NCBI RefSeq assembly: GCF_004209755.1
Contig: NZ_CP035913.1
Coordinates: forward strand, 2,914,001 to 2,978,000
DNA length: 64,000 nucleotides
From: Pseudoduganella lutea
Lineage (GTDB): Bacteria > Pseudomonadota > Gammaproteobacteria > Burkholderiales > Burkholderiaceae_D
Direction of reading: 5' to 3'
The notes under the pieces are model-generated. The model made no database searches and was not told where the DNA came from. It saw only the letters and a program-made list of their open reading frames with translations. This document shows, piece by piece, positions 1 to 64,000 of the stretch. Made by a program: the position numbers and the translations under genes. The stretch's first letter is position 1, and the number at the start of each line of letters is the position of its first letter.

Positions 1-2
1 TG

Positions 3-434
3 TCCGGCCAGGTGGTGCTGGTGGGATACGGCCGCGTGGGCCGCCACATCGCCCGCACGCTCAACGAGCACGGCATCCACTACGTGGTCGCGGAACAGAA
101 CCGCGAAGTGGTCGACGAGCTGCGGCGCAACGGCATTCCCGCCGTCGCCGGCAACGCGGGAGAGCCAGCCGTGCTGATCCAGGCCCACATCGCCCACGCC
201 AGGATGCTGGTGATCGCCACGCCCGATACCTTCCACGTGCGCGCCATGATCGAAACGGCGCGCGCGCTGAACCCGGACATCCGCACCGTCGTGCGCACCC
301 ACAGCGAAGAGGAAGCGGACCTGCTGCGGCAAGAGCAGGCCGGCAAGATCTTCATCGGCGAACAGGTCCTGGCCGACAACATGAGCCATTTCGTGATCGA
401 CACCTTCCGCAAGCCCGCCGCCGCCGCGCACTAA
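3..434 (+). CDS. Kef/YbaL-type cation:proton antiporter, C-terminal NAD-binding (TrkA-N/RCK) domain, 5' truncated
   Basis: The reading frame is open from the first bases of the window, so the start and the membrane part lie upstream. The visible 143 residues form a TrkA-N (RCK) Rossmann domain with the nucleotide-binding motif GYGRVGRHIA near the beginning and a following acidic/basic beta-alpha repeat (VVAEQNREVVDELRR). In KefB/KefC/YbaL proteins this cytoplasmic domain gates a K+/H+ antiporter. The end HFVIDTFRKP is short; no TrkA-C domain follows. The assignment to the Kef/YbaL group, rather than a stand-alone TrkA protein, rests on the absence of any start near the window edge and is inference. 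Confidence 0.75.
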   Translation, partial: SGQVVLVGYGRVGRHIARTLNEHGIHYVVAEQNREVVDELRRNGIPAVAGNAGEPAVLIQAHIAHARMLVIATPDTFHVRAMIETARALNPDIRTVVRTHSEEEADLLRQEQAGKIFIGEQVLADNMSHFVIDTFRKPAAAAH

Positions 435-440
435 CCACGG

Positions 441-491
441 CCGGGCCCGTGTCCACCATGGGGTCAACCCCGAAATCGGACACGGGCCCGG
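441..491. repeat. Palindromic intergenic repeat, GTGTCC/GGACAC type, copy 1
   Basis: Perfect 14-bp arms (CCGGGCCCGTGTCC at 441-454, GGACACGGGCCCGG at 478-491) enclose a smaller dyad GGGGTcaACCCC (460-471). It lies directly 3' of the antiporter gene. The same core, in both orientations, recurs at 522-574, 17007-17051 and 17074-17110, so this is a dispersed family and not a one-off terminator. Confidence 0.8.
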
Positions 492-521
492 CATTGACAG
501 CGCTGATCATCTGACCGTGCA

Positions 522-574
522 GCCCAGCTCGTGTCCGAAACGGGGCCTGGCCCCAGGGTGGACACGAGCTGGGC
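522..574. repeat. Palindromic intergenic repeat, GTGTCC/GGACAC type, copy 2, inverted
   Basis: Perfect 15-bp arms (522-536 and 560-574) enclose the dyad GGGGCC-T-GGCCCC (542-554). Read on the minus strand it has the same order of sub-motifs as copy 1 (GTGTCCACC, then a GGGG..CCCC dyad, then GGACAC), so copies 1 and 2 form an inverted pair about 30 bp apart. Confidence 0.8.
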
Positions 575-686
575 AGTTAGCGTGGCAGCAGGCCATGCTC
601 CTCGACACGGCAAGCGACTGTGCGCCAGCTAACCGTACGTGCGTGCCGCCCTTGTATTCCTCTGCCCGTTACCGTACGCTGGAACC

Positions 687-1331
687 ATGAGGCAACTATT
701 GCTGCTATTGTTGATAGGTTGTGGTGCGCCCACGCTGGTGTTCGCGCAGGGGGCGGGTAGCGACACGCCCAAGCTGCAGGTCACCGTCAAGCGCATCATG
801 CAGGAAGCGCTGCACATGTACGAGATCGATGCCACCGGCACCGTGCAGGCGCCGCTGCCTGTCGTGTGGCGCATCCTGACAGGCTATGACCGGATGGAAG
901 AGTTCGTGCCCGATCTCGTGTCGTGCCGCGTGCTTTCGCGCAATGGCAACGAGGTAATCATCGAGCAGTTCGGCAATGCGCGCTTCCTGTTCATGTCGCG
1001 CTCGATCCACCTGATCGTGCGCGCCACCGAGCAGCCCATGTCGTCCATCGACATCGCGCTCATTTCCGGCGACATGAAGCACTATGAATCGCGCTGGGAG
1101 CTGGTACCTGTCCCGGAAACGGGCGGCACGAAAGTGCTGTACAAGGGGCGCATGATGCCCAACTTCTACGTGCCGGGCATCCTCGGCACGAACATCATCC
1201 GCGGCGATATCGAACGCATGATGGGCGCCGTGCTGGCGCGGCTCGACAAGGGTATCGCACCGCGCGCCCTGCCCTCGGCCGGCACGGACATTGCCCGTAC
1301 CGGTGCGGCGGCCCTGGCGGCGCCGCGCTGA
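687..1331 (+). CDS. Exported SRPBCC (START-like / polyketide cyclase) domain protein
   Basis: A 214-residue protein. The ATG at 687 is preferred to the upstream in-frame start at 639 because it begins a clear signal peptide (MRQLLLLLLIGCG..VFA, cleavage near residue 20). The mature part reads like a SRPBCC/START fold: a beta-strand start (VQAPLPVVWRILTGYDRMEE), a central strand region and a long C-terminal helix near residues 165-190. These folds bind hydrophobic ligands in a central cavity; no catalytic residues can be named. The last ~25 residues are Ala/Arg-rich and probably disordered. The substrate is unknown. Neighbouring genes give no functional link. Confidence 0.65.
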   Translation: MRQLLLLLLIGCGAPTLVFAQGAGSDTPKLQVTVKRIMQEALHMYEIDATGTVQAPLPVVWRILTGYDRMEEFVPDLVSCRVLSRNGNEVIIEQFGNARFLFMSRSIHLIVRATEQPMSSIDIALISGDMKHYESRWELVPVPETGGTKVLYKGRMMPNFYVPGILGTNIIRGDIERMMGAVLARLDKGIAPRALPSAGTDIARTGAAALAAPR

Positions 1332-1350
1332 CTGCGCTGAACCTGGCCGT

Positions 1351-1803
1351 TCAGGCCGGGTACTGGTCGCGCGTGCGCACTTCCGCGAAATTCTCCAGGC
1401 TGCCGATCCGGATCACCACCGGGTTCAGGCTGGCTTGTGCATGCATCGGCCGCCAGGCGAATTTCCATTCCTGCTCTGCCGCATCCTGGGCGGCCATCGT
1501 GAAGGCCGAGCCCAGCCGGGCGCGGCTGCCATACTCGACAGCGCCGTCGATACCGGCCCAGTTCGGCAGCGTGCGCTGCACGGCACGGTGCACGCGTTCG
1601 CCAAATTCCTCGGTGTTATGGATGACGAGGCAGGCATCGGCGCCGAAATGGTCGAACAGGTCGCGGCTCCACGCCTGCGAGAACGACAGCGTGAGGAATC
1701 CCGCATCGGGCCGCAGCACGAAATGACCCTGGCTGAGTGCCTGGTCGAGTTCGCTGCGGGGACCATAGCGGTGCAGGGTCGGGGGGCGTTGATAGTCGTG
1801 CAT
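1351..1803 (-). CDS. Conserved hypothetical protein, cytoplasmic, 150 aa
   Basis: I do not recognise the family. The ATG at 1803 (MHDYQRPPTLHRYGP) starts a globular, mixed alpha/beta sequence with no signal peptide or membrane segment; upstream in-frame codons read as Cys/Arg-rich noise and were excluded. Visible segments include HFVLRPDAGFLTLSFSQAW, a likely beta-hairpin, and EEWKFAWRPMHAQASLNP. It starts 10 bp after the DUF2721 gene stop on the same strand, so the two are probably co-transcribed. Codon use matches the neighbours. Confidence 0.6.
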   Translation of the reverse strand: MHDYQRPPTLHRYGPRSELDQALSQGHFVLRPDAGFLTLSFSQAWSRDLFDHFGADACLVIHNTEEFGERVHRAVQRTLPNWAGIDGAVEYGSRARLGSAFTMAAQDAAEQEWKFAWRPMHAQASLNPVVIRIGSLENFAEVRTRDQYPA

Positions 1804-1813
1804 GGATTCGTGT

Positions 1814-2290
1814 CTAGATTTGTTTCGTGACTGGCTCGTTGGTTCTGGGTGCGCGGCGCACGTGGCGCATGGCACGCATGGCGGACGAGGCAATGAAGAT
1901 CTCGCGCAGCAGCGCGCCAAAGCTGGCGATCAGGCTGCCCACCGCCGCCGCGAACAGGCCGGCAATGTACTTGTCGAGCGTGACGTCGGTGGTATCGCCC
2001 ACGAACAGCAGGGCGATCACGATGCCGACGAACAGGCCGCACAGCGTGGACAGCGTGATCGCCATGTTGATGTAGTGCGAGCGGCGGTACAGCACGTCCA
2101 GCTCGGTGATGTAATGGTCGTTGTAGGCGATGTCGAGGCGATCCTCGAGCACGCGCGAGCGGTCGATGATGCGGGCCAGGCGGTTGATCAGCACCATCAG
2201 GGCGGTGCACACGCCGTTCAGCAGGAATACCGGTGCGATCGCCAATTGAATGATGTGGCCGATGTCGCCCAGCTGGATGTTCATTGCCAT
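1814..2290 (-). CDS. DUF2721 family integral membrane protein
   Basis: A 158-residue protein with three hydrophobic segments (about residues 10-32, 78-100 and 110-135). It has the family-typical beginning IQLAIAPVFLLNGVCTALM followed by NRLARIIDRSR, which is the signature stretch of DUF2721 proteins. The function of the family is unknown. Two in-frame ATGs (2290 and 2284) fit equally well; neither has a clear ribosome binding site. The gene is probably transcribed with the 150-aa protein that follows 10 bp downstream. Confidence 0.75.
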   Translation of the reverse strand: MAMNIQLGDIGHIIQLAIAPVFLLNGVCTALMVLINRLARIIDRSRVLEDRLDIAYNDHYITELDVLYRRSHYINMAITLSTLCGLFVGIVIALLFVGDTTDVTLDKYIAGLFAAAVGSLIASFGALLREIFIASSAMRAMRHVRRAPRTNEPVTKQI

Positions 2291-2423
2291 ATTATGTTGT
2301 GTACGCTGCGGGACGACGCGCCCGCTCCAGGCGCAAGTGTAGCAGGCCGCCGCATGGCGGCGGTGCCGGCCAACCCGCCACGGCAAAAAAACCCGGGAGC
2401 ATGCCGGGAAAATGGCCGGCCGC

Positions 2424-3377
2424 CTAGAACCGTCCGAAGCGGCGGAATGCCTCGGTGGCCGCCACCAGCTCGCGGCTGATGCCCAGCTCCATGGCCCCAT
2501 GGCCGGCATCCGGCACCATCTTCACCACCGAGCCTGGCCACTGCTTGTGCAGCCGCCAGGCGGTAAACGGCGGGCAGATCACGTCGTAGCGCCCCTGCAC
2601 GATCACGGCCGGCAGGTGCGCGATGCGCGATACATTCTTCAGCAACTGCTCCTCCTCGAAGAAGCCCAGGTTGGCCATGTAGTGCGCTTCCAGCCGGCCC
2701 AGGCCAAGATCCAGCGTGTCGCACGGCGGCTCTTCCGGCTGCGGCATCAGGAACACGCGCCGCCCTTCGAACCGGCTCCACCCCCGCACGGCGGGCCAGT
2801 ATACGTCCGGGTCCGGGTCCATGATGCGCCGGTAATAGGCCTGCAGCAGGTCGCCCCGCTCCGGCTCCGGAATCGCCGCGGCGAATTCCTCGTGGATCTC
2901 CGGGTGGAACCACTGGGCGCCGTCGATGAACCAGTCGATCTCCAGCGTCGTGCACAGGAAGACCCCGCGCAGCACGAAGCCGAGGCAGCGCTCGGGATGG
3001 GCTTCGCCATACGCCAGCGCCAGCGTCGAGCCCCACGAGCCGCCAAACACCAGCCACTGGTCGATGCCCATCAGCTGGCGCAGCTGCTCCATGTCCGACA
3101 CCAGCAGCCCGGTCGTGTTGTCGCGCGTTTCGCCCAGCGGCGTCGACTGGCCGGCACCGCGCTGGTCGAACAGGATCACGCGGTAGTGGCGCGGATCGAA
3201 GAAGCGCCGGTGCTGCGGCGACAAGCCGGCTCCCGGCCCGCCATGCAGGAAGATCACGGGAATGCCCTGCGGGTTGCCCACCTCTTCCCAGTAGATCGTG
3301 TGCAGCGCGTCGACCTGCAGCATGCCGGTGCGCAGCGGGGTAATGGGCGGAAACAGGTAGGGTGATGGATCGGGCAT
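2424..3377 (-). CDS. pip: Proline iminopeptidase (alpha/beta hydrolase, peptidase S33)
   Basis: A 317-residue cytoplasmic enzyme that removes N-terminal proline from peptides. Visible hallmarks are the oxyanion-hole motif HGGPGAG (about 45-51), the DQRGAGQS loop (71-78), the nucleophile elbow GGSWGST with Ser114, the acid region GRYDVICPP and the catalytic His in DAGHGAME near the C-terminus. The length matches bacterial Pip (about 310-320). The ATG at 3377 is chosen because homologous sequence starts at PDPSPYLFPPITPLRTGML; frames upstream are Arg/Ala noise. The gene sits 23 bp downstream of the deaminase-like gene on the same strand and may share its transcript. Confidence 0.93.
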   Translation of the reverse strand: MPDPSPYLFPPITPLRTGMLQVDALHTIYWEEVGNPQGIPVIFLHGGPGAGLSPQHRRFFDPRHYRVILFDQRGAGQSTPLGETRDNTTGLLVSDMEQLRQLMGIDQWLVFGGSWGSTLALAYGEAHPERCLGFVLRGVFLCTTLEIDWFIDGAQWFHPEIHEEFAAAIPEPERGDLLQAYYRRIMDPDPDVYWPAVRGWSRFEGRRVFLMPQPEEPPCDTLDLGLGRLEAHYMANLGFFEEEQLLKNVSRIAHLPAVIVQGRYDVICPPFTAWRLHKQWPGSVVKMVPDAGHGAMELGISRELVAATEAFRRFGRF

Positions 3378-3400
3378 GTGGCGGACTTTCAGCAAAAGCG

Positions 3401-4717
3401 TCAGAAGAGCGTGTTGATGGCACGCTGCACATTGTAATCGTCGTCGACGAGCAAGAGCACGGACCACTTGTCGAACGTGGTGCACGGGTGCGAGATGCCG
3501 CAGCCGACCAGGTCGCCCACGCGCAGGTCGCCCACGCGCATGTCGCCCTCCTCGGGCAAACGCAGATAGGCATGCTGGTCGTTCATCTTGTCGATGCATG
3601 CGCCCGCAGGCAGCGTGACCGGGCCTTCTCCCGGCCGGTGCGCACGCAGCGCCACCGGCAAGCCCAAGTCATGCGACGCGTCGCGCTTGCCCATCGACAG
3701 GATCGCCAGGCCCGGCTCCGGCCGCGACAGCACGATGCTCCATACTTCGAGCGCGGGCCGCAAACCTTCGGCGATGTTATCGCGCGCATCCAGTTCGGCG
3801 GTCAATTCCAGGTAGTGGCCATGATCGCTGGTCAGGTAGCAGCCGCTGCGCAGCACCGGCAGCACGGGCCGCGACAGGCCATCGACGGCATGGAACGCGC
3901 GCGCCACCAGGTCGAAATACGAGGAACCACCAGCCGACAGCAGTATCCGCGGCCCGACGAACAATCCTTCCGCGTCGCACTGCCGCGCCAGGTCCGCCAT
4001 CCGGACCAGGAAGGCGTCGACCCGTTCGATGTCGGCGCCACGATCATCGCTGACCAGCAAGCCTTCGTAGCCTTCGATGCCGGCCAGTTGCAGGCCGCTC
4101 GCCGCGGCGACGATGCGCGCCAGCGCGAGTGCATCTTCCGGTGTGCGGCAACCGGTGCGCTTGCCGGCGATGCCCAGTTCCACCAGGAGCTGCAAGGGCC
4201 GCCCGATGCCGGCGGCCACCGCGGCTTCGGACAGGCGCCGTACGCCGTCCGCCGAATCGGCCAGCACGAACAGTTCGAAGCCGGGATCGTCGCGCAACAG
4301 CGCCAGCAGCGCGCGAATGTCGGCCGGTGCGACCAGTTCATTGGCGAGCAGCACGCGCCGCACGCCGAAGCGCGCAGCGGCCAGCACTTGCGGCGCCGTT
4401 GCCAGCGTCATGCCCCAGGCGCCATTGGCCAGCTGGGCGCCAAACAGTTGCGGACTCATCGTGGTCTTGCCGTGGGGCGCGAGCACCGCATCGTGGCGGG
4501 CGCAAAAAGCACGCATCCAGTCGAGGTTGTGCAGCAGGCTGGAAATCTTCAGCACGGCCACGGGAAAGCCGGTATCGGCCGCAAGCACGTTCCAGCGCTG
4601 CAAACCAACCATGTGCTGGCGCAGCGGTTGCGTGATCGGCAGGCCCTTGGTACCGGGCTGCAGGGATTGTTCTTCCAGTTCGGCCAGTCGCAGGCCGCCG
4701 TCGGGCAGGATGGTCAT
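3401..4717 (-). CDS. Amino acid deaminase / D-threonine-aldolase-like PLP enzyme (alanine racemase N-terminal fold)
   Basis: A 438-residue fold-type III PLP enzyme. An N-terminal TIM barrel carries the PLP lysine in APHGKTTM (Lys84), and a C-terminal beta domain carries the probable metal pair His/Cys in GISHPCTTFDKW, as in eukaryotic-type D-serine dehydratase and D-threonine aldolase. Such enzymes act on hydroxy-D-amino acids; the exact substrate cannot be read from sequence. The start MTILPDGGLRLAELE is preferred over the upstream in-frame start. Near the C-terminus MRVGDLRVGDL comes from a short direct duplication in DNA at about 3517-3542. The palindrome at 4749-4796 lies just upstream. 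Confidence 0.82.
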   Translation of the reverse strand: MTILPDGGLRLAELEEQSLQPGTKGLPITQPLRQHMVGLQRWNVLAADTGFPVAVLKISSLLHNLDWMRAFCARHDAVLAPHGKTTMSPQLFGAQLANGAWGMTLATAPQVLAAARFGVRRVLLANELVAPADIRALLALLRDDPGFELFVLADSADGVRRLSEAAVAAGIGRPLQLLVELGIAGKRTGCRTPEDALALARIVAAASGLQLAGIEGYEGLLVSDDRGADIERVDAFLVRMADLARQCDAEGLFVGPRILLSAGGSSYFDLVARAFHAVDGLSRPVLPVLRSGCYLTSDHGHYLELTAELDARDNIAEGLRPALEVWSIVLSRPEPGLAILSMGKRDASHDLGLPVALRAHRPGEGPVTLPAGACIDKMNDQHAYLRLPEEGDMRVGDLRVGDLVGCGISHPCTTFDKWSVLLLVDDDYNVQRAINTLF

Positions 4718-4748
4718 TCGCGATCCAAAAGAGGCTTGAAAAAAAACA

Positions 4749-4796
4749 GGGCAGGCACCTGGTGCGGGCTCATCGCCCGGCACCAGGTGCCTGCCC
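4749..4796. repeat. Palindromic intergenic repeat, CAGGCACCTGGTGCC type
   Basis: Arms of 21 and 22 bp (4749-4769 and 4775-4796) are inverted copies with a single-base gap; the core is GGCAGGCACCTGGTGC. It lies between the 3' end of phaB and the start of the deaminase gene, both on the minus strand. It could terminate phaB transcripts, but there is no T-run after the stem, and the sequence is more like the other dispersed palindromes in this window. Confidence 0.7.
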
Positions 4797-4837
4797 GATC
4801 GAGCTACCGGATACCGGCAGCTTGTGGCAGCAATGGC

Positions 4838-5578
4838 TTACGACATGTGCTGGCCGCCATTGATGGCGATATTGGCGCCCGTGACGAACGCGGCTTCATC
4901 CGACGACAGGTAGGCAACGAGGCCCGCCACTTCGTCCGGCTTGCCCAGGCGGCCCATCGGGATCTGCGGCAGGATTTTCGTGTCGAGCACTTCCTGCGGG
5001 ATTTCGGTGACCATCTTGGTGCCGATGTAGCCCGGCGAGATCGTGTTTACGGTCACGCCCTTGCGCGCCACTTCCAGCGCCAGCGCCTTCGTGAAGCCGT
5101 GCACGCCGGCCTTGGCCGCCGAATAGTTGGTCTGGCCGAACGCGCCTTTCTGGCCATTCACGGACGAAATATTGATGATGCGACCCCAGCCGCGCTCGAT
5201 CATGCCGTCAGTCACCGGTTTCGTCATGTTGAAAACGGAATCGAGGTTGGTGCGCAGCACCGCATCCCAGTTCACCTTGTCCATCTTCTTGAACGTCGTG
5301 TCGCGGGTGATGCCCGCGTTATTGACCAGCACGTCGATCGGGCCGATGTCACGGGTGATCGCGGCAACGCATTCCTGGGCCGAGTCGTAGTCGGCCACGT
5401 CGGCCGGATAGGCGGAGAAGTTGTAACCCTTTTCCTTCATTTCATCCAGCCAGCCCTGGTACTTCGTGTTGTTCGGGGAATACGTGGTTACCACCTTGTA
5501 GCCCAGCGCGACCAGCTTGATGCAGATCGCTTCGCCCAGACCACCCATGCCGCCCGTTACCAATGCAACTCGTGCCAT
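4838..5578 (-). CDS. phaB: Acetoacetyl-CoA reductase (PHB synthesis)
   Basis: A 246-residue short-chain dehydrogenase that reduces acetoacetyl-CoA to (R)-3-hydroxybutyryl-CoA with NADPH, the second step of polyhydroxybutyrate synthesis. Visible are the cofactor motif TGGMGGLG (8-15), NNAG (86-89), the catalytic set Ser138/139, Tyr152 and Lys156 in INISSVNGQ..YSAAK, and the family-typical ending VTGANIAINGGQHMS. Length and sequence match the PhaB/PhbB family closely. It lies 78 bp downstream of phaA on the same strand, consistent with a phaA-phaB transcript. No phaC synthase is in the window. Confidence 0.96.
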   Translation of the reverse strand: MARVALVTGGMGGLGEAICIKLVALGYKVVTTYSPNNTKYQGWLDEMKEKGYNFSAYPADVADYDSAQECVAAITRDIGPIDVLVNNAGITRDTTFKKMDKVNWDAVLRTNLDSVFNMTKPVTDGMIERGWGRIINISSVNGQKGAFGQTNYSAAKAGVHGFTKALALEVARKGVTVNTISPGYIGTKMVTEIPQEVLDTKILPQIPMGRLGKPDEVAGLVAYLSSDEAAFVTGANIAINGGQHMS

Positions 5579-5656
5579 ATGTCATCCCCTCTAATTAGCG
5601 TGCTCCGCACATAAAAACAAAGGGCCACTGCGTATGTGGCCCCCTCACTACCGTTG

Positions 5657-6835
5657 TTACTCGCGTTCGACGGCCAGCGCCACGCCCATGCCGCCGCCGA
5701 TGCACAGCGAGGCCAGGCCTTTCTTCGCATCACGGCGCACCATTTCGTGCAGCAGCGTCACCAGGATACGGGCGCCGGATGCGCCGATCGGGTGGCCGAT
5801 GGCGATTGCGCCACCGTTTACGTTGATCTTGCTGGTGTCCCAGCCCATTTCCTGGTTCACGGCGCACGCCTGGGCGGCAAAGGCTTCGTTGATTTCCAGC
5901 AGGTCCAGGTCTTGCGGCGACCAGCCGGCCTTCTTCAGTGCCAGCTTGCTGGCCGGTACCGGGCCCATGCCCATGTAGGCCGGATCCAGGCCGGACGAGG
6001 CATAGGCCTTGACGCGTGCCAGCGGCTTCAGGCCCAGTTCCTTCGCCTTCGAGGCCGACATCATCATCACGGCGGCCGCGCCGTCGTTGATGCCGGAGGC
6101 GTTACCGGCGGTAACGCTACCCTCCTTGTTGAAAGCCGGGCGCAAGCCTTGCAGGCCTTCGATGGTGGAACCGGCTTTGACGTATTCGTCGCTGTCGAAC
6201 ACGATCGTGCCCTTCTTCTGCGCGATTTCCAGCGGCAGGATCTCGTCCTTGAACTTGCCTTCCTTCTGTGCCGCTTCGGCCTTCAGCTGCGACTGCAGTG
6301 CGAACTCATCCTGCTGGGTGCGCGAGATTTCATATTTCTTCGCCACGTTCTCGGCGGTGATGCCCATGTGGTACTGGTTGTACACGTCCCACAGGCCGTC
6401 GACGATCATCGTGTCCGTCATCTTCACGTCGCCCATGCGGAAGCCGTCGCGCGAACCGTTCAGCACGTGCGGCGAGGCGCTCATGTTTTCCTGGCCGCCG
6501 GCAATGATGATGTCCGAATCGCCGGCCTTGATGGCTTGCGCCGCCAGGAACGTGGCCTTCAGGCCGCTGCCGCACACCTTGTTGATCGTGTAGCCGGGAA
6601 TCGCGTTCGGCAAGCCGGACTTGATCACCGCCTGGCGGCCCGGGTTCTGGCCCACGCCGGCCGTCAGCACCTGGCCCAGGATCACTTCGCTGACCAGGTT
6701 CGGGTCGATGCCGGTCTGCGCCAGCAAGCCCTTGATCACGTGCGCGCCCAGGTCGGCTGCGGGGATCTTGGCCAGGCTGCCGCCGAATTTGCCGACCGCG
6801 GTACGGGCCGCGGCAACGATGACTACATCATCCAT
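5657..6835 (-). CDS. phaA: Acetyl-CoA C-acetyltransferase (beta-ketothiolase)
   Basis: A 392-residue biosynthetic thiolase that condenses two acetyl-CoA to acetoacetyl-CoA, the first step of PHB synthesis. The acylated cysteine is Cys88 in [11 protein letters not shown]. The second-site residues are His348 in [12 protein letters not shown] and Cys378 in CIGGGMG. Length and the ending GVALAVERE are typical of PhaA/AtoB. It is followed by phaB on the same strand. Upstream lie a set of 26-bp degenerate repeats and then the phasin gene, so the three PHB genes form one locus, though possibly with separate promoters. Confidence 0.95.
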
Positions 6836-6937
6836 TTACTTTCTCCAGTTCACTGACCAGACCGGCCAGCAGGGTTGTCGAAGCGCTACTACTTTTCATT
6901 CTATCGGGTTGCGGGGCAAGCTACCAGCGAAGTCGCG

Positions 6938-7041
6938 GCTGAGCTCGCCTGTGCGGAGTCTCTGCCGAGCCCGCCCATGCGATGCCATTGCTGAGCTTGC
7001 CTATGTGAATTCCTTGCCGAGTTCCCCCATCCTGTGCTGGG
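6938..7041. repeat. Four 26-bp degenerate tandem repeats across the phasin 3' end
   Basis: Units start at 6938, 6964, 6990 and 7016. Each begins GCTGAG or GCCGAG and keeps a GC(C/T)...CCCGCCCATG-like middle. The array overlaps the last codons and stop of the phasin gene (stop at 7001-7003). Past that stop the phasin frame continues with HRMGGLGR, closely resembling the in-gene HRMGELGK, so the repeat has copied the end of the coding sequence or vice versa. Confidence 0.7.
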
Positions 7042-7390
7042 CCGCGTTGGCCACGCCCGCCACTTGCCGGCCATACCGCTGAGCACGTTCCAATGCCTGC
7101 TGGGATTGCGAGGCTGTCAGGCAGACTAGGTCGCGCGGCTCGCGCACGAACAGCAGCCCGTTCGACACGGCATTGGCCGCCGCGATGCTTTCCCGCGTGG
7201 CATGCACGTTCAGCTCGACCAGGCTGGCGCCGCTCTCGAAGGCTGCCCGCATCAACGCGTTGCAACCGGCCAGCTGCGATTCGGCGAAGGCGCGGCCAGC
7301 ATTGACCAGTTCGGCTGGCAGGGCAGCGGGCAGGTCAACTGGCAGCGTGGTGGGCCACTCGCTGAAAAACTTCGTGGGAAGGGTGAACAT
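7001..7390 (-). CDS. phaP: Phasin family protein (PHB granule-associated)
   Basis: A 129-residue protein with no signal peptide and a predicted mostly helical, amphipathic sequence typical of phasins: PAELVNAGRAFAESQLAGCNALMRAAFESGASLVE, then a second helical half with SQSQQALERAQRYGRQVAGVANAAQ (here given by region, about residues 25-60 and 90-120). Phasins coat PHB granules and control their size. It is shorter than the ~180 residues of many PhaP proteins, and its C-terminus is formed by the 26-bp repeat unit. Location upstream of phaA-phaB on the same strand supports the role. The gene symbol is assigned by family and context. Confidence 0.8.
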   Translation of the reverse strand: MFTLPTKFFSEWPTTLPVDLPAALPAELVNAGRAFAESQLAGCNALMRAAFESGASLVELNVHATRESIAAANAVSNGLLFVREPRDLVCLTASQSQQALERAQRYGRQVAGVANAAQHRMGELGKEFT

Positions 7391-7410
7391 GGGAGTCCTT
7401 TCGGAAAACG

Positions 7411-7530
7411 GCTAAGCGAACTCAGCTAAGCGAACATGCGGATATGCAACGAACATGCTGAACGACTATGGCTGAACGAATGGCTGAACGAACATGGCTG
7501 AACGGACACAGCAGAGCGAAAACAGCTGAG
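7411..7530. repeat. Degenerate ~14-bp tandem repeats (GCTGAACGAACATG) upstream of the phasin gene
   Basis: The 120 bp between the phasin start and the metR 3' end contain about seven imperfect units related to GCTGAACGAACATG or GCTAAGCGAAC, with insertions. Spacing is irregular (12-18 bp). The array sits where the phasin promoter would be, so it could influence its expression; no known PhaR-type operator is evident. Confidence 0.6.
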
Positions 7531-7597
7531 ATTCCGCAAAGGCTTTCATGCTAATTGGCAGAGCTGGCCAGTTATTTGATAAATATCAAACTCTGCG

Positions 7598-8506
7598 TCA
7601 TGAGAGCAATTTAATTCCATCGAGTGTGGCGGCGCATTGTTCGCGGATTACCTTCACGAAGTCCGCCACGTAGGCTTTTTGCCGCAATGCTTCCGGTACC
7701 GACACATACAGGTCACTCCATAGCCCGCCCTCGCCGACCGGCCGCGCGATCACGTAGTCATAGTCGACATAGTTCTTGATCGCCCAGTTCGGCAACGCGG
7801 CAATGCCCCGGCGGCTCGCCACCAGTTGCAGGATCGCCACCGTGAGCTCGGCCTGGCGGCGGGTGAACTGCACGCCGGTGGGGCCCAGCACTTCGCGGAT
7901 CAGGTCGATACGCTCTTCCGGCACCGGATAGGTGATCAGCGTTTCGCCTTCGAAATCGGCGGCCGTCAGGCGGCGCTGGCCGGCCAGCCGGTGCTTTTGC
8001 GCCATCACGGTCAGGATTTCAAAGCGGAACAGCGGGAATGTCGCGTACTGCGCGCTGTAGTCGGAACCAATGACGAGGTCGGCATTCCCGGCGCGCAGCA
8101 GGTCGACCGGTTCGCTATGGAAGCCCGACACCAGGTCGATTTCCACCTCGGGCCAGCGCTTGCGGAACTCATCCATGACCGGCATCAGCCAGTCGAAACA
8201 GGTGTGGCACTCGAGTGCCACGCGCAACTGGCCCTGGTCGCCCTGCATCAGCCGCGTCACGTCGCGCTCGGCCTGTTCGATTTCCGGCAGCAGCATGTCG
8301 GCCAGCCGCAGCAGCCGCGCCCCGATGGCGGTAAAGCCGATCGGCACCGACTTGCGTTCGAAGAGCGGGCCGCCGTAGCGGTCTTCCAGCAACTTGATCT
8401 GGTGGGACAGCGCCGATTGCGTCAGGTTCAGCAGTTGGGCGGCGCGCACGAGGCTGCCGGCGGAGCGCAGTGCGGCAAGCGTGCGCAGGTGACGGATCTC
8501 CAGCAT
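7598..8506 (-). CDS. metR: LysR-family transcriptional activator of methionine genes
   Basis: A 302-residue LysR-type regulator. The N-terminal winged HTH is visible (LEIRHLRTLAALRSAGSLV, then AAQLLNLTQSALSHQIKLLE at about 20-40), followed by a periplasmic-binding-like effector domain. In this family homocysteine is the co-inducer and the targets include metE. Identification as MetR rests on the sequence style, on its divergent arrangement with metE, and on an exact TGAA-N5-TTCA site 7 bp upstream of the start codon. The ATG at 8506 is preferred over a TTG at 8512 that would overlap that site. Confidence 0.9.
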   Translation of the reverse strand: MLEIRHLRTLAALRSAGSLVRAAQLLNLTQSALSHQIKLLEDRYGGPLFERKSVPIGFTAIGARLLRLADMLLPEIEQAERDVTRLMQGDQGQLRVALECHTCFDWLMPVMDEFRKRWPEVEIDLVSGFHSEPVDLLRAGNADLVIGSDYSAQYATFPLFRFEILTVMAQKHRLAGQRRLTAADFEGETLITYPVPEERIDLIREVLGPTGVQFTRRQAELTVAILQLVASRRGIAALPNWAIKNYVDYDYVIARPVGEGGLWSDLYVSVPEALRQKAYVADFVKVIREQCAATLDGIKLLS

Positions 8507-8512
8507 GGTCAA

Positions 8513-8525
8513 TGAATATTTTTCA
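8513..8525. promoter_or_regulatory. MetR binding site (TGAA-N5-TTCA)
   Basis: The sequence TGAATATTTTTCA matches the published MetR consensus TGAANNNNNTTCA exactly. It lies in the 100-bp gap between divergent metR and metE, 7 bp upstream of the metR start. This position fits autoregulation of metR plus activation of metE. No cobalamin riboswitch fits in the gap. Confidence 0.75.
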
Positions 8526-8606
8526 AGTTAAACCGCAAAAGGTTTCGTTTGGCTTATGAACTTCATTGTCGCACACTCTACTTCACTAATATTTAATTGA
8601 CATGAC

Positions 8607-10970
8607 ATGAAAAACATTTGCACGCACATCCCTGGCTACCCTCGCATCGGGGAGCGCCGTGAACTGAAAACCGCCCTGGAACGCCATTGGCGCGGCGAAC
8701 TGCCGGTGACCGAACTGGAAGCCACCGGTCGCGCGCTGCGGGCGCGCCATTGGGCACAACAACACGACGCCGGCCTCGATTTCGTGACCGTGGGGGACTT
8801 CGCGTTCTATGACCAGGTGGCCAACCACATCCAGCTGTTCGGCTGCGAACCCGAGCGCTTCGGGTTCCAGGACGAATCTGCGCTGGAACGCTACTTCACG
8901 CTGGCACGCGGCCGCTCGGGCACGGCGCACTGCGGCTGTGGCCAGGACAGCCACGACAGCCACAGCGGCAGCGCCGCGCTGGCCATGACAAAGTGGTTCG
9001 ACACCAATTACCACTACCTGGTCCCCGAACTGCACGCCGGCACGCGGTTTGCGCTGTCATCCACCCGGTTGTTCGACGAAGTGGCCGAGGCACAGGCGCT
9101 GGGCCACGCCGTGAAGGCCACGCTGATCGGCCCGCTCACCTTCCTGTGGCTGGCCAAATCCACGGATGGCTCCCCGCGGCTCGACCTGCTGGAGCGGCTG
9201 TTGCCTGTCTATGGGCAGGTGCTGGCGCGGTTGAAGGAGCAAGGCGTGGCCTGGGTGCAGGTCGAGGAACCGATCCTGGGCCTCGACCTGCCGCAGGCAT
9301 GGCGCAGTGCGTTCGACACCGCGTACTGGCAGCTGAACCAGGCCGGCGCGCCGCTGCTGCTGGCCACCTGCTTCTCGCCGCTGGAAGAAAACCTGTCGCT
9401 GGCTTGCCGCCTGCCCGTTGCCGGCCTGCACGTCGATGGCGTGCGCGCTGCCCACGAACTGGTCAGCGTGGCCGACTGGCTGCCGGTGCACAAGGTGCTG
9501 TCGGTCGGCATCGTCGACGGCCGCAATATCTGGCGTACCGACCTCGACGCTGCACTGGCCACGCTGGCGCCCGTGCTGGAAAAACGCAACGGCCAGTTGT
9601 GGCTGTCGACGTCGTGCTCGCTGTTGCACGTGCCGTACAGCCTGGCGCTGGAAGTTGGGCCGGAAGTTGGGCCAGAAGTGGGGCTGGACCCGGAAGTCAG
9701 ATCCTGGCTGACGTTCGCGCATGAAAAGCTCGCTGAACTGGCGGTGCTGAAAGCGGCGATCGAACAACCTGCCGCGGCGGCCGAAGCGCTGGCCACCTCG
9801 CGCGCGGCCATCGCGGCGCGGCGCGCCAGCCCGCGGGTGCACGATGCGGCGGTGCGGGCCCGGCTCGCTGCGCTGCCCGCCGGCGCAGCCCGGCGCAAGT
9901 CGCCCTTTGCCGAACGTCGCCTGCTGCAAGGGGCCAGGCTGAACCTGCCGCCCTTCCCCACCACCACGATCGGTTCGTTCCCGCAAACGCCGGCCATCCG
10001 CGCGGCGCGCGCCGCATTCAAGCGGGGCGAACTGGCGACCGCTTCCTACGAGGCAGCCATGCGCGCCGAGATCGAAGACGCGATCCGCCGCCAGGAAGCG
10101 CTGGGGCTGGACGTGCTGGTGCACGGCGAAGCCGAGCGCAACGACATGGTCGAATACTTCGGCGAACATCTTGCCGGCTTCGCGTTCACGCAGAACGGCT
10201 GGGTGCAGTCCTATGGCTCGCGCTGCGTGAAACCGCCCATTATCTGGGGCGACGTATCGCGTCCGGCGCCGATCACCGTCGCGTGGGCGCGCCATGCGCA
10301 AAGCCTCACGCCGCTGCCGGTGAAAGGCATGCTGACAGGCCCCGTGACGATCCTGCAGTGGTCCTTCGTGCGCGACGACCAGCCGCGCGCCGACACGGCC
10401 GACCAGATCGCGCTGGCGATGCGCGACGAGGTGGACGACCTGCAGCAGGCGGGCATCGCCATCGTGCAGATCGACGAACCGGCGCTGCGCGAAGGCCTGC
10501 CGCTGCGCCGCGGCCCACGCGCCGGCTACCTGGACCGCGCCGTGCGGGCCTTTCGCCTGACCGCCGCGGTGGCACGCGACGGCACGCAGATCCACACGCA
10601 TATGTGCTATGCCGAGTTCAACGACATCCTGGCGCAGATCGCCGCGCTCGATGCCGACGTGATCACGATCGAGACGTCCCGTTCGGCGATGGCACTGCTC
10701 GATGCCTTCGGCGATTTCCGTTACCCGAACGACATCGGCCCGGGTGTCTACGACATCCACTCGCCGCGCGTGCCGGACCGCGAGGAAATGCTGGCATTGC
10801 TGCGCCGTGCCCAAGCGGTCATCCCGGCCGCGCAACTGTGGGTCAACCCGGATTGCGGGCTGAAAACGCGGAGCTGGGAAGAGACGGAAGCGGCGCTGCG
10901 CAACATGGTCGACGCGGCGCGGCAAATGCGCGCGGAAGAGGCTGCCGGCAATCGGCGGGAAACCGCATGA
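8607..10970 (+). CDS. metE: Cobalamin-independent methionine synthase (5-methyltetrahydropteroyltriglutamate-homocysteine methyltransferase)
   Basis: A 787-residue enzyme that transfers a methyl group from methyl-tetrahydrofolate triglutamate to homocysteine. Both halves are present: the N-terminal folate domain and the C-terminal catalytic domain with zinc ligands His665 and Cys667 (HTHMCYAEF) and Cys750 (NPDCGLKTR), offset by 24 from the E. coli positions. Two insertions explain the extra length: a Cys/His-rich stretch around residues 104-121 ([14 protein letters not shown]) and a threefold EVGP repeat around residues 350-362 from a 12-bp DNA repeat (about 9650-9690). Both are away from the active site. 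Regulation by the divergent MetR is likely. Confidence 0.97.
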
Positions 10971-11026
10971 ATGCAGGCCGGAAGGCTGTTCGCTACATGA
11001 AAATGCCTCACCGATAATTGTTTTTT

Positions 11027-11072
11027 GACAGTAAAATGCTCGGGCCCGGGCCAGCCCGAATTTTTTACTGTC
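11027..11072 (+). promoter_or_regulatory. Long hairpin ending 3 nt before the minC start codon
   Basis: GACAGTAAAA (11027-11036) pairs with TTTTACTGTC (11063-11072), and inside it TCGGGC (11040-11045) pairs with GCCCGA (11054-11059). The outer stem ends 3 nt before the minC ATG, where a ribosome binding site would normally be, and none is visible. It could be the metE terminator or a translational control element of minC. Confidence 0.6.
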
Positions 11073-11075
11073 GTC

Positions 11076-11843
11076 ATGTCCAAAAGCCCGTTTCAAAAGC
11101 CCATCGAAATCAAGATTTCCACCGTCGTTGCCGTTTCCGCGATCCTGCATACTTCCGACTGCATTGCGCTCGACGCCGCCCTGCGCGGCATGACGGGCGG
11201 TGTGCCCGATTTCTTCGAAGGCGACCTGGCCGTCATCGACGTCGGCGACCTGGCGCCGGGCTCGGAACGGATCGACTGGGCCGGCACGATCGCACTGCTG
11301 AAGAAATACCGCCTGAACCCGGTAGCGGTGCGCAATGCCCGGCCGGACATGGTGGAAGAAATCCAGGCCCTTGGCCTGTCGATCGATACCGGCCGCAGCG
11401 ATGATGCTGCTCCTGCTGCTGCTCCTGCTCCTGCTGCTCCTGCCGCGACTGCCGCGCCGGCGCCAGGCCCGGCACCGGCGCTGATACCCGGTGCCGCCGC
11501 GCCCGCCAACACGGGCACGCTCATCGTCGATACGCCGGTGCGTGCCGGCCAGCGCATCTATGCGCGCGGCGGCGACCTGATCGTGATGGCCGTCGTCAAC
11601 AACGGCGCCGAGATCATTGCCGACGGCAGCATCCACGTCTACAACACCCTGAACGGCCGCGCGCTGGCGGGCGCTTCCGGCGATGCGAGCGCGCGGATCT
11701 TCGCCTTGTCGATGTCGCCGGAACTGGTATCGATCGCCGGTGTTTATCGCACGTTCGAAGATGGTTTCCCCGCCGAGCAGGCCAAGCAACCGGCACAAAT
11801 CAGGCTCAGCGGCGATAAACTGGATATACAATCTGTCAATTAA
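11076..11843 (+). CDS. minC: Septum site-determining protein MinC
   Basis: A 255-residue inhibitor of FtsZ polymerisation, recruited to the membrane by MinD so that division occurs only at mid-cell. An N-terminal FtsZ-inhibiting domain (about 1-105) and a C-terminal right-handed beta-helix (about 150-250, with [20 protein letters not shown] and [19 protein letters not shown]) are joined by an Ala/Pro-rich linker (about 110-145) encoded by a low-complexity GCT/CCT stretch. The ATG at 11076 ([13 protein letters not shown]) is chosen; no ribosome binding site is visible because the hairpin just upstream fills that position. It is followed by minD and minE in the usual order. Confidence 0.95.
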
Positions 11844-11906
11844 GGCAATTCAACAGGCCGCGCGTACGCGCCCCGCGCCTGAGCTTTCACACTAAAAGGA
11901 TTATTC

Positions 11907-12722
11907 GTGGCAAGAATTATTGTTGTAACGTCCGGCAAGGGCGGTGTCGGCAAGACGACTTCCAGCGCCAGCTTTTCCACGGGTCTCGCCATGCGCGGGC
12001 ACAAGACCGCCGTGATCGACTTCGACGTGGGCCTGCGCAACCTCGACCTGATCATGGGTTGCGAGCGCCGCGTCGTCTATGACCTGATCAATGTGATCAA
12101 CAAGGAAGCCTCGCTGCCGCAGGCACTGATCAAGGACAAGCACTGCGATAACCTGTTTATCCTGCCGGCTTCGCAAACGCGCGACAAGGATGCGCTGTCC
12201 GAAGACGGCGTGGAGCGCGTGCTGGCCGAGATCATCGACATGGGCTTCGAATACATCATCTGCGATTCGCCGGCCGGCATCGAGCACGGCGCGCTGATGG
12301 CGCTGACGTTCGCCGACGAGGCGATCGTGGTGACCAATCCGGAAGTGTCGTCGGTGCGCGATTCCGACCGCATCCTGGGCATCCTGCAGGCCAAGTCGCG
12401 CCGCGCGCAGTCGGGCGGCGAACCCGTCAAGGAACACCTGCTGATCACACGCTATTCGCCAAAGCGCGTGGAAGCCGGCGAAATGCTGAGCTATACGGAC
12501 GTGCAGGAAATCCTGCGCATTCCCCTGCTCGGCATCATTCCCGAATCGGAGCAAGTGCTGCATGCCTCGAACCAGGGCAATCCAGCGATCCACTTCAAAG
12601 GCACGGACGTGGCGGAAGCCTACGAAGACGTCATCGCCCGCTTCCTCGGCGAAACCCGGCCCCTGCGCTTCACGGATTATGAAAAGCCGGGCCTGTTCAA
12701 GCGTATCTTTGGAGGAAAGTAA
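11907..12722 (+). CDS. minD: Septum site-determining ATPase MinD
   Basis: A 271-residue ParA/MinD-type ATPase that binds the membrane in its ATP form, recruits MinC and is released by MinE, giving pole-to-pole oscillation. The deviant Walker A motif SGKGGVGKTT is at 9-18; the DFDVGLRNLD and CDSPAGIE motifs follow. The C-terminal amphipathic membrane-targeting helix is visible as PGLFKRIFGGK. The start is GTG at 11907, supported by AAAAGGA 8-14 nt upstream. minE begins on the base after the stop codon, so the pair is translationally linked. Confidence 0.97.
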   Translation: MARIIVVTSGKGGVGKTTSSASFSTGLAMRGHKTAVIDFDVGLRNLDLIMGCERRVVYDLINVINKEASLPQALIKDKHCDNLFILPASQTRDKDALSEDGVERVLAEIIDMGFEYIICDSPAGIEHGALMALTFADEAIVVTNPEVSSVRDSDRILGILQAKSRRAQSGGEPVKEHLLITRYSPKRVEAGEMLSYTDVQEILRIPLLGIIPESEQVLHASNQGNPAIHFKGTDVAEAYEDVIARFLGETRPLRFTDYEKPGLFKRIFGGK

Positions 12723-12974
12723 ATGGCACTGCTATCTTTCCTGTTCCCCAGCAAGCCGAAAACGGCCACCGCCGCCAAGGAGCGGCTGCAGATCATCATC
12801 GCGCGCGAGCGCAATGGCCGCAGCGGCCCCGACTTCCTGCCGGCGCTGCACAAGGAACTGATCGAAGTGATCTCGAAGTACACGAAAGTGAATGCCGACG
12901 ACATCAAGATTTCGCTGGACCGCCAGGGCAACTTGGAAGTTCTCGACGTCAACGTCGTGCTGCCGGACGCGTAA
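12723..12974 (+). CDS. minE: Cell division topological specificity factor MinE
   Basis: An 83-residue protein, the typical size for MinE. The N-terminal amphipathic segment [15 protein letters not shown] and the anti-MinCD helix ([14 protein letters not shown], about 16-30) are visible, followed by the C-terminal dimerisation region [14 protein letters not shown]. It stimulates MinD ATPase and restricts MinC activity to the poles. It starts directly after minD with a GGAGG-like site at the minD 3' end (GGAGGAAAGT before the ATG). It ends the minCDE operon. Confidence 0.96.
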
Positions 12975-13066
12975 AGCACGCCTGATGGACGCGTAATGGA
13001 CATGTAATCCGCACGCGTCCTCCCGGGTGCGGCCCTGCCGGGCTGCACCTTCCACCTCTGCGGCCG

Positions 13067-13558
13067 CTATATTTTCTTTGCCGCCAACAGTTCCTCCGCC
13101 ACCTTCACGCATGCATCCACGTGCAGGTAGCCGATCTGCCGGAACGCGAAAAAACCGATCGCGGCCGACGCCACTTGCCCCGCCAGCGGCACGATCTTCG
13201 ATGCCTGTTTCGGCACCAGCTTTTTCCCGCTCTTCGCCAGCAGCTTGAACACCAGGTCGCGCGTGATCAATTTGCCCACCAGCATGCCGCCGACACTGAC
13301 CGACGCCTCGTAAGCGATCATCCGGTACTTCGGCTGCAATTTCTCGACTTGCTCGGCCGTCAGTCCAAATGCGGTATTGACCTCGTCGATCAGCTGCGTG
13401 AACAATTTGATGTCCGACACGATGTCGACACCCGGGATGGGCACCGCCGACACGCCAGCCGCCAGCGCGGCACGGCGCCGCACGAGCCGCCGGCAGCGTT
13501 CCCTGACCTCGGCGATATCGCTGCTTGAAGAAGGCAACAATTCCCAGCCGCTCTCCAC
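13067..13558 (-). CDS. Conserved helical, membrane-associated protein (EcsC / IRG-tail-like), function unknown
   Basis: A 163-residue protein with two mildly hydrophobic helices (AALAAGVSAVPIPGVDIVSDI at about residues 30-50, shown here by region, and VPLAGQVASAAIGFFAFRQIGYL near 123-145). The central motif IPGVDIVSDIKLF followed by a helix with QLIDEVNTAFGL recalls the helical tail of interferon-inducible-GTPase-like and EcsC/DUF697 proteins, but there is no GTPase domain. The start is GTG at 13558 with AGGAG 7 nt upstream. It is monocistronic and convergent with minE. Function is not assignable. Confidence 0.55.
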   Translation of the reverse strand: MESGWELLPSSSSDIAEVRERCRRLVRRRAALAAGVSAVPIPGVDIVSDIKLFTQLIDEVNTAFGLTAEQVEKLQPKYRMIAYEASVSVGGMLVGKLITRDLVFKLLAKSGKKLVPKQASKIVPLAGQVASAAIGFFAFRQIGYLHVDACVKVAEELLAAKKI

Positions 13559-13695
13559 AATGTGTCTCCTAAAAAGTTGCTAAAGATAAAAGTTCATTGA
13601 AAATGGCGGTTAACCAGTGTACCGTTTACGAACGTATTAATCGCACAAATAAAATTTACATAGTGCAATATTTGGTCAATTTAGTAACTCTTATA

Positions 13696-13715
13696 GCGAA
13701 TCCTGTTATATTCGC
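13696..13715 (+). promoter_or_regulatory. Inverted repeat GCGAAT-N8-ATTCGC overlapping a possible -10 box
   Basis: In the AT-rich 198 bp between two divergent genes, perfect 6-bp half-sites at 13696-13701 and 13710-13715 flank a TATATT hexamer (13707-13712). No good -35 is present. The dyad lies about 42 bp upstream of the response regulator start and may be its own operator, since OmpR-type regulators often act on their own promoter. Confidence 0.35.
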
Positions 13716-13756
13716 AGTGACCAAGCCTTACCGCCGTGCTTTAACCCACAGATAAG

Positions 13757-14446
13757 ATGAGAATCGTAGTCCTCGATAATGACCGAAGCCAGGCCGAGCT
13801 GATTTCGCAGGTGCTGACTTCCGCCGGCCATGTTTGCCATGCCTTCCAGACGGGCAAGGAACTGCTTGGCCAGTTGCGCAAGGACAGCTACGACATGCTC
13901 ATTTTCGACTGGCAGGTAGTGGATATGGGGGGCGCGGAGCTGATGCGCAAGGCGCGCGAGAAACTCAACGACAATGCGCCCGTGATGTTCATGACCACCA
14001 GCTCCGGCGAGGATGACATCGTTTCCGGCCTCGATGCGGGCGCCGACGATTACATGATCAAGCCACTGCGCCGCAGCGAAATGGTCGCCCGCGTGCAGGC
14101 ACTGCTGCGCCGTGCGTTCCCCGCGCAAAACGGTGCCGAGCAACTGACGTTCGGCCAGTATGTTTTTGAAACCCGCCCGGGCCGGCTGTTAATGGATGGC
14201 CATGTGCTGGATGTAACGCACAAGGAGTTTTACCTGGCTCTGCTGTTTTTCCGCAACATCGGCCGGCCATTGTCGCGTGCCTATATTCACGAAGCGGTAT
14301 GGATACGGGAAACCGACGTTCCCTCCCGCACGATGGATACCCATGTGTCGCGTGTACGCAATAAACTCCAGCTGAAACCGGAAAATGGTTTCCGCTTGGT
14401 ACCAGTCTACAGCTACGGCTATCGTCTTGAAAAACTGGGTAATTGA
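13757..14446 (+). CDS. OmpR/PhoB-family response regulator, orphan
   Basis: A 229-residue two-domain regulator. The receiver domain (about 1-120) has the acidic pair Asp7/Asp9, phospho-acceptor Asp51 in IFDWQ, Thr80/Thr81 and Lys102 in MIKPL, so it looks phosphorylatable. The C-terminal winged HTH (about 130-229) includes THKEFYLALLFFRNIGRPLS and TMDTHVSRVRNKL. No histidine kinase is adjacent: the gene stands alone between the divergent helical protein and hemA. The partner kinase must be elsewhere. Upstream DNA is unusually AT-rich for this window and holds an inverted repeat. Confidence 0.88.
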   Translation: MRIVVLDNDRSQAELISQVLTSAGHVCHAFQTGKELLGQLRKDSYDMLIFDWQVVDMGGAELMRKAREKLNDNAPVMFMTTSSGEDDIVSGLDAGADDYMIKPLRRSEMVARVQALLRRAFPAQNGAEQLTFGQYVFETRPGRLLMDGHVLDVTHKEFYLALLFFRNIGRPLSRAYIHEAVWIRETDVPSRTMDTHVSRVRNKLQLKPENGFRLVPVYSYGYRLEKLGN

Positions 14447-14475
14447 TCAATAGAATCCCGTAACAGATGTCCGCT

Positions 14476-14490
14476 GGGACGATTTGTCCC
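14476..14490 (+). terminator. Short hairpin GGGAC-N5-GTCCC after the response regulator
   Basis: A perfect 5-bp stem with a 5-nt loop 30 bp after the response regulator stop. It lacks a T-run, so termination is only a possibility. Confidence 0.25.
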
Positions 14491-14536
14491 ATTCTGGCCG
14501 CCCGGGCCCGGCGCAGCCGAGTGCCGCACATCAGGC

Positions 14537-14542
14537 TATAAT
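14537..14542 (+). promoter_or_regulatory. -10 box (TATAAT) of the hemA promoter
   Basis: A perfect TATAAT lies 30 bp upstream of the hemA ATG. The hexamer 17 bp further upstream (CAGCCG) is a poor -35, so strength cannot be judged. It is the only plausible sigma-70 signal between the response regulator and hemA. Confidence 0.4.
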
Positions 14543-14571
14543 CAAAGCCTACGTCGTTGATTTTTCTGGAA

Positions 14572-15846
14572 ATGCAACTCCTTGCCGTCGGCCTCAACCA
14601 CACTACAGCTCCCGTCGCCCTGCGCGAACGGCTGGCGTTCGCGCCTGACCAGCTGGGGTCGGCCGTGCGCGCGGCGCGCAACTGGTTCCAGCGCACGGGC
14701 GGCCAGGGCAGTGAAGAGGCAGCCATCCTGTCCACCTGCAACCGCACCGAACTCTATGCTGCGAGCTGCGCCGCCAACCCGCTCGACGCCGGTGCGCATT
14801 TCCTCGCCGATTTCCACCAGCTGAACTACGCCGAGCTGCGGCCGCACCTGTACATGCTGCCGCAACATGAAGCGGTGCGCCATACGTTCCGTGTCGCGTC
14901 CGGCCTCGATTCGATGGTGCTCGGTGAAACGCAGATCCTCGGCCAGATCAAGGATGCGATCCGCACCGCCGACGAAGCGGGCGGCCTGGGAACGTACCTG
15001 CACCAGCTGTTCCAGCGCAGCTTCTCGGTCGCGAAGGAAGTGCGCAGCACCACCGAAATCGGCGCGCACAGCGTGTCGATGGCGGCAGCGTCCGTGCGCC
15101 TGTCGCAGCGCATCTTCGACAAGCTATCCGAACAGAACGTGCTGTTCATCGGCGCCGGCGAAATGATCGACCTGTGCGCCACGCACTTCGCGGCGCAGAA
15201 CCCGAAATCGATCACGGTGGCCAACCGCACGCTCGAGCGTGGCGAACTGCTGGCGCACCGGTTCAACGGCAAGGCGGTCCGGCTGGCCGACCTGCAGACG
15301 CAGCTGCACCAGTACGACATCCTCATTTCTTCCACCGCCTCGTCGCTGCCGCTGATCGGCCTCGGCATGGTGGAGCGGGCGATCAAGGCGCGGCGCCACA
15401 AGCCGATGTTCATGGTCGACCTGGCCGTGCCGCGCGACATCGAACCGGAAGTGGGCCGGCTGAACGACGTGTTCCTGTACACCGTGGACGACCTGGGCAA
15501 GGTCGTGCAGGCCGGTATCGAGAACCGGCAGGCCGCCGTTGCGCAGGCCGAGGCCATCATCGAGACACGCGTGCAATCGTTCATGCACTGGGTCGACGAC
15601 CGCGCCGTGGTGCCCGTCATCCAGGGCCTGCATGAAAATGGCGAGGCGATCCGCCTGGCCGAGCTCGAACGCGCCCGCAAGCTGCTGGCCAAGGGCGAGG
15701 ATGTCGAGGCGGTGCTCGAAGCGCTGTCGAAAGGCCTCACGGCCAAGTTCATGCACGGTCCGCAGCAGGCGCTGCACCGTGCCCAGGGCGCCGAGCGCGC
15801 CCAGCTGGCCGAGCTGCTCCCCCAGCTGTTCCGCGGCCGCCGTTAG
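14572..15846 (+). CDS. hemA: Glutamyl-tRNA reductase
   Basis: A 424-residue enzyme that reduces glutamyl-tRNA to glutamate-1-semialdehyde with NADPH, the first committed step of tetrapyrrole synthesis. Visible are GLNHTTAP (7-14), the catalytic Cys56 in LSTCNRTE, the [11 protein letters not shown] tRNA-binding segment, the Rossmann motif [10 protein letters not shown], and the C-terminal dimerisation helix region ending LPQLFRGRR. The ATG at 14572 gives the conserved start [10 protein letters not shown]; an upstream TTG at 14557 is unlikely. It is 66 bp upstream of prfA, the usual partner in proteobacteria. Confidence 0.97.
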
Positions 15847-15912
15847 CGGCCCCATCCTGCATTTCCGCCGCACCCTCTCCGGTGCGATGACCACCCATAC
15901 AAGAACGAGACC

Positions 15913-16989
15913 ATGAAACCATCAATGCTGGCCAAGCTGGACCAACTCGCCAACCGCCTCGTGGAGCTGGACGAACTGCTGATGTCCGAAGGTGCCACGT
16001 CCAATATGGACAGCTACCGCAAGATGACCCGCGAGCACGCGGAACTGGGCCCGCTCGTGGCGCTGTACAAGGATTACCTTGGCGTGCAGGGCGACATCGA
16101 GGAAGCGCAGCAGATGCTGGGCGATCCGGACATGAAGGAATTTGCCCAGGAAGAAATCGAAGCGGGCAAGGCCCGGCTGGCCGACCTGGAGCTGGACCTG
16201 CAAAAGATGCTGCTGCCGAAGGATGCGAACGACGAGCGCAACATCTTCCTGGAAATCCGCGCCGGCACCGGCGGCGACGAATCGGCGCTGTTCGCCGGCG
16301 ACCTGCTGCGCATGTACACCCGCTTCGCCGAGCGCAGCCGCTGGCAGGTCGAAATCGTGTCCGCGTCGGAAAGCGATCTGGGCGGCTATCGCGAAGTGAT
16401 CGCCCGCATCGTCGGCAACGGTGCCTATTCCAAGCTCAAGTTCGAATCCGGCGGCCACCGCGTGCAGCGCGTGCCGGCCACCGAAACGCAGGGCCGCATC
16501 CACACGTCCGCCTGCACGGTGGCCGTGATGCCGGAAGCGGACGAAGTGGAAGACGTTCACATCAACCCGGCCGACCTGCGCATCGACACGTACCGCGCTT
16601 CCGGCGCCGGCGGCCAGCACATCAACAAGACCGATTCGGCCGTGCGCATTACGCACCTGCCGAGCGGCATCGTCGTCGAATGCCAGGACGACCGCTCGCA
16701 GCACAAGAACAAGGCTTCGGCGATGAAGGTGCTGGCCGCGCGCATCAAGGACGTGCAGCTGCGCGAACAGCAGTCGAAGGAGGCGGCCACCCGGAAAAGC
16801 CTGATCGGCAGCGGCGACCGCAGCGAGCGCATCCGCACCTACAACTTCCCGCAGGGCCGCATGACGGACCACCGCATCAACCTCACGCTGTACAAGCTCG
16901 ACATGATCATGGATGGCGACCTGACGGAACTGACCACCGCGCTGTCCGCCGAGCACCAGGCCGAGCAGCTGGCCGCCCTCGGCGACTGA
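15913..16989 (+). CDS. prfA: Peptide chain release factor 1
   Basis: A 358-residue class I release factor for UAA and UAG codons. The codon-recognition tripeptide PAT is visible in [14 protein letters not shown], and the peptidyl-transferase-contacting GGQ is at 233-235 in [11 protein letters not shown], the position methylated by PrmC. The length is standard. It follows hemA closely. The dsbB-prmC pair comes next, after a 276-bp gap containing two palindromic repeats. Confidence 0.98.
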
Positions 16990-17006
16990 GTTCCGCCCTA
17001 CAGCCC

Positions 17007-17051
17007 AGCTCGTGTCCACCATGGGGTCAACCCCGAAATCGGACACGAGCT
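17007..17051. repeat. Palindromic intergenic repeat, GTGTCC/GGACAC type, copy 3
   Basis: Arms AGCTCGTGTCC (17007-17017) and GGACACGAGCT (17041-17051) enclose the same interior as copy 1 (GGGGTcaACCCC). The central stretch from GTGTCC to GGACAC is identical to copy 1, although the two are 16.5 kb apart; only the outer arm bases differ. Confidence 0.8.
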
Positions 17052-17073
17052 CGACTGTTTAGCCAGCTGAGCC

Positions 17074-17110
17074 CGTGTCCGAAAATGGGGTTGACCCCAA
17101 GGTGGACACG
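17074..17110. repeat. Palindromic intergenic repeat, GTGTCC/GGACAC type, copy 4, inverted
   Basis: Arms CGTGTCC (17074-17080) and GGACACG (17104-17110) with the interior dyad GGGGTtgACCCC. It is in the opposite orientation to copy 3 and 22 bp from it, repeating the inverted-pair arrangement of copies 1 and 2. Confidence 0.8.
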
Positions 17111-17265
17111 ACCTCTGCCATTGCCGCGGTTGCGATCGGCCGGCTTTCCGGTGGACATGGCCTGCATGCCATGTCCGCTACGCAGGCGCGAAGCATGCTT
17201 CGCGAAACCCCTTCTCCGCTTTATGCGAGAATTGGCGCCTTCACATTCGAGCAACGTTATCGACA

Positions 17266-17739
17266 ATGAATTCGCCGAAATCACGCACCATCCTCCTGTC
17301 CACTGCCGCCGTGTGCCTGTTGCTGGTCGCCGTGGCGCTGTACCTGCAGCACGTGCAGGACATGCTGCCCTGCCCCATGTGCGTGATCCAGCGCTACCTG
17401 TTCCTGGCCGTGGCCATCGGCTGCCTGATCGGCGCCTTCGGGCGCAAGCCGAAGATCGGGGCGGCGCTCGGGCTGGCTGCGGCGATCGGCGGGCTGGGTG
17501 TCGTCGGCAAGCACCTGTATGTGCTGGCCAACCCCGGCTTTTCGTGCGGCATCGACCCGATGACGACCATGCTCAACAAGATTCCCACCGCCACCTACCT
17601 GCCATGGCTGTTCGAGGCGGATGGCCTGTGCACGAAGGCCGAAATGTTCCTCGGCCTGTCGGTGCCGCAGTGGTCCGCCGTCTGGTTTGCGATCCTGACG
17701 GCGACGATGATCTGGGTGCTCGTGCGCCGCACGGCATGA
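17266..17739 (+). CDS. dsbB: Disulfide bond formation protein B
   Basis: A 157-residue inner-membrane protein with four hydrophobic segments (about 8-30, 43-60, 68-86 and 138-155). It reoxidises DsbA and passes electrons to quinone. The four catalytic cysteines are present: the CPMC pair in MLPCPMCVIQRY after the first membrane segment, and Cys in GFSCGIDPM and DGLCTKAEM in the second periplasmic loop. Its TGA overlaps the prmC ATG (ATGA), so the two are translationally coupled. Presence of dsbB inside the hemA-prfA-prmC block is unusual. Confidence 0.93.
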   Translation: MNSPKSRTILLSTAAVCLLLVAVALYLQHVQDMLPCPMCVIQRYLFLAVAIGCLIGAFGRKPKIGAALGLAAAIGGLGVVGKHLYVLANPGFSCGIDPMTTMLNKIPTATYLPWLFEADGLCTKAEMFLGLSVPQWSAVWFAILTATMIWVLVRRTA

Positions 17740-18572
17740 GCATGCCCGTCGCCCCCGGCACCACGCTGGCCGCGCTGCAGCGCATGCCGCTGCTCGACCC
17801 GGTCGACCAGCGCATCCTCGTGTGCCACGCGCTGGGCATCTCCCGCACGGCACTGATCACGCAGTCCGACCGCGCCCTCACCGAGGACGAAGCGGCCCGC
17901 ATCTCCGCCCTGCTGCAGCGCCGGCTCGACGGCGAACCGGTCGCCTACCTCGTCGGCAAGCGCGAGTTCTACGGGCTCGACTTCGTGGTGGGCCCCGGTG
18001 TGCTGATCCCGCGCCCCGAAACGGAACTGCTGGTGGAACTTGCACTGGAGCGCCTGCCGCCACGTGGCCGCGTGCTGGACATGGGAACCGGCAGCTGCGC
18101 GATCGCCGTCGCCATCGCCCATGCGCGGCCCGATGCGCACGTGACGGCGCTCGACGTCAGCCATGATGCGCTCGCCATTGCGCGCCGCAATGCGGAGTTG
18201 AACAGCGTCACGGTGCGCTGCCTGCACAGCGACTGGTTTACCGCCATCGCCGGCGAAACGTTTGACCTGATCGTCTCCAATCCCCCCTACATCGCGGCAG
18301 GCGACCGCCACTTGTCCGAGGGGGACCTGCGCTTCGAACCCGCCGGCGCCCTGACCGACCATGCCGATGGCTTGTCCGCGTTGCGCGCCATCGTCGCCGG
18401 CGCGCCGTCACACCTGGCGCCACAGGGCTGGCTGCTGATGGAGCATGGCTACGACCAGTCCGCCGCCGTGCAAGCCTTGCTGGCCGCCCGAAGTTACACC
18501 GCCGTGCAAAGCTGGCACGACCTGGCCGGCATCGCCCGCGTCACGGGCGGCCGCCGCGAGAGTCAAGGTTAG
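17736..18572 (+). CDS. prmC: Peptide chain release factor N5-glutamine methyltransferase
   Basis: A 278-residue SAM-dependent methyltransferase that methylates the glutamine of the GGQ motif of release factors, including the product of prfA just upstream. The N-terminal helical domain is followed by the Rossmann motif VLDMGTGSCAIAVA and the catalytic NPPY motif at 182-185. The start chosen is the ATG overlapping the dsbB stop; an ATG two codons later is also possible. It is formerly known as hemK. Confidence 0.95.
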   Translation: MSMPVAPGTTLAALQRMPLLDPVDQRILVCHALGISRTALITQSDRALTEDEAARISALLQRRLDGEPVAYLVGKREFYGLDFVVGPGVLIPRPETELLVELALERLPPRGRVLDMGTGSCAIAVAIAHARPDAHVTALDVSHDALAIARRNAELNSVTVRCLHSDWFTAIAGETFDLIVSNPPYIAAGDRHLSEGDLRFEPAGALTDHADGLSALRAIVAGAPSHLAPQGWLLMEHGYDQSAAVQALLAARSYTAVQSWHDLAGIARVTGGRRESQG

Positions 18573-18725
18573 CCAGCGCCCCGAACCGCCCGGATCGCTT
18601 TGCTAGAATCCCCGATCAGGCCCGTTCTTCGCCGATCGGGCACTTTCAAGCGCCAGCGTACGCGTTTTTGCAATTTCGGTTACTCTCGCAGCAATTTTGG
18701 TCTGATGCACAGAAAGGAAAGCCAA

Positions 18726-20321
18726 TTGTCCAATCTACTGACGCGCCGCCTGGCCCTGCTCGCCGAGGATCGGCACCGCGACGTGCTGCGGGGCGGCTTG
18801 CGAGGCATCGAACGGGAAACGCTGCGGGTGCAGCCGGACGGCCACCTGGCGCGCACGCCGCACCCGGCCGGTTGGGGTTCGGCCCTGACGCATCCCGAGA
18901 TCACCACGGATTACGCGGAAACGCTGGCCGAGTTCATCACGCCGGCCGAAAACGACATCGCCACCACGCTGGAAAAGCTGGACGGCATCCACCGCTTCGC
19001 CTACAGCAAGCTTGGCGACGAGTTGCTGTGGAGCGAATCGATGCCCTGCCAGCTGCCGCCCGAACAGGATATCCAGATCGCCTGGTATGGCAAATCGAAT
19101 CTGGGCATGCTCAAGCACGTGTACCGCCGCGGCCTGGCGCTGCGCTACGGCAAGGCCATGCAATGCATCGCCGGCATCCACTACAACTATTCGCTCGATG
19201 AACGCCTGTGGCGGCTCCTCGCGGAGAACGAGCCTGCCGGCAAGCCGCTGACACCGGTGGCCTACCAGTCGGAAGCCTACCTGTCGCTGATCCGCAATTT
19301 CCGCCGCAACAGCTGGCTGCTGATGTACCTGTTCGGCACGTCGCCCGCGCTGAACAGCAGCTTCCTGCGCGGCCGTCCGCACAAGCTGGAAACGCTGTCG
19401 GCGGACACGCTGTACCTGCCCCACGCCACCAGCCTGCGCATGAGCGACCTGGGCTACCAGAACGATGCGCAATCGGGACTGAGCCCGCACGAAAACAGCC
19501 TGGACAGCTACGTGGCCACGCTGACCCGCGCGGTCAACCAGCCCTATGAGCCCTACCAGAAGATCGGCACCCGCGATGCGAACGGCGAGTGGCAGCAACT
19601 GTCCACCAACGTCATCCAGATCGAGAACGAGTACTACTCCACGATCCGGCCAAAGCGCGTGATCCGCACCGGCGAGCGGCCGATCCAGGCCCTGTGCAAC
19701 CGGGGCGTGCAGTACATCGAAGTGCGTTGCCTGGACGTGGATCCATTCGAGCCGGTTGGCGTGAGCCTGACCACCGGCCGCTTCCTCGATGCGTTCCTGC
19801 TGTATTGCGCACTCGAGGAAAGCCCGCCGATCTCGGAAGAACAGGGCGATATCCTGGCGCGCAACTTCGCGCGCACGGTGAAGGAAGGCCGCCGCCCGGG
19901 ACTGACGCTGACGCGCGACGGCCAGGAAATCGCGCTGCGAGCCTGGGGCGAGGACCTGATCGAACGGATTCGTCCCGCGGCCGAACTGCTCGACGCGCTG
20001 CGCGGCGATACCCAGCACGTGGATGCGCTGGCGCAGCAGGCCCCCAAGCTGGCCGATCCGGACCGCACGCCATCGGCCGCCGTGCTGCGCGAACTGGCCC
20101 GGCACGGCAATTCATTTGCCGCGTTCGGCCTCGCGCAGAGCGAAAAGCACGCAGCCTATTTCCGCGCCCAACCGCCCACGGCGGAGCAGGAAGCGCACTT
20201 CAGCGCGCTGGCGCGAACGTCCGTGGCCGAGCAGGCGGAACTGGAGCGCACGCAGACCGGCAGCTTCGACGACTACGTGAAAGCCTACCGCGCCAGCAAC
20301 CTGTGCCCGAACCACGCATGA
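18726..20321 (+). CDS. gshA: Glutamate-cysteine ligase, gammaproteobacterial (E. coli GshA) type
   Basis: A 531-residue enzyme that joins glutamate and cysteine, the first step of glutathione synthesis. Conserved stretches include GIERETLRV near the start, [21 protein letters not shown] and [10 protein letters not shown], all characteristic of the E. coli-type family (about 518 residues). The start is probably TTG at 18726 ([15 protein letters not shown]), because AGGA lies 7 nt upstream, whereas the in-frame ATG at 18705 has no ribosome binding site. The next gene begins 28 bp downstream. Confidence 0.92.
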
Positions 20322-20348
20322 CGCCGCAGTCCCTCCTCCTTCACTGGC

Positions 20349-21392
20349 GTGCTGACCTTCTTTAACGAACAGCACGGCCAGTTGCGGCCCCGGCACGAAC
20401 TCGTGCAGGGGCACCCCATTCCCGGGCGCGATACGCTTGACCGCATCGACGGCATCCTCGCCGAACTGGGAAGACGCGGCCTCGGTCGCATCGTCACCCC
20501 GCACGGTGTGCCGCTGATGTCGCTCGAACGCGTGCACACGCCCCGCTACCTGCATTTCCTGCGCACCGCCTGGAGCGAGTGGAGTGCCCAGTCCCCCGCG
20601 CATGCCGGCCGGGATGCCTTTGCGTCGCAGTGGCCAGTGCGCACCTTGCGCGCCGACATCGAGCCCGACGATTTCGGCGCCCGCCTCGGCCTGTACTCGA
20701 TCGATACCACCACGCCGATTACCGCCGGCACGTGGGTGGCCGCGAAGACGGGTGCGGATTGCGCCGTCAACGCGGCCCATGCGCTGCGCGTGGGCGAGCG
20801 CGGCAGCTTCGCGCTGACGCGGCCACCCGGCCACCATGCCGGCGCCGATTTCCTGGGCGGTGGCTGCTACCTGAACAATGCCGCACTGGCGGCGCGGCAC
20901 CTGCTCGACGATGGCATGCAGCGCGTGGCCGTGCTCGATGTCGATTACCACCATGGCAGCGGCACCCAGGGCATCTTCTATGACCGGGCGGACGTGCTAT
21001 GCCTGTCAATCCATGCCGAGCCGCGCCATGCCTACCCGTTCTACAGCGGGCATGCCGATGAAACGGGCAACGGCCCCGGCCTCGGCTACAACGTCAATCT
21101 GCCGCTGCCGGTCGGTACCACGTCGCAGGCGTGGTTTACTGCGCTGGAAACGGCCTGCGTGCGCCTGTCGATGTACCGGCCCGAAGCGCTCGTCATCGCG
21201 CTCGGCGGCAATACGTTCGGTGGCGAGCCCCATGGCGGCTTCGGCCTGGTGGGCGGCGACTACCTGCGCCTGGGCGAACGGCTGGCATGGCTGAACCTGC
21301 CGACCTGCTTCGTGTTCGAAGGCGGCAGCCCGCTGCGCGAGCTGGGGGTCAATGTCGTCAACGTGCTCGAGGGGTTCGAGACGGCCCTGTGA
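20349..21392 (+). CDS. Histone deacetylase family protein (acetylpolyamine amidohydrolase-like)
   Basis: A 347-residue zinc-dependent deacetylase of the HDAC/AcuC/AphA superfamily. Visible are the twin histidine motif RPPGHHAG, the GGGCYLNNAALAA segment, the metal-binding DVDYHHGSGTQ and the late GGDYLRLGERL region. In bacteria such enzymes deacetylate small molecules such as acetylpolyamines, or proteins; the substrate is not predictable here. The start is GTG at 20349. It follows gshA closely and may be in its transcript. Confidence 0.87.
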   Translation: MLTFFNEQHGQLRPRHELVQGHPIPGRDTLDRIDGILAELGRRGLGRIVTPHGVPLMSLERVHTPRYLHFLRTAWSEWSAQSPAHAGRDAFASQWPVRTLRADIEPDDFGARLGLYSIDTTTPITAGTWVAAKTGADCAVNAAHALRVGERGSFALTRPPGHHAGADFLGGGCYLNNAALAARHLLDDGMQRVAVLDVDYHHGSGTQGIFYDRADVLCLSIHAEPRHAYPFYSGHADETGNGPGLGYNVNLPLPVGTTSQAWFTALETACVRLSMYRPEALVIALGGNTFGGEPHGGFGLVGGDYLRLGERLAWLNLPTCFVFEGGSPLRELGVNVVNVLEGFETAL

Positions 21393-21435
21393 AGTATCGG
21401 CAGTCATGACCGGCATCGTTAAAATATCGCTTGCA

Positions 21436-21542
21436 ATTGAATCGCACGCTATGTATAGTAGGCACATGGATGACGCGAACAGCGTCCCAGGCAGCACCTA
21501 AACACTCATGGCGTGCCATAAAAATAGTGCGCTATTGAATCG
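21436..21542 (+). promoter_or_regulatory. ohr upstream region with two ATTGAATCG elements
   Basis: The nonamer ATTGAATCG occurs at 21436-21444 (within TTGCAATTGAATCG) and again at 21534-21542, 98 bp apart, in the 179-bp region before ohr. OhrR operators are AT-rich and often contain CAATTG-like cores, so these may be regulator half-sites. No ohrR gene is in the window, so this is only suggestive. Confidence 0.25.
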
Positions 21543-21571
21543 AAAATTACCCAACTGAAAGGAACTGCATC

Positions 21572-21997
21572 ATGTCGATCGAAAAAGTCCTGTACCGCGC
21601 GAATGCCAAATCCACCGGTGGCCGTGAAGGCCGTTCCGTTTCCAGCGATGGCGTGCTGGACGTCAAACTGACCACGCCGAAAGAACTGGGCGGCAATGGC
21701 GCGGAAGGCACGAACCCGGAACAGCTGTTCGCTGCCGGCTACTCGGCGTGCTTCCTCGGCGCGATGAAATTCGTTGGCGGCCGCGACAAGATCGCCGTGC
21801 CGGCGGACACGTCGATCGACGCCAGCGTCGGCATCGGCCCGATCCCGACCGGCTTCGGCATCGAAGTGGAACTGAAGATCTCGCTGCCAGGCCTGGACCG
21901 CGAAACGGCCGACAAACTGGTGCAGGCCGCGCACATCGTCTGCCCGTACTCGAACGCCACCCGCGGCAACATCGACGTCACCCTGACGATCGTCTAA
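21572..21997 (+). CDS. ohr: Organic hydroperoxide resistance protein
   Basis: A 141-residue thiol peroxidase of the Ohr subgroup of OsmC/Ohr proteins, which reduces organic hydroperoxides to alcohols. The catalytic pair is Cys60 in [10 protein letters not shown] and Cys124 in [13 protein letters not shown]; Arg20 and Glu50, which polarise the peroxidatic thiol, are also present. The length is typical. A good AAAGGAA ribosome binding site precedes the ATG. It is monocistronic. Confidence 0.95.
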
Positions 21998-22066
21998 ATA
22001 GTTGGGCCGCTCCGGCCGCTGTCCTACAATGCCCTCTTTTACGCAACATCAAAGCGGGGCATTGAA

Positions 22067-22519
22067 ATGATTGAATGGCAGTGGCTGGAGTTTGAAAGTA
22101 TTCCCCGCAGTGACCTGTACGAAGTGCTGCGCCAGCGCCAGGAAGTGTTCGTGCTGGAGCAGACCTGCCTGTATCCCGACCTGGACGGCCACGACGAAGC
22201 CGCCCACCACCTGATGGCCTGGCAAACGATCGACGGCACGCGCCGCCTGGTCGCCTACCTGCGCTGCCTCGCCCCCGGCGCCAAGTACACCGAAATGTCC
22301 CTGGGCCGCATCCTCACCCCCGCCATCGCTCGCGGCACCGGCATCGGCCGGCAGCTCGTCGCCGAAGGCATCCGCCGCGCCGAACAGCAGCATCCCGGCC
22401 ACCGCATCCGCATCGGCGCCCAGCAGCGCCTGGAACAGTTCTACCAGGGCTTCGGCTTCACCACCATCAGCGCCCCATACGACGAAGACGGCATCCCGCA
22501 CATCGACATGCTCCGCTAA
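22067..22519 (+). CDS. elaA: ElaA-type GNAT N-acetyltransferase
   Basis: A 150-residue GNAT protein of the ElaA subfamily. The characteristic start is visible: YEVLRQRQEVFVLEQTCLYP followed by DLDGHDEAAHHLMAW. The acetyl-CoA-binding loop is GRILTPAIARGTGIGRQL, and FYQGFGF lies near the end. ElaA substrates are unknown. The gene is convergent with the histidine kinase; the 143 bp between them are filled by palindromic repeats. Confidence 0.9.
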   Translation: MIEWQWLEFESIPRSDLYEVLRQRQEVFVLEQTCLYPDLDGHDEAAHHLMAWQTIDGTRRLVAYLRCLAPGAKYTEMSLGRILTPAIARGTGIGRQLVAEGIRRAEQQHPGHRIRIGAQQRLEQFYQGFGFTTISAPYDEDGIPHIDMLR

Positions 22520-22530
22520 AACATTTCCCA

Positions 22531-22592
22531 AAACCGGGGTCAGACCCCAATTCCAGGAAATATTGCCGAAATTCGGGGTCAGACCCCGGTTT
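22531..22592. repeat. Pair of GGGGTCAGACCCC palindromes in inverted arrangement
   Basis: The near-palindrome GGGGTCAGACCCC occurs at 22536-22548 and again at 22575-22587. The flanks AAACC (22531) and GGTTT (ending 22592) are inverted, so the whole 62 bp can fold as one long stem or as two separate hairpins. It begins 12 bp after the elaA stop. Confidence 0.8.
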
Positions 22593-22607
22593 CACGGGCT
22601 CACAAAA

Positions 22608-22636
22608 GGGACAGTCCCTCCGGGCGGGACAGTCCC
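22608..22636. repeat. Direct pair of GGGACAGTCCC palindromes
   Basis: GGGACAGTCCC occurs at 22608-22618 and 22626-22636, with TCCGGGC between them. Each copy is itself a dyad. Together with the preceding repeat it fills the space between two convergent genes and could end transcription from both sides. Confidence 0.75.
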
Positions 22637-22662
22637 CAAGTTTTTTACAACACTTTTTGTTG

Positions 22663-23886
22663 TCAAAAGCTGACGATGAAGCGGGCGCCGCTGCTGACCG
22701 AGCGGGCGTAGCGGACGGTGCCGCCGTTGCCGTGCACGAGTTGCCGCACCATCGCGAGGCCGATGCCGCGGCCCTGCTTTTTCGTGGAGAAGAAGGGTGT
22801 GAAGATGTGCGGGGCGAGGTCGACGGGCACGCCGGCGCCATTGTCGGCGACTTCAATGCGCAGCCGGCCGCCCCGCCCCAGCCGCGCGGTGATGGCGGCG
22901 CGCGGCGAGGCCACCTGCGCCGTCGCCTCGGCGGCATTCTTCAGCAGGTTGATCAGCGCCTGTTCCAGCTGGCCCGGGTCGACCATCACTTCCAGGGAAG
23001 CCGGTTCGACGGAGAATTCGGCGCTGCCGCCCCGGGCCTGCCATTGCGGCCCCACGAGCGCCGCCAGCCGCGCGAACAGCCGCCCGAGATGTACCCGTTC
23101 GGGCTGCGCCTGCGGCAGCGTGGACAGGCTGCGGTAGCTCGACACGAAGTCGACAAGGCTGGCGGCCCGCCGGGCGATCGCGTCGAGCGCGGTGGACAGG
23201 TCTTCGGCGGCATCCGCCGGCATGTCCGCGGACAGCTCGCCCAGCAGGTCGTGCGCGGTGCGCGACAGCGAAGCGACCGGCGTCAGCGAATTCATGATCT
23301 CGTGCGTCAGCACGTGCACCAGCTGGCGCCAGGCGTTCAGCGCTTCGGCCTCCAGCTGGCTCTCGACCGGCATCAGCGCCGCCAGCCGGCCCCCTTCTCC
23401 CTGCACCGTGAGCGTGGAGACGGCCACCATTGCCCGCTCCAGTCCCCGCTCCGTGTCGAAGCTGACCAGCGTGCGCTCGTCCGCAGGCTGCGCGGCAAGC
23501 AGCGCATACAGTGCCGCCGGTTCGCTGGCCCGTCCGGGCGCCACGAGCCGGCGGGCATTGGCGTTGACCGGTGCCACGGCCCCCGGGCCGGACAAGCCGT
23601 CGACGCGAAACAGCGCGATCGGCGCATGTTCGAGCCGTGCCTCCAGCGCCAGCACCGATGCCGTTGCCGGCCAGCCGGTCGATGCCACCGGCATTTCAGG
23701 CCGCGCCACCGGCAGCCGCAGCTTGCCCAGGCAGCCCCACAGCAGCGCTCCGGCCGCCACGGTGCCCAGCCCGCACACCACCAGCAGGCGCGGCGACTCC
23801 GTCACCGACACGGCACAGGCCCCGAGCGCGGCCAGCCCGGCGGCGGCGACGATGACACCTGCCCGCAGGCCCCGCTCAGATGCCAT
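22663..23886 (-). CDS. Membrane-bound sensor histidine kinase paired with a sigma-54 activator
   Basis: A 407-residue kinase. Two transmembrane segments lie at about 5-25 and 32-50 with almost no periplasmic loop, so the signal may be sensed in the membrane. A PAS-like domain follows (about 75-165), then the HisKA region with phospho-acceptor His in LVHVLTHEIMNSLTP, an N-box (LINLLKNAAEA), ADNGAGVP and the GRGIGLAMVRQL loop. Its ATG overlaps the end of the upstream response regulator gene by 11 bp, so the two are co-translated. The likely target is the divergent exporter operon. Confidence 0.9.
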   Translation of the reverse strand: MASERGLRAGVIVAAAGLAALGACAVSVTESPRLLVVCGLGTVAAGALLWGCLGKLRLPVARPEMPVASTGWPATASVLALEARLEHAPIALFRVDGLSGPGAVAPVNANARRLVAPGRASEPAALYALLAAQPADERTLVSFDTERGLERAMVAVSTLTVQGEGGRLAALMPVESQLEAEALNAWRQLVHVLTHEIMNSLTPVASLSRTAHDLLGELSADMPADAAEDLSTALDAIARRAASLVDFVSSYRSLSTLPQAQPERVHLGRLFARLAALVGPQWQARGGSAEFSVEPASLEVMVDPGQLEQALINLLKNAAEATAQVASPRAAITARLGRGGRLRIEVADNGAGVPVDLAPHIFTPFFSTKKQGRGIGLAMVRQLVHGNGGTVRYARSVSSGARFIVSF

Positions 23887-25246
23887 GCTTGTCCAGCTTG
23901 CGGTACAGCGCCGCGCGCGACACGCCCAGCATGCGCGCGGCGTGGCTGATATTGCCCTGCGCCTGGGCCAGCGCGGCGGCGATCGCCTCCCGCTCCAGCG
24001 ACGACAGCGTGGCTTCCTCGCGCAGCGCATGGGCCGCCATGCCGGGCGCCGCCATCGGCGCCAGCGCGGCTACCGCGGCACCCGCAGCCAGGCCGAAATC
24101 CTCGAACCGGTAATCGGCATGCGCGCCGAGGATCACAGCCCGTTCGCAGGCATGCCGCAGCGCCCGCACATTGCCCGGCCACGGATGCATGCACAGCGCA
24201 TCCAGCGCGGCCGGTGCGATGGCGCGCCCCGGCCGGCCGTACTGCGCCTCGTACATGGCGAGGTAATGCCGCGCCAGCTGCGGCACGTCGTCGCGGCGCT
24301 CGCGCAGCGGCGGCACGCGCACCACGATCGTGTTCAGGCGGAACAGCAGGTCGGCACGGAACACCGACGGATCGAACAGCCGCGCCTCGTCGAGGTTCGT
24401 GGCGCTGACGATGCGCACGTCCACGCTTTCGGGCCGGTCGGCGCCGACCGGCGTCACCTCGCGCCGCTCGAGCACCGTCAACAGCTTGGCCTGCGCGGCC
24501 AGTGGCATGTTGCCAACCTCGTCGAGGAACAGCGTGCCGCCGCGCGCCGCCTGGAAGCGCCCCGCGCGGTCGGCCTTCGCATCGGTGAACGACCCCTTGC
24601 GATGGCCGAACAATTCACTTTCAAACGTGGATTCAGGCAGCGCGCCCATGTCCACGGAAAGGAAGGTGCCGGCGGCGCGGCGCGACTGCGCGTGCAGGGC
24701 CCGCGCCACCAGTTCCTTGCCTACGCCGTTTTCGCCCAGCACCATCACATTGGCCTGTGTCGGCGCCACGCCGGCGATCATCGCGCGCACGGCCTGCATC
24801 GGCGCGGAATCGCCCATCAGCGCGGATGCGCCGCGCAGCATCGCCTCGGCCGCCGGCCGGCGCCGCGCCAGCGCGGCATCGACAGCGGAGACGAGCCGCG
24901 CGTTGTCCCACGGCTTGGTGATGAAATCGGCCGCGCCGCGCTTCAGTGCCTCCACCGCCAGCGGCACGTCGGCATAGGCGGTAAGCGCGATGATCGCTGG
25001 CGGCTGCGGCTGGCGGCGCAGCATGTCCAGCGCCGCCAGGCCTTCGGCGCCATCGGTGCGGCCCGGCGTGAAATTGAAGTCCAGCAGCACGACATCGGGA
25101 ACACCACGGGCCAGCTCCCCTTCGAGCTGCGCCGGGTCGTGCAGCACCGCCACGTCGCCATGGCGGCGCCGCAGCAGCATGCGCGCCGCATAGGCCACGT
25201 CGGCATCGTCGTCGAGGATCAGGATGCGGGCGGTGGTATCTGGCAT
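23876..25246 (-). CDS. Sigma-54-dependent response regulator (NtrC family)
   Basis: A 456-residue activator. The receiver domain (1-125) has Asp12-14, phospho-acceptor Asp56 and Lys111. The AAA+ domain (about 140-370) has Walker A GENGVGKE (171-178) and Walker B LFLDE (239-243). The sigma-54 contact loop is GSFTDA (218-223) instead of the canonical GAFTGA, though the key Phe-Thr pair is kept. A Fis-type HTH ends the protein (ISHAARMLGVSRAALYRKL). The ATG at 25246 is chosen because upstream codons are a Pro-rich run of noise. The gene is divergent from the exporter operon, whose promoter is of the sigma-54 type. Confidence 0.92.
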   Translation of the reverse strand: MPDTTARILILDDDADVAYAARMLLRRRHGDVAVLHDPAQLEGELARGVPDVVLLDFNFTPGRTDGAEGLAALDMLRRQPQPPAIIALTAYADVPLAVEALKRGAADFITKPWDNARLVSAVDAALARRRPAAEAMLRGASALMGDSAPMQAVRAMIAGVAPTQANVMVLGENGVGKELVARALHAQSRRAAGTFLSVDMGALPESTFESELFGHRKGSFTDAKADRAGRFQAARGGTLFLDEVGNMPLAAQAKLLTVLERREVTPVGADRPESVDVRIVSATNLDEARLFDPSVFRADLLFRLNTIVVRVPPLRERRDDVPQLARHYLAMYEAQYGRPGRAIAPAALDALCMHPWPGNVRALRHACERAVILGAHADYRFEDFGLAAGAAVAALAPMAAPGMAAHALREEATLSSLEREAIAAALAQAQGNISHAARMLGVSRAALYRKLDKHGI

Positions 25247-25340
25247 GGGGGTGGGCACGGGATCGGGTATGGAATCGGGCACTGCGAGAGGACTCGGGCA
25301 CGGTTGGGATCGGGGCATTCTAGCAGCAGCATTCGCTCCG

Positions 25341-25397
25341 CGGACAGGGGTTTCGCGACCTGTCCGGAAGCGGACACCCCACCCTGTCCGCTTCCGG
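25341..25397 (+). promoter_or_regulatory. Two adjacent CGGACA/TGTCCG dyads, probable activator sites
   Basis: Dyad 1 is CGGACAGG (25341-25348), a 10-bp gap and CCTGTCCG (25359-25366). Dyad 2 is a perfect 13-bp inverted repeat, CCGGAAGCGGACA (25364-25376) and TGTCCGCTTCCGG (25385-25397), with an 8-bp gap. Their centres are about 114 and 87 bp upstream of the predicted sigma-54 start site, the usual distance for enhancer sites of NtrC-type activators. Confidence 0.65.
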
Positions 25398-25440
25398 CCA
25401 GCCCCCCGCGCATCGGGCCGGAACTGCGTTGAAACCGCCC

Positions 25441-25456
25441 TGGCACATGCCTTGCA
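25441..25456 (+). promoter_or_regulatory. Sigma-54 (-24/-12) promoter of the exporter operon
   Basis: TGGCAC-N5-TTGCA matches the sigma-54 consensus, with the GG (25442-25443) and GC (25454-25455) doublets exactly 12 bp apart. Predicted transcription starts near 25467. The divergent gene upstream encodes a sigma-54 activator, and paired dyads lie between. Confidence 0.8.
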
Positions 25457-25515
25457 GTGGAACGGACATGCCCATCACGAATCTCCCCAACAACAAGCCA
25501 GCCAGCGGTGCGGCC

Positions 25516-26754
25516 ATGGACACCATCGTGCCGCGCAGCCGCGGCCGCGCCATCGTGCTGGCCGTGGCCGCCCTGCTGGTGCTGCTGGCCGCCGGTGCCG
25601 CAATCTGGCACTGGATGCCGCGCGGCCTGCAGGTGGCGGCCGCCGACCTGCGTATCGCCACCGTCGAACGGGGCATCTTCCGCGACGATATCGCCGTGCG
25701 CGCCAATGCCGAACCATTGACGGCCGTGATGCTCGACTCGGTGGAGTCCGGCCGCATCGAGGAAGTGCACGCGCGTGATGGCGACCTGGTCGACAAGGGC
25801 CAGCTGCTGTTCCGCATCTCGAACCCGCAGCGCAACCTGGAACTGCTGGCGCGCCAATCCGAATACGCGCAGCAGATCTCGAACATGTCCACCTTGCGGG
25901 TGGCCGAGCAGAGCAACCGCACCGAGCGCCAGCGCCGGCTGGACGACCTGTCGTTCGCGCTGGAGCAGGCGCAAAAGGCCTTGACGCGGACGGAGCGGCT
26001 GGCCGGCCAGGGGTTTGTCTCGGCCGTGGCGCTCGAGGAAGTACAGGACCGGCGCGACAAGGCGCAGCGCGCGCTGGCGCTGGAACAGGAAAGCAATGCG
26101 GCCGAGGACAAGGTGCGCGGCAATGCGCTGGGGCGCCTCGAGGAAACCATCCTGGGCCTGGCCGCCGGCCTGCGCCTCGTCGAGCAGACCGTCGACGCGC
26201 TGGCCGTACGCGCCCCCATCGCGGGCCGGCTCACCGACTTCCGGCTGCAGGTGGGCGAATCGATCGTCACCGGCAAGCGCGTGGGCCGCATCGACGATCC
26301 GCAGCGCTTCAAGCTCTCCGCGCTGGTCGACGAGTACTACCTGAACCGCGTTTCCGTCGGCCGCCTTGGCGTGGTGACACAGGATGGCCGCCGCTACCCG
26401 GTGAAAGTGGGCACCGTCTACCCGCAGATCAAGGAAGGCCGTTTCACCGCCGAGCTGCTGTTCACGCAGGACCAGCCGGTGCTGAGCCCTGGCCAGAGCC
26501 TCGATGCGCAGATCACGCTGGGCGAGCCGGCACCGGCGCTGCTGCTGCCAAACGGCGCCTTCGTGGCCGACTCGGGCGCGGCGTGGGTCTATGTGTTCAC
26601 CGATGCCACCCATGCGCAGCGCCGCGAGATCCGCGCGGGCCGGCGCAACAATGCGCAGATCGAAGTGCTCTCCGGCCTTGCCCCGGGCGAGCGCGTGATC
26701 GTCTCCGGTTATGCGGCGTTCGGCAACGCGGTTCGGCTGCAGCTCGACCGGTAA
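25516..26754 (+). CDS. HlyD/MacA-type periplasmic adaptor of an ABC exporter
   Basis: A 412-residue membrane-fusion protein: an N-terminal anchor (about 11-31), a lipoyl/barrel half (VMLDSVESGRIEEVHARDGDL region), a long coiled-coil hairpin (about residues 105-215, rich in Arg/Gln/Glu) and a beta-barrel end. It should bridge the inner-membrane transporter to an outer-membrane channel. The ATG at 25516 (MDTIVPRSRG) is favoured because transcription from the sigma-54 promoter begins at about 25467; an ATG at 25468 would be essentially leaderless. It heads an operon with an ATPase and two permeases. Confidence 0.88.
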   Translation: MDTIVPRSRGRAIVLAVAALLVLLAAGAAIWHWMPRGLQVAAADLRIATVERGIFRDDIAVRANAEPLTAVMLDSVESGRIEEVHARDGDLVDKGQLLFRISNPQRNLELLARQSEYAQQISNMSTLRVAEQSNRTERQRRLDDLSFALEQAQKALTRTERLAGQGFVSAVALEEVQDRRDKAQRALALEQESNAAEDKVRGNALGRLEETILGLAAGLRLVEQTVDALAVRAPIAGRLTDFRLQVGESIVTGKRVGRIDDPQRFKLSALVDEYYLNRVSVGRLGVVTQDGRRYPVKVGTVYPQIKEGRFTAELLFTQDQPVLSPGQSLDAQITLGEPAPALLLPNGAFVADSGAAWVYVFTDATHAQRREIRAGRRNNAQIEVLSGLAPGERVIVSGYAAFGNAVRLQLDR

Positions 26755-26796
26755 TCCATTTGCAGTAATCTTCTCCTACCCAACAAAGGAAATCCC

Positions 26797-27477
26797 ATGC
26801 TCAAACTGTCAGGCGTCAGCAAGATCCACGTGGCCGGCGAAGTGCAGACCACCGCCCTCGACCGCATCGACCTCGATATCGACGCCGGCGAATACGTGGC
26901 CATCACGGGCCCGTCCGGCTGCGGCAAGTCCACACTGCTGTCGGTCCTGGGCCTGCTCGACGTGCCCACCAGCGGCGACTACTGGTTCGAAGGGCGCAAC
27001 GTGTCCGGCTGGAGCGAATCGCGGCTGAACGAACTGCGACGTGGCCGCATCGGCTTCATCTTCCAGAGCTTCAACCTGATCGAGGAACTGTCCGTGTTCG
27101 AGAACGTGGAACTGGCCCTCGAATACACCGGCATGCCGGCACGCGAACGCAAGGTCAAGGTGGCCGCCATGCTGGACAAGCTGGGCGTGGCCCACCGCGC
27201 GAAGCACCGGCCCTCGCAACTGTCCGGCGGCCAGCAGCAGCGCGTGGCGATCGCCCGCGCGCTGGTGGCCGGCCCCGCGATCCTGCTGGCCGACGAACCG
27301 ACCGGCAATCTGGACACGGCGCATGGCGACGACGTGATGCGCCTGCTTCGCACGATCAACGCCGAAGGCACCACCGTGGTCATGGTCACCCACTCGCCGG
27401 CCCACGCCGCGCAGGCATCGCGCACGCTGAACCTGCTCGACGGGCGCATCATCGTCGACGCGCTGCGTGCCGCATGA
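26797..27477 (+). CDS. MacB/LolD-type ABC transporter ATP-binding protein
   Basis: A 226-residue ATPase with Walker A GPSGCGKST (about 35-43), Q-loop FIFQSFNLIEEL, signature LSGGQQQRVAIARAL, Walker B ILLADEPTGNLD and H-loop VTHS. These features match the MacB/LolD/FtsE group, which power mechanotransmission exporters. The stop overlaps the start of the first permease (ATGA). It has no fused membrane domain, unlike MacB itself. Confidence 0.94.
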   Translation: MLKLSGVSKIHVAGEVQTTALDRIDLDIDAGEYVAITGPSGCGKSTLLSVLGLLDVPTSGDYWFEGRNVSGWSESRLNELRRGRIGFIFQSFNLIEELSVFENVELALEYTGMPARERKVKVAAMLDKLGVAHRAKHRPSQLSGGQQQRVAIARALVAGPAILLADEPTGNLDTAHGDDVMRLLRTINAEGTTVVMVTHSPAHAAQASRTLNLLDGRIIVDALRAA

Positions 27478-29888
27478 GGCATCTGCGCCTCGCCTGGCGC
27501 CAGCTGGTCACGGAGCCGGGTTATTCCGCCGTCACGATCCTTGGCCTGGCCGCCGGCTTCGCCACCTGCTTCGCGCTGCTGGCCTACGTGACCCTGTCGT
27601 TCAGCTACAACCGCCACGTGCCGGCCGCGCACGAAGTGTACGCGGTCAAGCAGCACATGAACCTGACCGGCAAGCCCGGCTGGTTCGAAGTCGTGCCGAT
27701 GCCGTTGCTGCGCGTGGCCGAGCAAAGCGGCATGACGCAGGCAGCCGTGCTGGCCATACCCGCCAACGCGAGCGTGCGCACACCGTCCGGCGTGCTGCAG
27801 GTGAAGATGTTGACGGTATCCCCGGGCTTCCCGCAGGTATTCGGTGTCGCCGCCGCCGAGGGCGACCTGGCACGTGCTCTGGCACGGCCGGATGGCGTTG
27901 CGCTGACCTACCGCGCGGCATTGAAGGCGCTGGGTACCCGCGCGGCACTCGGCAAGGTGCTGCACATCGACGGCAAGACCCTGACCGTGATGGCGCTGCT
28001 GGCCGATCCACCCGCGGCGTCCGCCTTGCAATATGAGCTCGTCAACAGCCTCGATTCCGTGCTGATGCCACAAGAATACCGCGCGCACATGGAAGACTCC
28101 TGGGGCATGATCGCCGGCTACCTGTACGTGCGCCTGGCACCCGGTATTGCGCCGGTGGACTTCACCGCTCACCTGCAGCGCACATTCGACCATTCGCCAT
28201 TGCGCCAGGAACTGCCGCCCGACCTGGTGCAGAAGCTGGGCTCGCGCAAGATGGCCGACCTGGCACTGACGCCGTTGACCGACCTGTATTTCGACGCCAG
28301 CCTGGAAGGCCGCCCCGGCAGCTCGCCGCATGGCGACCGGGCCGTCGTCATCGGTCTGGGTCTGGTCGGCGTGCTCGTGCTGGCACTGGCGGTAGCCAAC
28401 TACGTGAACCTGGCCGCCGTGCGCACCACCCGCCGGCAGCCGGAAATCGTGCTGCGCAAGGTGCTGGGCGCCAGTGCATTCCGCCTTGCCGGCCAGTTAC
28501 TGGCCGAGGCGCTGCTGGTTGCCATGGTGGCCACGACACTGGGCCTGCTGCTGGTCTGGCTGATGCTGCCCGCCCTGTCCGGCATGCTGGACCGCCCGCT
28601 CGACCAGGCGATGCCGCCTGCCGCGATCCTGGCGGCGCTGGCCGTCGGCATCGTCACGGGCCTGCTGGCCGGGCTGTACCCGCTGTGGATCGCGCTGGAC
28701 ATGCGTCCGGCCACCGTGCTGGCCATGCGCCGCGACCTGGAACCGCGCGGCGGCCTGTGGCTGCGGCGTGCGCTGACCGTGCTGCAGCTGACCGTGGCCA
28801 TGGGCCTGACGGCCGCCACGCTCGCCATCGCGTGGCAAGCCCGCTTTGCCAGCTCGGCCGATCCGGGCTTCGATGTCGCGCCACTGCTCACGGTCGAACT
28901 GCCACGCGAGCTCTGGCTGGGACCGCAGGGCAGGCAGTTCCGCGACGCGCTGCGCCGCCTGCCGCACGTGCGGGGTGTGGCGTTCTGCGAAAATGCCGTC
29001 GGCCAGCGGTTCGCCGGCCAGAATGGCCCGATCCGCCGGCTGGGCGGGCCTGAAACCGTGCTGGTGTCGCGCAATGTATCGGCCGATTTCTTCCAGCTGT
29101 ACGGCGTCGAGGCGCTGGCGGGCCGCACCTTCGATCCAAAAATCGAGCGCGACGACGTGCCGACGACCGTGATGCTGAACCGGGCCGGCGCCCTGGCGCT
29201 CGGCTTCCCTTCCGCGCAAGCGGCCGTGGGCGGGCTGGTGTCGTTCGAGCACGGTGGCAAGCAGCTGACGGCACGCGTGATCGGCATCGCGCCCGACCTG
29301 CGCCATGAATCGCTGCGCGAAACACCGCAGCCGATGTTCTACCGGAATGCGCTGGGTGCCTCGGTGCTGACGATCCGCACCGATGGCGACATGCGCGAAC
29401 TGGAACGCCAGGCGGCAGAGCTGTTCGGCAAATTCTTCCCCGACGATGTTCCCCGGATGCGCCCGGCCGCCAGCTACCTGACTGACCACTATGCGCAGGA
29501 CATGCGGCTGGCTTCCCTGCTGGGTGCCGCCAGCCTGGTCGCCATCCTGCTGTCGGCCTTTGGGATCTACGTGCTGTCGGCCTACAACGTGCAGCGGCGC
29601 GCCCGCGAGATCGTGCTGCGCAAGCTGTACGGTGCAGGCCGCGCCGCCATCGCCAGGTTGCTGGGCCGCGAATTCGCCGTGCTGCTGGTATTGGGCGCCG
29701 TGATCGGACTGCCACCGGCCGCGCTGGCGATCCGCGCCTATCTGGCCAGCTTCACGGACCACGCACCGGTCGCCGGCTGGACGCTGCTGGGCGCCGCCGC
29801 CATCGCCGTGCTGGTGGCACTGGCGGCCACGGCACGCCATACCATCGCCGCGCTGCGCGCCACGCCCGCCGCGGTCCTCAAGACATGA
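27474..29888 (+). CDS. Large FtsX/MacB-type ABC exporter permease, first of two
   Basis: An 804-residue protein with the duplicated architecture of large FtsX-family permeases: N-terminal membrane helix (about 20-42), periplasmic MacB_PCD domain, three helices around 285-305, 335-360 and 380-405, another near 425-445, a second periplasmic domain, and three C-terminal helices with a conserved SAFGIYVLSAYNVQRRAREI coupling segment (quoted in part). It begins within the ATPase stop codon. It resembles the next gene throughout, so the pair arose by duplication and may form a heterodimer. Confidence 0.88.
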   Translation: MRHLRLAWRQLVTEPGYSAVTILGLAAGFATCFALLAYVTLSFSYNRHVPAAHEVYAVKQHMNLTGKPGWFEVVPMPLLRVAEQSGMTQAAVLAIPANASVRTPSGVLQVKMLTVSPGFPQVFGVAAAEGDLARALARPDGVALTYRAALKALGTRAALGKVLHIDGKTLTVMALLADPPAASALQYELVNSLDSVLMPQEYRAHMEDSWGMIAGYLYVRLAPGIAPVDFTAHLQRTFDHSPLRQELPPDLVQKLGSRKMADLALTPLTDLYFDASLEGRPGSSPHGDRAVVIGLGLVGVLVLALAVANYVNLAAVRTTRRQPEIVLRKVLGASAFRLAGQLLAEALLVAMVATTLGLLLVWLMLPALSGMLDRPLDQAMPPAAILAALAVGIVTGLLAGLYPLWIALDMRPATVLAMRRDLEPRGGLWLRRALTVLQLTVAMGLTAATLAIAWQARFASSADPGFDVAPLLTVELPRELWLGPQGRQFRDALRRLPHVRGVAFCENAVGQRFAGQNGPIRRLGGPETVLVSRNVSADFFQLYGVEALAGRTFDPKIERDDVPTTVMLNRAGALALGFPSAQAAVGGLVSFEHGGKQLTARVIGIAPDLRHESLRETPQPMFYRNALGASVLTIRTDGDMRELERQAAELFGKFFPDDVPRMRPAASYLTDHYAQDMRLASLLGAASLVAILLSAFGIYVLSAYNVQRRAREIVLRKLYGAGRAAIARLLGREFAVLLVLGAVIGLPPAALAIRAYLASFTDHAPVAGWTLLGAAAIAVLVALAATARHTIAALRATPAAVLKT

Positions 29889-29904
29889 GCACAGGAGGAC
29901 GACC

Positions 29905-32295
29905 ATGACATTGCGTGACTTCCGTATCGGCTGGCGCCTGTTGCTGCGCGAGCCCGGCTTTTCGCTGGTGACCCTGGTGGGGCTGGCGCTGGCGTTCACC
30001 ACCTGCTTCCTGCTGCTCGGCTACGTGCGCTACAGCTTCAGCTACGACAGCCATGTGCCCGACGCGGCCCGTGTGCTGCAGATGAAGCAGCGCATCAACT
30101 GGTTTCCGCGACCCGACTGGGATGCCCGCTCGATGCTGCCGCTGCGCCAGGTGGCGCAGGACAGCGGCCTGGTGGAGCAGGCCAGCATCGCCGTGCGGCT
30201 GCGCGAGCCGCTGCGCGCCGGCGAGCACCTGCACGAGGTGGCATTGCTGGCCGTCGATCCCGCGTTTGGCGGCATCTTCGGCATCGTTCCCCTGGCCGGC
30301 GATCTCGGCGCCGCACTGACACGGCCCGATGCCCTGGCCGTGACCCGGGAAACGGCCCGCCGGCTGTTCGGCACGGACACGGGCGTGCTGGACCGTACCG
30401 TCCAGGTCAACGGCGAAACGCTGCGCGTGGCGGCCCTGCTGCCCGACCTTCCCGCCAATGCCACGACGCGCTGGGACGCGCTCACCGGGCCGCTGAGCCG
30501 GGCGCGCCCGGTGGCGGAACGGACACTGGTCCCGGAATGGACGCGCGGCGGCATCTTCCTGAAATTGAAGGCGACCGCCGATGCCGGCCAGCTCCAGGCC
30601 CTGCTGCAGAAAGCCATGGACGCCTCGCCGATGGAACAGCGCATGCGTTCCCGCCCGATCGGTAAGACGATGCAAGGCCCCGGCACGGAAATCCGGCTGG
30701 TGGCCCTGCCGGACGCCTATTTCGATCCCGACATGGCCAGCAGCCGCAGCGGCGACAGCTACGGCAAGCGCTCCACGGTGCTGGGGCTGGCCGGTATCGC
30801 GTTGCTGGTGCTGCTGCTGGCCTTGACGAACTATGTCAACCTGGCCACCGTGCGTGCACAGCAGCGCCAGCGCGAGTCGGGCCTGCGCAAGCTGCTGGGC
30901 GCCAGCGCGCCGCGCATGGCGGCGCAGTTCATCGCCGAATCGGTGCTCGTCGCCATGCTGGCCGCCGTGCTGGGCATGATGCTGGCCTGGCTGCTGCTGC
31001 CCACGTTCGCGGGCCTGGTCGACCGCACGCTGGAAGGCTTCTTTGCGCCGGCACGCATCGCACTTGCCCTGCTGGCGGCACTGCTGGCCGGCACCCTCGC
31101 AGGAAGCTGGCCGGCCCTGGTGGCGCTGCGCGTGCGGCCGGCAGCGGCCCTCGCGGGGCGCGACAACAGCGAAACGGTGGGCGGATTATGGCTGCGCCGT
31201 GCCTTGACGGTGCTGCAGTTCGCCACCGCGATCGCACTCGGCGGCATGGCCATCGCCGTAGCCTGGCAAACCCGGTACGCCAGCCATGCCGATCCCGGCT
31301 TCGATCCGGCACACCTGGTGACAGTCGACCTGCCGGAGGGCGCCACGCCGGCACTCGTGCAGGGCTTTGTCGATGCGGTGCGCGGCTTGCCGCAGGCGGA
31401 CGGCGTGACGCTCTCTTCCGAGGCCATCGGCCGCGACGGGTTCAAGATCGTGCAGGGCTTCCGCACCCGCGATGGTCGCGACCTGCGGCTGGAGGTCAAG
31501 CCGGTGTCGCCGGAATTCTTCGAGGTATACGGCATCCGCCCGCAGTTTGGCCGGCTCTATCGCACCGGTACCGACCGGGCGGGCGGCGATGCACTGGTGC
31601 TGAATGCGGCCGCCGCCGCCGCGCTGGGCTACGCCACCCCGCAAGCCGCGGTCGGCCAGGTGCCGTTCACGGAAGGTGGCGCGGTGATTGGTATCGCCCC
31701 CGGCATCCGCCACAATGACCTGCGCCAGCCAACGGAGCCCATCGTGTACCTGCTGCGCCCCGACTACGGCGTGCTCACCCTGCGCACCACGGCGGGCATG
31801 GAGGCAGTGGAACGCGCCCTGGCGCCGCTGTGGCAGCGCTATTTCCCGGACCGGATCATGGTCGTGCAGCCGGCGGCCGGCCTGTTCGCGCAAAGCTACC
31901 GCGAAGATGCGCGGCTGGCGAGGATGCTGGGCACTGCCAGCATCCTGGCGGTGTGCCTGGCCGCCTTCGGCATCTATGTGCTGGCAGCCTACAGCGTGCA
32001 GCGCAACCGCCGCCAGATCGTGCTGCGCAAGCTGTATGGCGCCGGCAAGGGGGCGATCGCCCGGCTGCTGGCCCGCGAGTTCGCGGTTCTGCTGGCAGCC
32101 GGTGCGCTGCTGGGCCTGCCGCTGGCATGGCTGGGAATCGAGCGCTACCTGGCCGGCTTCGTCGAACGCGCGCCACTGGGCCAGTGGCCGCTGGCCGGGG
32201 CGACGCTGCTGGCGGGACTGGTGGTGCTGCTGGCGACGGCACGCCACGCGCTGGTTGCACTGCGGCTGCCACCGGCCGCCGCATTGCGCGACTGA
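29905..32295 (+). CDS. Large FtsX/MacB-type ABC exporter permease, second of two
   Basis: A 796-residue paralogue of the preceding permease, with the same order of membrane helices and periplasmic domains and nearly the same start (LREPGFSLVTLVGLALAFTT against the first permease's EPGYSAVTILGLAAGFATC). The C-terminal AAFGIYVLAAYSVQRNRRQI segment matches the coupling region of the first. It starts 16 bp after it, with AGGAGG upstream. A strong terminator follows. No outer-membrane TolC gene is in the operon, so an external channel must be shared. Confidence 0.88.
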   Translation: MTLRDFRIGWRLLLREPGFSLVTLVGLALAFTTCFLLLGYVRYSFSYDSHVPDAARVLQMKQRINWFPRPDWDARSMLPLRQVAQDSGLVEQASIAVRLREPLRAGEHLHEVALLAVDPAFGGIFGIVPLAGDLGAALTRPDALAVTRETARRLFGTDTGVLDRTVQVNGETLRVAALLPDLPANATTRWDALTGPLSRARPVAERTLVPEWTRGGIFLKLKATADAGQLQALLQKAMDASPMEQRMRSRPIGKTMQGPGTEIRLVALPDAYFDPDMASSRSGDSYGKRSTVLGLAGIALLVLLLALTNYVNLATVRAQQRQRESGLRKLLGASAPRMAAQFIAESVLVAMLAAVLGMMLAWLLLPTFAGLVDRTLEGFFAPARIALALLAALLAGTLAGSWPALVALRVRPAAALAGRDNSETVGGLWLRRALTVLQFATAIALGGMAIAVAWQTRYASHADPGFDPAHLVTVDLPEGATPALVQGFVDAVRGLPQADGVTLSSEAIGRDGFKIVQGFRTRDGRDLRLEVKPVSPEFFEVYGIRPQFGRLYRTGTDRAGGDALVLNAAAAAALGYATPQAAVGQVPFTEGGAVIGIAPGIRHNDLRQPTEPIVYLLRPDYGVLTLRTTAGMEAVERALAPLWQRYFPDRIMVVQPAAGLFAQSYREDARLARMLGTASILAVCLAAFGIYVLAAYSVQRNRRQIVLRKLYGAGKGAIARLLAREFAVLLAAGALLGLPLAWLGIERYLAGFVERAPLGQWPLAGATLLAGLVVLLATARHALVALRLPPAAALRD

Positions 32296-32324
32296 CCACC
32301 GGCGCAACGCCGGCGCAAAAAAAA

Positions 32325-32351
32325 CGGCAGCCCGCAGGCTGCCGTTTTTTT
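32325..32351. terminator. Bidirectional rho-independent terminator
   Basis: Perfect stem CGGCAGCC (32325-32332) and GGCTGCCG (32337-32344) with a 4-nt loop, an A-run before it and a T-run (32345-32351) after it. It lies between the convergent permease and FKBP genes and can serve both strands. Confidence 0.9.
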
Positions 32352-32374
32352 CATCGCGATGTTTATCTGGATGA

Positions 32375-32815
32375 TCAGCGCTTGATGGCCAGCATCTCGA
32401 CGTCGAACACCAGCGTCGAATTGGCCGGGATCGGGCCATTCGCCACCGCGCCGTAGCCCAGGGCTGGCGGGATCACCAGGCGGCGCTTGCCGCCCACGCG
32501 CATGCCCACCACGCCCTGGTCCCAGCCAGGGATCACGGTGCCTTTGCCGAGCTGGAACGTCAACGGGTTCGCCGCGGTGCGCTGGTCGAACTGGGTGCCC
32601 TTGTTCTCGGCCTTTGTTTCGTCGTACAGCCAGCCCGTGTAGGCCATGGTGACGGAATCGCCGGCCACGGCTTCGATACCCGTGCCCACCGCCAGGTCGA
32701 GCTTGGTCACGGCGCCGGGCGGGGTCACCACCGGCGCATCGTCGTCATTGCCGCCACAGGCAGTCAGGAACAGCGCGCAGGACAGCGTCGCGATAATTTG
32801 GAAAATCGATTTCAT
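32375..32815 (-). CDS. FKBP-type peptidyl-prolyl isomerase, lipoprotein
   Basis: A 146-residue protein. The N-terminus is a lipoprotein signal ([16 protein letters not shown], lipidated Cys20), followed by an acidic linker and one FKBP domain (about 38-146). Active-site residues of the family are visible: [33 protein letters not shown] and [10 protein letters not shown]. It should catalyse proline isomerisation in periplasmic or membrane-attached proteins. The ATG at 32815 is the only sensible start. It is monocistronic. Confidence 0.92.
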
Positions 32816-32952
32816 GTGGTCACTCTTACCTGGATAGGAAAAAACGTTATGGAACGGTTGCTGGGATTGGTGGCGGTTGCCGGTGGAGCGAAAGTTTAAC
32901 AGACTGCCACTGCCGCTCCTCCACCACAACATTTCTTTACAAAATTTCTTTG

Positions 32953-34824
32953 CTAGATCTCCACCTGTGTTCCCAGCTCGATCACGCGGTTCGGCGGGAT
33001 CTGGTAATAGTCGGCCGCCGCCCGGGCATTGCGCGACATGGCCACGAACAGGTGTTCGCGCCACGGCGCCATGCCCTGTTGCGGCGCCGAGATCACGGTC
33101 TGGCGGGCGATGAAGAACGACGTTTCCATCATTTCGAACGCGAGGCCGTGTTCGGCGCACCGGTCGAGGATGTCCGGAATGTCCGCCTCGTCCTTGAAGC
33201 CGTAGTTCACGTTGACCTGCCAGCACTGATGCCCCAGGTCGGTGATCCGCACCTGGTCTTCCGGCGCCACGTAGGGCTCTTCCAGGATATGCACGGTGAG
33301 GAAGACCACGCGCTCGTGCAGCACCTTGTTGTGCGACAGGTTGTGCAGCATGGCGTGCGGCACGCCGTCGCTTTCGCCGCGCAGGAATACGGCGGTGCCG
33401 GGCACCCGCACCGGCGGTGCCACGAACAGCGAGTCGAGGAAGGCGTCCAGCGGGATCGCGTGCTTTTCCAGGTTCTTGAACACGAGGTGGCGGCCGGTGC
33501 GCCACGTGAGCATGATCGTGAACAGCGCGGTGCCCAGCAGCAGGGGCATCCAGCCGCCGTGGAACAGCTTCAGCGTGCAGGCCGAGAACAGCAGCACGTC
33601 GATCACGAGGAAGAAGCCGGTGGCGAGGATGCAGACCGGCAGCGGCAGGTGCCAGCGGTAGCGGATCACGAAGAACGTCAGGATCGTGGTTGCCAGCATG
33701 GTGGCCGAGACGGCGATGCCATAGGCGCCGGCCAGGGCATCGGACGAACCGAATCCGATCACGGCGATCAGCACGACGATCAGCTGCAGCCAGTTCACGG
33801 CCGGGATGTAGATCTGGCCGATCTGGTGTTCGGACGTGTGCATCACGCGCATCCGCGGCAACAGGCCGAGCGCGATGGCCTGCTTGGTCATCGAGAACGT
33901 GCCCGAGATCGTGGCCTGCGATGCGATCACGGTGGCCATCGTGGCCAGCACCACCAGCGGGTAGATGCTCCAGCTGCCCAGCTGCTGGAAGAACGGGTTC
34001 GAGATCGCTTCCGGCGCGTGCAGCAGCAGCGCGCCCTGGCCGAAGTAGTTCAGCGCCAGCGCAGGGAATGCCACCGCGAACCAGGCCATGCGGATCGGCT
34101 TCTTGCCGAAGTGGCCCATGTCCGCGTACAGCGCCTCGGCACCGGTAAACGCCAGCACCACGGCGCCCAGGCCCACGAATGCCACGAAGCCGTTGTCGAT
34201 CATGAAGTGCACCGCGTGCAGCGGGTTCAGTGCGCGCAGGATGTCCGGCCGCTCGACGATGTTGACGATGCCCATGATCGCCAGTGCCACGAACCACAGC
34301 ACCATGATGGGCCCGAAGAAGCGGCCGATGCCGGCCGTGCCGTGGCGCTGCACCGAATACAGCGTGACCAGCACCACGATGGTCAGCGGCACCACATAGT
34401 GCGACAGCGCGGGCGTGGCCACCTCGAGGCCCTCCATCGCGCTCAGCACGGAAATCGCCGGCGTCACCACGCTGTCGCCATAGAACATGGTGGCGCCCAG
34501 CACGCCCAGCACGAGCAGCGGGAAATGCCAGCCGGAGCGCTTGCTGACGGAATTGAGTGCCAGCGCCATCAGGGCCATGATGCCGCCCTCGCCGCGGTTA
34601 TCGGCGCGCAGCACCAGCGTCACGTACTTCAACGAGACCACGATCGTCAGCCCCCAGAAGATCAGGGAAACGACGCCCAGCAGGTTGGCTTCGTCGAGCG
34701 CCAGGCCGTGGTCGGGGTCGAAGATGGTCTTGAGGGTATAGAGAGGGCTGGTACCGATGTCGCCGTAGACAATGCCCACGGCCGCCAGCGTCAATGTAGC
34801 GAGGCTGCTTTTCTTGTCTGTCAA
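32953..34824 (-). CDS. kup: Low-affinity potassium uptake protein Kup
   Basis: A 623-residue K+ transporter with about 12 transmembrane helices and a cytoplasmic C-terminal domain (about 450-623). The family start [26 protein letters not shown] is evident near residue 8, and [13 protein letters not shown] and [11 protein letters not shown] are conserved segments. The start is taken as TTG at 34824 ([12 protein letters not shown]), which gives the same length as E. coli Kup (622); a TTG at 34860 would add 12 atypical residues. It is divergent from the YjaB-like gene. Confidence 0.95.
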
Positions 34825-34946
34825 AATTGCACCCGAATTATTTTTTTGCGCACTGCACAATAGGCCAATCGTGCTCTAAAAGCAAGCCGCCGCTGGCGAA
34901 CGCATGCTGCGCGGTTGTGTTAAGGTCGCGCCCCGAAGGATGACAG

Positions 34947-35411
34947 ATGACCATTGAAAAAACCATCGCGCATACCGCAAACATCGGCCAGGCGACCGGC
35001 GCCGATGCGCCCCGCCTGTTCGAGGTATGGGAAGCTTCCGTGCGCGCCACCCATGATTTCCTTGACGAAGAAGCGATCGCCACGCTGGTGCCGCTCGTGC
35101 GCGACATGGTTGCCACGTTTGCGCCACTGTACTGCCTGCGCGACAGTTCCGGCGCGCCCTATGCGTTCATGGGCGTGGCCGACGGCAAGATCGAGATGCT
35201 GTTCGTGCATCCCGACCACCGTGGCAACGGCGCCGGCCGTGCGTTGACGGCGTTTGCGATCGGCACCCTCGGTGCCCGCAGTGTGGATGTCAACGAGCAG
35301 AATGGCCAGGCCGTCGGCTTTTATGCGCGCCTGGGCTTTCGCCAGGCAGGCCGCTCGGAGCACGACCCGTTTGGCCATCCCTATCCGATCCTGCACCTGG
35401 AGCTGCCATGA
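34947..35411 (+). CDS. YjaB-like GNAT N-acetyltransferase
   Basis: A 154-residue GNAT protein. It resembles E. coli YjaB in recognisable stretches: EVWEASVRATHDFLDEEAI, FVHPDHRGNGAGRALT (acetyl-CoA loop), VDVNEQNGQAVGFYARLGF and GHPYPILHLELP. The substrate is unknown. Its stop overlaps the rarD start (ATGA), so the two genes are coupled. It is divergent from kup with a 122-bp gap. Confidence 0.88.
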   Translation: MTIEKTIAHTANIGQATGADAPRLFEVWEASVRATHDFLDEEAIATLVPLVRDMVATFAPLYCLRDSSGAPYAFMGVADGKIEMLFVHPDHRGNGAGRALTAFAIGTLGARSVDVNEQNGQAVGFYARLGFRQAGRSEHDPFGHPYPILHLELP

Positions 35412-36316
35412 AACAAGAAGGCCACAACGACGAAGGCCATGGCGCGGGTGTGCTGAACGCCACCATGGCGTTCCTGCTGTGGGGCCTGTTCCCGCTGTAC
35501 TTCCACGCGATCGGCGGGGTGCCGCCAATGGAAATCCTGGCCCACCGCATGGTGTGGTCGCTGCTCTTCCTGTGCATCGTGCTGACGGTGCGGCAGCAGT
35601 GGAAATGGCTGCCGGAAGTCTTGAAGCAGCCGAAGATCGTGGGAACGTTCGCGGCCAGCGCGCTGCTGCTGTCGGCCAACTGGTTCATCTATATCTGGGC
35701 CGTGAACAACGGTCACGTGATCGATGCCAGCCTCGGTTATTTCATTACGCCGCTGCTCAATGTGCTGCTCGGGCTGTTCGTGCTGAAGGAGCGGCTGCGC
35801 CGCGGCCAGTGGCTCGCGATCGGCGTGGCCGCCGCCGGCGTGGCCTGGCTCACGTGGCAGGCCGGCGCGCTGCCGTGGATCGCGCTGGTGCTGGCGGCCA
35901 CGTTCGGCGCCTACGGCCTGCTGCGCAAGACCGCCGCGCTGGCGGCGCTGGAAGGCCTGTCGTTCGAGACGCTGCTGCTGTTCCCGCTGGCGGGCGGCTA
36001 CGTGATCTGGCTGACGGTGCACGGCGCCAATACCTTCGTCAACACGCCCAGCGACTGGACACGCGCGCTGCTCGTTGCCGCCGGCCCGATCACCGCGATC
36101 CCGCTGCTGCTGTTCGCCGCCGGCGCGCGCAAGATCCCGCTGTCGGTGCTGGGCATGCTGCAATACATCGCGCCGACGATCCAGATGATCCTCGGCCTCA
36201 TCGTGTTTCACGAAACGTTTACCAGAGCGCGCCTGGCCGGCTTCATCGTGATCTGGAGCGCGCTGGCGCTTTATATGGCGGAAGGGTTCATCGCGTCCCG
36301 CCGGACGCCAGCCTGA
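35408..36316 (+). CDS. rarD: RarD protein, EamA/DMT-family transporter
   Basis: A 302-residue membrane protein with ten predicted helices arranged as two EamA repeats. The RarD hallmarks are visible: LLWGLFPLYFHAI, EILAHRMVWSLLF, SANWFIYIWAVNNGHVIDAS, GYFITPLLNVLLG and LQYIAPTIQMILG. RarD was named for chloramphenicol sensitivity, but its transported compound is not established. It overlaps the acetyltransferase gene upstream by 4 bp. Confidence 0.93.
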   Translation: MKQEGHNDEGHGAGVLNATMAFLLWGLFPLYFHAIGGVPPMEILAHRMVWSLLFLCIVLTVRQQWKWLPEVLKQPKIVGTFAASALLLSANWFIYIWAVNNGHVIDASLGYFITPLLNVLLGLFVLKERLRRGQWLAIGVAAAGVAWLTWQAGALPWIALVLAATFGAYGLLRKTAALAALEGLSFETLLLFPLAGGYVIWLTVHGANTFVNTPSDWTRALLVAAGPITAIPLLLFAAGARKIPLSVLGMLQYIAPTIQMILGLIVFHETFTRARLAGFIVIWSALALYMAEGFIASRRTPA

Positions 36317-36403
36317 CTGGCGGGTCACTGGCCCTCCCGCACCGTTTGGCGTATCCTTGTTGACCTTCTTTACAGTCACATCACTCAATTCGAGAATTTC
36401 TCA

Positions 36404-38071
<1,668 letters not shown>

Positions 38072-38091
38072 TCCTCGGAAGCATCAACGAA

Positions 38092-38120
38092 AACGGACTC
38101 CCTCGGGAGTCCGTTTTTTT
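38092..38120 (+). terminator. Rho-independent terminator of ettA
   Basis: AACGGACTCCC pairs with GGGAGTCCGTT around a two-base TC turn (38092-38115), followed by a T-run. It ends ettA transcripts. Confidence 0.9.
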
Positions 38121-38224
38121 GCTCTCTTCTCTCACGAAGAAACCTGTTCCGGTGAGGCGGGCACAAGGACATTGGCGGCTCCCTTTCGAACCACCGTTGT
38201 CGCGCCCGGCCTCGATCGGTGCGC

Positions 38225-38809
38225 TTAGAAGCTGTAGCGCGCGTTCAGCGACACGGCGCCCTTGCTGCGGCCCACGTCGATGTCGTTCTTGCCGTAGTGC
38301 TCGTATTCCAGCGACAGGGCGACTTTTTCGTTCACGGCGTATTCGGCACCCAGCGACGCGTACACCGAATTACGGCTGCTGTCGCCGTTATAGGCGGCGG
38401 CCAGGCCGGTGGCGCTGACTTCATTCTTGTTGTGGGCCACGCCCAGCTTGCCGAACACGTTGACCTTCTCAGCCACCGGGTAGCTGGCCTTGCCCGCCAA
38501 ATAGTACGACTTCGAATCCGCTTCGGCACGGCCATTGGCGCCGTTGACCGTGTAGGCGTAATCAGACTTGCCGAAGTCGGTGTAACCGGCTTCCACGGCA
38601 AACATCGGATTGATCTGATAGCCGGCGAAGAACTTGCCACCGTATTCGTGCTTGGCGTTGTCGACGCCGGACGTGTCGTTGCGCGCCTCATAGCGATGCT
38701 CGGAAACGACGCCACCGATACCGACATAAGGCTGGCCTTCCGCGGCATGGGCGGACACTGCACCAAAGGCGGCAGCGGATGCGACAAGGGCAAGAATGGT
38801 GTTTTTCAT
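38225..38809 (-). CDS. Outer-membrane beta-barrel protein (OmpA-like 8-strand barrel)
   Basis: A 194-residue protein with a signal peptide (MKNTILALVASAAAFGAVSAHA, cleaved near 22) and a mature part of alternating-residue beta strands. These include YVGIGGVVSEHRYEA, GYQINPMFAVEAGYTDFG and VALSLEYEHYGKNDIDVG, with a final strand ending in the aromatic residue Phe194 (SLNARYSF), the signal for barrel insertion. There is no C-terminal peptidoglycan-binding domain. Function is unknown. The upstream 226 bp are AT-rich and contain no recognisable gene. Confidence 0.85.
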   Translation of the reverse strand: MKNTILALVASAAAFGAVSAHAAEGQPYVGIGGVVSEHRYEARNDTSGVDNAKHEYGGKFFAGYQINPMFAVEAGYTDFGKSDYAYTVNGANGRAEADSKSYYLAGKASYPVAEKVNVFGKLGVAHNKNEVSATGLAAAYNGDSSRNSVYASLGAEYAVNEKVALSLEYEHYGKNDIDVGRSKGAVSLNARYSF

Positions 38810-39035
38810 GATTGATCTCTCAGCAAAAATTGGTTGTTGTTCACAGTGCTGCGGGATCGCTGTTCAGCATGTGTGGAACCGCGACGAGACCAAGATAACA
38901 CCGCATCTCATTTATAAAAGGTCCATTTCCGTAATAATTGTTAGCAGATGTAATGGCTATTGAAAGGGCGAAAACGCGCCCAAACTGGCGGCGTTTCCTT
39001 AAGAAACCCTAATAAAGCTTAGTCGCGGAAACGAC

Positions 39036-39632
39036 TTACCGAATCAGCCGGAAGGTGAGGTTGATGCGCATACCGCGCGGCTTTGTTTCCTTGTTGATGC
39101 CGTGGCGCCAGTGCCGTTGCAACGTGCCGGCCATCAGCAGCAGGCTGCCGTCCGTCAGGTCGAGTTTCACGGTTTTCGCCAGCTTCCTGTGCTTCAGGAT
39201 GAAGGTGCGGGTGGCGCCGAACGTCACCGATGCGATGGCGGGTTCGGCGCCCAGTTCCGGTTCGTCGTCGCTGTGGAATCCCATGCTGTCGCGTTCGTTG
39301 CGATAGCAGTTCAGCAGCACGCTGTTGTAGCGCTTGCCGGTGGCGTCCTCGACGGCGCGCCGGATCTCCAGCAGCAGTGGCGTGAAGGGCAGCGGGTGGA
39401 ACGTGCGGCCGGAATACGTGTAGCTGGCCTCGCCGTACCATGCTGACAGCCGTGGCTGCTTCTGCGCCTTGCCGAACAAATAAATGGTTTCTTCGCGCCA
39501 CGTGATCTCGTCGAGCAGGCGATGCAGCAGCACGTCGTTGGGCTGGGCGAGTGGCAATTGCGACAGGAAGGACAGTTCGCCATCGTCGATGGGGATCGGC
39601 TGCAGGGTCGCTTCGGCGGAAAACAGGTCCAT
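39036..39632 (-). CDS. AlkB-family alpha-ketoglutarate-dependent dioxygenase
   Basis: A 198-residue Fe(II)/2-oxoglutarate enzyme, closest in layout to ALKBH2/AlkB2-like DNA repair demethylases. Iron ligands are His120 and Asp122 in MGFHSDDEPELG and probably His177 in HWRHGINK; the 2-oxoglutarate arginine lies in RGMRINLTFR. Such enzymes oxidatively remove methyl groups from 1-methyladenine and 3-methylcytosine. The ATG at 39632 is chosen; the frame stays open upstream only because it runs into the 16-bp tandem repeats. Confidence 0.9.
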   Translation of the reverse strand: MDLFSAEATLQPIPIDDGELSFLSQLPLAQPNDVLLHRLLDEITWREETIYLFGKAQKQPRLSAWYGEASYTYSGRTFHPLPFTPLLLEIRRAVEDATGKRYNSVLLNCYRNERDSMGFHSDDEPELGAEPAIASVTFGATRTFILKHRKLAKTVKLDLTDGSLLLMAGTLQRHWRHGINKETKPRGMRINLTFRLIR

Positions 39633-39646
39633 CCGGCTATGATAAG

Positions 39647-39774
39647 GGACGCTTGAACAAGGGGACGCTTGAACAAGTGGACGCTTGAACAGGTGGACGC
39701 TTGAACAAGTGGACGCTTGAACAGGTGGACGCTCGAACAAGTGGACGCTCGAACAAGTGGACGCTTGGACATAG
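39647..39774. repeat. Eight 16-bp tandem repeats between divergent genes
   Basis: Eight consecutive 16-bp units of GGACGCTTGAACAAGT. Units 1-7 differ at only one or two positions; the eighth (39759-39774) diverges at its end. Most units contain the dyad CTTG-AA-CAAG. The array fills the gap between the alkB start (39632) and the start of the molybdopterin-fold gene (39808), so it lies in the promoter region of both. Confidence 0.92.
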
Positions 39775-39807
39775 CGAACGGCGCAACGATAACAACGAGG
39801 AATCCTG

Positions 39808-40380
39808 ATGGAGAAACGCACGTTCCTGGCAGCACTGGCGGCCAGCGGCGCGGCACCAGTACTGGCCGCACCGAAGAATGCGCAACGCGGCCCGACGCTG
39901 CTGACGGTCACCGGCGCGATCCCGAAAGCCAACCGCGGCAAGTTCGACCCGGTGGCGGACCAGATGATGTTCAAGCAGAAGCTGTCGTTCGACAAGGCAT
40001 GGGCGTTCGACTACGCGGCGCTGGCTGCCCTGCCCGCGCTGTCGATCCAACCCACGCTGGAATACGACAGCAAGGTGCATACGCTGTCCGGCCCGCTGCT
40101 GACCGATGTACTGAAATCTGCCGGTGTTACCGTCACCGACGGCACCCGCATCACGCTGCGCGCCGTCGATGGCTACGCGGCGGTGGTCACCGGCGCGCAG
40201 GCACGCCAGCATCGGTTCATCGTGGCGACACAGCTCGATGGCGCACCGATGGCGCTGGGCGGCCTTGGCCCGCTGTGGGCCGTTTACGATGCGGACCGGG
40301 TACCCGACATGGCAAAAAGGCCCGTGGCCGAGCGCTTCGGCTCGTGCCCCTGGGCCCTGTACCACATCGATATTGCCTGA
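39808..40380 (+). CDS. Exported small protein with a sulfite-oxidase-like (molybdopterin-binding) fold
   Basis: A 190-residue protein with an N-terminal export signal (MEKRTFLAALAASGAAPVLA, without a twin arginine) and a compact domain resembling the oxidoreductase molybdopterin-binding family: LTVTGAIPKANRGK, LLTDVLKSAGV, ITLRAVDGYAAVVTG and GPLWAVYDAD. The only cysteine is near the C-terminus (SCPWALYH), so the cysteine that ligates molybdenum in sulfite oxidase and MsrP is not in its expected place, and cofactor binding is doubtful. The gene ends 5 bp before a perfect 62-bp palindrome. Confidence 0.7.
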   Translation: MEKRTFLAALAASGAAPVLAAPKNAQRGPTLLTVTGAIPKANRGKFDPVADQMMFKQKLSFDKAWAFDYAALAALPALSIQPTLEYDSKVHTLSGPLLTDVLKSAGVTVTDGTRITLRAVDGYAAVVTGAQARQHRFIVATQLDGAPMALGGLGPLWAVYDADRVPDMAKRPVAERFGSCPWALYHIDIA

Positions 40381-40385
40381 CGAAC

Positions 40386-40447
40386 AAACTGGGGACGTAC
40401 CCTGGTTTTCAGGAAATTTCCTGAAAACCAGGGTACGTCCCCAGTTT
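40386..40447. repeat. Perfect 62-bp palindrome between convergent genes
   Basis: Two perfectly complementary 31-bp halves meet at 40416/40417 with no spacer (outer bases AAACTGGGGACGTACCC, centre GGAAATTTCC). It begins 5 bp after one stop codon and ends 3 bp before the stop of the gene on the other strand. It can form a very stable stem in either transcript. Confidence 0.92.
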
Positions 40448-40450
40448 TAC

Positions 40451-40813
40451 TTATGCGTAGGCTTCAGCCAGCGACATGACGCGCGGCGTGTAGGTGATGC
40501 CCACGTCGCCGAAGATCTTCGTGATCTGTGCCATATTGGTCTCGCACTCTTCCAGCTTCCAGCCCTTGAACAGGTCGGTGCCGTCTTTCTGGAAGTGCAG
40601 GTCGAGTACCTTGCCGCGGTCCTTGTGCGTGTAGCCGGAGCTGTGGGTTTGCTGGAAACCGGCGGCGGCCAGCGCTTCGATCACGGCGACGGGCGGATTG
40701 TCCGGGTCGGTCGCCAGGTAGACACCATAGGTCTTGCCCGGCGGTTTCGCAGCGATATCGACTTCGTAGATGCCGGGCGCCTTGGTGACGGTCGTGGATT
40801 TCAGAAATAACAT
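40451..40813 (-). CDS. Hypothetical protein, 120 aa, cytoplasmic
   Basis: I do not recognise a family. It is a globular, charged protein without a signal peptide or membrane segment. It starts MLFLKSTTVTKAPGIYEVDI, has a central part TYGVYLATDPDNPPVAVIEA, and ends FGDVGITYTPRVMSLAEAYA. The codon use and amino-acid composition are those of a real gene. It is monocistronic and convergent with the molybdopterin-fold gene; the two stop codons are separated only by the long palindrome. Confidence 0.65.
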   Translation of the reverse strand: MLFLKSTTVTKAPGIYEVDIAAKPPGKTYGVYLATDPDNPPVAVIEALAAAGFQQTHSSGYTHKDRGKVLDLHFQKDGTDLFKGWKLEECETNMAQITKIFGDVGITYTPRVMSLAEAYA

Positions 40814-40972
40814 ACAGATCCCCTGTCCGGCGCGGCGCCGGTTGATTGGAAGTAATAAAGAGGACCTAGCTTATTGCTTTCGGAAAATTTTGTCGATCAT
40901 TGCGACAGAATTTTTTGCTCCCGCGCAACAGTTTGACGACAAGGCGACAAGATTGCAAGCCGCTCAAGGCGC

Positions 40973-41809
40973 TCACGCCGAGGCGGTTTTTGGCACCTTG
41001 CGCGCAGCCAGTGTTGCCGTTGGCGGCACCAGCGCGCCATACAGCGTGCCCGTATCGGCATCCCAGGCTGACACGGCCGCCTGCTGCCGCTGCACGGTCG
41101 CGTAATCGCCCCGCGCGACCGGGCCGGACAAGGCTTGCGCCGGCCCCATCCGGAACACGTTCGACAGCGATTCCTGCGCCAGCGGGCGCGCCAGCTCGCG
41201 CGCCACGTCTTCGGGAATGCCGGCTGCCTGGTAGGCACGCAACGCGGCATCGAGCACCGTGACGAGGTAGTTGCTCGCAAACACGGCCGCGGCGTGGTAC
41301 ACGGTCTTGGCTGCCGGGTCGATCGCCACAGGCCGGGCGCCAATCGCTTCCAGCGCCGGCACGAGCAGCGCCAGCGCTGCCTCGTCGCCCTCGATGCCGC
41401 AAAAGGTGCCGGCAAACGCGGCCACCACGGCTGCCGGGTCGGCGAAGCTGCGGATCGGATGCACGCTGGCGAGCCGTGCCCCGCCCTGCCGCGCCGCCTC
41501 CAGCGTGCCGGATGCCAGCGCGCCGCTGCAGTGGAACACAGTGGCGCCCTGCAATGGGCGGCTGGCCGCGAGCGCCGCGCAGGCGGGAACGATCTGGTCG
41601 TCCGTCACCGCCAGCAAGTAGACGTCAGCCACCGGCAAGGCGGCGACCTCCGCGGCGGGAAACCCGGCGCCAATGAACGCCACGCCCTCCTGCGCCGAGG
41701 CGGCCGACCGGGCCAGCACGCCAACGACGTCGAACGTGCCCGCCGCGTGCCACAGGCGCCCGAAGGTGCGGCCCACGTGACCGGCGCCGATGATGGCCAG
41801 CGTCGGCAT
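40973..41809 (-). CDS. Rossmann-fold protein with DUF2520 domain
   Basis: A 278-residue protein. The N-terminal Rossmann domain has the NAD(P) motif IIGAGHVGRTFG (about 5-16) and a conserved HCSGALAS region. The C-terminal helical DUF2520 domain has AVFASNYLVTVLDAAL. The layout resembles F420-/pyrroline-5-carboxylate-reductase-like dehydrogenases, but the substrate is unknown. Its ATG overlaps the last base of the DUF924 stop codon (TGATG), so it is translated together with that gene. Confidence 0.87.
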   Translation of the reverse strand: MPTLAIIGAGHVGRTFGRLWHAAGTFDVVGVLARSAASAQEGVAFIGAGFPAAEVAALPVADVYLLAVTDDQIVPACAALAASRPLQGATVFHCSGALASGTLEAARQGGARLASVHPIRSFADPAAVVAAFAGTFCGIEGDEAALALLVPALEAIGARPVAIDPAAKTVYHAAAVFASNYLVTVLDAALRAYQAAGIPEDVARELARPLAQESLSNVFRMGPAQALSGPVARGDYATVQRQQAAVSAWDADTGTLYGALVPPTATLAARKVPKTASA

Positions 41810-42393
41810 CAGAACCCGGACCCCGGCGTTTCCAGGAACGCCAGTTCTTCCGGCGTGGACGCGCGGCCCAGGATGGCGTTCCGGTGCGGGAAGCGGCCGA
41901 ACTTGCGGATCACGTCGCGGTGGCGCTTTGCATAATCAAGCATGCTTTCAAAGCCGGTGGACGAGGCCGCCAGCTTGTCGAACAGGATCACCGAGCGGTC
42001 CTGCATCGACAGGTTTTCCGCATGCTCGAACGGCATGTATGAAAACGCCCGCTGTACTGCGGGCAGCGTCTGGTTGGCGCCGGAATTGTCGATTGCCAGC
42101 GCCGCTTCGAGCGCCAGCGTATCGCCGGCGAACGCCTTCGGCGTGCCGCGGTAGATGTTGCGCGTAAACTGGTCCAGCACGAGGATGCGCGCCAGCGCGC
42201 CCTGCGTGCCTTCGTCGTCCCACTGCCGCAGCCCACCCGCCAGCGCATCCTCGACCGCATCGCCGAACTCTGCGAACACGCGGCGATCGAACGCGTCGTC
42301 CTTGCGGAACCATTCCGGCCGCTGCATGTTGTGGCCCTTCACGCCGATCGGCAGGAACCAGAAATCCAGTACGTCTTGCGATGTGACGAGCAT
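41809..42393 (-). CDS. DUF924 family protein
   Basis: A 194-residue, all-helical soluble protein. The family signatures are clear: VLDFWFLPIGVKG (9-21), WFRKDDAFD, the DQFTRNIYRGTPKAFAGD segment and FMPFEHAENLSMQDRS-like region (here YMPFEHAENLSMQ). The fold is TPR-like and the function is unknown. The ATG at 42393 fits the usual start (MLVTSQDVLDFWF). It precedes and overlaps the DUF2520 gene by one base; upstream is the GGTGTCTGTCACC palindrome pair. Confidence 0.9.
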   Translation of the reverse strand: MLVTSQDVLDFWFLPIGVKGHNMQRPEWFRKDDAFDRRVFAEFGDAVEDALAGGLRQWDDEGTQGALARILVLDQFTRNIYRGTPKAFAGDTLALEAALAIDNSGANQTLPAVQRAFSYMPFEHAENLSMQDRSVILFDKLAASSTGFESMLDYAKRHRDVIRKFGRFPHRNAILGRASTPEELAFLETPGSGF

Positions 42394-42444
42394 GCTTGTC
42401 CTCGAGTCAGGGCGCCAGGCGCCGGCCAAACAGAAAGTTTCAGG

Positions 42445-42514
42445 AAAACCGGTGACAGACACCAGTTTTTTTGCAACATATGTTCCGCAAAAACCGGTGT
42501 CTGTCACCGGTTTT
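42445..42514. repeat. Inverted pair of GGTGTCTGTCACC palindromes
   Basis: Arms of 19 bp (42445-42463 and 42496-42514) are perfect inverted copies starting AAAACCGGTGACAGACACC; the inner edges TTTTTTGC and GCAAAAA can extend the stem. The element is 3' of the MgtC gene and 52 bp upstream of the DUF924 start, and could end MgtC-operon transcripts. Confidence 0.85.
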
Positions 42515-42537
42515 TTTCACCGGGTCCAGGCGATGGT

Positions 42538-43278
42538 TCAGTTGCGGGCGTGGGTGAGCTGGAAGCCGTCCACCCCTTCGTAGTGCGCCATCTCGGCGGC
42601 CAGCTTGCCGAGCGGGGCACCGCTGTGCTTGCTGTGGGCCAGCGCGACGAAGCGCCATTCCATGCGGCCGCCTTCGAGCGCGATCATCAGCGAACCGCCG
42701 GCGATCTCATAGCCGCGCTCGCTCGCCATCGCGCGCAGCTTGTCTTCCGACGGTTCATAGCCCGGCTTGAAGCGCAGCGTGATGGCGATCGCGTGGCGCG
42801 ACGGCAGCCAGGCCTCGATGCGCGACAGGTAGATCATCACCACGGCACACATCAAGGCCAGGCCCATCGCCGCGGCATAGAAGCCCACGCCGACGAGGAT
42901 GCCGATCACGGACGACGCCCAGATCGATGCCGCCGTCGTCAGCCCGCTGATGTTGAAGCCCTCGCGCATGATGACGCCGGCGCCGAGGAAGCCGATGCCG
43001 GTGACGATGCCCTGCACGACGCGCGTGGGATCGGTGCCCACCAGCGCCGTCATCTGGCCGCCGAACCAGAATTCCGGGTAGCCGCCGATCACGGTCAGCG
43101 CCGCCGATGCCATGCACACGAGGCCATACGTGCGCATGCCGGCGGCGCGGCCGTGGTACGAGCGCTCGTAACCGACCAGCATGCCGAGCAGCAGCGCGCC
43201 CAGCAGGTTCAGGAAGATGACGCCATTCGTCACCAGTTCCGCGGACGACCAGTAGGCACCCAGCAGGTCGCGCGTCAT
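42538..43278 (-). CDS. MgtC/SapB family membrane protein
   Basis: A 246-residue protein with five hydrophobic segments in its first ~150 residues and a soluble C-terminal domain (about 155-246). The MgtC core is clear: RLLLAFLLG-type start (here LLGALLLGMLVGYERS), GMRTYGLVCMASA, QGIVTGIGFLGAGVIMREG and GLTTAASIWASS. MgtC proteins modulate membrane ATPases and magnesium or acid adaptation; most such paralogues have no defined role. It is the last gene of a three-gene minus-strand operon. Confidence 0.92.
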   Translation of the reverse strand: MTRDLLGAYWSSAELVTNGVIFLNLLGALLLGMLVGYERSYHGRAAGMRTYGLVCMASAALTVIGGYPEFWFGGQMTALVGTDPTRVVQGIVTGIGFLGAGVIMREGFNISGLTTAASIWASSVIGILVGVGFYAAAMGLALMCAVVMIYLSRIEAWLPSRHAIAITLRFKPGYEPSEDKLRAMASERGYEIAGGSLMIALEGGRMEWRFVALAHSKHSGAPLGKLAAEMAHYEGVDGFQLTHARN

Positions 43279-43279
43279 G

Positions 43280-43540
43280 TCAGGCCTTCGGCGGCTTCTT
43301 GGTCAACTGCTTCTCGAATTCGATATCGTTCTTGCTGATGCGCTTGGCTATCTGCGGCCCCTGGGCATTGACGAAGGCCACGAATTCGTCGAGCTCCATC
43401 GGCGGGCACAGCGGCGGCTTGCCGGGCCCCTCGGTCAGGAAGAAATGGCCGCTGCCGGTGATCGACATCGACCAGCCCGGATTGCCGCTGCGTTGCTTCA
43501 GCCGGTCGATCGCGTTCGACGCCCTGGTGGATCGGGTCAT
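43280..43540 (-). CDS. Small conserved protein, 86 aa
   Basis: A short basic protein (MTRSTRASNAIDRLKQRSG start, QLTKKPPKA end) without recognised domain. A central hydrophobic/aromatic strand pair (WSMSITGSGHFFLTEGPG) suggests a small beta-containing fold. Its ATG overlaps the stop of the aminopeptidase P gene (ATGA), and its stop is one base from the MgtC start, so it is translated as the middle cistron of that operon. Confidence 0.6.
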   Translation of the reverse strand: MTRSTRASNAIDRLKQRSGNPGWSMSITGSGHFFLTEGPGKPPLCPPMELDEFVAFVNAQGPQIAKRISKNDIEFEKQLTKKPPKA

Positions 43541-45339
43541 AATGGTTGGGTCCTTTCGTTGAGCCACGCCAGCGCGGCGCCGTCCACCCAGGGGGCCAGG
43601 CGCTCGCGCACGGTGGCATGGTAATCGTTCAGCCACGCGATCTCGTCATCGCGCAGCAGCGTGCGGTCGATGCAGCGCGTGTCGATCGGGCACAGTGTCA
43701 GCGTTTCGAAACGCAGGAACTCGCCGAATTCCGTGGTGCCGTCGGCGCGGTTCATCACGAGGTTCTCGATGCGGATGCCCCACTTGCCGGGCCGGTAGAT
43801 GCCCGGCTCGATCGACGTGATCATGCCCGGCTCCATCGCCGTGTGCGGCTCCGGCATCATCGATGGCGTGATCGCGTGCGGCCCTTCGTGCACGTTCAGG
43901 AAGAAGCCCACGCCATGGCCCGTGCCATGGCCGAAATCGATGCCGGCCGCCCAGATCGGCGCGCGCGCGATCGCATCGAGCAGCGGCGCCTTCGTACCGC
44001 GCGGGAAGCGGGTGGCGGACAGTGCCATCATCCCCTTCAGCACGAGCGTGAAGTCGCGCCGGTGCTCGGCCGTGATGGCGCCGACCGGCACCACGCGCGT
44101 GATGTCAGTGGTGCCGCCGATGTATTGGCCGCCGGAATCGATCAGCAGCAGGCCATCCCCGTCGATGACGGCACATTGCCCTTCGATGGCGCGGTAATGC
44201 ATGATCGCGCCGTTCGACTGGAAGCCGGCAATCGTGCCGAAGCTGGGGCTGACGAAGCCCGGCCGGCGCGCCCGGGCGGCCGTGATATGGCGATCGATGT
44301 CCACCTCGTCCAGCGGTGCCTCATGGCGGCGCGCCAGCGCGCCTTCCAGCCAGCTGAAGAACTCGCACAGCGCAGCACCATCCTGTTCCATCGTGGCGCG
44401 CACGTGGACCGCCTCGGCCTCGCTCTTGCGCGACTTGGCGAACGTGGTGGGATTGATTGCTTCTACCACTTTGACGTGGCCGGGCACGGCCTGCCGCGTG
44501 CCATGCGTGATGCGGCGCGGGTCCAGCAGCAGCACCGTGCCGGGCGGCAGCTCGGCCAGCGCGGCGGCGGCGCGCTCATAAGGCGCGACGGTGACGCCGT
44601 CCGCGGCCAGCCTGGCAGCCAGTGCCGGCTTCACCTTGCCATCGGCCACGAACAGCGTGGCGTGATCGAGGGCGACCAGCGCATGCGACACAAAGATCGG
44701 GTTGAAGCTGACGTCCGACCCGCGCAGGTTGAACAGCCAGGCGATATCGTCCAGCGTGGAGATCACGTGACGGTCGGCGCCCTGCTCGCGCATGGCCGCG
44801 TGCAGCGCCGCCAGCTTGTCCGCGCGCGCCATGGTGGCATACGGCGGCATGTGCTCGACGACGGGCTCGGGCGGCAGGCCGGCGCGGCCGCGCCACACGG
44901 CGTCGAGCAGGTCGGCATCCGTGCGCAGCACAATTCCCTTTGCATCGAGCGCGCCCTGCAGCAGCCGGGCGATGGCCAGGCCCAGCACGGCGCCATCGAC
45001 GGCGACCGTCTGTCCCGCCTGCAGCGTGTCGGCCAGCCAGGCCACGTAATCCGTGCTGGCGCCGGACGCGATCTTCATCAGCGCGATGCCGGTGCCGGCC
45101 AGTTCGCTTTCGGCCTGCGTCCAGTAGCGCCCGTCGGTCCACACGCCGGCGAAGTCCTGCGTGGCGATGAACGTGCCGACCGAACCGGTGAAGCCGGACA
45201 GCCATTCGCGCCCCTTCCAGCGCGGCGGCAGGTACTCGGACAGGTGCGGGTCGGACGATGGCACGATGACGGCGTCGACGCCATGGTGGTGCATGGCCTG
45301 GCGCAGGGCGGCCAGGCGATCGGGAATGGTATCGGTCAT
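43537..45339 (-). CDS. Xaa-Pro aminopeptidase (aminopeptidase P family, M24B)
   Basis: A 600-residue three-domain aminopeptidase P of the long type. Two creatinase-like N-terminal domains are followed by the pita-bread catalytic domain. Metal ligands are visible: Asp in LIDSGGQY and in GGTTDITR, His in HGTGHGVGFFLNVHEGP, and Glu in SIEPGIYRPG and RIENLVM. It cleaves the residue before a penultimate proline. The ATG at 45339 gives MTDTIPDRLAALRQAM; the frame stays open further upstream but without coding character. It is the first gene of an operon with the 86-aa protein and MgtC. Confidence 0.93.
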   Translation of the reverse strand: MTDTIPDRLAALRQAMHHHGVDAVIVPSSDPHLSEYLPPRWKGREWLSGFTGSVGTFIATQDFAGVWTDGRYWTQAESELAGTGIALMKIASGASTDYVAWLADTLQAGQTVAVDGAVLGLAIARLLQGALDAKGIVLRTDADLLDAVWRGRAGLPPEPVVEHMPPYATMARADKLAALHAAMREQGADRHVISTLDDIAWLFNLRGSDVSFNPIFVSHALVALDHATLFVADGKVKPALAARLAADGVTVAPYERAAAALAELPPGTVLLLDPRRITHGTRQAVPGHVKVVEAINPTTFAKSRKSEAEAVHVRATMEQDGAALCEFFSWLEGALARRHEAPLDEVDIDRHITAARARRPGFVSPSFGTIAGFQSNGAIMHYRAIEGQCAVIDGDGLLLIDSGGQYIGGTTDITRVVPVGAITAEHRRDFTLVLKGMMALSATRFPRGTKAPLLDAIARAPIWAAGIDFGHGTGHGVGFFLNVHEGPHAITPSMMPEPHTAMEPGMITSIEPGIYRPGKWGIRIENLVMNRADGTTEFGEFLRFETLTLCPIDTRCIDRTLLRDDEIAWLNDYHATVRERLAPWVDGAALAWLNERTQPL

Positions 45340-45477
45340 GGTGGTATCTCTTGCCGCCATCGGCAGCGGCGGTCGCGCAATGATACCGCGATTGCCACTC
45401 GTCAGTGCCCACCGTACGATCGTGTCCCCGGCTGGAACCGGGGCACGCCATGCCGCGCCTGGAACAGCTTGGCGTCT

Positions 45478-45512
45478 CCGCGCGGCAGGGCATGCCGTTC
45501 CCTGCCGCGCGG
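45478..45512. terminator. GC-rich hairpin downstream of the alpha/beta hydrolase gene
   Basis: A perfect 13-bp stem, CCGCGCGGCAGGG (45478-45490) and CCCTGCCGCGCGG (45500-45512), with a 9-nt loop. It lies 27 bp past the hydrolase stop and before the aminopeptidase gene. No T-run follows on the minus strand, so it may be a rho-independent-like or repeat structure. Confidence 0.4.
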
Positions 45513-45538
45513 CGCACGGTACCCCATGCCGGAAAGCC

Positions 45539-46555
45539 TCAATGCAGTACCCGCGGCTGGTCCGTGTCCACCTCGCCCTGGTGCGTGGTGTACTGGAAAT
45601 CCATCCGTGGCCGGTTGCCGGCGATATCGCACACGGCGCGCACGATCTCATCCTGCGCCACGTAATGCACCATGTGGCCGGCATCCTGCACCGTGTGCAG
45701 CTGGCTTTGCAGCAGTTCGCGGTGCAGCCGCTCGGCATTGTCGCCGGGGTCGACGATCTTGTCGCCGGTGCCGGTGAAGATGGTGACCGGCATCGTGATC
45801 TCGGCATAACGGTGCCGCAGGTTCGCGGCGGCCGGGATCATCAGCACCGATTCGGCGCTGGAGGCACGCAGTTGCGATGGCCGCAGCGACAGCCACTTGG
45901 GCCAGCGCTTGAAACTCTCGGCAACCGGCCGCGGACTGAACACTTTCTTGACCAGGCCCGACCAGAGCAGGCGCGAGACGAGCGGCGAGACGGTAAAACG
46001 CATCACGTCGCCCACCACCGGGATCGCGGGGCCGGACATCAGCACCACGTCGGCACGCGGCGTCGGGTAGTAATAGCCGGCCATCAGCACCAGGCCGTTG
46101 ACGAGACGCGGCTGGTCCATCGCCATCGCCAGTGCCACCAGCGTGCCCCACGAATGGCCCACCACGAGGGCCTGGTCGACATGCAGCGCCGCCAGCGCCT
46201 TGCCCAGCAATGCGGCTTGCTCGGGTGGCGTCCATACCGTGCTGCGCGGCCGGTCACTGTAGCCAAAGCCGGGGCGGTCGAAGGCGATCACCGTATGATC
46301 GCGCGCCAGCATGTCGACCAGGCCGGACAGTTCAAAATCCAGCGACGTCGCGCCATTGCCGTGCAACAGCACGACGACAGGGCCGGCACCGCGCCGCAGG
46401 TAATGCAGCTTGACCCCATCGACGGTCACGAATTCCCCCGCAGGCGGATGCTCCGCCTCGGCCTGCTTGGTCTTGCTGCGCACTACCATGTAGGCGGCGG
46501 CCAGCGCACCCGCGGCCGCGGCCCACGCCGTTTGTTTTCTGCTCAGCTGTAACAT
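45539..46555 (-). CDS. Membrane-anchored alpha/beta hydrolase
   Basis: A 338-residue hydrolase with an N-terminal hydrophobic segment (about 9-23, AWAAAAGALAAAYMVV) that is an anchor or uncleaved signal. The oxyanion motif LLHGNGATS, the FDRPGFGYSDRP loop, the nucleophile elbow VVGHSWGTL and the late catalytic His in DAGHMVHY are visible. The substrate is unknown; the closest functional classes are haloalkane dehalogenase/epoxide hydrolase-like and lipase-like enzymes. The start at 46555 has GGAG 6 nt upstream and is preferred over one 18 bp further on. Confidence 0.85.
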   Translation of the reverse strand: MLQLSRKQTAWAAAAGALAAAYMVVRSKTKQAEAEHPPAGEFVTVDGVKLHYLRRGAGPVVVLLHGNGATSLDFELSGLVDMLARDHTVIAFDRPGFGYSDRPRSTVWTPPEQAALLGKALAALHVDQALVVGHSWGTLVALAMAMDQPRLVNGLVLMAGYYYPTPRADVVLMSGPAIPVVGDVMRFTVSPLVSRLLWSGLVKKVFSPRPVAESFKRWPKWLSLRPSQLRASSAESVLMIPAAANLRHRYAEITMPVTIFTGTGDKIVDPGDNAERLHRELLQSQLHTVQDAGHMVHYVAQDEIVRAVCDIAGNRPRMDFQYTTHQGEVDTDQPRVLH

Positions 46556-46677
46556 GAAAAGCTCCTGGTTCACCGTGTCCGAGACAGGCTAATGCAGGAG
46601 CCGGATGGCATTTGTTAAGGCACTAACACAGAACGCGAATCGTTTACCACACGACTGGGACAGCCTCGTGACAACGC

Positions 46678-47397
46678 TCAAACGTGTGCTTCGAACTTGC
46701 GCAGCCCGTCGAGGTCGAGGATGCGGATACCACCGTAATCCACACGCAACAGCCCTTCGCGCTCCAGCACCTGCAGCGCCTGGTTGGCACGCTGGCGCGA
46801 CGCGCCGGACAACAATCCCACCTCTTCCTGCGAGATCTGCACGAGGCGCTCGCTGCCCGGATACAGGTGCGTATTGAACAGCGACGCCAGGCAGCGGGCC
46901 ACGCGGGTATCGGGATCGAGCAGCCGTTCGTGCTCGACCATGCCGATGAACTGGCCCAGCCGTTCGTTCAGTTGCATCAGCAGGAAGCGGGTGAAGGGCA
47001 GGCTGTTTTCCAGCAGCCAGTGGAACGTGGTGGCCGGCATGCGGGCGATGCGGCTGTCGCGCAGCGCCATCGCATCGTATTTGCGGCACTCGTCCTTCAG
47101 CAACGAGCCTTCGCCGAACCAGCCGCCGGGCGGCACGCCCGTGAAGGTCACGCTCTTGCCGGACGGCGAGAAGTTGTTCATTTTGACCATGCCGGCAATG
47201 ATGCCGACCCAGTTGTCGACGATCTCGCCCTTGCGGCACACATAGCCGCCCTTCGGCACGAACACTTCGAACGTGGTCGCCTCCACGCGCGCCATCTGCT
47301 CGGCGGTCAATGCCTGGGCCCATAGCGCACCGCGCAATGCTTCTTTCAGGCTGGGAACCTTGTCATTCACGCTGTCGTTCATTTTGCATTGCACCAT
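46678..47397 (-). CDS. Crp/Fnr-family transcriptional regulator
   Basis: A 239-residue regulator with an N-terminal cyclic-nucleotide-binding-like beta-roll (about 35-140), a long dimerisation helix and a C-terminal winged HTH (SQEEVGLLSGASRQRANQAL, about 183-202). The four cysteines typical of Fnr are absent, so it is not an iron-sulfur oxygen sensor. It is divergent from the CoA-ligase/ABC operon; an 18-bp dyad lies 15 bp upstream of its start, which suggests autoregulation and control of that operon. An internal ATG at 47382 is an alternative start. Confidence 0.88.
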   Translation of the reverse strand: MVQCKMNDSVNDKVPSLKEALRGALWAQALTAEQMARVEATTFEVFVPKGGYVCRKGEIVDNWVGIIAGMVKMNNFSPSGKSVTFTGVPPGGWFGEGSLLKDECRKYDAMALRDSRIARMPATTFHWLLENSLPFTRFLLMQLNERLGQFIGMVEHERLLDPDTRVARCLASLFNTHLYPGSERLVQISQEEVGLLSGASRQRANQALQVLEREGLLRVDYGGIRILDLDGLRKFEAHV

Positions 47398-47411
47398 CGA
47401 AAGTGGAGCAA

Positions 47412-47429
47412 TTGTCTTTGAAATGACAA
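47412..47429. promoter_or_regulatory. 18-bp dyad TTGTC-N8-GACAA, probable operator
   Basis: TTGTCTTTGAAATGACAA is symmetric at 14 of 18 positions, with perfect TTGTC/GACAA half-sites spaced like Crp/Fnr-family sites. It lies in the 102 bp between the divergent regulator and the CoA-ligase operon, 15 bp from the regulator start and 71 bp from the ligase start. Confidence 0.55.
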
Positions 47430-47499
47430 CCGCCGGGAAGAAGGGCAGTTAATATCATTGCATAAAAAGTGCGCCTCACCCTATCACCACGGGAGATAC

Positions 47500-49446
47500 A
47501 TGGACGCAATACCGGAGACATTCCCCCGCCTGCTCCTCGAGCATGGACGGGTCCGGCCGCACAAGTGCGCGTACCGGGAGAAGTACCTGGGCATCTGGCA
47601 AGCCTGGACCTGGGCCCAGGTCAACGATGAAGTGCGGGCACTGGCCTGCGGCCTGGCCGCGCTGGGTTTTACACGCGGCATGAACCTGGCCATCATCGGC
47701 GACAACCGGCCGCGCCTGTACTGGGCGATGCTGGCCGCGCAGTGCCTGGGCGGCGTGCCCGTGCCGCTGTACCAGGACGCCCCCGCGGCGGACATGGCCT
47801 ACGTGCTGGAGAACGCCGAGATCCGCTACGCGATCGTCGAAGACCAGGAGCAGGTCGACAAGCTGCTCGAACTGCAGGCGGACTATCCCGGCATCGAACA
47901 CATCGTCTACGACGACGAGCGCGGCATGCGCCATTACCGCCAGGGCGAACTGGTCTCGTATGCGCGCCTGCAGGAAACGGGTCGTGCCTGGGACCGGGAC
48001 AACCCCGGTTTCTACGAAGCGGCGCTGGCGGCGGGCGGCGGTGCGGACAACGCGATCATCCTGTACACCTCGGGCACCACCGGCAAGCCGAAAGGCGTGT
48101 GCCAGACCCATGCGGCGCTGATCGCGGCCGGCACCGGCGGTACCGGCTTCGAGCATCTGACGGATGTGGAGAACGTGCTGTCCTACCTGCCCATGGCGTG
48201 GGTCGGCGACTGCCTGTTCTCGTTTGCCCAGGCACTCGTGGCGGGCTTCACCGTGAATTGCCCGGAATCGGCGGAAACGGTCACGATCGACCTGCGCGAG
48301 ATCGGTCCGTCGTACTACTTCGCGCCGCCACGCATCTTCGAAGGCATGCTGACCCAGGTGATGATCCGCATGGAGGACGCGGGCGCGATCAAGCGCCGCA
48401 TGTTCGATCACTTCATGGCGGTGGCGCGCCGCGTGGGTGCCGATATCCTCGACGGCCGCCCGGTGCCGGCCGTGGACCGGCTGCGCTACGCGCTCGGCGA
48501 CCTGCTCGTGTACGGGCCCCTGAAGAACGTGCTGGGCCTGTCGCGGGTGCGCGTCGCCTACACGGCCGGCGCCGCGATCGGGCCCGACCTGTTCCGCTTC
48601 TACCGCTCGATCGGCATCAACCTGAAGCAGTTCTACGGTTCCACCGAAACCTGCGCCTATATCTGCCTGCAGCCGAATGGCCAGATCAAGTTCGACAGCG
48701 TCGGCATGGCCGCGCCGGGCGTGGACGTGAAGCTGGCCGAGAACGGCGAAGTGCTGGTCAAGTCGCCCACGCTGATGAGCGGCTACTACAAGCGCCCGGA
48801 GGCCACCGTGGAGGCGATCGATCCGCAAGGGTGGTTCCACACGGGCGATGCCGGCATCTTCGATGCCGAAGGCCACCTCAAGATCATCGATCGCGCGGCG
48901 GATGTGGGGCGCCTGAACGGCGGCGCGATCTTCGCCCCGAACTACATCGAGAACAAGCTGAAATTCTTCCCCTTCATCAAGGAGGCCGTTGCGTTCGGCA
49001 ACGGCCACGATACCGTATGCGCCTTCCTGAACATCGACATGGAAGCGGTCGGCAACTGGGCCGAACGGCGCAATATCGCCTATGCCGGCTACACCGACCT
49101 GGCCAGCCACCCGGACGTGTATGCGCTGATGGCCGACTGCGTGGAAAAGGTCAACGCCGACCTGGCCGCCGATGCGGCGATGAGCGACACGCAGGTGCAC
49201 CGCTTCCTCGTGCTGCACAAGGAGCTTGATCCGGACGACGATGAACTGACACGCACGCGCAAGGTGCGCCGCAAGTTCATCGCCGAGAAATACCGCGTGC
49301 TGATCGATGCGCTGTATGCGGGCCGCACGTCGCAGTACATCGAAACGCAGGTGAAATTCGAGGATGGCCGCACGGGCATCGTGGCGGCCGACCTGCGCAT
49401 TGCCGACAGCCACGTCGTGCCACCGCACGTGCGGCGCGCGGCATGA
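47500..49446 (+). CDS. AMP-dependent acyl-CoA synthetase (long-chain fatty acid-CoA ligase type)
   Basis: A 648-residue adenylating enzyme. The P-loop-like motif ILYTSGTTGKPKG (about 196-208), the core motif YGSTETCAY, the WFHTGDAGIF motif and the hinge region LKIIDRAADVGRLNGG are present. It should activate an organic acid to its CoA thioester. The subfamily, linked to LIV-type ABC importers, is distinct from FadD. The start at 47500 has GGGAG upstream. It is the first gene of a seven-gene operon whose remaining genes encode an ABC importer, a YjbR protein and a PaaK-like protein. Confidence 0.9.
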   Translation: MDAIPETFPRLLLEHGRVRPHKCAYREKYLGIWQAWTWAQVNDEVRALACGLAALGFTRGMNLAIIGDNRPRLYWAMLAAQCLGGVPVPLYQDAPAADMAYVLENAEIRYAIVEDQEQVDKLLELQADYPGIEHIVYDDERGMRHYRQGELVSYARLQETGRAWDRDNPGFYEAALAAGGGADNAIILYTSGTTGKPKGVCQTHAALIAAGTGGTGFEHLTDVENVLSYLPMAWVGDCLFSFAQALVAGFTVNCPESAETVTIDLREIGPSYYFAPPRIFEGMLTQVMIRMEDAGAIKRRMFDHFMAVARRVGADILDGRPVPAVDRLRYALGDLLVYGPLKNVLGLSRVRVAYTAGAAIGPDLFRFYRSIGINLKQFYGSTETCAYICLQPNGQIKFDSVGMAAPGVDVKLAENGEVLVKSPTLMSGYYKRPEATVEAIDPQGWFHTGDAGIFDAEGHLKIIDRAADVGRLNGGAIFAPNYIENKLKFFPFIKEAVAFGNGHDTVCAFLNIDMEAVGNWAERRNIAYAGYTDLASHPDVYALMADCVEKVNADLAADAAMSDTQVHRFLVLHKELDPDDDELTRTRKVRRKFIAEKYRVLIDALYAGRTSQYIETQVKFEDGRTGIVAADLRIADSHVVPPHVRRAA

Positions 49447-49460
49447 TGGGAGAAACCACG

Positions 49461-50282
49461 ATGCTGATGAACGAACCCGATACGCTGTTCCAGGGCCAAA
49501 GGAAAACCGGCCCGGTGATCCTCGACCTGCGCAATATCTCGCTGTCGTTCGGCGGCGTAAAAGCACTGACCGACATTTCGTTCGACGTGCGCGAACACGA
49601 GATCCGCGCCATCATCGGCCCGAACGGCGCCGGCAAGAGTTCGATGCTGAACGTGATCAATGGTGTCTACCGCCCGCAAGGCGGCGAGATCGTGTTTCGC
49701 GGCCAGCACCGGCGCAACATGGATTGCTACGCTGCCGCGAAATCCGGCATCGCCCGCACCTTCCAGAATATCGCGCTGTTCAAGGGCATGACGGTACTCG
49801 ACAACGTGATGACGGGCCGTAACCTCAAGATGACGTCGAACTTCCTGCTGCAGGCGCTGTATTGGGGCCCGGCGCGGCGCGAGGAAATCGCCCACCGCCG
49901 CAAGGCCGAGGAGATCATCGATTTCCTCGAGATCCAGCACATCCGCAAGACGCCCGTGGGCCGCCTGCCCTATGGCCTGCAGAAGCGCGTGGAACTGGCC
50001 CGCGCGCTGGCCGCGGAACCGGAAGTCCTGCTGCTCGACGAGCCGATGGCCGGCATGAACGTGGAAGAAAAGCAGGACATGTGCCGCTTCATCCTCGACG
50101 TGAACGACGAGTTCGGCACGACGATCGTGCTGATCGAGCACGACATGGGAGTCGTCATGGATATCTCGGACCGGGTCGTGGTGCTCGACTACGGCCGCAA
50201 GATCGGCGACGGCACGCCGGAAGAGGTGCGCGCGAACCCGGACGTCATCAAAGCATACCTGGGGACAGCCGATGGACATTAA
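49461..50282 (+). CDS. LivG-type ABC transporter ATP-binding protein
   Basis: A 273-residue ATPase of the branched-chain amino acid (HAAT) importer family. Walker A is GPNGAGKSS, the family-specific GIARTFQNIALFKGMTVLDN follows, then a signature-like LPYGLQKRVELARAL and Walker B LLLDEPMAGMN. The start at 49461 has GGGAG 8 nt upstream; an earlier ATG at 49443 overlaps the ligase stop. It overlaps the next gene by 11 bp. The signature motif reads LPYGLQKR rather than LSGGQ, as is normal in this family. Confidence 0.92.
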   Translation: MLMNEPDTLFQGQRKTGPVILDLRNISLSFGGVKALTDISFDVREHEIRAIIGPNGAGKSSMLNVINGVYRPQGGEIVFRGQHRRNMDCYAAAKSGIARTFQNIALFKGMTVLDNVMTGRNLKMTSNFLLQALYWGPARREEIAHRRKAEEIIDFLEIQHIRKTPVGRLPYGLQKRVELARALAAEPEVLLLDEPMAGMNVEEKQDMCRFILDVNDEFGTTIVLIEHDMGVVMDISDRVVVLDYGRKIGDGTPEEVRANPDVIKAYLGTADGH

Positions 50283-51174
50283 CTTCTTCTTTGAAGTCCT
50301 GATCGGCGGGCTGCTGTCGGGCGTGATGTATGCGCTGGTGGCCATCGGTTTCGTGCTGATCTACAAGGCGTCCGGGGTGTTCAACTTTGCCCAGGGCGCG
50401 ATGGTGTTCTTTGCCGCGCTCACGTGCGTGGGCCTGATGGACAAGTTCGGCATGTCGCTGTGGCTGGCCATTCCCTGCACCATGGTTGCGATGATCGTTC
50501 TCGGCTTCGCCATCGAGCGCGTGGTGCTGCGCCCGCTCGTGAACCAGCCGGAGATCACGCTGTTCATGGCCACCATCGGCCTGGCGTTCTTCCTCGAAGG
50601 CCTGGCGCAGCTGCTGTGGGGCTCGCAGGTCCACCAGCTGCCGCTGCCGATCGAAGATGTGCCGATGCAGTCGCTGCTCGACCGCTTCAACATCGTCGTG
50701 TCGCAGTTCGACGTGATCGCCGCCCTCATCTGCGGCGTACTCGTTGCGGCGCTGGCGCTGCTGTTCGCGAAAACCAAAGTCGGCCGCGCGCTGCGCGCCG
50801 TGGCGGACGACCACCAGGCCGCGCTGGCCGTTGGCATTCCGCTGCAGCGCATCTGGGCCATCCTGTGGGCGGTGGCGGGTGTCGTGGCTCTCGTGGCGGG
50901 CCTGCTGTGGGGCGCGCGCAATGGCGTGCAGTTCGCCCTCACGTTCATCGCGCTGAAAGCCCTGCCGGTACTGATCCTTGGCGGCTTCACCTCCGTGCCC
51001 GGCGCCATCGTGGGCGGCCTGATCATCGGCGCCTCGGAAAAGCTGGCCGAGGTGTACATCGGGCCGCTCGTGGGCGGCGGCATCGAGGGCTGGTTCCCCT
51101 ACGTGCTGGCGCTGCTGTTCCTGCTGGTGCGGCCGGAAGGGCTGTTCGGCGAAAAGATCATCCGGAGGATCTGA
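50272..51174 (+). CDS. LivH-type ABC transporter permease
   Basis: A 300-residue membrane protein with about eight helices and the LivH hallmarks: LLSGVMYALVAIGFVLIYKAS, FNFAQGAMVFFAAL, RALRAVADDHQAALAVGI (the EAA-like coupling segment) and GGFTSVPGAIVGGLIIG. It forms the channel with the LivM-type subunit. It overlaps the ATPase gene upstream by 11 bp and ends 1 bp before the next. Confidence 0.93.
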   Translation: MDINFFFEVLIGGLLSGVMYALVAIGFVLIYKASGVFNFAQGAMVFFAALTCVGLMDKFGMSLWLAIPCTMVAMIVLGFAIERVVLRPLVNQPEITLFMATIGLAFFLEGLAQLLWGSQVHQLPLPIEDVPMQSLLDRFNIVVSQFDVIAALICGVLVAALALLFAKTKVGRALRAVADDHQAALAVGIPLQRIWAILWAVAGVVALVAGLLWGARNGVQFALTFIALKALPVLILGGFTSVPGAIVGGLIIGASEKLAEVYIGPLVGGGIEGWFPYVLALLFLLVRPEGLFGEKIIRRI

Positions 51175-51175
51175 C

Positions 51176-52234
51176 ATGTTCTATCGCGAAGCGGGGCAAT
51201 TCCGCACCACCTACGAGGCCGATGGCCAGATCCTGCCGATCCGGCAAGACCGCATCGTGTTGCTGGCCACGCTGGCCATCGCCGTGGTGGCGGTGCCGTT
51301 CATCGCATCGCCCTACCTGCTGTCGGCGATCCTGATCCCGTTCCTGATCTTTTCGCTGGCCGCGCTGGGCTTGAACATCCTCACCGGCTATGCGGGCCAG
51401 CTGTCGCTCGGCACGGCCGCGTTCATGGCCGTGGGTGCGTTCGCCTCCTGGAATTTCGTGGCGCGCATTCCCGGCATGCCCATGCTGCTGGCCTTCGTGC
51501 TGGGCGGGCTGTGCGCCGCGCTCGTGGGCATCGCGTTCGGCTTGCCATCGCTGCGCATCCGCGGGTTCTATCTCGCCGCGGCCACGCTGGCCACGCAGTT
51601 CTTCGTGATCTGGTGCCTGACCAAGATCTCGTGGCTGACGAACTACAGCCCGTCCGGCGTGATCACCGCCCAGCGCATCGAGATCATGGGCTACGCCTTC
51701 GATACGCCGCAGCGCAAATATGTCCTCGTGCTGCTCGTGGTGGCGCTGCTGGCGCTGCTGGCGAAGAACCTGGTGCGCTCGAACGTGGGCCGTTCGTGGA
51801 TGGCGGTGCGCGACATGGACATGGCGGCCGAAGTCATCGGCATCCGCCCGATGCGCACGAAGCTGCTGGCCTTCGCCGTGAGCTCGTTCTACTGCGGCGT
51901 GGCCGGCGCGCTGTACGCGTTCGCCTACCTGGGCACGGTGGAACCGGAAGCCTACAGCCTGGACCTGTCGTTCCGCATCCTGTTCATGATCATCATCGGC
52001 GGCGTGGGCTCGATCCTCGGGTCCTTCCTCGGCGCCGCGTTCATCGTGCTGCTGCCCGTGTTCCTGAACATCGCCGCGCACGGGCTCGCGCTGCCCACCA
52101 GCGTGGCGTCGAACCTGGAACTGATGGTGTTCGGCGCCCTCATCATCTTCTTCCTGATCGTGGAACCGCACGGCCTGGCGCGCCTGTGGCAGATCGGTAA
52201 AGAGAAGCTGCGCCTGTGGCCATTCCCTCACTAA
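51176..52234 (+). CDS. LivM-type ABC transporter permease
   Basis: A 352-residue membrane protein with about nine helices. LivM features are visible: FSLAALGLNILTGYAGQLSLG, AFMAVGAFASW, GLPSLRIRGFYLAAATLATQ and the coupling segment VGRSWMAVRDMDMAAEVIGI, with a conserved late region IIIGGVGSILGSFLGAAF. It has a ~35-residue N-terminal extension before the first helix (MFYREAGQFRTTYEADGQ), typical of importers in this subgroup. It is followed 23 bp later by the binding-protein gene. Confidence 0.93.
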   Translation: MFYREAGQFRTTYEADGQILPIRQDRIVLLATLAIAVVAVPFIASPYLLSAILIPFLIFSLAALGLNILTGYAGQLSLGTAAFMAVGAFASWNFVARIPGMPMLLAFVLGGLCAALVGIAFGLPSLRIRGFYLAAATLATQFFVIWCLTKISWLTNYSPSGVITAQRIEIMGYAFDTPQRKYVLVLLVVALLALLAKNLVRSNVGRSWMAVRDMDMAAEVIGIRPMRTKLLAFAVSSFYCGVAGALYAFAYLGTVEPEAYSLDLSFRILFMIIIGGVGSILGSFLGAAFIVLLPVFLNIAAHGLALPTSVASNLELMVFGALIIFFLIVEPHGLARLWQIGKEKLRLWPFPH

Positions 52235-52257
52235 AACAAGATCCTAAGGAGACCATC

Positions 52258-53553
52258 ATGAAGCTGTTGCCTTCCATCGTACTCGGCACCCTGCTCGCCG
52301 GCGCCATTGCTCCCGCCTTCGCGCAGGAACAGTTCGTTGCCCTGCCCTCGTACCGCGTGGGCCCTTATGCCTCGGGAGGCTCCGGCTTCTATGGCGGCAT
52401 CATCGACTATTTTGCGCTCGTCAACGCAGCCGGTGGCGTCAACGGCGTGAAGATCGCCTGGCAGGAATGCGAGACGGAATACAACCCGTCGCGCGGCGTG
52501 GAATGCTACGAGCGGCTGAAGACCCAGCAGGGCGGCGCCACCCTTGTCGAGCCGCTGTCGACCAGCATCGCCTACGGCATCCTCGACCGCATCCCGCAGG
52601 ACAAGATCCCGATGACGATGCTGGGCTACGGCCGCTCGGATGCCGCCAACGGCAAGGTGTTCCCCTATGTGTTCCCGCTGATTTCCAGCTACTGGAGCCA
52701 GGCCGCAGCCATGGTGAAATACCTGGCCGACAAGAACGGCGGCTCGCTGAAGGGCAAGAAGATCGTGCACCTGTACCACGACTCCGCGTTCGGCAAGGAA
52801 CCATTGCCCGTGCTGGAAGCGCTGGCGAAGCAGCAGGGTTTTGAACTGGTCAAGGTTCCCGTGGCGCCGCCGGGCAGCGAGCAGCAGGCGCAGTGGCTGC
52901 AGATCCGCCAGGCGCGGCCCGATCACGTGATCCTGTGGGGCTGGGGCGTGATGAATTCGGTGGCGATCAAGACGGCGCAGCGCAACGGCTTCCCGCGCGA
53001 GAAGATCCTCGGCGTGTGGTGGGCCGGCTCCGAGGAAGACACCGTGCCGTCCGGCGACGCCGCCAAGGGCTATACGGCGATGTCGTTCAACACTCCCGGT
53101 AATTACCCGGTGCTCGACGAGATCCGCACGAAGCTGTACAAGACCGGCAAGGGCAACCTGGCCGACCAGGCCCGCATCGGCTCGGTGTACCACATGCGCG
53201 GCGTGACGGCCGGCATCCTGTTTGTGGAAGCGATGCGCACCGCGCAGGAAAAATTCGGCAAGGGCAAGCCCGTCACGGGCGAGCAGATGCGCTGGGGCCT
53301 GGAACACCTGAATATCGACCTGGCGCGCCAGAAAGCGGTGGGCGCCGCGAACATGTTCCCGACCGTGAAGACGAGCTGCGAAGACCATGAAGGCTCCGGC
53401 GCCGTGAAGGTACAGCAGTGGGATGGCAAGAAGTGGGTCGCCATCACGCCGAACTGGATCGTGGGCGACCGCGCGCTGGTGAAAAAACTCATCGACGAAT
53501 CGTCGAACAAGTACGCGGCCGAGAAAAACATCAAGCCTGCGTGCATGCCATGA
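52258..53553 (+). CDS. Periplasmic substrate-binding protein of the LIV-type importer
   Basis: A 431-residue binding protein (LivK/HAAT family). A signal peptide (about 1-22, ending PAFA) is followed by two periplasmic-binding lobes; SGGSGFYGGIIDYFALVNAAGGVNG and CYERLKTQQGGATLVEPLST mark the first. Typical LivK-type ligand contacts cannot be located with certainty, so the substrate is not necessarily an amino acid. AAGGAG precedes the ATG. Given the flanking CoA-ligases, an aromatic or aliphatic carboxylic acid is a plausible ligand. That is inference. Confidence 0.9.
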   Translation: MKLLPSIVLGTLLAGAIAPAFAQEQFVALPSYRVGPYASGGSGFYGGIIDYFALVNAAGGVNGVKIAWQECETEYNPSRGVECYERLKTQQGGATLVEPLSTSIAYGILDRIPQDKIPMTMLGYGRSDAANGKVFPYVFPLISSYWSQAAAMVKYLADKNGGSLKGKKIVHLYHDSAFGKEPLPVLEALAKQQGFELVKVPVAPPGSEQQAQWLQIRQARPDHVILWGWGVMNSVAIKTAQRNGFPREKILGVWWAGSEEDTVPSGDAAKGYTAMSFNTPGNYPVLDEIRTKLYKTGKGNLADQARIGSVYHMRGVTAGILFVEAMRTAQEKFGKGKPVTGEQMRWGLEHLNIDLARQKAVGAANMFPTVKTSCEDHEGSGAVKVQQWDGKKWVAITPNWIVGDRALVKKLIDESSNKYAAEKNIKPACMP

Positions 53554-54350
53554 GCGCGCTGTCCGTCAACAACATCGAGGTGATCTACGACCACGTGATC
53601 CTCGTGCTGAAAGGCGTGTCGCTCGAGGTGCCGCAGGGGTCCATCGTGGCGCTGCTGGGGGCGAACGGTGCCGGCAAGTCCACCACGCTGAAGACGATCT
53701 CCACCTTGCTGCGCGGCGAACGGGGCGACGTGACGAAGGGCGAAGTGCGTTTCAACGGCGAGCGGGTCGACCAGCTCACGCCAAACGCGCTCGTGACGCG
53801 CGGCCTGGCCCAGGTGATGGAGGGCCGCCACTGCTTCGGCCACCTGACGATCGAGGAAAACCTGCTGACCGGTGCCTACACGCGCAAGCTGTCGCGTGCC
53901 GGACTGCGCGAGGAACTGGAGCGTGTCTACCACTATTTTCCCCGCTTGAAGGAGCGGCGTGCCAGCCAGGCCGGCTACACGTCCGGCGGCGAACAGCAGA
54001 TGTGCGCGATCGGCCGCGCGCTGATGGCCAAGCCGTCGATGATCCTGCTGGACGAACCATCGATGGGCATCGCGCCGCAGATCGTCGAGGAGATCTTCGG
54101 TATCGTCAAGGACCTGAACGGCAACGAGGGCGTGTCGTTCCTGCTGGCCGAGCAGAACACGATGGTGGCGCTGCGCTACGCGGACTTCGGCTACATCCTC
54201 GAGAACGGCCGCGTGGTGATGGAAGGCGATGCGGCGGAGCTGGCGGCGAACGAGGATGTGAAGGAGTTCTACCTGGGCGTTTCCGGTGCGGGCCGCAAGA
54301 ACTTCCGCGACCAGAAATTCTACAAGCGGCGCAAACGGTGGCTGTCATGA
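53550..54350 (+). CDS. LivF-type ABC transporter ATP-binding protein
   Basis: A 266-residue ATPase with Walker A GANGAGKST, the LivF-like RGLAQVMEGRHCFGHLTIEENLLTGAY region, signature TSGGEQQMCAIGRAL, Walker B MILLDEPSMGIAP and an H-loop replaced by AEQNT as in LivF. It overlaps the binding-protein stop by 4 bp (ATGA) and the YjbR gene by 4 bp. A basic C-terminal tail (FRDQKFYKRRKRWLS) is longer than in amino-acid LivF. Confidence 0.93.
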   Translation: MSALSVNNIEVIYDHVILVLKGVSLEVPQGSIVALLGANGAGKSTTLKTISTLLRGERGDVTKGEVRFNGERVDQLTPNALVTRGLAQVMEGRHCFGHLTIEENLLTGAYTRKLSRAGLREELERVYHYFPRLKERRASQAGYTSGGEQQMCAIGRALMAKPSMILLDEPSMGIAPQIVEEIFGIVKDLNGNEGVSFLLAEQNTMVALRYADFGYILENGRVVMEGDAAELAANEDVKEFYLGVSGAGRKNFRDQKFYKRRKRWLS

Positions 54351-54706
54351 ATATCGACAAGGCAAAGAAACTGTGCGCCGGGCTGCCCGGCGCCACGCAG
54401 GACATCAAATGGACATCGTGCCTCGTGTATTCGGTGGGCGGCAAGATGTTCGCCATCACCGACAGCGATCCGAAGGCAAGCCGCTTCAGCATCAAGGTCG
54501 ATGACGATGCCTTCCTGGGACTCACCGACCGCCCCGGCATCATCCCGGCGCCGTACCTGGCGCGAATGAAATGGGTGCGGATCGACGACCCCAAGGCGGT
54601 ATCGGACGAGGAAGCGGCCACGCTGCTGAAACGCGCCCATGAAATCATCTTCGGCAAGCTGACGAAGAAGCTGCAGAAGCAAATCGCGGAAGGCGGCGAC
54701 ACATGA
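54347..54706 (+). CDS. MmcQ/YjbR family protein
   Basis: A 119-residue protein with the family's usual start (MNIDKAKKLCAGLPGATQDIKW), a central GGKMFAITDSDP stretch and a C-terminal helix ending in a basic run. YjbR folds resemble a small DNA-binding or ligand-binding domain; no function is established. It is translationally coupled on both sides (4-bp overlaps) inside the CoA-ligase/ABC operon, so it is likely to have a job in that pathway. Confidence 0.85.
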   Translation: MNIDKAKKLCAGLPGATQDIKWTSCLVYSVGGKMFAITDSDPKASRFSIKVDDDAFLGLTDRPGIIPAPYLARMKWVRIDDPKAVSDEEAATLLKRAHEIIFGKLTKKLQKQIAEGGDT

Positions 54707-55980
54707 ACACGCATTTTTCCCAATCGACGCTGGACGATCTCGAAACGCGCGATCCGCATGACCGCGAGCGCGACCTGATGCGGCGCCTGCCGGCGCTGGT
54801 GGCGCAGGCGCAGTCGGCGGCTGGATGGGCGCGCATCCTGCATGGGGTGCAAGCATCGGCCATCGATCACCGTGCCGCACTGGCGCAACTGCCCGTCACG
54901 CGCAAGTCGCAGCTGAAGGAACTCCAGCAGCAGGATGCGCCATTTGGCGGGCTGACGAGCACCGCGCCCCGCGCGCTGTCGCGCATCTGCATGTCGCCCG
55001 GGCCGATCTTCGATCCCGAAGGCCGCTCGAGCGATCCGTGGCGTTTCGCGCGGCCCATGTACGCGGCGGGCGTGCGCGCCGGCGGCCTGCTGCAGAACTG
55101 CTTTTCGTATCACTTCACGCCGGCCGCCTTCATGGTCGAAGGCGGCGCCGCGCGCATCGGCTGCACGGTGATCCCGGCCGGCAGCGGCCAGACGGAATTG
55201 CAGGTGCAGGCCATGTCCACCTTGCGGCCGGATACCTATGTGGGCACGCCGTCGTTCCTCAAGCTCATCCTGGAAAAAGCCGCGGAAACCGGGGCGGACG
55301 TTTCGAGCGTGCGGCATGCGCTGCTGTCGGCCGAGGCGCTGCCCGAATCGCTGCGCGCGTGGTTCATCGAGCGCGGCGTGCCGCACGTGTGCCAGGCGTA
55401 TGCATCGGCCGATGCCGGCAGCATCGCCTACGAGACGCGCACCGACGGCGTGCTCGATCCCGGCATGGTGCTGGACGAGGAAGTGATCCTCGAGATCGTC
55501 AAGCCCGGCACGGGCGAACCGGTCGCGCCGGGTGAAGTGGGCGAAGTGGTGCTCACCGTGTTCCATCCCGACTATCCGCTGATCCGCTTTGCCACCGGCG
55601 ACCTGTCCGCGCTGCTGGTCGGCGCGACGCCGGCCGCCGGCGCCCACACCAATGCGCGCCTGCGCGGCTGGCTGGGGCGCGCGGACCAGACGACGAAAGT
55701 GCGGGCGATGTTCGTGCATCCGTCGCAAGTGCACGAGATCGCGCACCGCCACGGCATCGGCAAGGCGCGGCTCGTGGTGTCCGGCACGATCGCCGATGAA
55801 ACGATGACGCTGCAGTGCGAGGTGGACGATCCCGCCGCCAGCATCGCGGCCGATAACGGCGCGGCAATCGTGGCCACCTTGCGCAACGTGACGAAGTTGC
55901 GCGGCGAAGTGTTTTTTGTACAACGCGGCAGCCTGCCCAACGACGGCAAGGTGATCGACGATCGCCGCCGTTATGACTGA
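54703..55980 (+). CDS. PaaK-like (phenylacetate-CoA ligase family) protein with a degenerate ATP-binding motif
   Basis: A 425-residue protein of the PaaK fold. The middle and C-terminal landmarks are there: TYVGTPSFLKLIL, ACQAYASADAG-type region (VCQAYASADAGSIAYETR), FATGDLSAL, GWLGRADQTTKVRAMFVHPSQV and the end DGKVIDDRRRYD with the hinge lysine. The canonical SSGTTG phosphate loop is replaced by ICMSPGPIFDPEG. It may be a divergent ligase or a non-adenylating partner of the first ligase. It is the last gene of the operon. Confidence 0.8.
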   Translation: MNTHFSQSTLDDLETRDPHDRERDLMRRLPALVAQAQSAAGWARILHGVQASAIDHRAALAQLPVTRKSQLKELQQQDAPFGGLTSTAPRALSRICMSPGPIFDPEGRSSDPWRFARPMYAAGVRAGGLLQNCFSYHFTPAAFMVEGGAARIGCTVIPAGSGQTELQVQAMSTLRPDTYVGTPSFLKLILEKAAETGADVSSVRHALLSAEALPESLRAWFIERGVPHVCQAYASADAGSIAYETRTDGVLDPGMVLDEEVILEIVKPGTGEPVAPGEVGEVVLTVFHPDYPLIRFATGDLSALLVGATPAAGAHTNARLRGWLGRADQTTKVRAMFVHPSQVHEIAHRHGIGKARLVVSGTIADETMTLQCEVDDPAASIAADNGAAIVATLRNVTKLRGEVFFVQRGSLPNDGKVIDDRRRYD

Positions 55981-56103
55981 AGGCGCCACCGATACAGAAG
56001 AGACACTCAGCCAGTACCGTTGAAACAGGGCCGGACAACCGCATCGTTATCGCGGATAATTGGCGCACTTTTCAACTGTACTTTCCACGTCATTTTTTAC
56101 CCC

Positions 56104-56676
56104 ATGCAAGAATTTCATCATCAACGGGCCCGTGCGCTGCTGGACAACGCCGAGGAAATCTTTACCGCCCAGCAGGTGTCCGACGCCGTGCGCCAGGTGG
56201 CCGGCGAGCTGAACACGCGCTTCAACGCACTCGAGGAATTCCCGCTCGTGCTTGGCGTGATGGGCGGCGCCGTCGTCTTCACCGGCAACCTGCTGCCGCA
56301 GCTGACGTTCCCCCTCGAATTCGACTATATCCACGTGAGCCGCTATGGCGACGAAGACCGCGGCGGCGAAGTCGTCTGGAAGGTGGTGCCCCGCTCGAAT
56401 GTCGAAGGCCGCACCGTGATCGTCGTCGACGACATCCTCGACGAAGGCGAAACGCTGGCCCACGTGAAGCAGCGCCTGCTCGACATGGGCGCCAAGGAAG
56501 TTGTCATTGTTGTCTTCGCGGACAAGGCGATCGGCAAGACCAAGCCGGTGAAGCCGGATCTGGTGGGTCTCGTCATTCCGAACCGCTTCGTCGTCGGTTA
56601 TGGCATGGATGCCTACAATTACTGGCGCAACCTGCCCGGCCTGTGGGCAATCAACAACACCGATCTGTCAAGCTGA
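56104..56676 (+). CDS. hpt: Hypoxanthine-guanine phosphoribosyltransferase
   Basis: A 190-residue purine salvage enzyme. The PRPP-binding motif is [14 protein letters not shown] (about 110-123), and the flexible-loop and base-binding parts lie in [20 protein letters not shown] and [17 protein letters not shown]. Hypoxanthine or guanine with PRPP gives IMP or GMP. The ATG at 56104 is preferred over an upstream in-frame start. Its last 9 bp overlap the 3' end of the convergent ClpP-like gene. Confidence 0.93.
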
Positions 56677-57270
56677 GCGGTCCGCATTTCCTCGTTCCCA
56701 TAGCACCTCGTCCACCAGGCCGTACTCGACGGCCTGCGTGGCGGACATGAAGTTGTCGCGATCCGAATCGCGCGCGACCCGCGCGATATCCTGTCCCGTG
56801 CGTTCGGCAAAGATGTGGTTCAGCCGTTCGCGCAGGTGCAGCACCTCCCTTGCCTGAATTTCCACATCCGCCGCCGTGCCCTGCGACCCGCCGCTGGGCT
56901 GGTGGATCATGATGCGCGCATTGGGCAGCGCAAAGCGCTTGCCTTTCTCTCCCGCCGCCAGCAGGAACGCGCCCATGCTGGCCGCGAAGCCCGTGCAGAT
57001 GGTCGCCACCGCCGGCCGGATGAACTGCATCGTGTCGTAAATCGCCAGGCCCGCGTAGACGGACCCGCCGGGCGAGTTGATGTAGAGTGAAATATCCTTG
57101 CCCGGGTCTTCCGATTCCAGGAACAGCAATTGCGCGACGACGAGATTGGCCGATTCGTCCGTCACGGGGCCGACGATGAAAACGATGCGTTCACGCAGCA
57201 GGCGCGAGTAAATGTCGTAGGCACGCTCGACGCGGCCGGTGTTTTCGATGACGGTGGGGATCATGTGCAT
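56668..57270 (-). CDS. clpP: ATP-dependent Clp protease proteolytic subunit, stand-alone paralogue
   Basis: A 200-residue ClpP with the complete catalytic triad Ser98 (AASMGAF), His123 (MIHQPSGG) and Asp172. The N-terminus is short, and the usual tig and clpX neighbours are missing, so this is probably a second ClpP and not the housekeeping one. The start at 57270 ([11 protein letters not shown]) has AGGAG 5 nt upstream. It is divergent from an ECF sigma gene and has a matching ECF-type promoter in the shared gap, so it may be induced by that sigma factor. Confidence 0.93.
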
Positions 57271-57313
57271 GGCGGCTCCTTTGTATGACTGAATTGGCTG
57301 TCCGTGCCGGCTT

Positions 57314-57340
57314 GACGCTGCACGCCCTGGCGGCGTGACG
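57314..57340 (-). promoter_or_regulatory. ECF-type promoter facing the ClpP paralogue (CGTCACG-N16-CGTC)
   Basis: On the minus strand CGTCACG (57340-57334), a 16-bp spacer and CGTC (57317-57314) have the same architecture as the promoter on the other strand in front of the sigma gene. It lies 44-70 bp upstream of the clpP start. The -35 element differs from the recalled ECF41 TGTCACA at two positions. Confidence 0.55.
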
Positions 57341-57360
57341 GATTTATTTTTCACCAGGGT

Positions 57361-57387
57361 TGTCACGTTTCGCCGGGTTCGCGCGTC
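57361..57387 (+). promoter_or_regulatory. ECF-type promoter of the sigma factor gene (TGTCACG-N16-CGTC)
   Basis: TGTCACG (57361-57367), a 16-bp spacer and CGTC (57384-57387) match, but for one base, the TGTCACA/CGTC promoter I recall for the ECF41 sigma group. It is 22 bp upstream of the start codon of an ECF41-like sigma gene, the expected place for autoregulation. Confidence 0.65.
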
Positions 57388-57408
57388 AACGGCGCAAAGG
57401 AGGATGAG

Positions 57409-58227
57409 ATGAACGATTCCATTGCCGTATTCGAGGCGTCGCGCCGGCGCCTGCTGTCGATCGCCTACCGGATGCTGGGCAGCCTGGCCGAGGCGGAGGA
57501 CGTGGTGCAGGACACGTGGCTGCGCTGGCATGCCGCCGGGGCGGCCGACCTGCAAGCACCGGTCGCCTGGCTGACAACGGTGGCGACGCGGCTGGCGATC
57601 GACCGCCTGCGCCGCAGCAAGCGTGAAACGGCATTGCCGGACCCCTGGCTGGAAGAAGGGCTGCCTTCAGCGGCGGACGATGTCGAACGGCTGTGCGACC
57701 TGTCGTATGGCGTGTTGCTGATGCTGCAGCGCCTTTCGCCCGACGAGCGCGCCGCGTTGCTGCTCCACGAGGTGTTCGACGTGCCGCATCAGGAAGTCGG
57801 CCGCATCCTCGGGCTCAAGACGGAACATTCGCGCCAGCTCGTGCGCCGCGCAAGGGCCCGCGTGCAGGCGGGACCGGTCCGGCGCGGCGCCAGCGCCGAC
57901 AGCGCCCACCTGGCGCATGCGTTCGTCGATGCGATCCGGCGCCATGACGAAGAGGCGGTGGTGCGGCTGGTGCGCGGCGTGGACATCGTCGGCCTTGCCG
58001 ATCACGTGGCGCCGCGCGCATTGACGGCCCGCGGCACGACGGCACGGCTGCAATGCGTCAATGGCGGCTGGGGAGTGGCGGTGCTGCGCTACGGGCGCAT
58101 CGATGTGCTGCTGAGCATCGAGGATGGCGGGAAACTGTATGCGGTGCGGCCGCAGGTGGTGCGGCAATGCGGGCTGGACGTACCGGCAACGACACCCTTG
58201 ATCGGGGCGGCAATGTCTCCCACCTAA
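57409..58227 (+). CDS. ECF sigma factor, SigJ/ECF41-like with divergent C-terminal domain
   Basis: A 272-residue sigma factor. Region 2 (about 8-75: [30 protein letters not shown], quoted by region, and [12 protein letters not shown]) is followed by region 4 (about 105-155: [23 protein letters not shown]). A C-terminal extension (about 160-272) has the SnoaL-like beginning [21 protein letters not shown], but it is shorter than usual and lacks the DGGG and NPDK motifs described for ECF41 proteins. There is no anti-sigma gene nearby. AGGAGG precedes the ATG. Confidence 0.88.
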
Positions 58228-58295
58228 GGCCAATGGGCACCGGGGGTTGTCTGGACTACCATTTTCCGCACAATTAACCCTTCGGAGCGCCTCAC

Positions 58296-58982
58296 ATGAG
58301 CAACCCAAAACTGGAAGTCCTGACCCCGCAAAACAGCCAGCTGATCTTCATCGACCACCAGCCGCAGATGGCCTTCGGCGTGCAGTCGATCGACCGCCAG
58401 GTGCTGAAGAACAACACCGTCGGCCTGGCGAAAGCCGCGAAGGTGTTCAACATCCCGACCACGATCACCACCGTGGAAACGGAGAGCTTCTCGGGCCACA
58501 CCTACCCGGAACTGCTGGACGTGTTCCCTGGCCAGGACATCCTGGAACGTACTTCGATGAACTCGTGGGACGACCAGAAAGTGCGCGACGCGCTGGCCAA
58601 GAACGGCCGCAAGAAAGTGATCGTGGCCGGCCTGTGGACGGAAGTGTGCAACACCACGTTCGCGCTGTGCGCGATGCTGGAAGGCGACTACGAGATCTAC
58701 ATGGTGGCCGATGCTTCGGGTGGCACGTCGAAGGAAGCGCACGACATGGCCATGCTGCGCATGATCCAGGCCGGCGTGGTGCCCGTGACGTGGCAGCAGG
58801 TGCTGCTGGAATGGCAGCGCGACTGGGCGCACCGCGATTCGTACGACGCCGTGATGAAGGTCGTCAAGGAACACTCGGGCGCGTACGGCATGGGCGTGGA
58901 CTACGCCTACACGATGGTGCACAAGGCACCGCAGCGCACCACCTCCCAGCACGAAACGCTGGCGCCGGTGGCGGCGAAGTAA
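58296..58982 (+). CDS. Isochorismatase-family hydrolase (YcaC-like)
   Basis: A 228-residue cysteine hydrolase. The family triad is recognisable: Asp20 in IFIDHQPQM, Lys at about 106-107 in NGRKKVIVAGL and Cys118 in WTEVCNTTFAL, which matches the YcaC subgroup. Substrates are unknown. It lies 68 bp downstream of the ECF sigma gene, on the same strand, and could be co-transcribed, though no sigma-like promoter is seen before it. A hairpin terminator follows. Confidence 0.92.
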   Translation: MSNPKLEVLTPQNSQLIFIDHQPQMAFGVQSIDRQVLKNNTVGLAKAAKVFNIPTTITTVETESFSGHTYPELLDVFPGQDILERTSMNSWDDQKVRDALAKNGRKKVIVAGLWTEVCNTTFALCAMLEGDYEIYMVADASGGTSKEAHDMAMLRMIQAGVVPVTWQQVLLEWQRDWAHRDSYDAVMKVVKEHSGAYGMGVDYAYTMVHKAPQRTTSQHETLAPVAAK

Positions 58983-58989
58983 CAGCAAA

Positions 58990-59011
58990 GGGGGCCGCGG
59001 CCCCCTTCTTT
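58990..59011 (+). terminator. Hairpin terminator after the isochorismatase-family gene
   Basis: GGGGGCC (58990-58996) pairs with GGCCCCC (58999-59005) across a 2-base turn, with A residues before and TTCTTT after. A shorter loop is probable in RNA. Confidence 0.7.
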
Positions 59012-59092
59012 CATCCTCGTCGGCGCACCGGCAAGGTGCCTCCAACCCGAAGGCAAACACTGGGGTAAGCGGATGTATCAGCTTTCGAGAGA

Positions 59093-60046
59093 TCAAAGCC
59101 CTAAACGTTTACGTGCCGCCTCGTACTCCGCCTTCAGCCGCTCGACCATTTCCGCGGTCGTGGGCACGTCGTCCATCAGGCCCACGCCCTGGCCGGCGCC
59201 CCAGATGTCGCGCCACGCCTTCGCGCTGCCGGAGCCAAAGCTCATCTTGGTCTTGTCCGATTCCGGCAGTGCCTCCGGATCGAGGCCCGCGGCCACGATC
59301 GATTTCTTCAGGTAATTGCCGTGCACGCCCGTGAACAGGTTCGTGTAGATGACGTCGGCTGCCGAAGATTCCACGATCGCGTTGCGGTAATCCTCCGTCA
59401 CGTTCGATTCCTTCGTGGCCAGCCAGCGCGAGCCGATGTACGCGAAGTCGGCACCCATCGCCTGCGCGGCCAGGATCGCATCGCCCGTGGCGATCGAGCC
59501 CGACAAGGCCAGCGGACCATCGAAGAACTTGCGCACTTCGCCGACCAGCGCGAACGGCGACAGCGTGCCCGCATGGCCGCCGGCGCCCGCCGCGACCAGG
59601 ATCAGGCCATCGACACCCGCTTCCAGCGCCTTTTGCGCGTGGCGGATCGAGACCACGTCGTGCAGCACGATGCCGCCGTAGCTGTGGATCGCGTCGAGCA
59701 TCTCCTTCGGCGGCGCGCGCAGCGACGAGATGATGATCGGCACTTGGTGTTTCACGCAGACTTCAACGTCGTGCGCGAGGCGGTCGTTCGACTGGTGCAC
59801 GATCTGGTTGACGGCGATCGGCCCCACTTTTGCGCCCGGGTTGGCCGCCTGAAATTCCGCCAGCTCCTTCTGCAGGTCGGTCAGCCACGTATCGAGCAGC
59901 TCGGCCGGGCGCGCATTGAGCGCCGGGAACGAACCGACGATGCCGGCCTTGCACTGCGCCGCCACCAGGGCGGGGCCGCTGGCGATGAACATCGGCGATG
60001 CAATCACGGGAAGGGACAGGTTTTGCAGCACGGAAGGCAAGGCCAT
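59093..60046 (-). CDS. Nitronate monooxygenase family protein
   Basis: A 317-residue FMN-dependent TIM-barrel enzyme. Landmarks are the start LPVIASPMFIASGPAL, the phosphate-binding AAGAGGHAGTLSPFAL, the late GDAILAAQAMGADFAYIGSRWLAT and the C-terminal KAWRDIWGAGQGVG. Members oxidise alkyl nitronates or act as enoyl reductase-like enzymes. The gene stands alone. Confidence 0.92.
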   Translation of the reverse strand: MALPSVLQNLSLPVIASPMFIASGPALVAAQCKAGIVGSFPALNARPAELLDTWLTDLQKELAEFQAANPGAKVGPIAVNQIVHQSNDRLAHDVEVCVKHQVPIIISSLRAPPKEMLDAIHSYGGIVLHDVVSIRHAQKALEAGVDGLILVAAGAGGHAGTLSPFALVGEVRKFFDGPLALSGSIATGDAILAAQAMGADFAYIGSRWLATKESNVTEDYRNAIVESSAADVIYTNLFTGVHGNYLKKSIVAAGLDPEALPESDKTKMSFGSGSAKAWRDIWGAGQGVGLMDDVPTTAEMVERLKAEYEAARKRLGL

Positions 60047-60153
60047 GGTCGACTCGCTGTTGAAGTGGATGGGTTATTCGGACAAGCGATTATAGACTTA
60101 TAAAAGTACGATCGTGCGAATTCTAGATGGAACGCTCTACCAATGCTGAGCAG

Positions 60154-61062
60154 TCAAACGTTCACCAGGTCGTCGCCCTCGACCTTGGCGGCCAGGCCCC
60201 GCACGAGCTGCTTGACGGCCCAGGCGGCGAGCTCTTCCTCGGACTTGTGCAGGTGCCGGCGGTTGGTCTCGACGACGAGCGGGATCGACGCCAGCAGCGC
60301 CTGCACGCCGGCGACGGGAATGCGCTGGCGCTCCAGCAGCAGGAACTTCAGCAGCACTTTGACCGCGTACTCGGCGTTGTTGGAGGGTTTCGAGGACAGG
60401 AAATCGAGCCGCCGGCGCGCCCGCGCCAGCGACGCTTCCACGTCATCGAACATGGCGCCGTGGCCAGGAATCACGAGGCGCACGTCGAGCGAGGCGATCA
60501 GGTCCAGCGTGGCGCCCGCTTCGGCGAAGCCTTCCTCGCCTTCCAGTTCCGGAAAGATCACGCCGAAGCCGTTCTGCCACAGCGCATCGGCGGAGACGAG
60601 AATCCGGTGCTCGGGGCAATACCAGATCAGTGAGTGCGCATGGTGGCCGGGCGCGCCCAGCACGTGCCACGCGAGGTCGCCCGCCATCACCACGTCGCCC
60701 GGCGTGACGACACCGTCGATGGTGAAGCGCGGGCATTGCTGGCCCGTGGCGCGGAACGTCAGCGCATCTTCGTCCCAGTGCCGCACCTTGGTTTCCTCGG
60801 CGGCCGGCACGAATGTGTCGCAGCCGAAGTGCGCCTGCAGCAGCGCATTGCCGCCGCAATGGTCGGAATGCAGGTGCGTGGTGAACAGGCGGTCCAGGCG
60901 GCGGCCCGGCAGCGCGTGCCGTACCAACTCGAGTGTCTGCGGCGCGTGCGTGACATAGCCGCTGTCGATCAGCGCCGTGTCGTGGCGACCGACCAGCAGC
61001 ACATTGTTGGCGGAGAGCCAGCCACGTTCGAACACGCGGATGGAGTCGGGTAAGGTCATCAT
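60154..61062 (-). CDS. MBL-fold metallo-hydrolase
   Basis: A 302-residue metallo-beta-lactamase-fold hydrolase with the dinuclear metal motif THLHSDHCGG (His63, His65, Asp67, His68), a further His in GAPGHHAHSL, Asp in SADALW and His in VIPGHGAMF. It could be a thioesterase or lactonase-like enzyme; the substrate is not readable. The DUF1289 gene lies 24 bp upstream on the same strand. Two adjacent ATGs (61062, 61059) can start it. Confidence 0.9.
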   Translation of the reverse strand: MMTLPDSIRVFERGWLSANNVLLVGRHDTALIDSGYVTHAPQTLELVRHALPGRRLDRLFTTHLHSDHCGGNALLQAHFGCDTFVPAAEETKVRHWDEDALTFRATGQQCPRFTIDGVVTPGDVVMAGDLAWHVLGAPGHHAHSLIWYCPEHRILVSADALWQNGFGVIFPELEGEEGFAEAGATLDLIASLDVRLVIPGHGAMFDDVEASLARARRRLDFLSSKPSNNAEYAVKVLLKFLLLERQRIPVAGVQALLASIPLVVETNRRHLHKSEEELAAWAVKQLVRGLAAKVEGDDLVNV

Positions 61063-61086
61063 ATTTTCAGGGCAGCGGGCGCGGGC

Positions 61087-61290
61087 TCAATCGAACGCGA
61101 TCGTCTGCTCGCGCAAACGCAACTGCGCCCACACGGCGCGCTTGTAGTCATCGTCGGCCTTGCCCCACGCGACGATCTCTTCGATCGTACGCAGGCAGCC
61201 CTCGCAAAAGCCGGTGTCCCGGTTCATCTTGCACAGGCTGACGCAGGGCGATGGGACGGGCGTGGCATGTTCCGGCAATGCAGTTTTCAT
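61087..61290 (-). CDS. DUF1289 domain protein
   Basis: A 67-residue protein with the DUF1289 cysteine pattern: CVSLCKMNRDTGFCEGCLRT (four Cys in a compact knuckle). This suggests a small metal- or Fe-S-binding fold; the function is unknown. It is probably co-transcribed with the MBL-fold gene that follows. Confidence 0.85.
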   Translation of the reverse strand: MKTALPEHATPVPSPCVSLCKMNRDTGFCEGCLRTIEEIVAWGKADDDYKRAVWAQLRLREQTIAFD

Positions 61291-61505
61291 GATGCGGTAG
61301 CGTTCTGGCGAAGCTGTATTCTAGCCGATACAGTGCGACACCCCCGTTTGGCGAATTTGGCTATACTGGGCCAAAAAAGGCCCGTGGATCGCACGGAGCG
61401 CAGAGGAGACGCAGCACGGCACGCTGAACCTGGTTGGTTTTTCCCGCAGTTCTTCAACCGGTTTACAAGTGCTCACTGACCATCCACCAGCCTCCGGGGA
61501 ACACC

Positions 61506-62636
61506 ATGAATGAAGGTCATCACTGGTTCACGCAAATGCGAAAGACGGTCAAGCTGCTGTTCGGCAGCGACCTGCCCGATCTACCCGAATCAGCGTTCAC
61601 GCTGCCTCAGTTGCATGGACAGCAAGGCGCACAACAAGGCTCACAACAAAGCGCACAACCAGGTGCGCGTCCTGGCCCGTACCCAGGCGTCCCGTCGAAT
61701 TCGTCCCCGCACACGCACGCACATTTTGACTTGCCGGCATCCGTGTTCGACACGCCCGCATCGCCTGTCCGGATACCGCCGGGCGCCCATTTCATGAGCG
61801 GCGTGTACGCGAACGACGCCGGCAGCCGCTCCTACAAGCTGTACGTTCCCTCCAGCTGGAAAGGCCAGGCGTTGCCGCTCGTGGTGATGCTGCACGGCTG
61901 TGCGCAGGATCCCGACGATTTCGCCGCCGGCACGCAAATGAACGCGGTGGCCGAGGAACGGCGCTGCTTTGTCGTGTATCCCGCCCAATCGCCGGATGCG
62001 AACAATTCGCGCTGCTGGAACTGGTTCAATGCGCTCGACAACAACCATGGCCAGGGCGAACCCTCGCTCATCGCCGGCATCACGCGCGACATCATGGATA
62101 CCTACCCGGTCGCCACCGGCCAGGTGTACATCGCCGGCATGTCGGCCGGCGGCGCGATGGCCGTCATCGTCGGCACCTTGTACCCGGAACTGTTTGCCGC
62201 CGTGGGCGTGCATTCGGGGTTGCCGTTCGCCGCGGCACGCGACCTGTCGTCGGCCCTGGCGGCCATGAAGCGCGGCGCCGGCAGCGCGCGGACGGTGAAA
62301 AGCGCCGGCCTGCCGATCATCGTGTTCCACGGCGACCAGGATACGACCGTCCACCCCGTCAATGGCGAGGAATTGATGGAGCAGGGCTTGCGCAGCCACC
62401 CGCTGGGGCCGAAGGCCCTGCCTTCGCGGCTGGCCGGGCGCGTGCCGGACGGCCATGCCTACACCCGCACGAAGCACTGGCTGCACGATGGCTCGCCGCT
62501 GGCCGAGCATTGGGTGGTCCACGGCGCCGGCCATGCCTGGTCCGGCGGCAGCCCCGCCGGCAGCTACACGGACGACAAGGGGCCGGACGCGAGCCGTGAA
62601 ATGATGCGCTTCTTCGCGACGGTGCGCGGCGGTTGA
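61506..62636 (+). CDS. PHB depolymerase family esterase (LpqC-like)
   Basis: A 376-residue alpha/beta hydrolase. An N-terminal region of ~90 residues (with a Gln/Gly/Ala-rich repeat at about 38-60 derived from a 12-bp DNA repeat) precedes the catalytic domain. The lipase box is AGMSAGGAM with Ser213, the oxyanion motif is MLHGCAQDPDDF, and the acid and His are in FHGDQDTTVHPVNG and VVHGAGHAWSGG. There is no clear signal peptide, so it may act intracellularly. Substrate: PHB oligomers or other esters. A hairpin GGGCC-A6-GGCCC (61368-61383) lies upstream. Confidence 0.85.
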   Translation: MNEGHHWFTQMRKTVKLLFGSDLPDLPESAFTLPQLHGQQGAQQGSQQSAQPGARPGPYPGVPSNSSPHTHAHFDLPASVFDTPASPVRIPPGAHFMSGVYANDAGSRSYKLYVPSSWKGQALPLVVMLHGCAQDPDDFAAGTQMNAVAEERRCFVVYPAQSPDANNSRCWNWFNALDNNHGQGEPSLIAGITRDIMDTYPVATGQVYIAGMSAGGAMAVIVGTLYPELFAAVGVHSGLPFAAARDLSSALAAMKRGAGSARTVKSAGLPIIVFHGDQDTTVHPVNGEELMEQGLRSHPLGPKALPSRLAGRVPDGHAYTRTKHWLHDGSPLAEHWVVHGAGHAWSGGSPAGSYTDDKGPDASREMMRFFATVRGG

Positions 62637-62649
62637 GGGCGTGGCCGCG

Positions 62650-62916
62650 TTATTGAGGGTGCGGCCGCGCTAGCGCCGCGATATGCGCCTTCAGGCAGTC
62701 CGGGCACCAGCAGCCGACGGCTGCCGCCGTGGCCCGACCTTCCGCCGTACCTTCGCCCATGCCGTCGCCCGCCCCTTCCTGCCGGGGTACCGGGACGGCA
62801 GGCGGCAGCAACGTGCACCAGCACGGCGGTTCGACGGCATCATTGCCCATGTTGCCGGGCTTCCCGTCGGCCATCGCGCAGTGAAAGGTGGCGCCGCAGC
62901 GCTCGCAGGTGCTCAT
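62650..62916 (-). CDS. Cysteine-rich CWC family protein
   Basis: An 88-residue protein with the CWC family pattern: an N-terminal CERCGATFHCAM knuckle, the diagnostic PCWCTLLPP in the middle and CWCPDCL near the end. The eight cysteines suggest metal binding. A longer start at 62952 is open but adds non-family residues; the ATG at 62916 gives the usual MSTCERCG. The linker (about 46-66) is Gly-rich. Confidence 0.85.
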   Translation of the reverse strand: MSTCERCGATFHCAMADGKPGNMGNDAVEPPCWCTLLPPAVPVPRQEGAGDGMGEGTAEGRATAAAVGCWCPDCLKAHIAALARPHPQ

Positions 62917-62970
62917 CGTGCCGAGGCTAATCGATCGTTCGTGAAATGACAACTAATTTGCGGCGGATTT

Positions 62971-63053
62971 GGTTTTATAATGCGCGTCAAAACCACCATT
63001 GCCGGCCGTCACTGGCCGGCGGAAGCGGCCTAGCCTGCCGCTTCGCTGTAAAA
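62971..63053 (+). promoter_or_regulatory. argB upstream region: TATAAT box and two hairpins
   Basis: TATAAT (62976-62981) sits between the inverted flanks GGTTTT (62971-62976) and AAAACC (62989-62994). Downstream are two hairpins, GCCGGCC/GGCCGGC (63001-63007, 63014-63020) and AAGCGGC/GCCGCTT (63023-63029, 63037-63043), and a second TAAAAT (63048-63053). A weak or absent -35 makes the promoter call tentative. Confidence 0.3.
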
Positions 63054-63081
63054 TCGCCCCATACTCTTTACCGGACCCGCC

Positions 63082-64000
63082 ATGAGCCAACTGTCGAATT
63101 TGAACCTGGATGTGCCAGCCGATGACCTCGCCGCCGTTTCCCCGGCGATCAAGGCACAGATCCTTGCGGAAGCCCTGCCGTACATCCGCAATTTTCATGG
63201 CAAGACCATCGTCATCAAATACGGTGGCAACGCGATGACCGATGAGCGCCTGAAGCACGGCTTCGCGCGCGATGTCATCCTGCTGAAGCTGGTCGGCATG
63301 AATCCGGTCGTGGTCCACGGCGGCGGTCCCCAGATCGACAATGCGCTGAAGAAGATCGGCAAGCAGGGCACGTTCGTGCAGGGCATGCGCATCACCGACG
63401 AGGAAACCATGGAAGTCGTGGAATGGGTGCTCGGCGGCGAAGTCCAGCAGGACATCGTCATGCTGATCAACCACTACGGCGGCCAGGCCGTGGGCCTGAC
63501 GGGAAAGGACGGCGGCCTGATCCGCGCGCGCAAGATGGCGATGCCGGACAAGGAAAACCCGGGCCAGTACCTGGACATCGGCTTCGTCGGCGAAATCGAT
63601 GCGATCAACCCGGCCGTCGTGAAGGCGCTGCAGGACGACGCGTTCATTCCGATCATTTCGCCGATCGGTTTCGGCCAGGATGGCCAGGCCTACAACATCA
63701 ACGCCGACGTGGTGGCCGGCAAGATCGCCGAGATCCTGAAGGCGGAAAAGCTCATCATGATGACCAATATCGCCGGCGTGCAGGACAAGACCGGCAACCT
63801 GGTCACCGACCTTTCCGCCCGTGAAATCGACGAGATGTTTGCCGACGGCACGATCTCCGGCGGCATGCTGCCGAAGATTTCCTCCGCCCTCGACGCGGCC
63901 AAGTCCGGCGTCAACACGGTGCACATCATCGACGGCCGCATCGAGCACAGCCTGCTGCTCGAAGTGTTGACCGAACAGGCGTTTGGCACTATGATCCGGT
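63082..64000 (+). CDS. argB: Acetylglutamate kinase, 3' truncated by the window
   Basis: The first 306 codons of the enzyme that phosphorylates N-acetylglutamate in arginine synthesis. Visible are KYGGNAM (phosphate-binding, about 46-52), [15 protein letters not shown], the [16 protein letters not shown] segment and the late [24 protein letters not shown]. The reading frame continues to the last base (ATG ATC CGG T), so only a few residues are missing compared with the ~300-residue family. The start [15 protein letters not shown] is upstream of the core by about 40 residues, as in other betaproteobacteria. Confidence 0.96.

Follow-up and report, generated by a model that had tools for sequence, protein, structure and literature searches.

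A divergently transcribed pair of genes in Pseudoduganella lutea, one for an ECF41-like sigma factor and one for a second ClpP, probably forms a two-gene circuit in which the sigma factor drives its own gene and that of a dedicated ClpP; removal of the sigma factor would close the loop. More tentatively, as a reading with somewhat less than an even chance of being right, we propose that in many Massilia-, Duganella- and Pseudoduganella-type bacteria a sigma factor bearing a genome-encoded copy of the host's tmRNA tag, including the part bound by SspB, turns on both its own gene and that of a spare ClpP and reads the ribosome-rescue load; the window, by which we mean the whole stretch of 64,000 nucleotides that was analysed, would hold an untagged relative with a SnoaL-like input. 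The family at large holds more of interest than does its member in the window.

The divergent gene pair and its promoters

The features of the pair are listed below, with coordinates in the window.

56668..57270, minus strand: clpP paralogue, 200 aa, complete and stand-alone (Pfam CLP_protease, E 1.2e-84; NCBIfam TIGR00493 above cut-off)
57276..57282, minus strand: clpP ribosome-binding site, AAAGGAG (from the sequence)
57340-57314, minus strand: predicted ECF41-type promoter of clpP, CGTCACG-N16-CGTC, CGTCACGCCGCCAGGGCGTGCAGCGTC (kept in 23 of 24 genus genomes from the protein search)
57341..57360, no strand: A/T-rich stretch separating the -35 boxes (from the sequence and the 55-locus comparison)
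57361..57387, plus strand: predicted ECF41-type promoter of the sigma gene, TGTCACG-N16-CGTC, TGTCACGTTTCGCCGGGTTCGCGCGTC (kept in 24 of 24 genus genomes from the protein search)
57396..57403, plus strand: sigma-gene ribosome-binding site, AAAGGAGG, including AAAGGAG (from the sequence)
57409..58227, plus strand: ECF sigma factor, ECF41-like, 272 aa, without WLPEP, DGGG or NPDK (Pfam regions 2 and 4)
57889..58158, plus strand: probable shortened SnoaL-like tail, about residues 161-250 (AlphaFold model, Foldseek)

The 138-bp gap is bounded by the clpP start codon (57270-57268, minus strand) and the sigma start codon (57409, plus strand); an HGPRT gene lies beyond clpP and a gene for an isochorismatase-type hydrolase follows the sigma gene. 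Re-reading the sequence confirmed the two motifs described in an earlier note on this DNA, in position and strand and with a 16-bp spacer each. Among 20,000 dinucleotide shuffles of the gap, 60 had the motif on either strand and none had it on both, so the divergent pair is not a product of chance. Lone motifs were dropped as evidence, their frequency being that of the background: with at most one mismatch there were three matches in the window against 2.14 expected, and 156 in the whole genome against 189 for a reversed control. Exact TGTCACG sites were set aside as well, since of 18 matches in five close genomes six lay in the module and the other 12 equalled the 12 of the reversed control.

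Both window promoters fit the experimentally defined ECF41 consensus (TGTCACA, 16 ± 1 bp, CGTC), as given in the 2012 survey of this group (PMC3426412), and depart from it in the seventh base, which is G in both, and on the clpP side also in the first, which is C. The stretch between the -35 boxes has an A+T content of 59% over 55 loci, compared with 24% in the sigma-side spacer, and possibly acts as a shared upstream element.

Conservation of the module

A protein search of 74 genomes of the genus found a second strong ClpP match in 26 and a second ClpP of the module kind (72-100% identity) in 24, all 24 with a divergent sigma gene. The earlier note had proposed beforehand that this gap be aligned in relatives, expecting the -35 and -10 blocks to be conserved and the spacer not, and this is what the alignment gave: the blocks are kept in 24/24 genomes on the sigma side and in 23/24 on the clpP side, and the spacer is mostly variable. 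It had also held that loss of either motif beside a retained gene pair would speak against its reading; such losses are marginal, amounting to one of the 24 genus genomes (G074, with CATCACG as its clpP-facing -35) and to three of 24 loci in a second family that lack a sigma-facing match. The two proteins were looked for together in 36 genus genomes: 12 carry the pair, and the remaining 24 have neither the module sigma factor nor a module-kind second ClpP. These 24 include G016, which has another ClpP (L182), 55% identical to that of the window; the 4 kb of DNA taken around it hold no sigma gene. A 383-aa frame in G078 (L183) has a ClpP part 67-68% identical to the window's, and here, too, the surrounding 4 kb are free of a sigma gene.

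Searched blind for the divided motif alone, 392 genomes of the family gave matches in 50, against seven for a reversed control, and 48 of the 50 matches sit between a divergent sigma gene and clpP; the match at L193 has neither gene nearby. At L220 (genome G152, positions 2004-2081), divergent ECF41-type promoters are followed on one side by a carboxymuconolactone decarboxylase gene and then a canonical ECF41 gene, and on the other by a second decarboxylase-family frame. This layout is a textbook ECF41 target, in which the promoter arrangement of the module comes with the usual ECF41 cargo.

The comparison within this first family comprised 55 loci, of which 31 lie outside the genus and have motif counts that are true by construction, because they were found through the motif. 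Over the 55 loci the sigma-side -35 core and -10 box are invariant, most spacer columns are variable, and the distance between the heptamers is 19-23 bp (19-20 bp in the window's clade). The seventh promoter base is G in 5/5 loci of the window's clade and A in 41/44 loci of the commonest type. The identical 16-bp spacing of the two promoters, to which the earlier note had drawn attention, does not hold generally, the clpP-side spacer being 17 bp in 34 of the 44 loci of the commonest type. The ECF motif was absent from 23 other clpP loci scanned. The 20 housekeeping clpP loci examined (19 distinct) lack it, and in these 20 a clpX-like motif lies downstream of clpP.

A restriction of the module to one family was overturned by the finding of the sigma gene and clpP pair in a second one, whose named homologues are Paraburkholderia and Pararobbsia. 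A homologous sigma protein had a match at E 1e-40 in 71 of 150 genomes, and DNA was retrieved for the 30 best places: clpP is divergent from the sigma gene in the best 24, and the six weaker places are without clpP. The clpP-facing motif is present in 24/24 of these loci and both motifs in 21/24. Every spacer found is 16 bp, and where both motifs are present (21 loci) the -35 boxes are separated by 19 to 94 bp, in 10 of these loci by more than 30 bp; some of the wide-gap sites could be due to chance. An order-level motif search of 250 genomes gave matches in G000 and G115, plus one in G564 (L237) that lies inside long open frames without sigma gene or clpP. It missed the pairs of the second family because their promoter distance is often outside the pattern, the search having been too strict and the sample too thin.

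The sigma factor and its carboxy-terminal tail

The best PDB sequence match of the window sigma factor is SigJ of M. tuberculosis (5xe7, E 5.4e-33), itself an ECF41 factor. In the AlphaFold model (mean pLDDT 81, pTM 0.51), regions 2 and 4 are followed by two helices and then mostly by strands, and the best Foldseek matches are SigG1 (7qh5) and SigJ (5xe7), both SnoaL-bearing, with E values of 4e-10 to 6e-9 over about 300 columns. However, the TM-scores are only 0.27-0.31, with an rmsd near 12 Å, so the domains were not superposed as a whole; most VIA-align rows span residues 1-158 and one (7qh5_B) spans 98-264. Pfam gave no SnoaL match in the window tail even at E 10, but of three canonical ECF41 proteins scanned, SnoaL_2 appeared in only two, and in both it likewise stayed below the cut-off. 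The part after region 4 measures about 118 aa (about 100 aa in the ECF41 extension). The shortened SnoaL-like tail described in the earlier note is therefore probable given the modelled fold and the matches to SigG1 and SigJ, although less certain than it was put there, given the missing Pfam match and the low TM-scores.

The absence of DGGG and NPDK, also described there, was borne out by the sequence. Both motifs, as defined in an alignment made for this analysis, are absent from the 54 module sigma factors counted, whereas of 107 control ECF41-like proteins 81 have DGGG and 76 have NPDK. In the linker between regions 2 and 4 the window protein has LPDPWLEEG in place of WLPEP, a motif found in 0/5 proteins of the window's clade, 0/43 of the commonest type, 5/6 of the g51 type described below and 96/107 controls. 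No decarboxylase, oxidoreductase or epimerase gene adjoins the pair in the window, the neighbours being clpP, the HGPRT gene and the isochorismatase-type hydrolase gene; this ECF41 feature is not absolute, since about 30% of the ECF41 factors in the 2012 survey have no such neighbour (PMC3426412). As it fails several of the features of the group, we do not file the window protein as a member of ECF41, to which it appears similar at the promoter.

The window sigma factor has no C-terminal Ala-Ala and ends in MSPT. A degron at this end was considered, on account of the pattern PLIGAA.SPT common to many of the closest homologues, and dropped. The DNA of positions 58170-58260, which spans the sigma gene's 3′ end and the interval before the isochorismatase-type gene (CCCTTGATCGGGGC...CCCACCTAAG.CCAATGGGCA...TACCATTTT, with a CCCA...TGGG repeat), is conserved beyond the sigma stop codon in G067 and, partly, in G075. 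Since the conservation continues past the stop codon, this DNA is better read as a control element, probably that of the isochorismatase-type gene which follows.

Module sigma factors of the first family are of three types. Type (a) belongs to one genus (g51, Herbaspirillum by the names of its homologues) and has 291-313 aa, with WLPEP in 5/6; type (b), the window's clade, comprises five genomes, with 253-272 aa and without WLPEP; type (c), the commonest with 44 loci, mostly has 210-238 aa (range 157-298). In a profile comparison of 21 type (c) proteins with types (a) and (b) and with canonical ECF41, the alignment spans the first two tail helices and then ends. A type (c) model (mean pLDDT 64) likewise has two helices after region 4 and is of low confidence and structureless beyond residue 199; being too weak for a fold search, it was used only for this unstructured end. 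Both observations suggest that type (c) is an ECF41-like protein with its tail cut short. The sigma factor of L223 (G230), which is tagged, has only 157 aa, region 2 running into region 4 with the internal part gone, and L213 (G206) has both promoters, a long-branch sigma factor of 298 aa without a tag, and a divergent ClpP.

A quick tree of ClpP places types (a) and (b) together (SH-aLRT 96), type (c) on another branch apart from G206, and the housekeeping ClpPs on a third. The sigma tree resembles it, with tagged (c), untagged (a, b) and canonical proteins as three unrooted branches; when the second family was added, its grouping with (a) and (b) was supported by only 39. These topologies would fit one or two origins of tagged and untagged modules alike.

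A copy of the tmRNA tag in relatives

What is new here is an apparent copy of the tmRNA tag on the sigma factor of the commonest branch, which the window's own protein does not have. Type (c) proteins end, for example, in CANDASYALAA, and the E. coli tag is AANDENYALAA (PMC7142297). In 30 module genomes tested the host tag is ANDNSYALAA in 27 and ANDNSYAQAA in three, the latter all of genus g51; ARAGORN printed the tag in full for 14 of them and with a shorter start for the other 16, and direct reading of the frame covered 30/30. At the g51 tmRNA loci (L251, L252, L254), where the tag ends in YAQAA and not YALAA, the module sigma factors are without a tag copy.

The pattern AN[DE]xx[YF] followed by 4-12 residues ends 43 of the 55 module sigma factors, 40 of them finishing in AA and 31 in LAA; it is missing from 12, namely those of the window's clade (5), g51 (6) and G206 (1). 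Among 7197 distinct ORF ends (at least 80 codons, in the DNA fetched) it had exactly 49 matches, which were the 43 sigma factors and six tmRNA genes. Among the best 120 of 677 homologues of one type (c) protein, some of them from genomes already among the 55 loci, 118 were tagged and 108 of these ended in AA. The tag was found in none of the best 120 of 241 homologues of the window sigma factor, in 0/24 module sigma factors of the second family and in 0/107 control ECF41-like proteins. In its codons, Asp is GAC in 16 and GAT in 26, the last Ala uses all four codons, and the first two residues of AND almost always have GCC (Ala) and AAC (Asn); since the codons partly vary, conservation of the tag through selection on the protein seems likelier. 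The adaptor SspB, which binds the E. coli tag at its AAND..Y part, is present in 30/30 genomes tested, and the tagged end is modelled as structureless, as for a flexible tail.

The ClpP paralogue

The catalytic Ser, His and Asp are intact in 55/55 module ClpPs, the window's included. Of nine positions of the ClpX pocket (E. coli numbering), five are the same as in housekeeping ClpP in all module ClpPs, the housekeeping Phe at position 112 is replaced in 52/55, and some module types have other residues at positions 60, 90 and 189. ClpPs of the window's clade are apparently made without a propeptide, as one residue precedes the mature start, compared with 12-19 in housekeeping ClpPs.

Relation to known systems

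The window sigma factor resembles the ECF41 proteins Ecf41Bli, Ecf41Rsp and SigJ in its regions 2 and 4, in its promoter consensus and probably in a SnoaL-like tail, and differs from them in its missing WLPEP, DGGG and NPDK and in the module's predicted target, which is clpP and not a decarboxylase, oxidoreductase or epimerase gene. The latter are the ECF41 targets in the 2012 survey, the main text of which makes no mention of Clp; for part of the group that survey describes a divergent layout in which the motif often precedes both genes (PMC3426412).

The earlier note knew of no such module from the literature. It is not altogether new, as a 2022 review describes ECF115, a group whose extensions, about 70 residues long, are predicted substrates of Clp proteases from neighbouring genes (PMC8999054), and the association of ECF and Clp genes is already in print; the interpretation was largely right and not wholly new. 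ECF115, of the Casas-Pastor classification and known here only through that review, shares with the module a C-terminal extension and Clp genes nearby, a divergent clpP being present in 55 loci of the first family and 24 of the second. The window tail, at about 118 aa, differs in size, whereas the commonest, mostly tagged type would fit, and type (c) is probably ECF115 as that review outlines it.

Two systems of Streptomyces each resemble one half of the proposed circuit. AntA (ECF282) is an orphan ECF factor that ClpXP degrades via a C-terminal Ala-Ala (PMC7142297), and 40 of the 43 tagged relatives end in AA; however, AntA runs antimycin genes and not clpP, and the source notes its Ala-Ala and not a whole copy of the tmRNA tag, while the window sigma factor has neither. 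PopR and ClgR are described as activators of clpP genes that are removed by Clp itself, PopR turning on clpP3P4 when ClpP1P2 fails (PMC9765437), so that a Clp-degraded activator switches on a second clpP set when the first one fails; PopR, however, is a paralogue of the activator ClgR and not a sigma factor, and belongs to a different phylum. Each half therefore has a precedent, AntA for the degron and PopR/ClgR for the activation of clpP. To our knowledge the PopR/ClgR circuits have no divergent ECF promoters, and we know of no case of both halves in one sigma factor. A literature search among open-licence texts found no publication on the divergent sigma-clpP pair, nor any on divergent promoters on clpP, untagged SnoaL-tailed forms or the tmRNA-tag copy.

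The proposed circuit and its alternatives

The gene pair, the two predicted promoters and the tag mimic of the relatives are established by comparison of sequences, and from them we infer the use of the promoters by the module sigma factor, the partner ATPase, the degradation and the loop. The ECF41-like sigma factor would recognise the two back-to-back promoters, those of its own gene and of the dedicated clpP, so that active sigma factor would yield more sigma factor and more ClpP protease core. That an ECF41-type holoenzyme transcribes both genes is strongly supported by the comparison, and this holoenzyme likely contains the module sigma factor. The extra ClpP would add to or replace the protease core under ClpX or ClpA and, with either ATPase, would remove the sigma factor in a negative feedback. 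In type (c), ClpXP with SspB would destroy the tagged protein, which would build up if the protease is saturated by tagged rescue products or fails and fall once ClpP is restored; ending in a copy of the tmRNA tag, it would be expected to persist only under overload or failure of ClpXP. As rescue-tagged proteins and the sigma factor would compete for one protease, it would read the ribosome-rescue load. For the window's clade, the shortened SnoaL-like tail probably serves as the input, and a return arm leading from ClpP back to the sigma factor is suggested only by analogy: since the window's clade, g51, G206, the 24 loci of the second family and the best 120 homologues of the window protein are without the tag, the feedback loop cannot be claimed for the window.

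If this is true, saturation of ClpXP would lead the sigma factor to call for more protease. Both the capacity of ClpXP and the load of ribosome rescue lie at the heart of protein quality control, and a regulator of transcription that competes with tmRNA-tagged proteins for the protease would be a direct sensor of this load, readable with one reporter gene. The circuit would also provide a target, clpP, and a testable mechanism for orphan ECF sigma factors of a class about which little is understood, and a natural series that leads from an intact SnoaL-like tail through a shortened one to one that is truncated and joined to a degradation tag.

The reverse direction of control, in which ClpP activates the sigma factor by trimming off an inhibitory C-terminal extension, a mechanism that the review proposes for ECF115, seems unlikely to us, even though it would agree with the predicted degradation of extensions of about 70 residues where Clp genes lie nearby (PMC8999054). 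Most proteins of the commonest type have 210-238 aa, a size that would suit this reading. However, clpP carries a sigma-type promoter and is thus at least also a target, and the window tail is of another type. A terminal tag of the ssrA kind, moreover, normally sends the whole protein to destruction by ClpXP.

Slightly less likely still is that another ECF41 factor of the cell serves the promoters, with the divergent sigma gene as a target and not the driver. TGTCACA-N16-CGTC has 26 sites in eight genomes with tagged modules, against five for a reversed control, and these lie before eight module sigma genes, one module clpP, four canonical ECF41 genes and five carboxymuconolactone decarboxylase genes, with eight elsewhere; cross-talk with canonical ECF41 factors is therefore possible on the sequence evidence. 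The earlier note had one sigma factor controlling its own gene and ClpP; what has held up of this is that the motifs behave as promoters that tie the two genes into a module, while sole service by this sigma factor is unproven because canonical ECF41 genes in relatives carry the same consensus. Against control by another factor, the sigma gene and clpP co-occur, and the details of the promoters track the module type, as in the seventh base. Moreover, the sole other close ECF41 relative in the window's genome, among the matches listed, appears split by a frameshift: this canonical gene (WLPEPL, DGGGK, NPDKL), which lies outside the window at L281 (about 1320-2497, minus strand), is divided over two overlapping frames in a single-contig genome and is a pseudogene or a sequencing error.

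That the two motifs are instead a single operator for a dimeric regulator, an inverted GTGAC...GTCAC repeat that the earlier note had allowed for, is very improbable: the half-sites do face each other at a near-constant 19-23 bp in the 55 first-family loci, but the CGTC boxes are conserved as strongly as the GTCAC boxes and at fixed spacing, the motif occurs singly before canonical ECF41 and decarboxylase genes, and in the second family the distance from one -35 box to the other varies between 19 and 94 bp, with every spacer found at 16 bp, which argues for two independent promoters.
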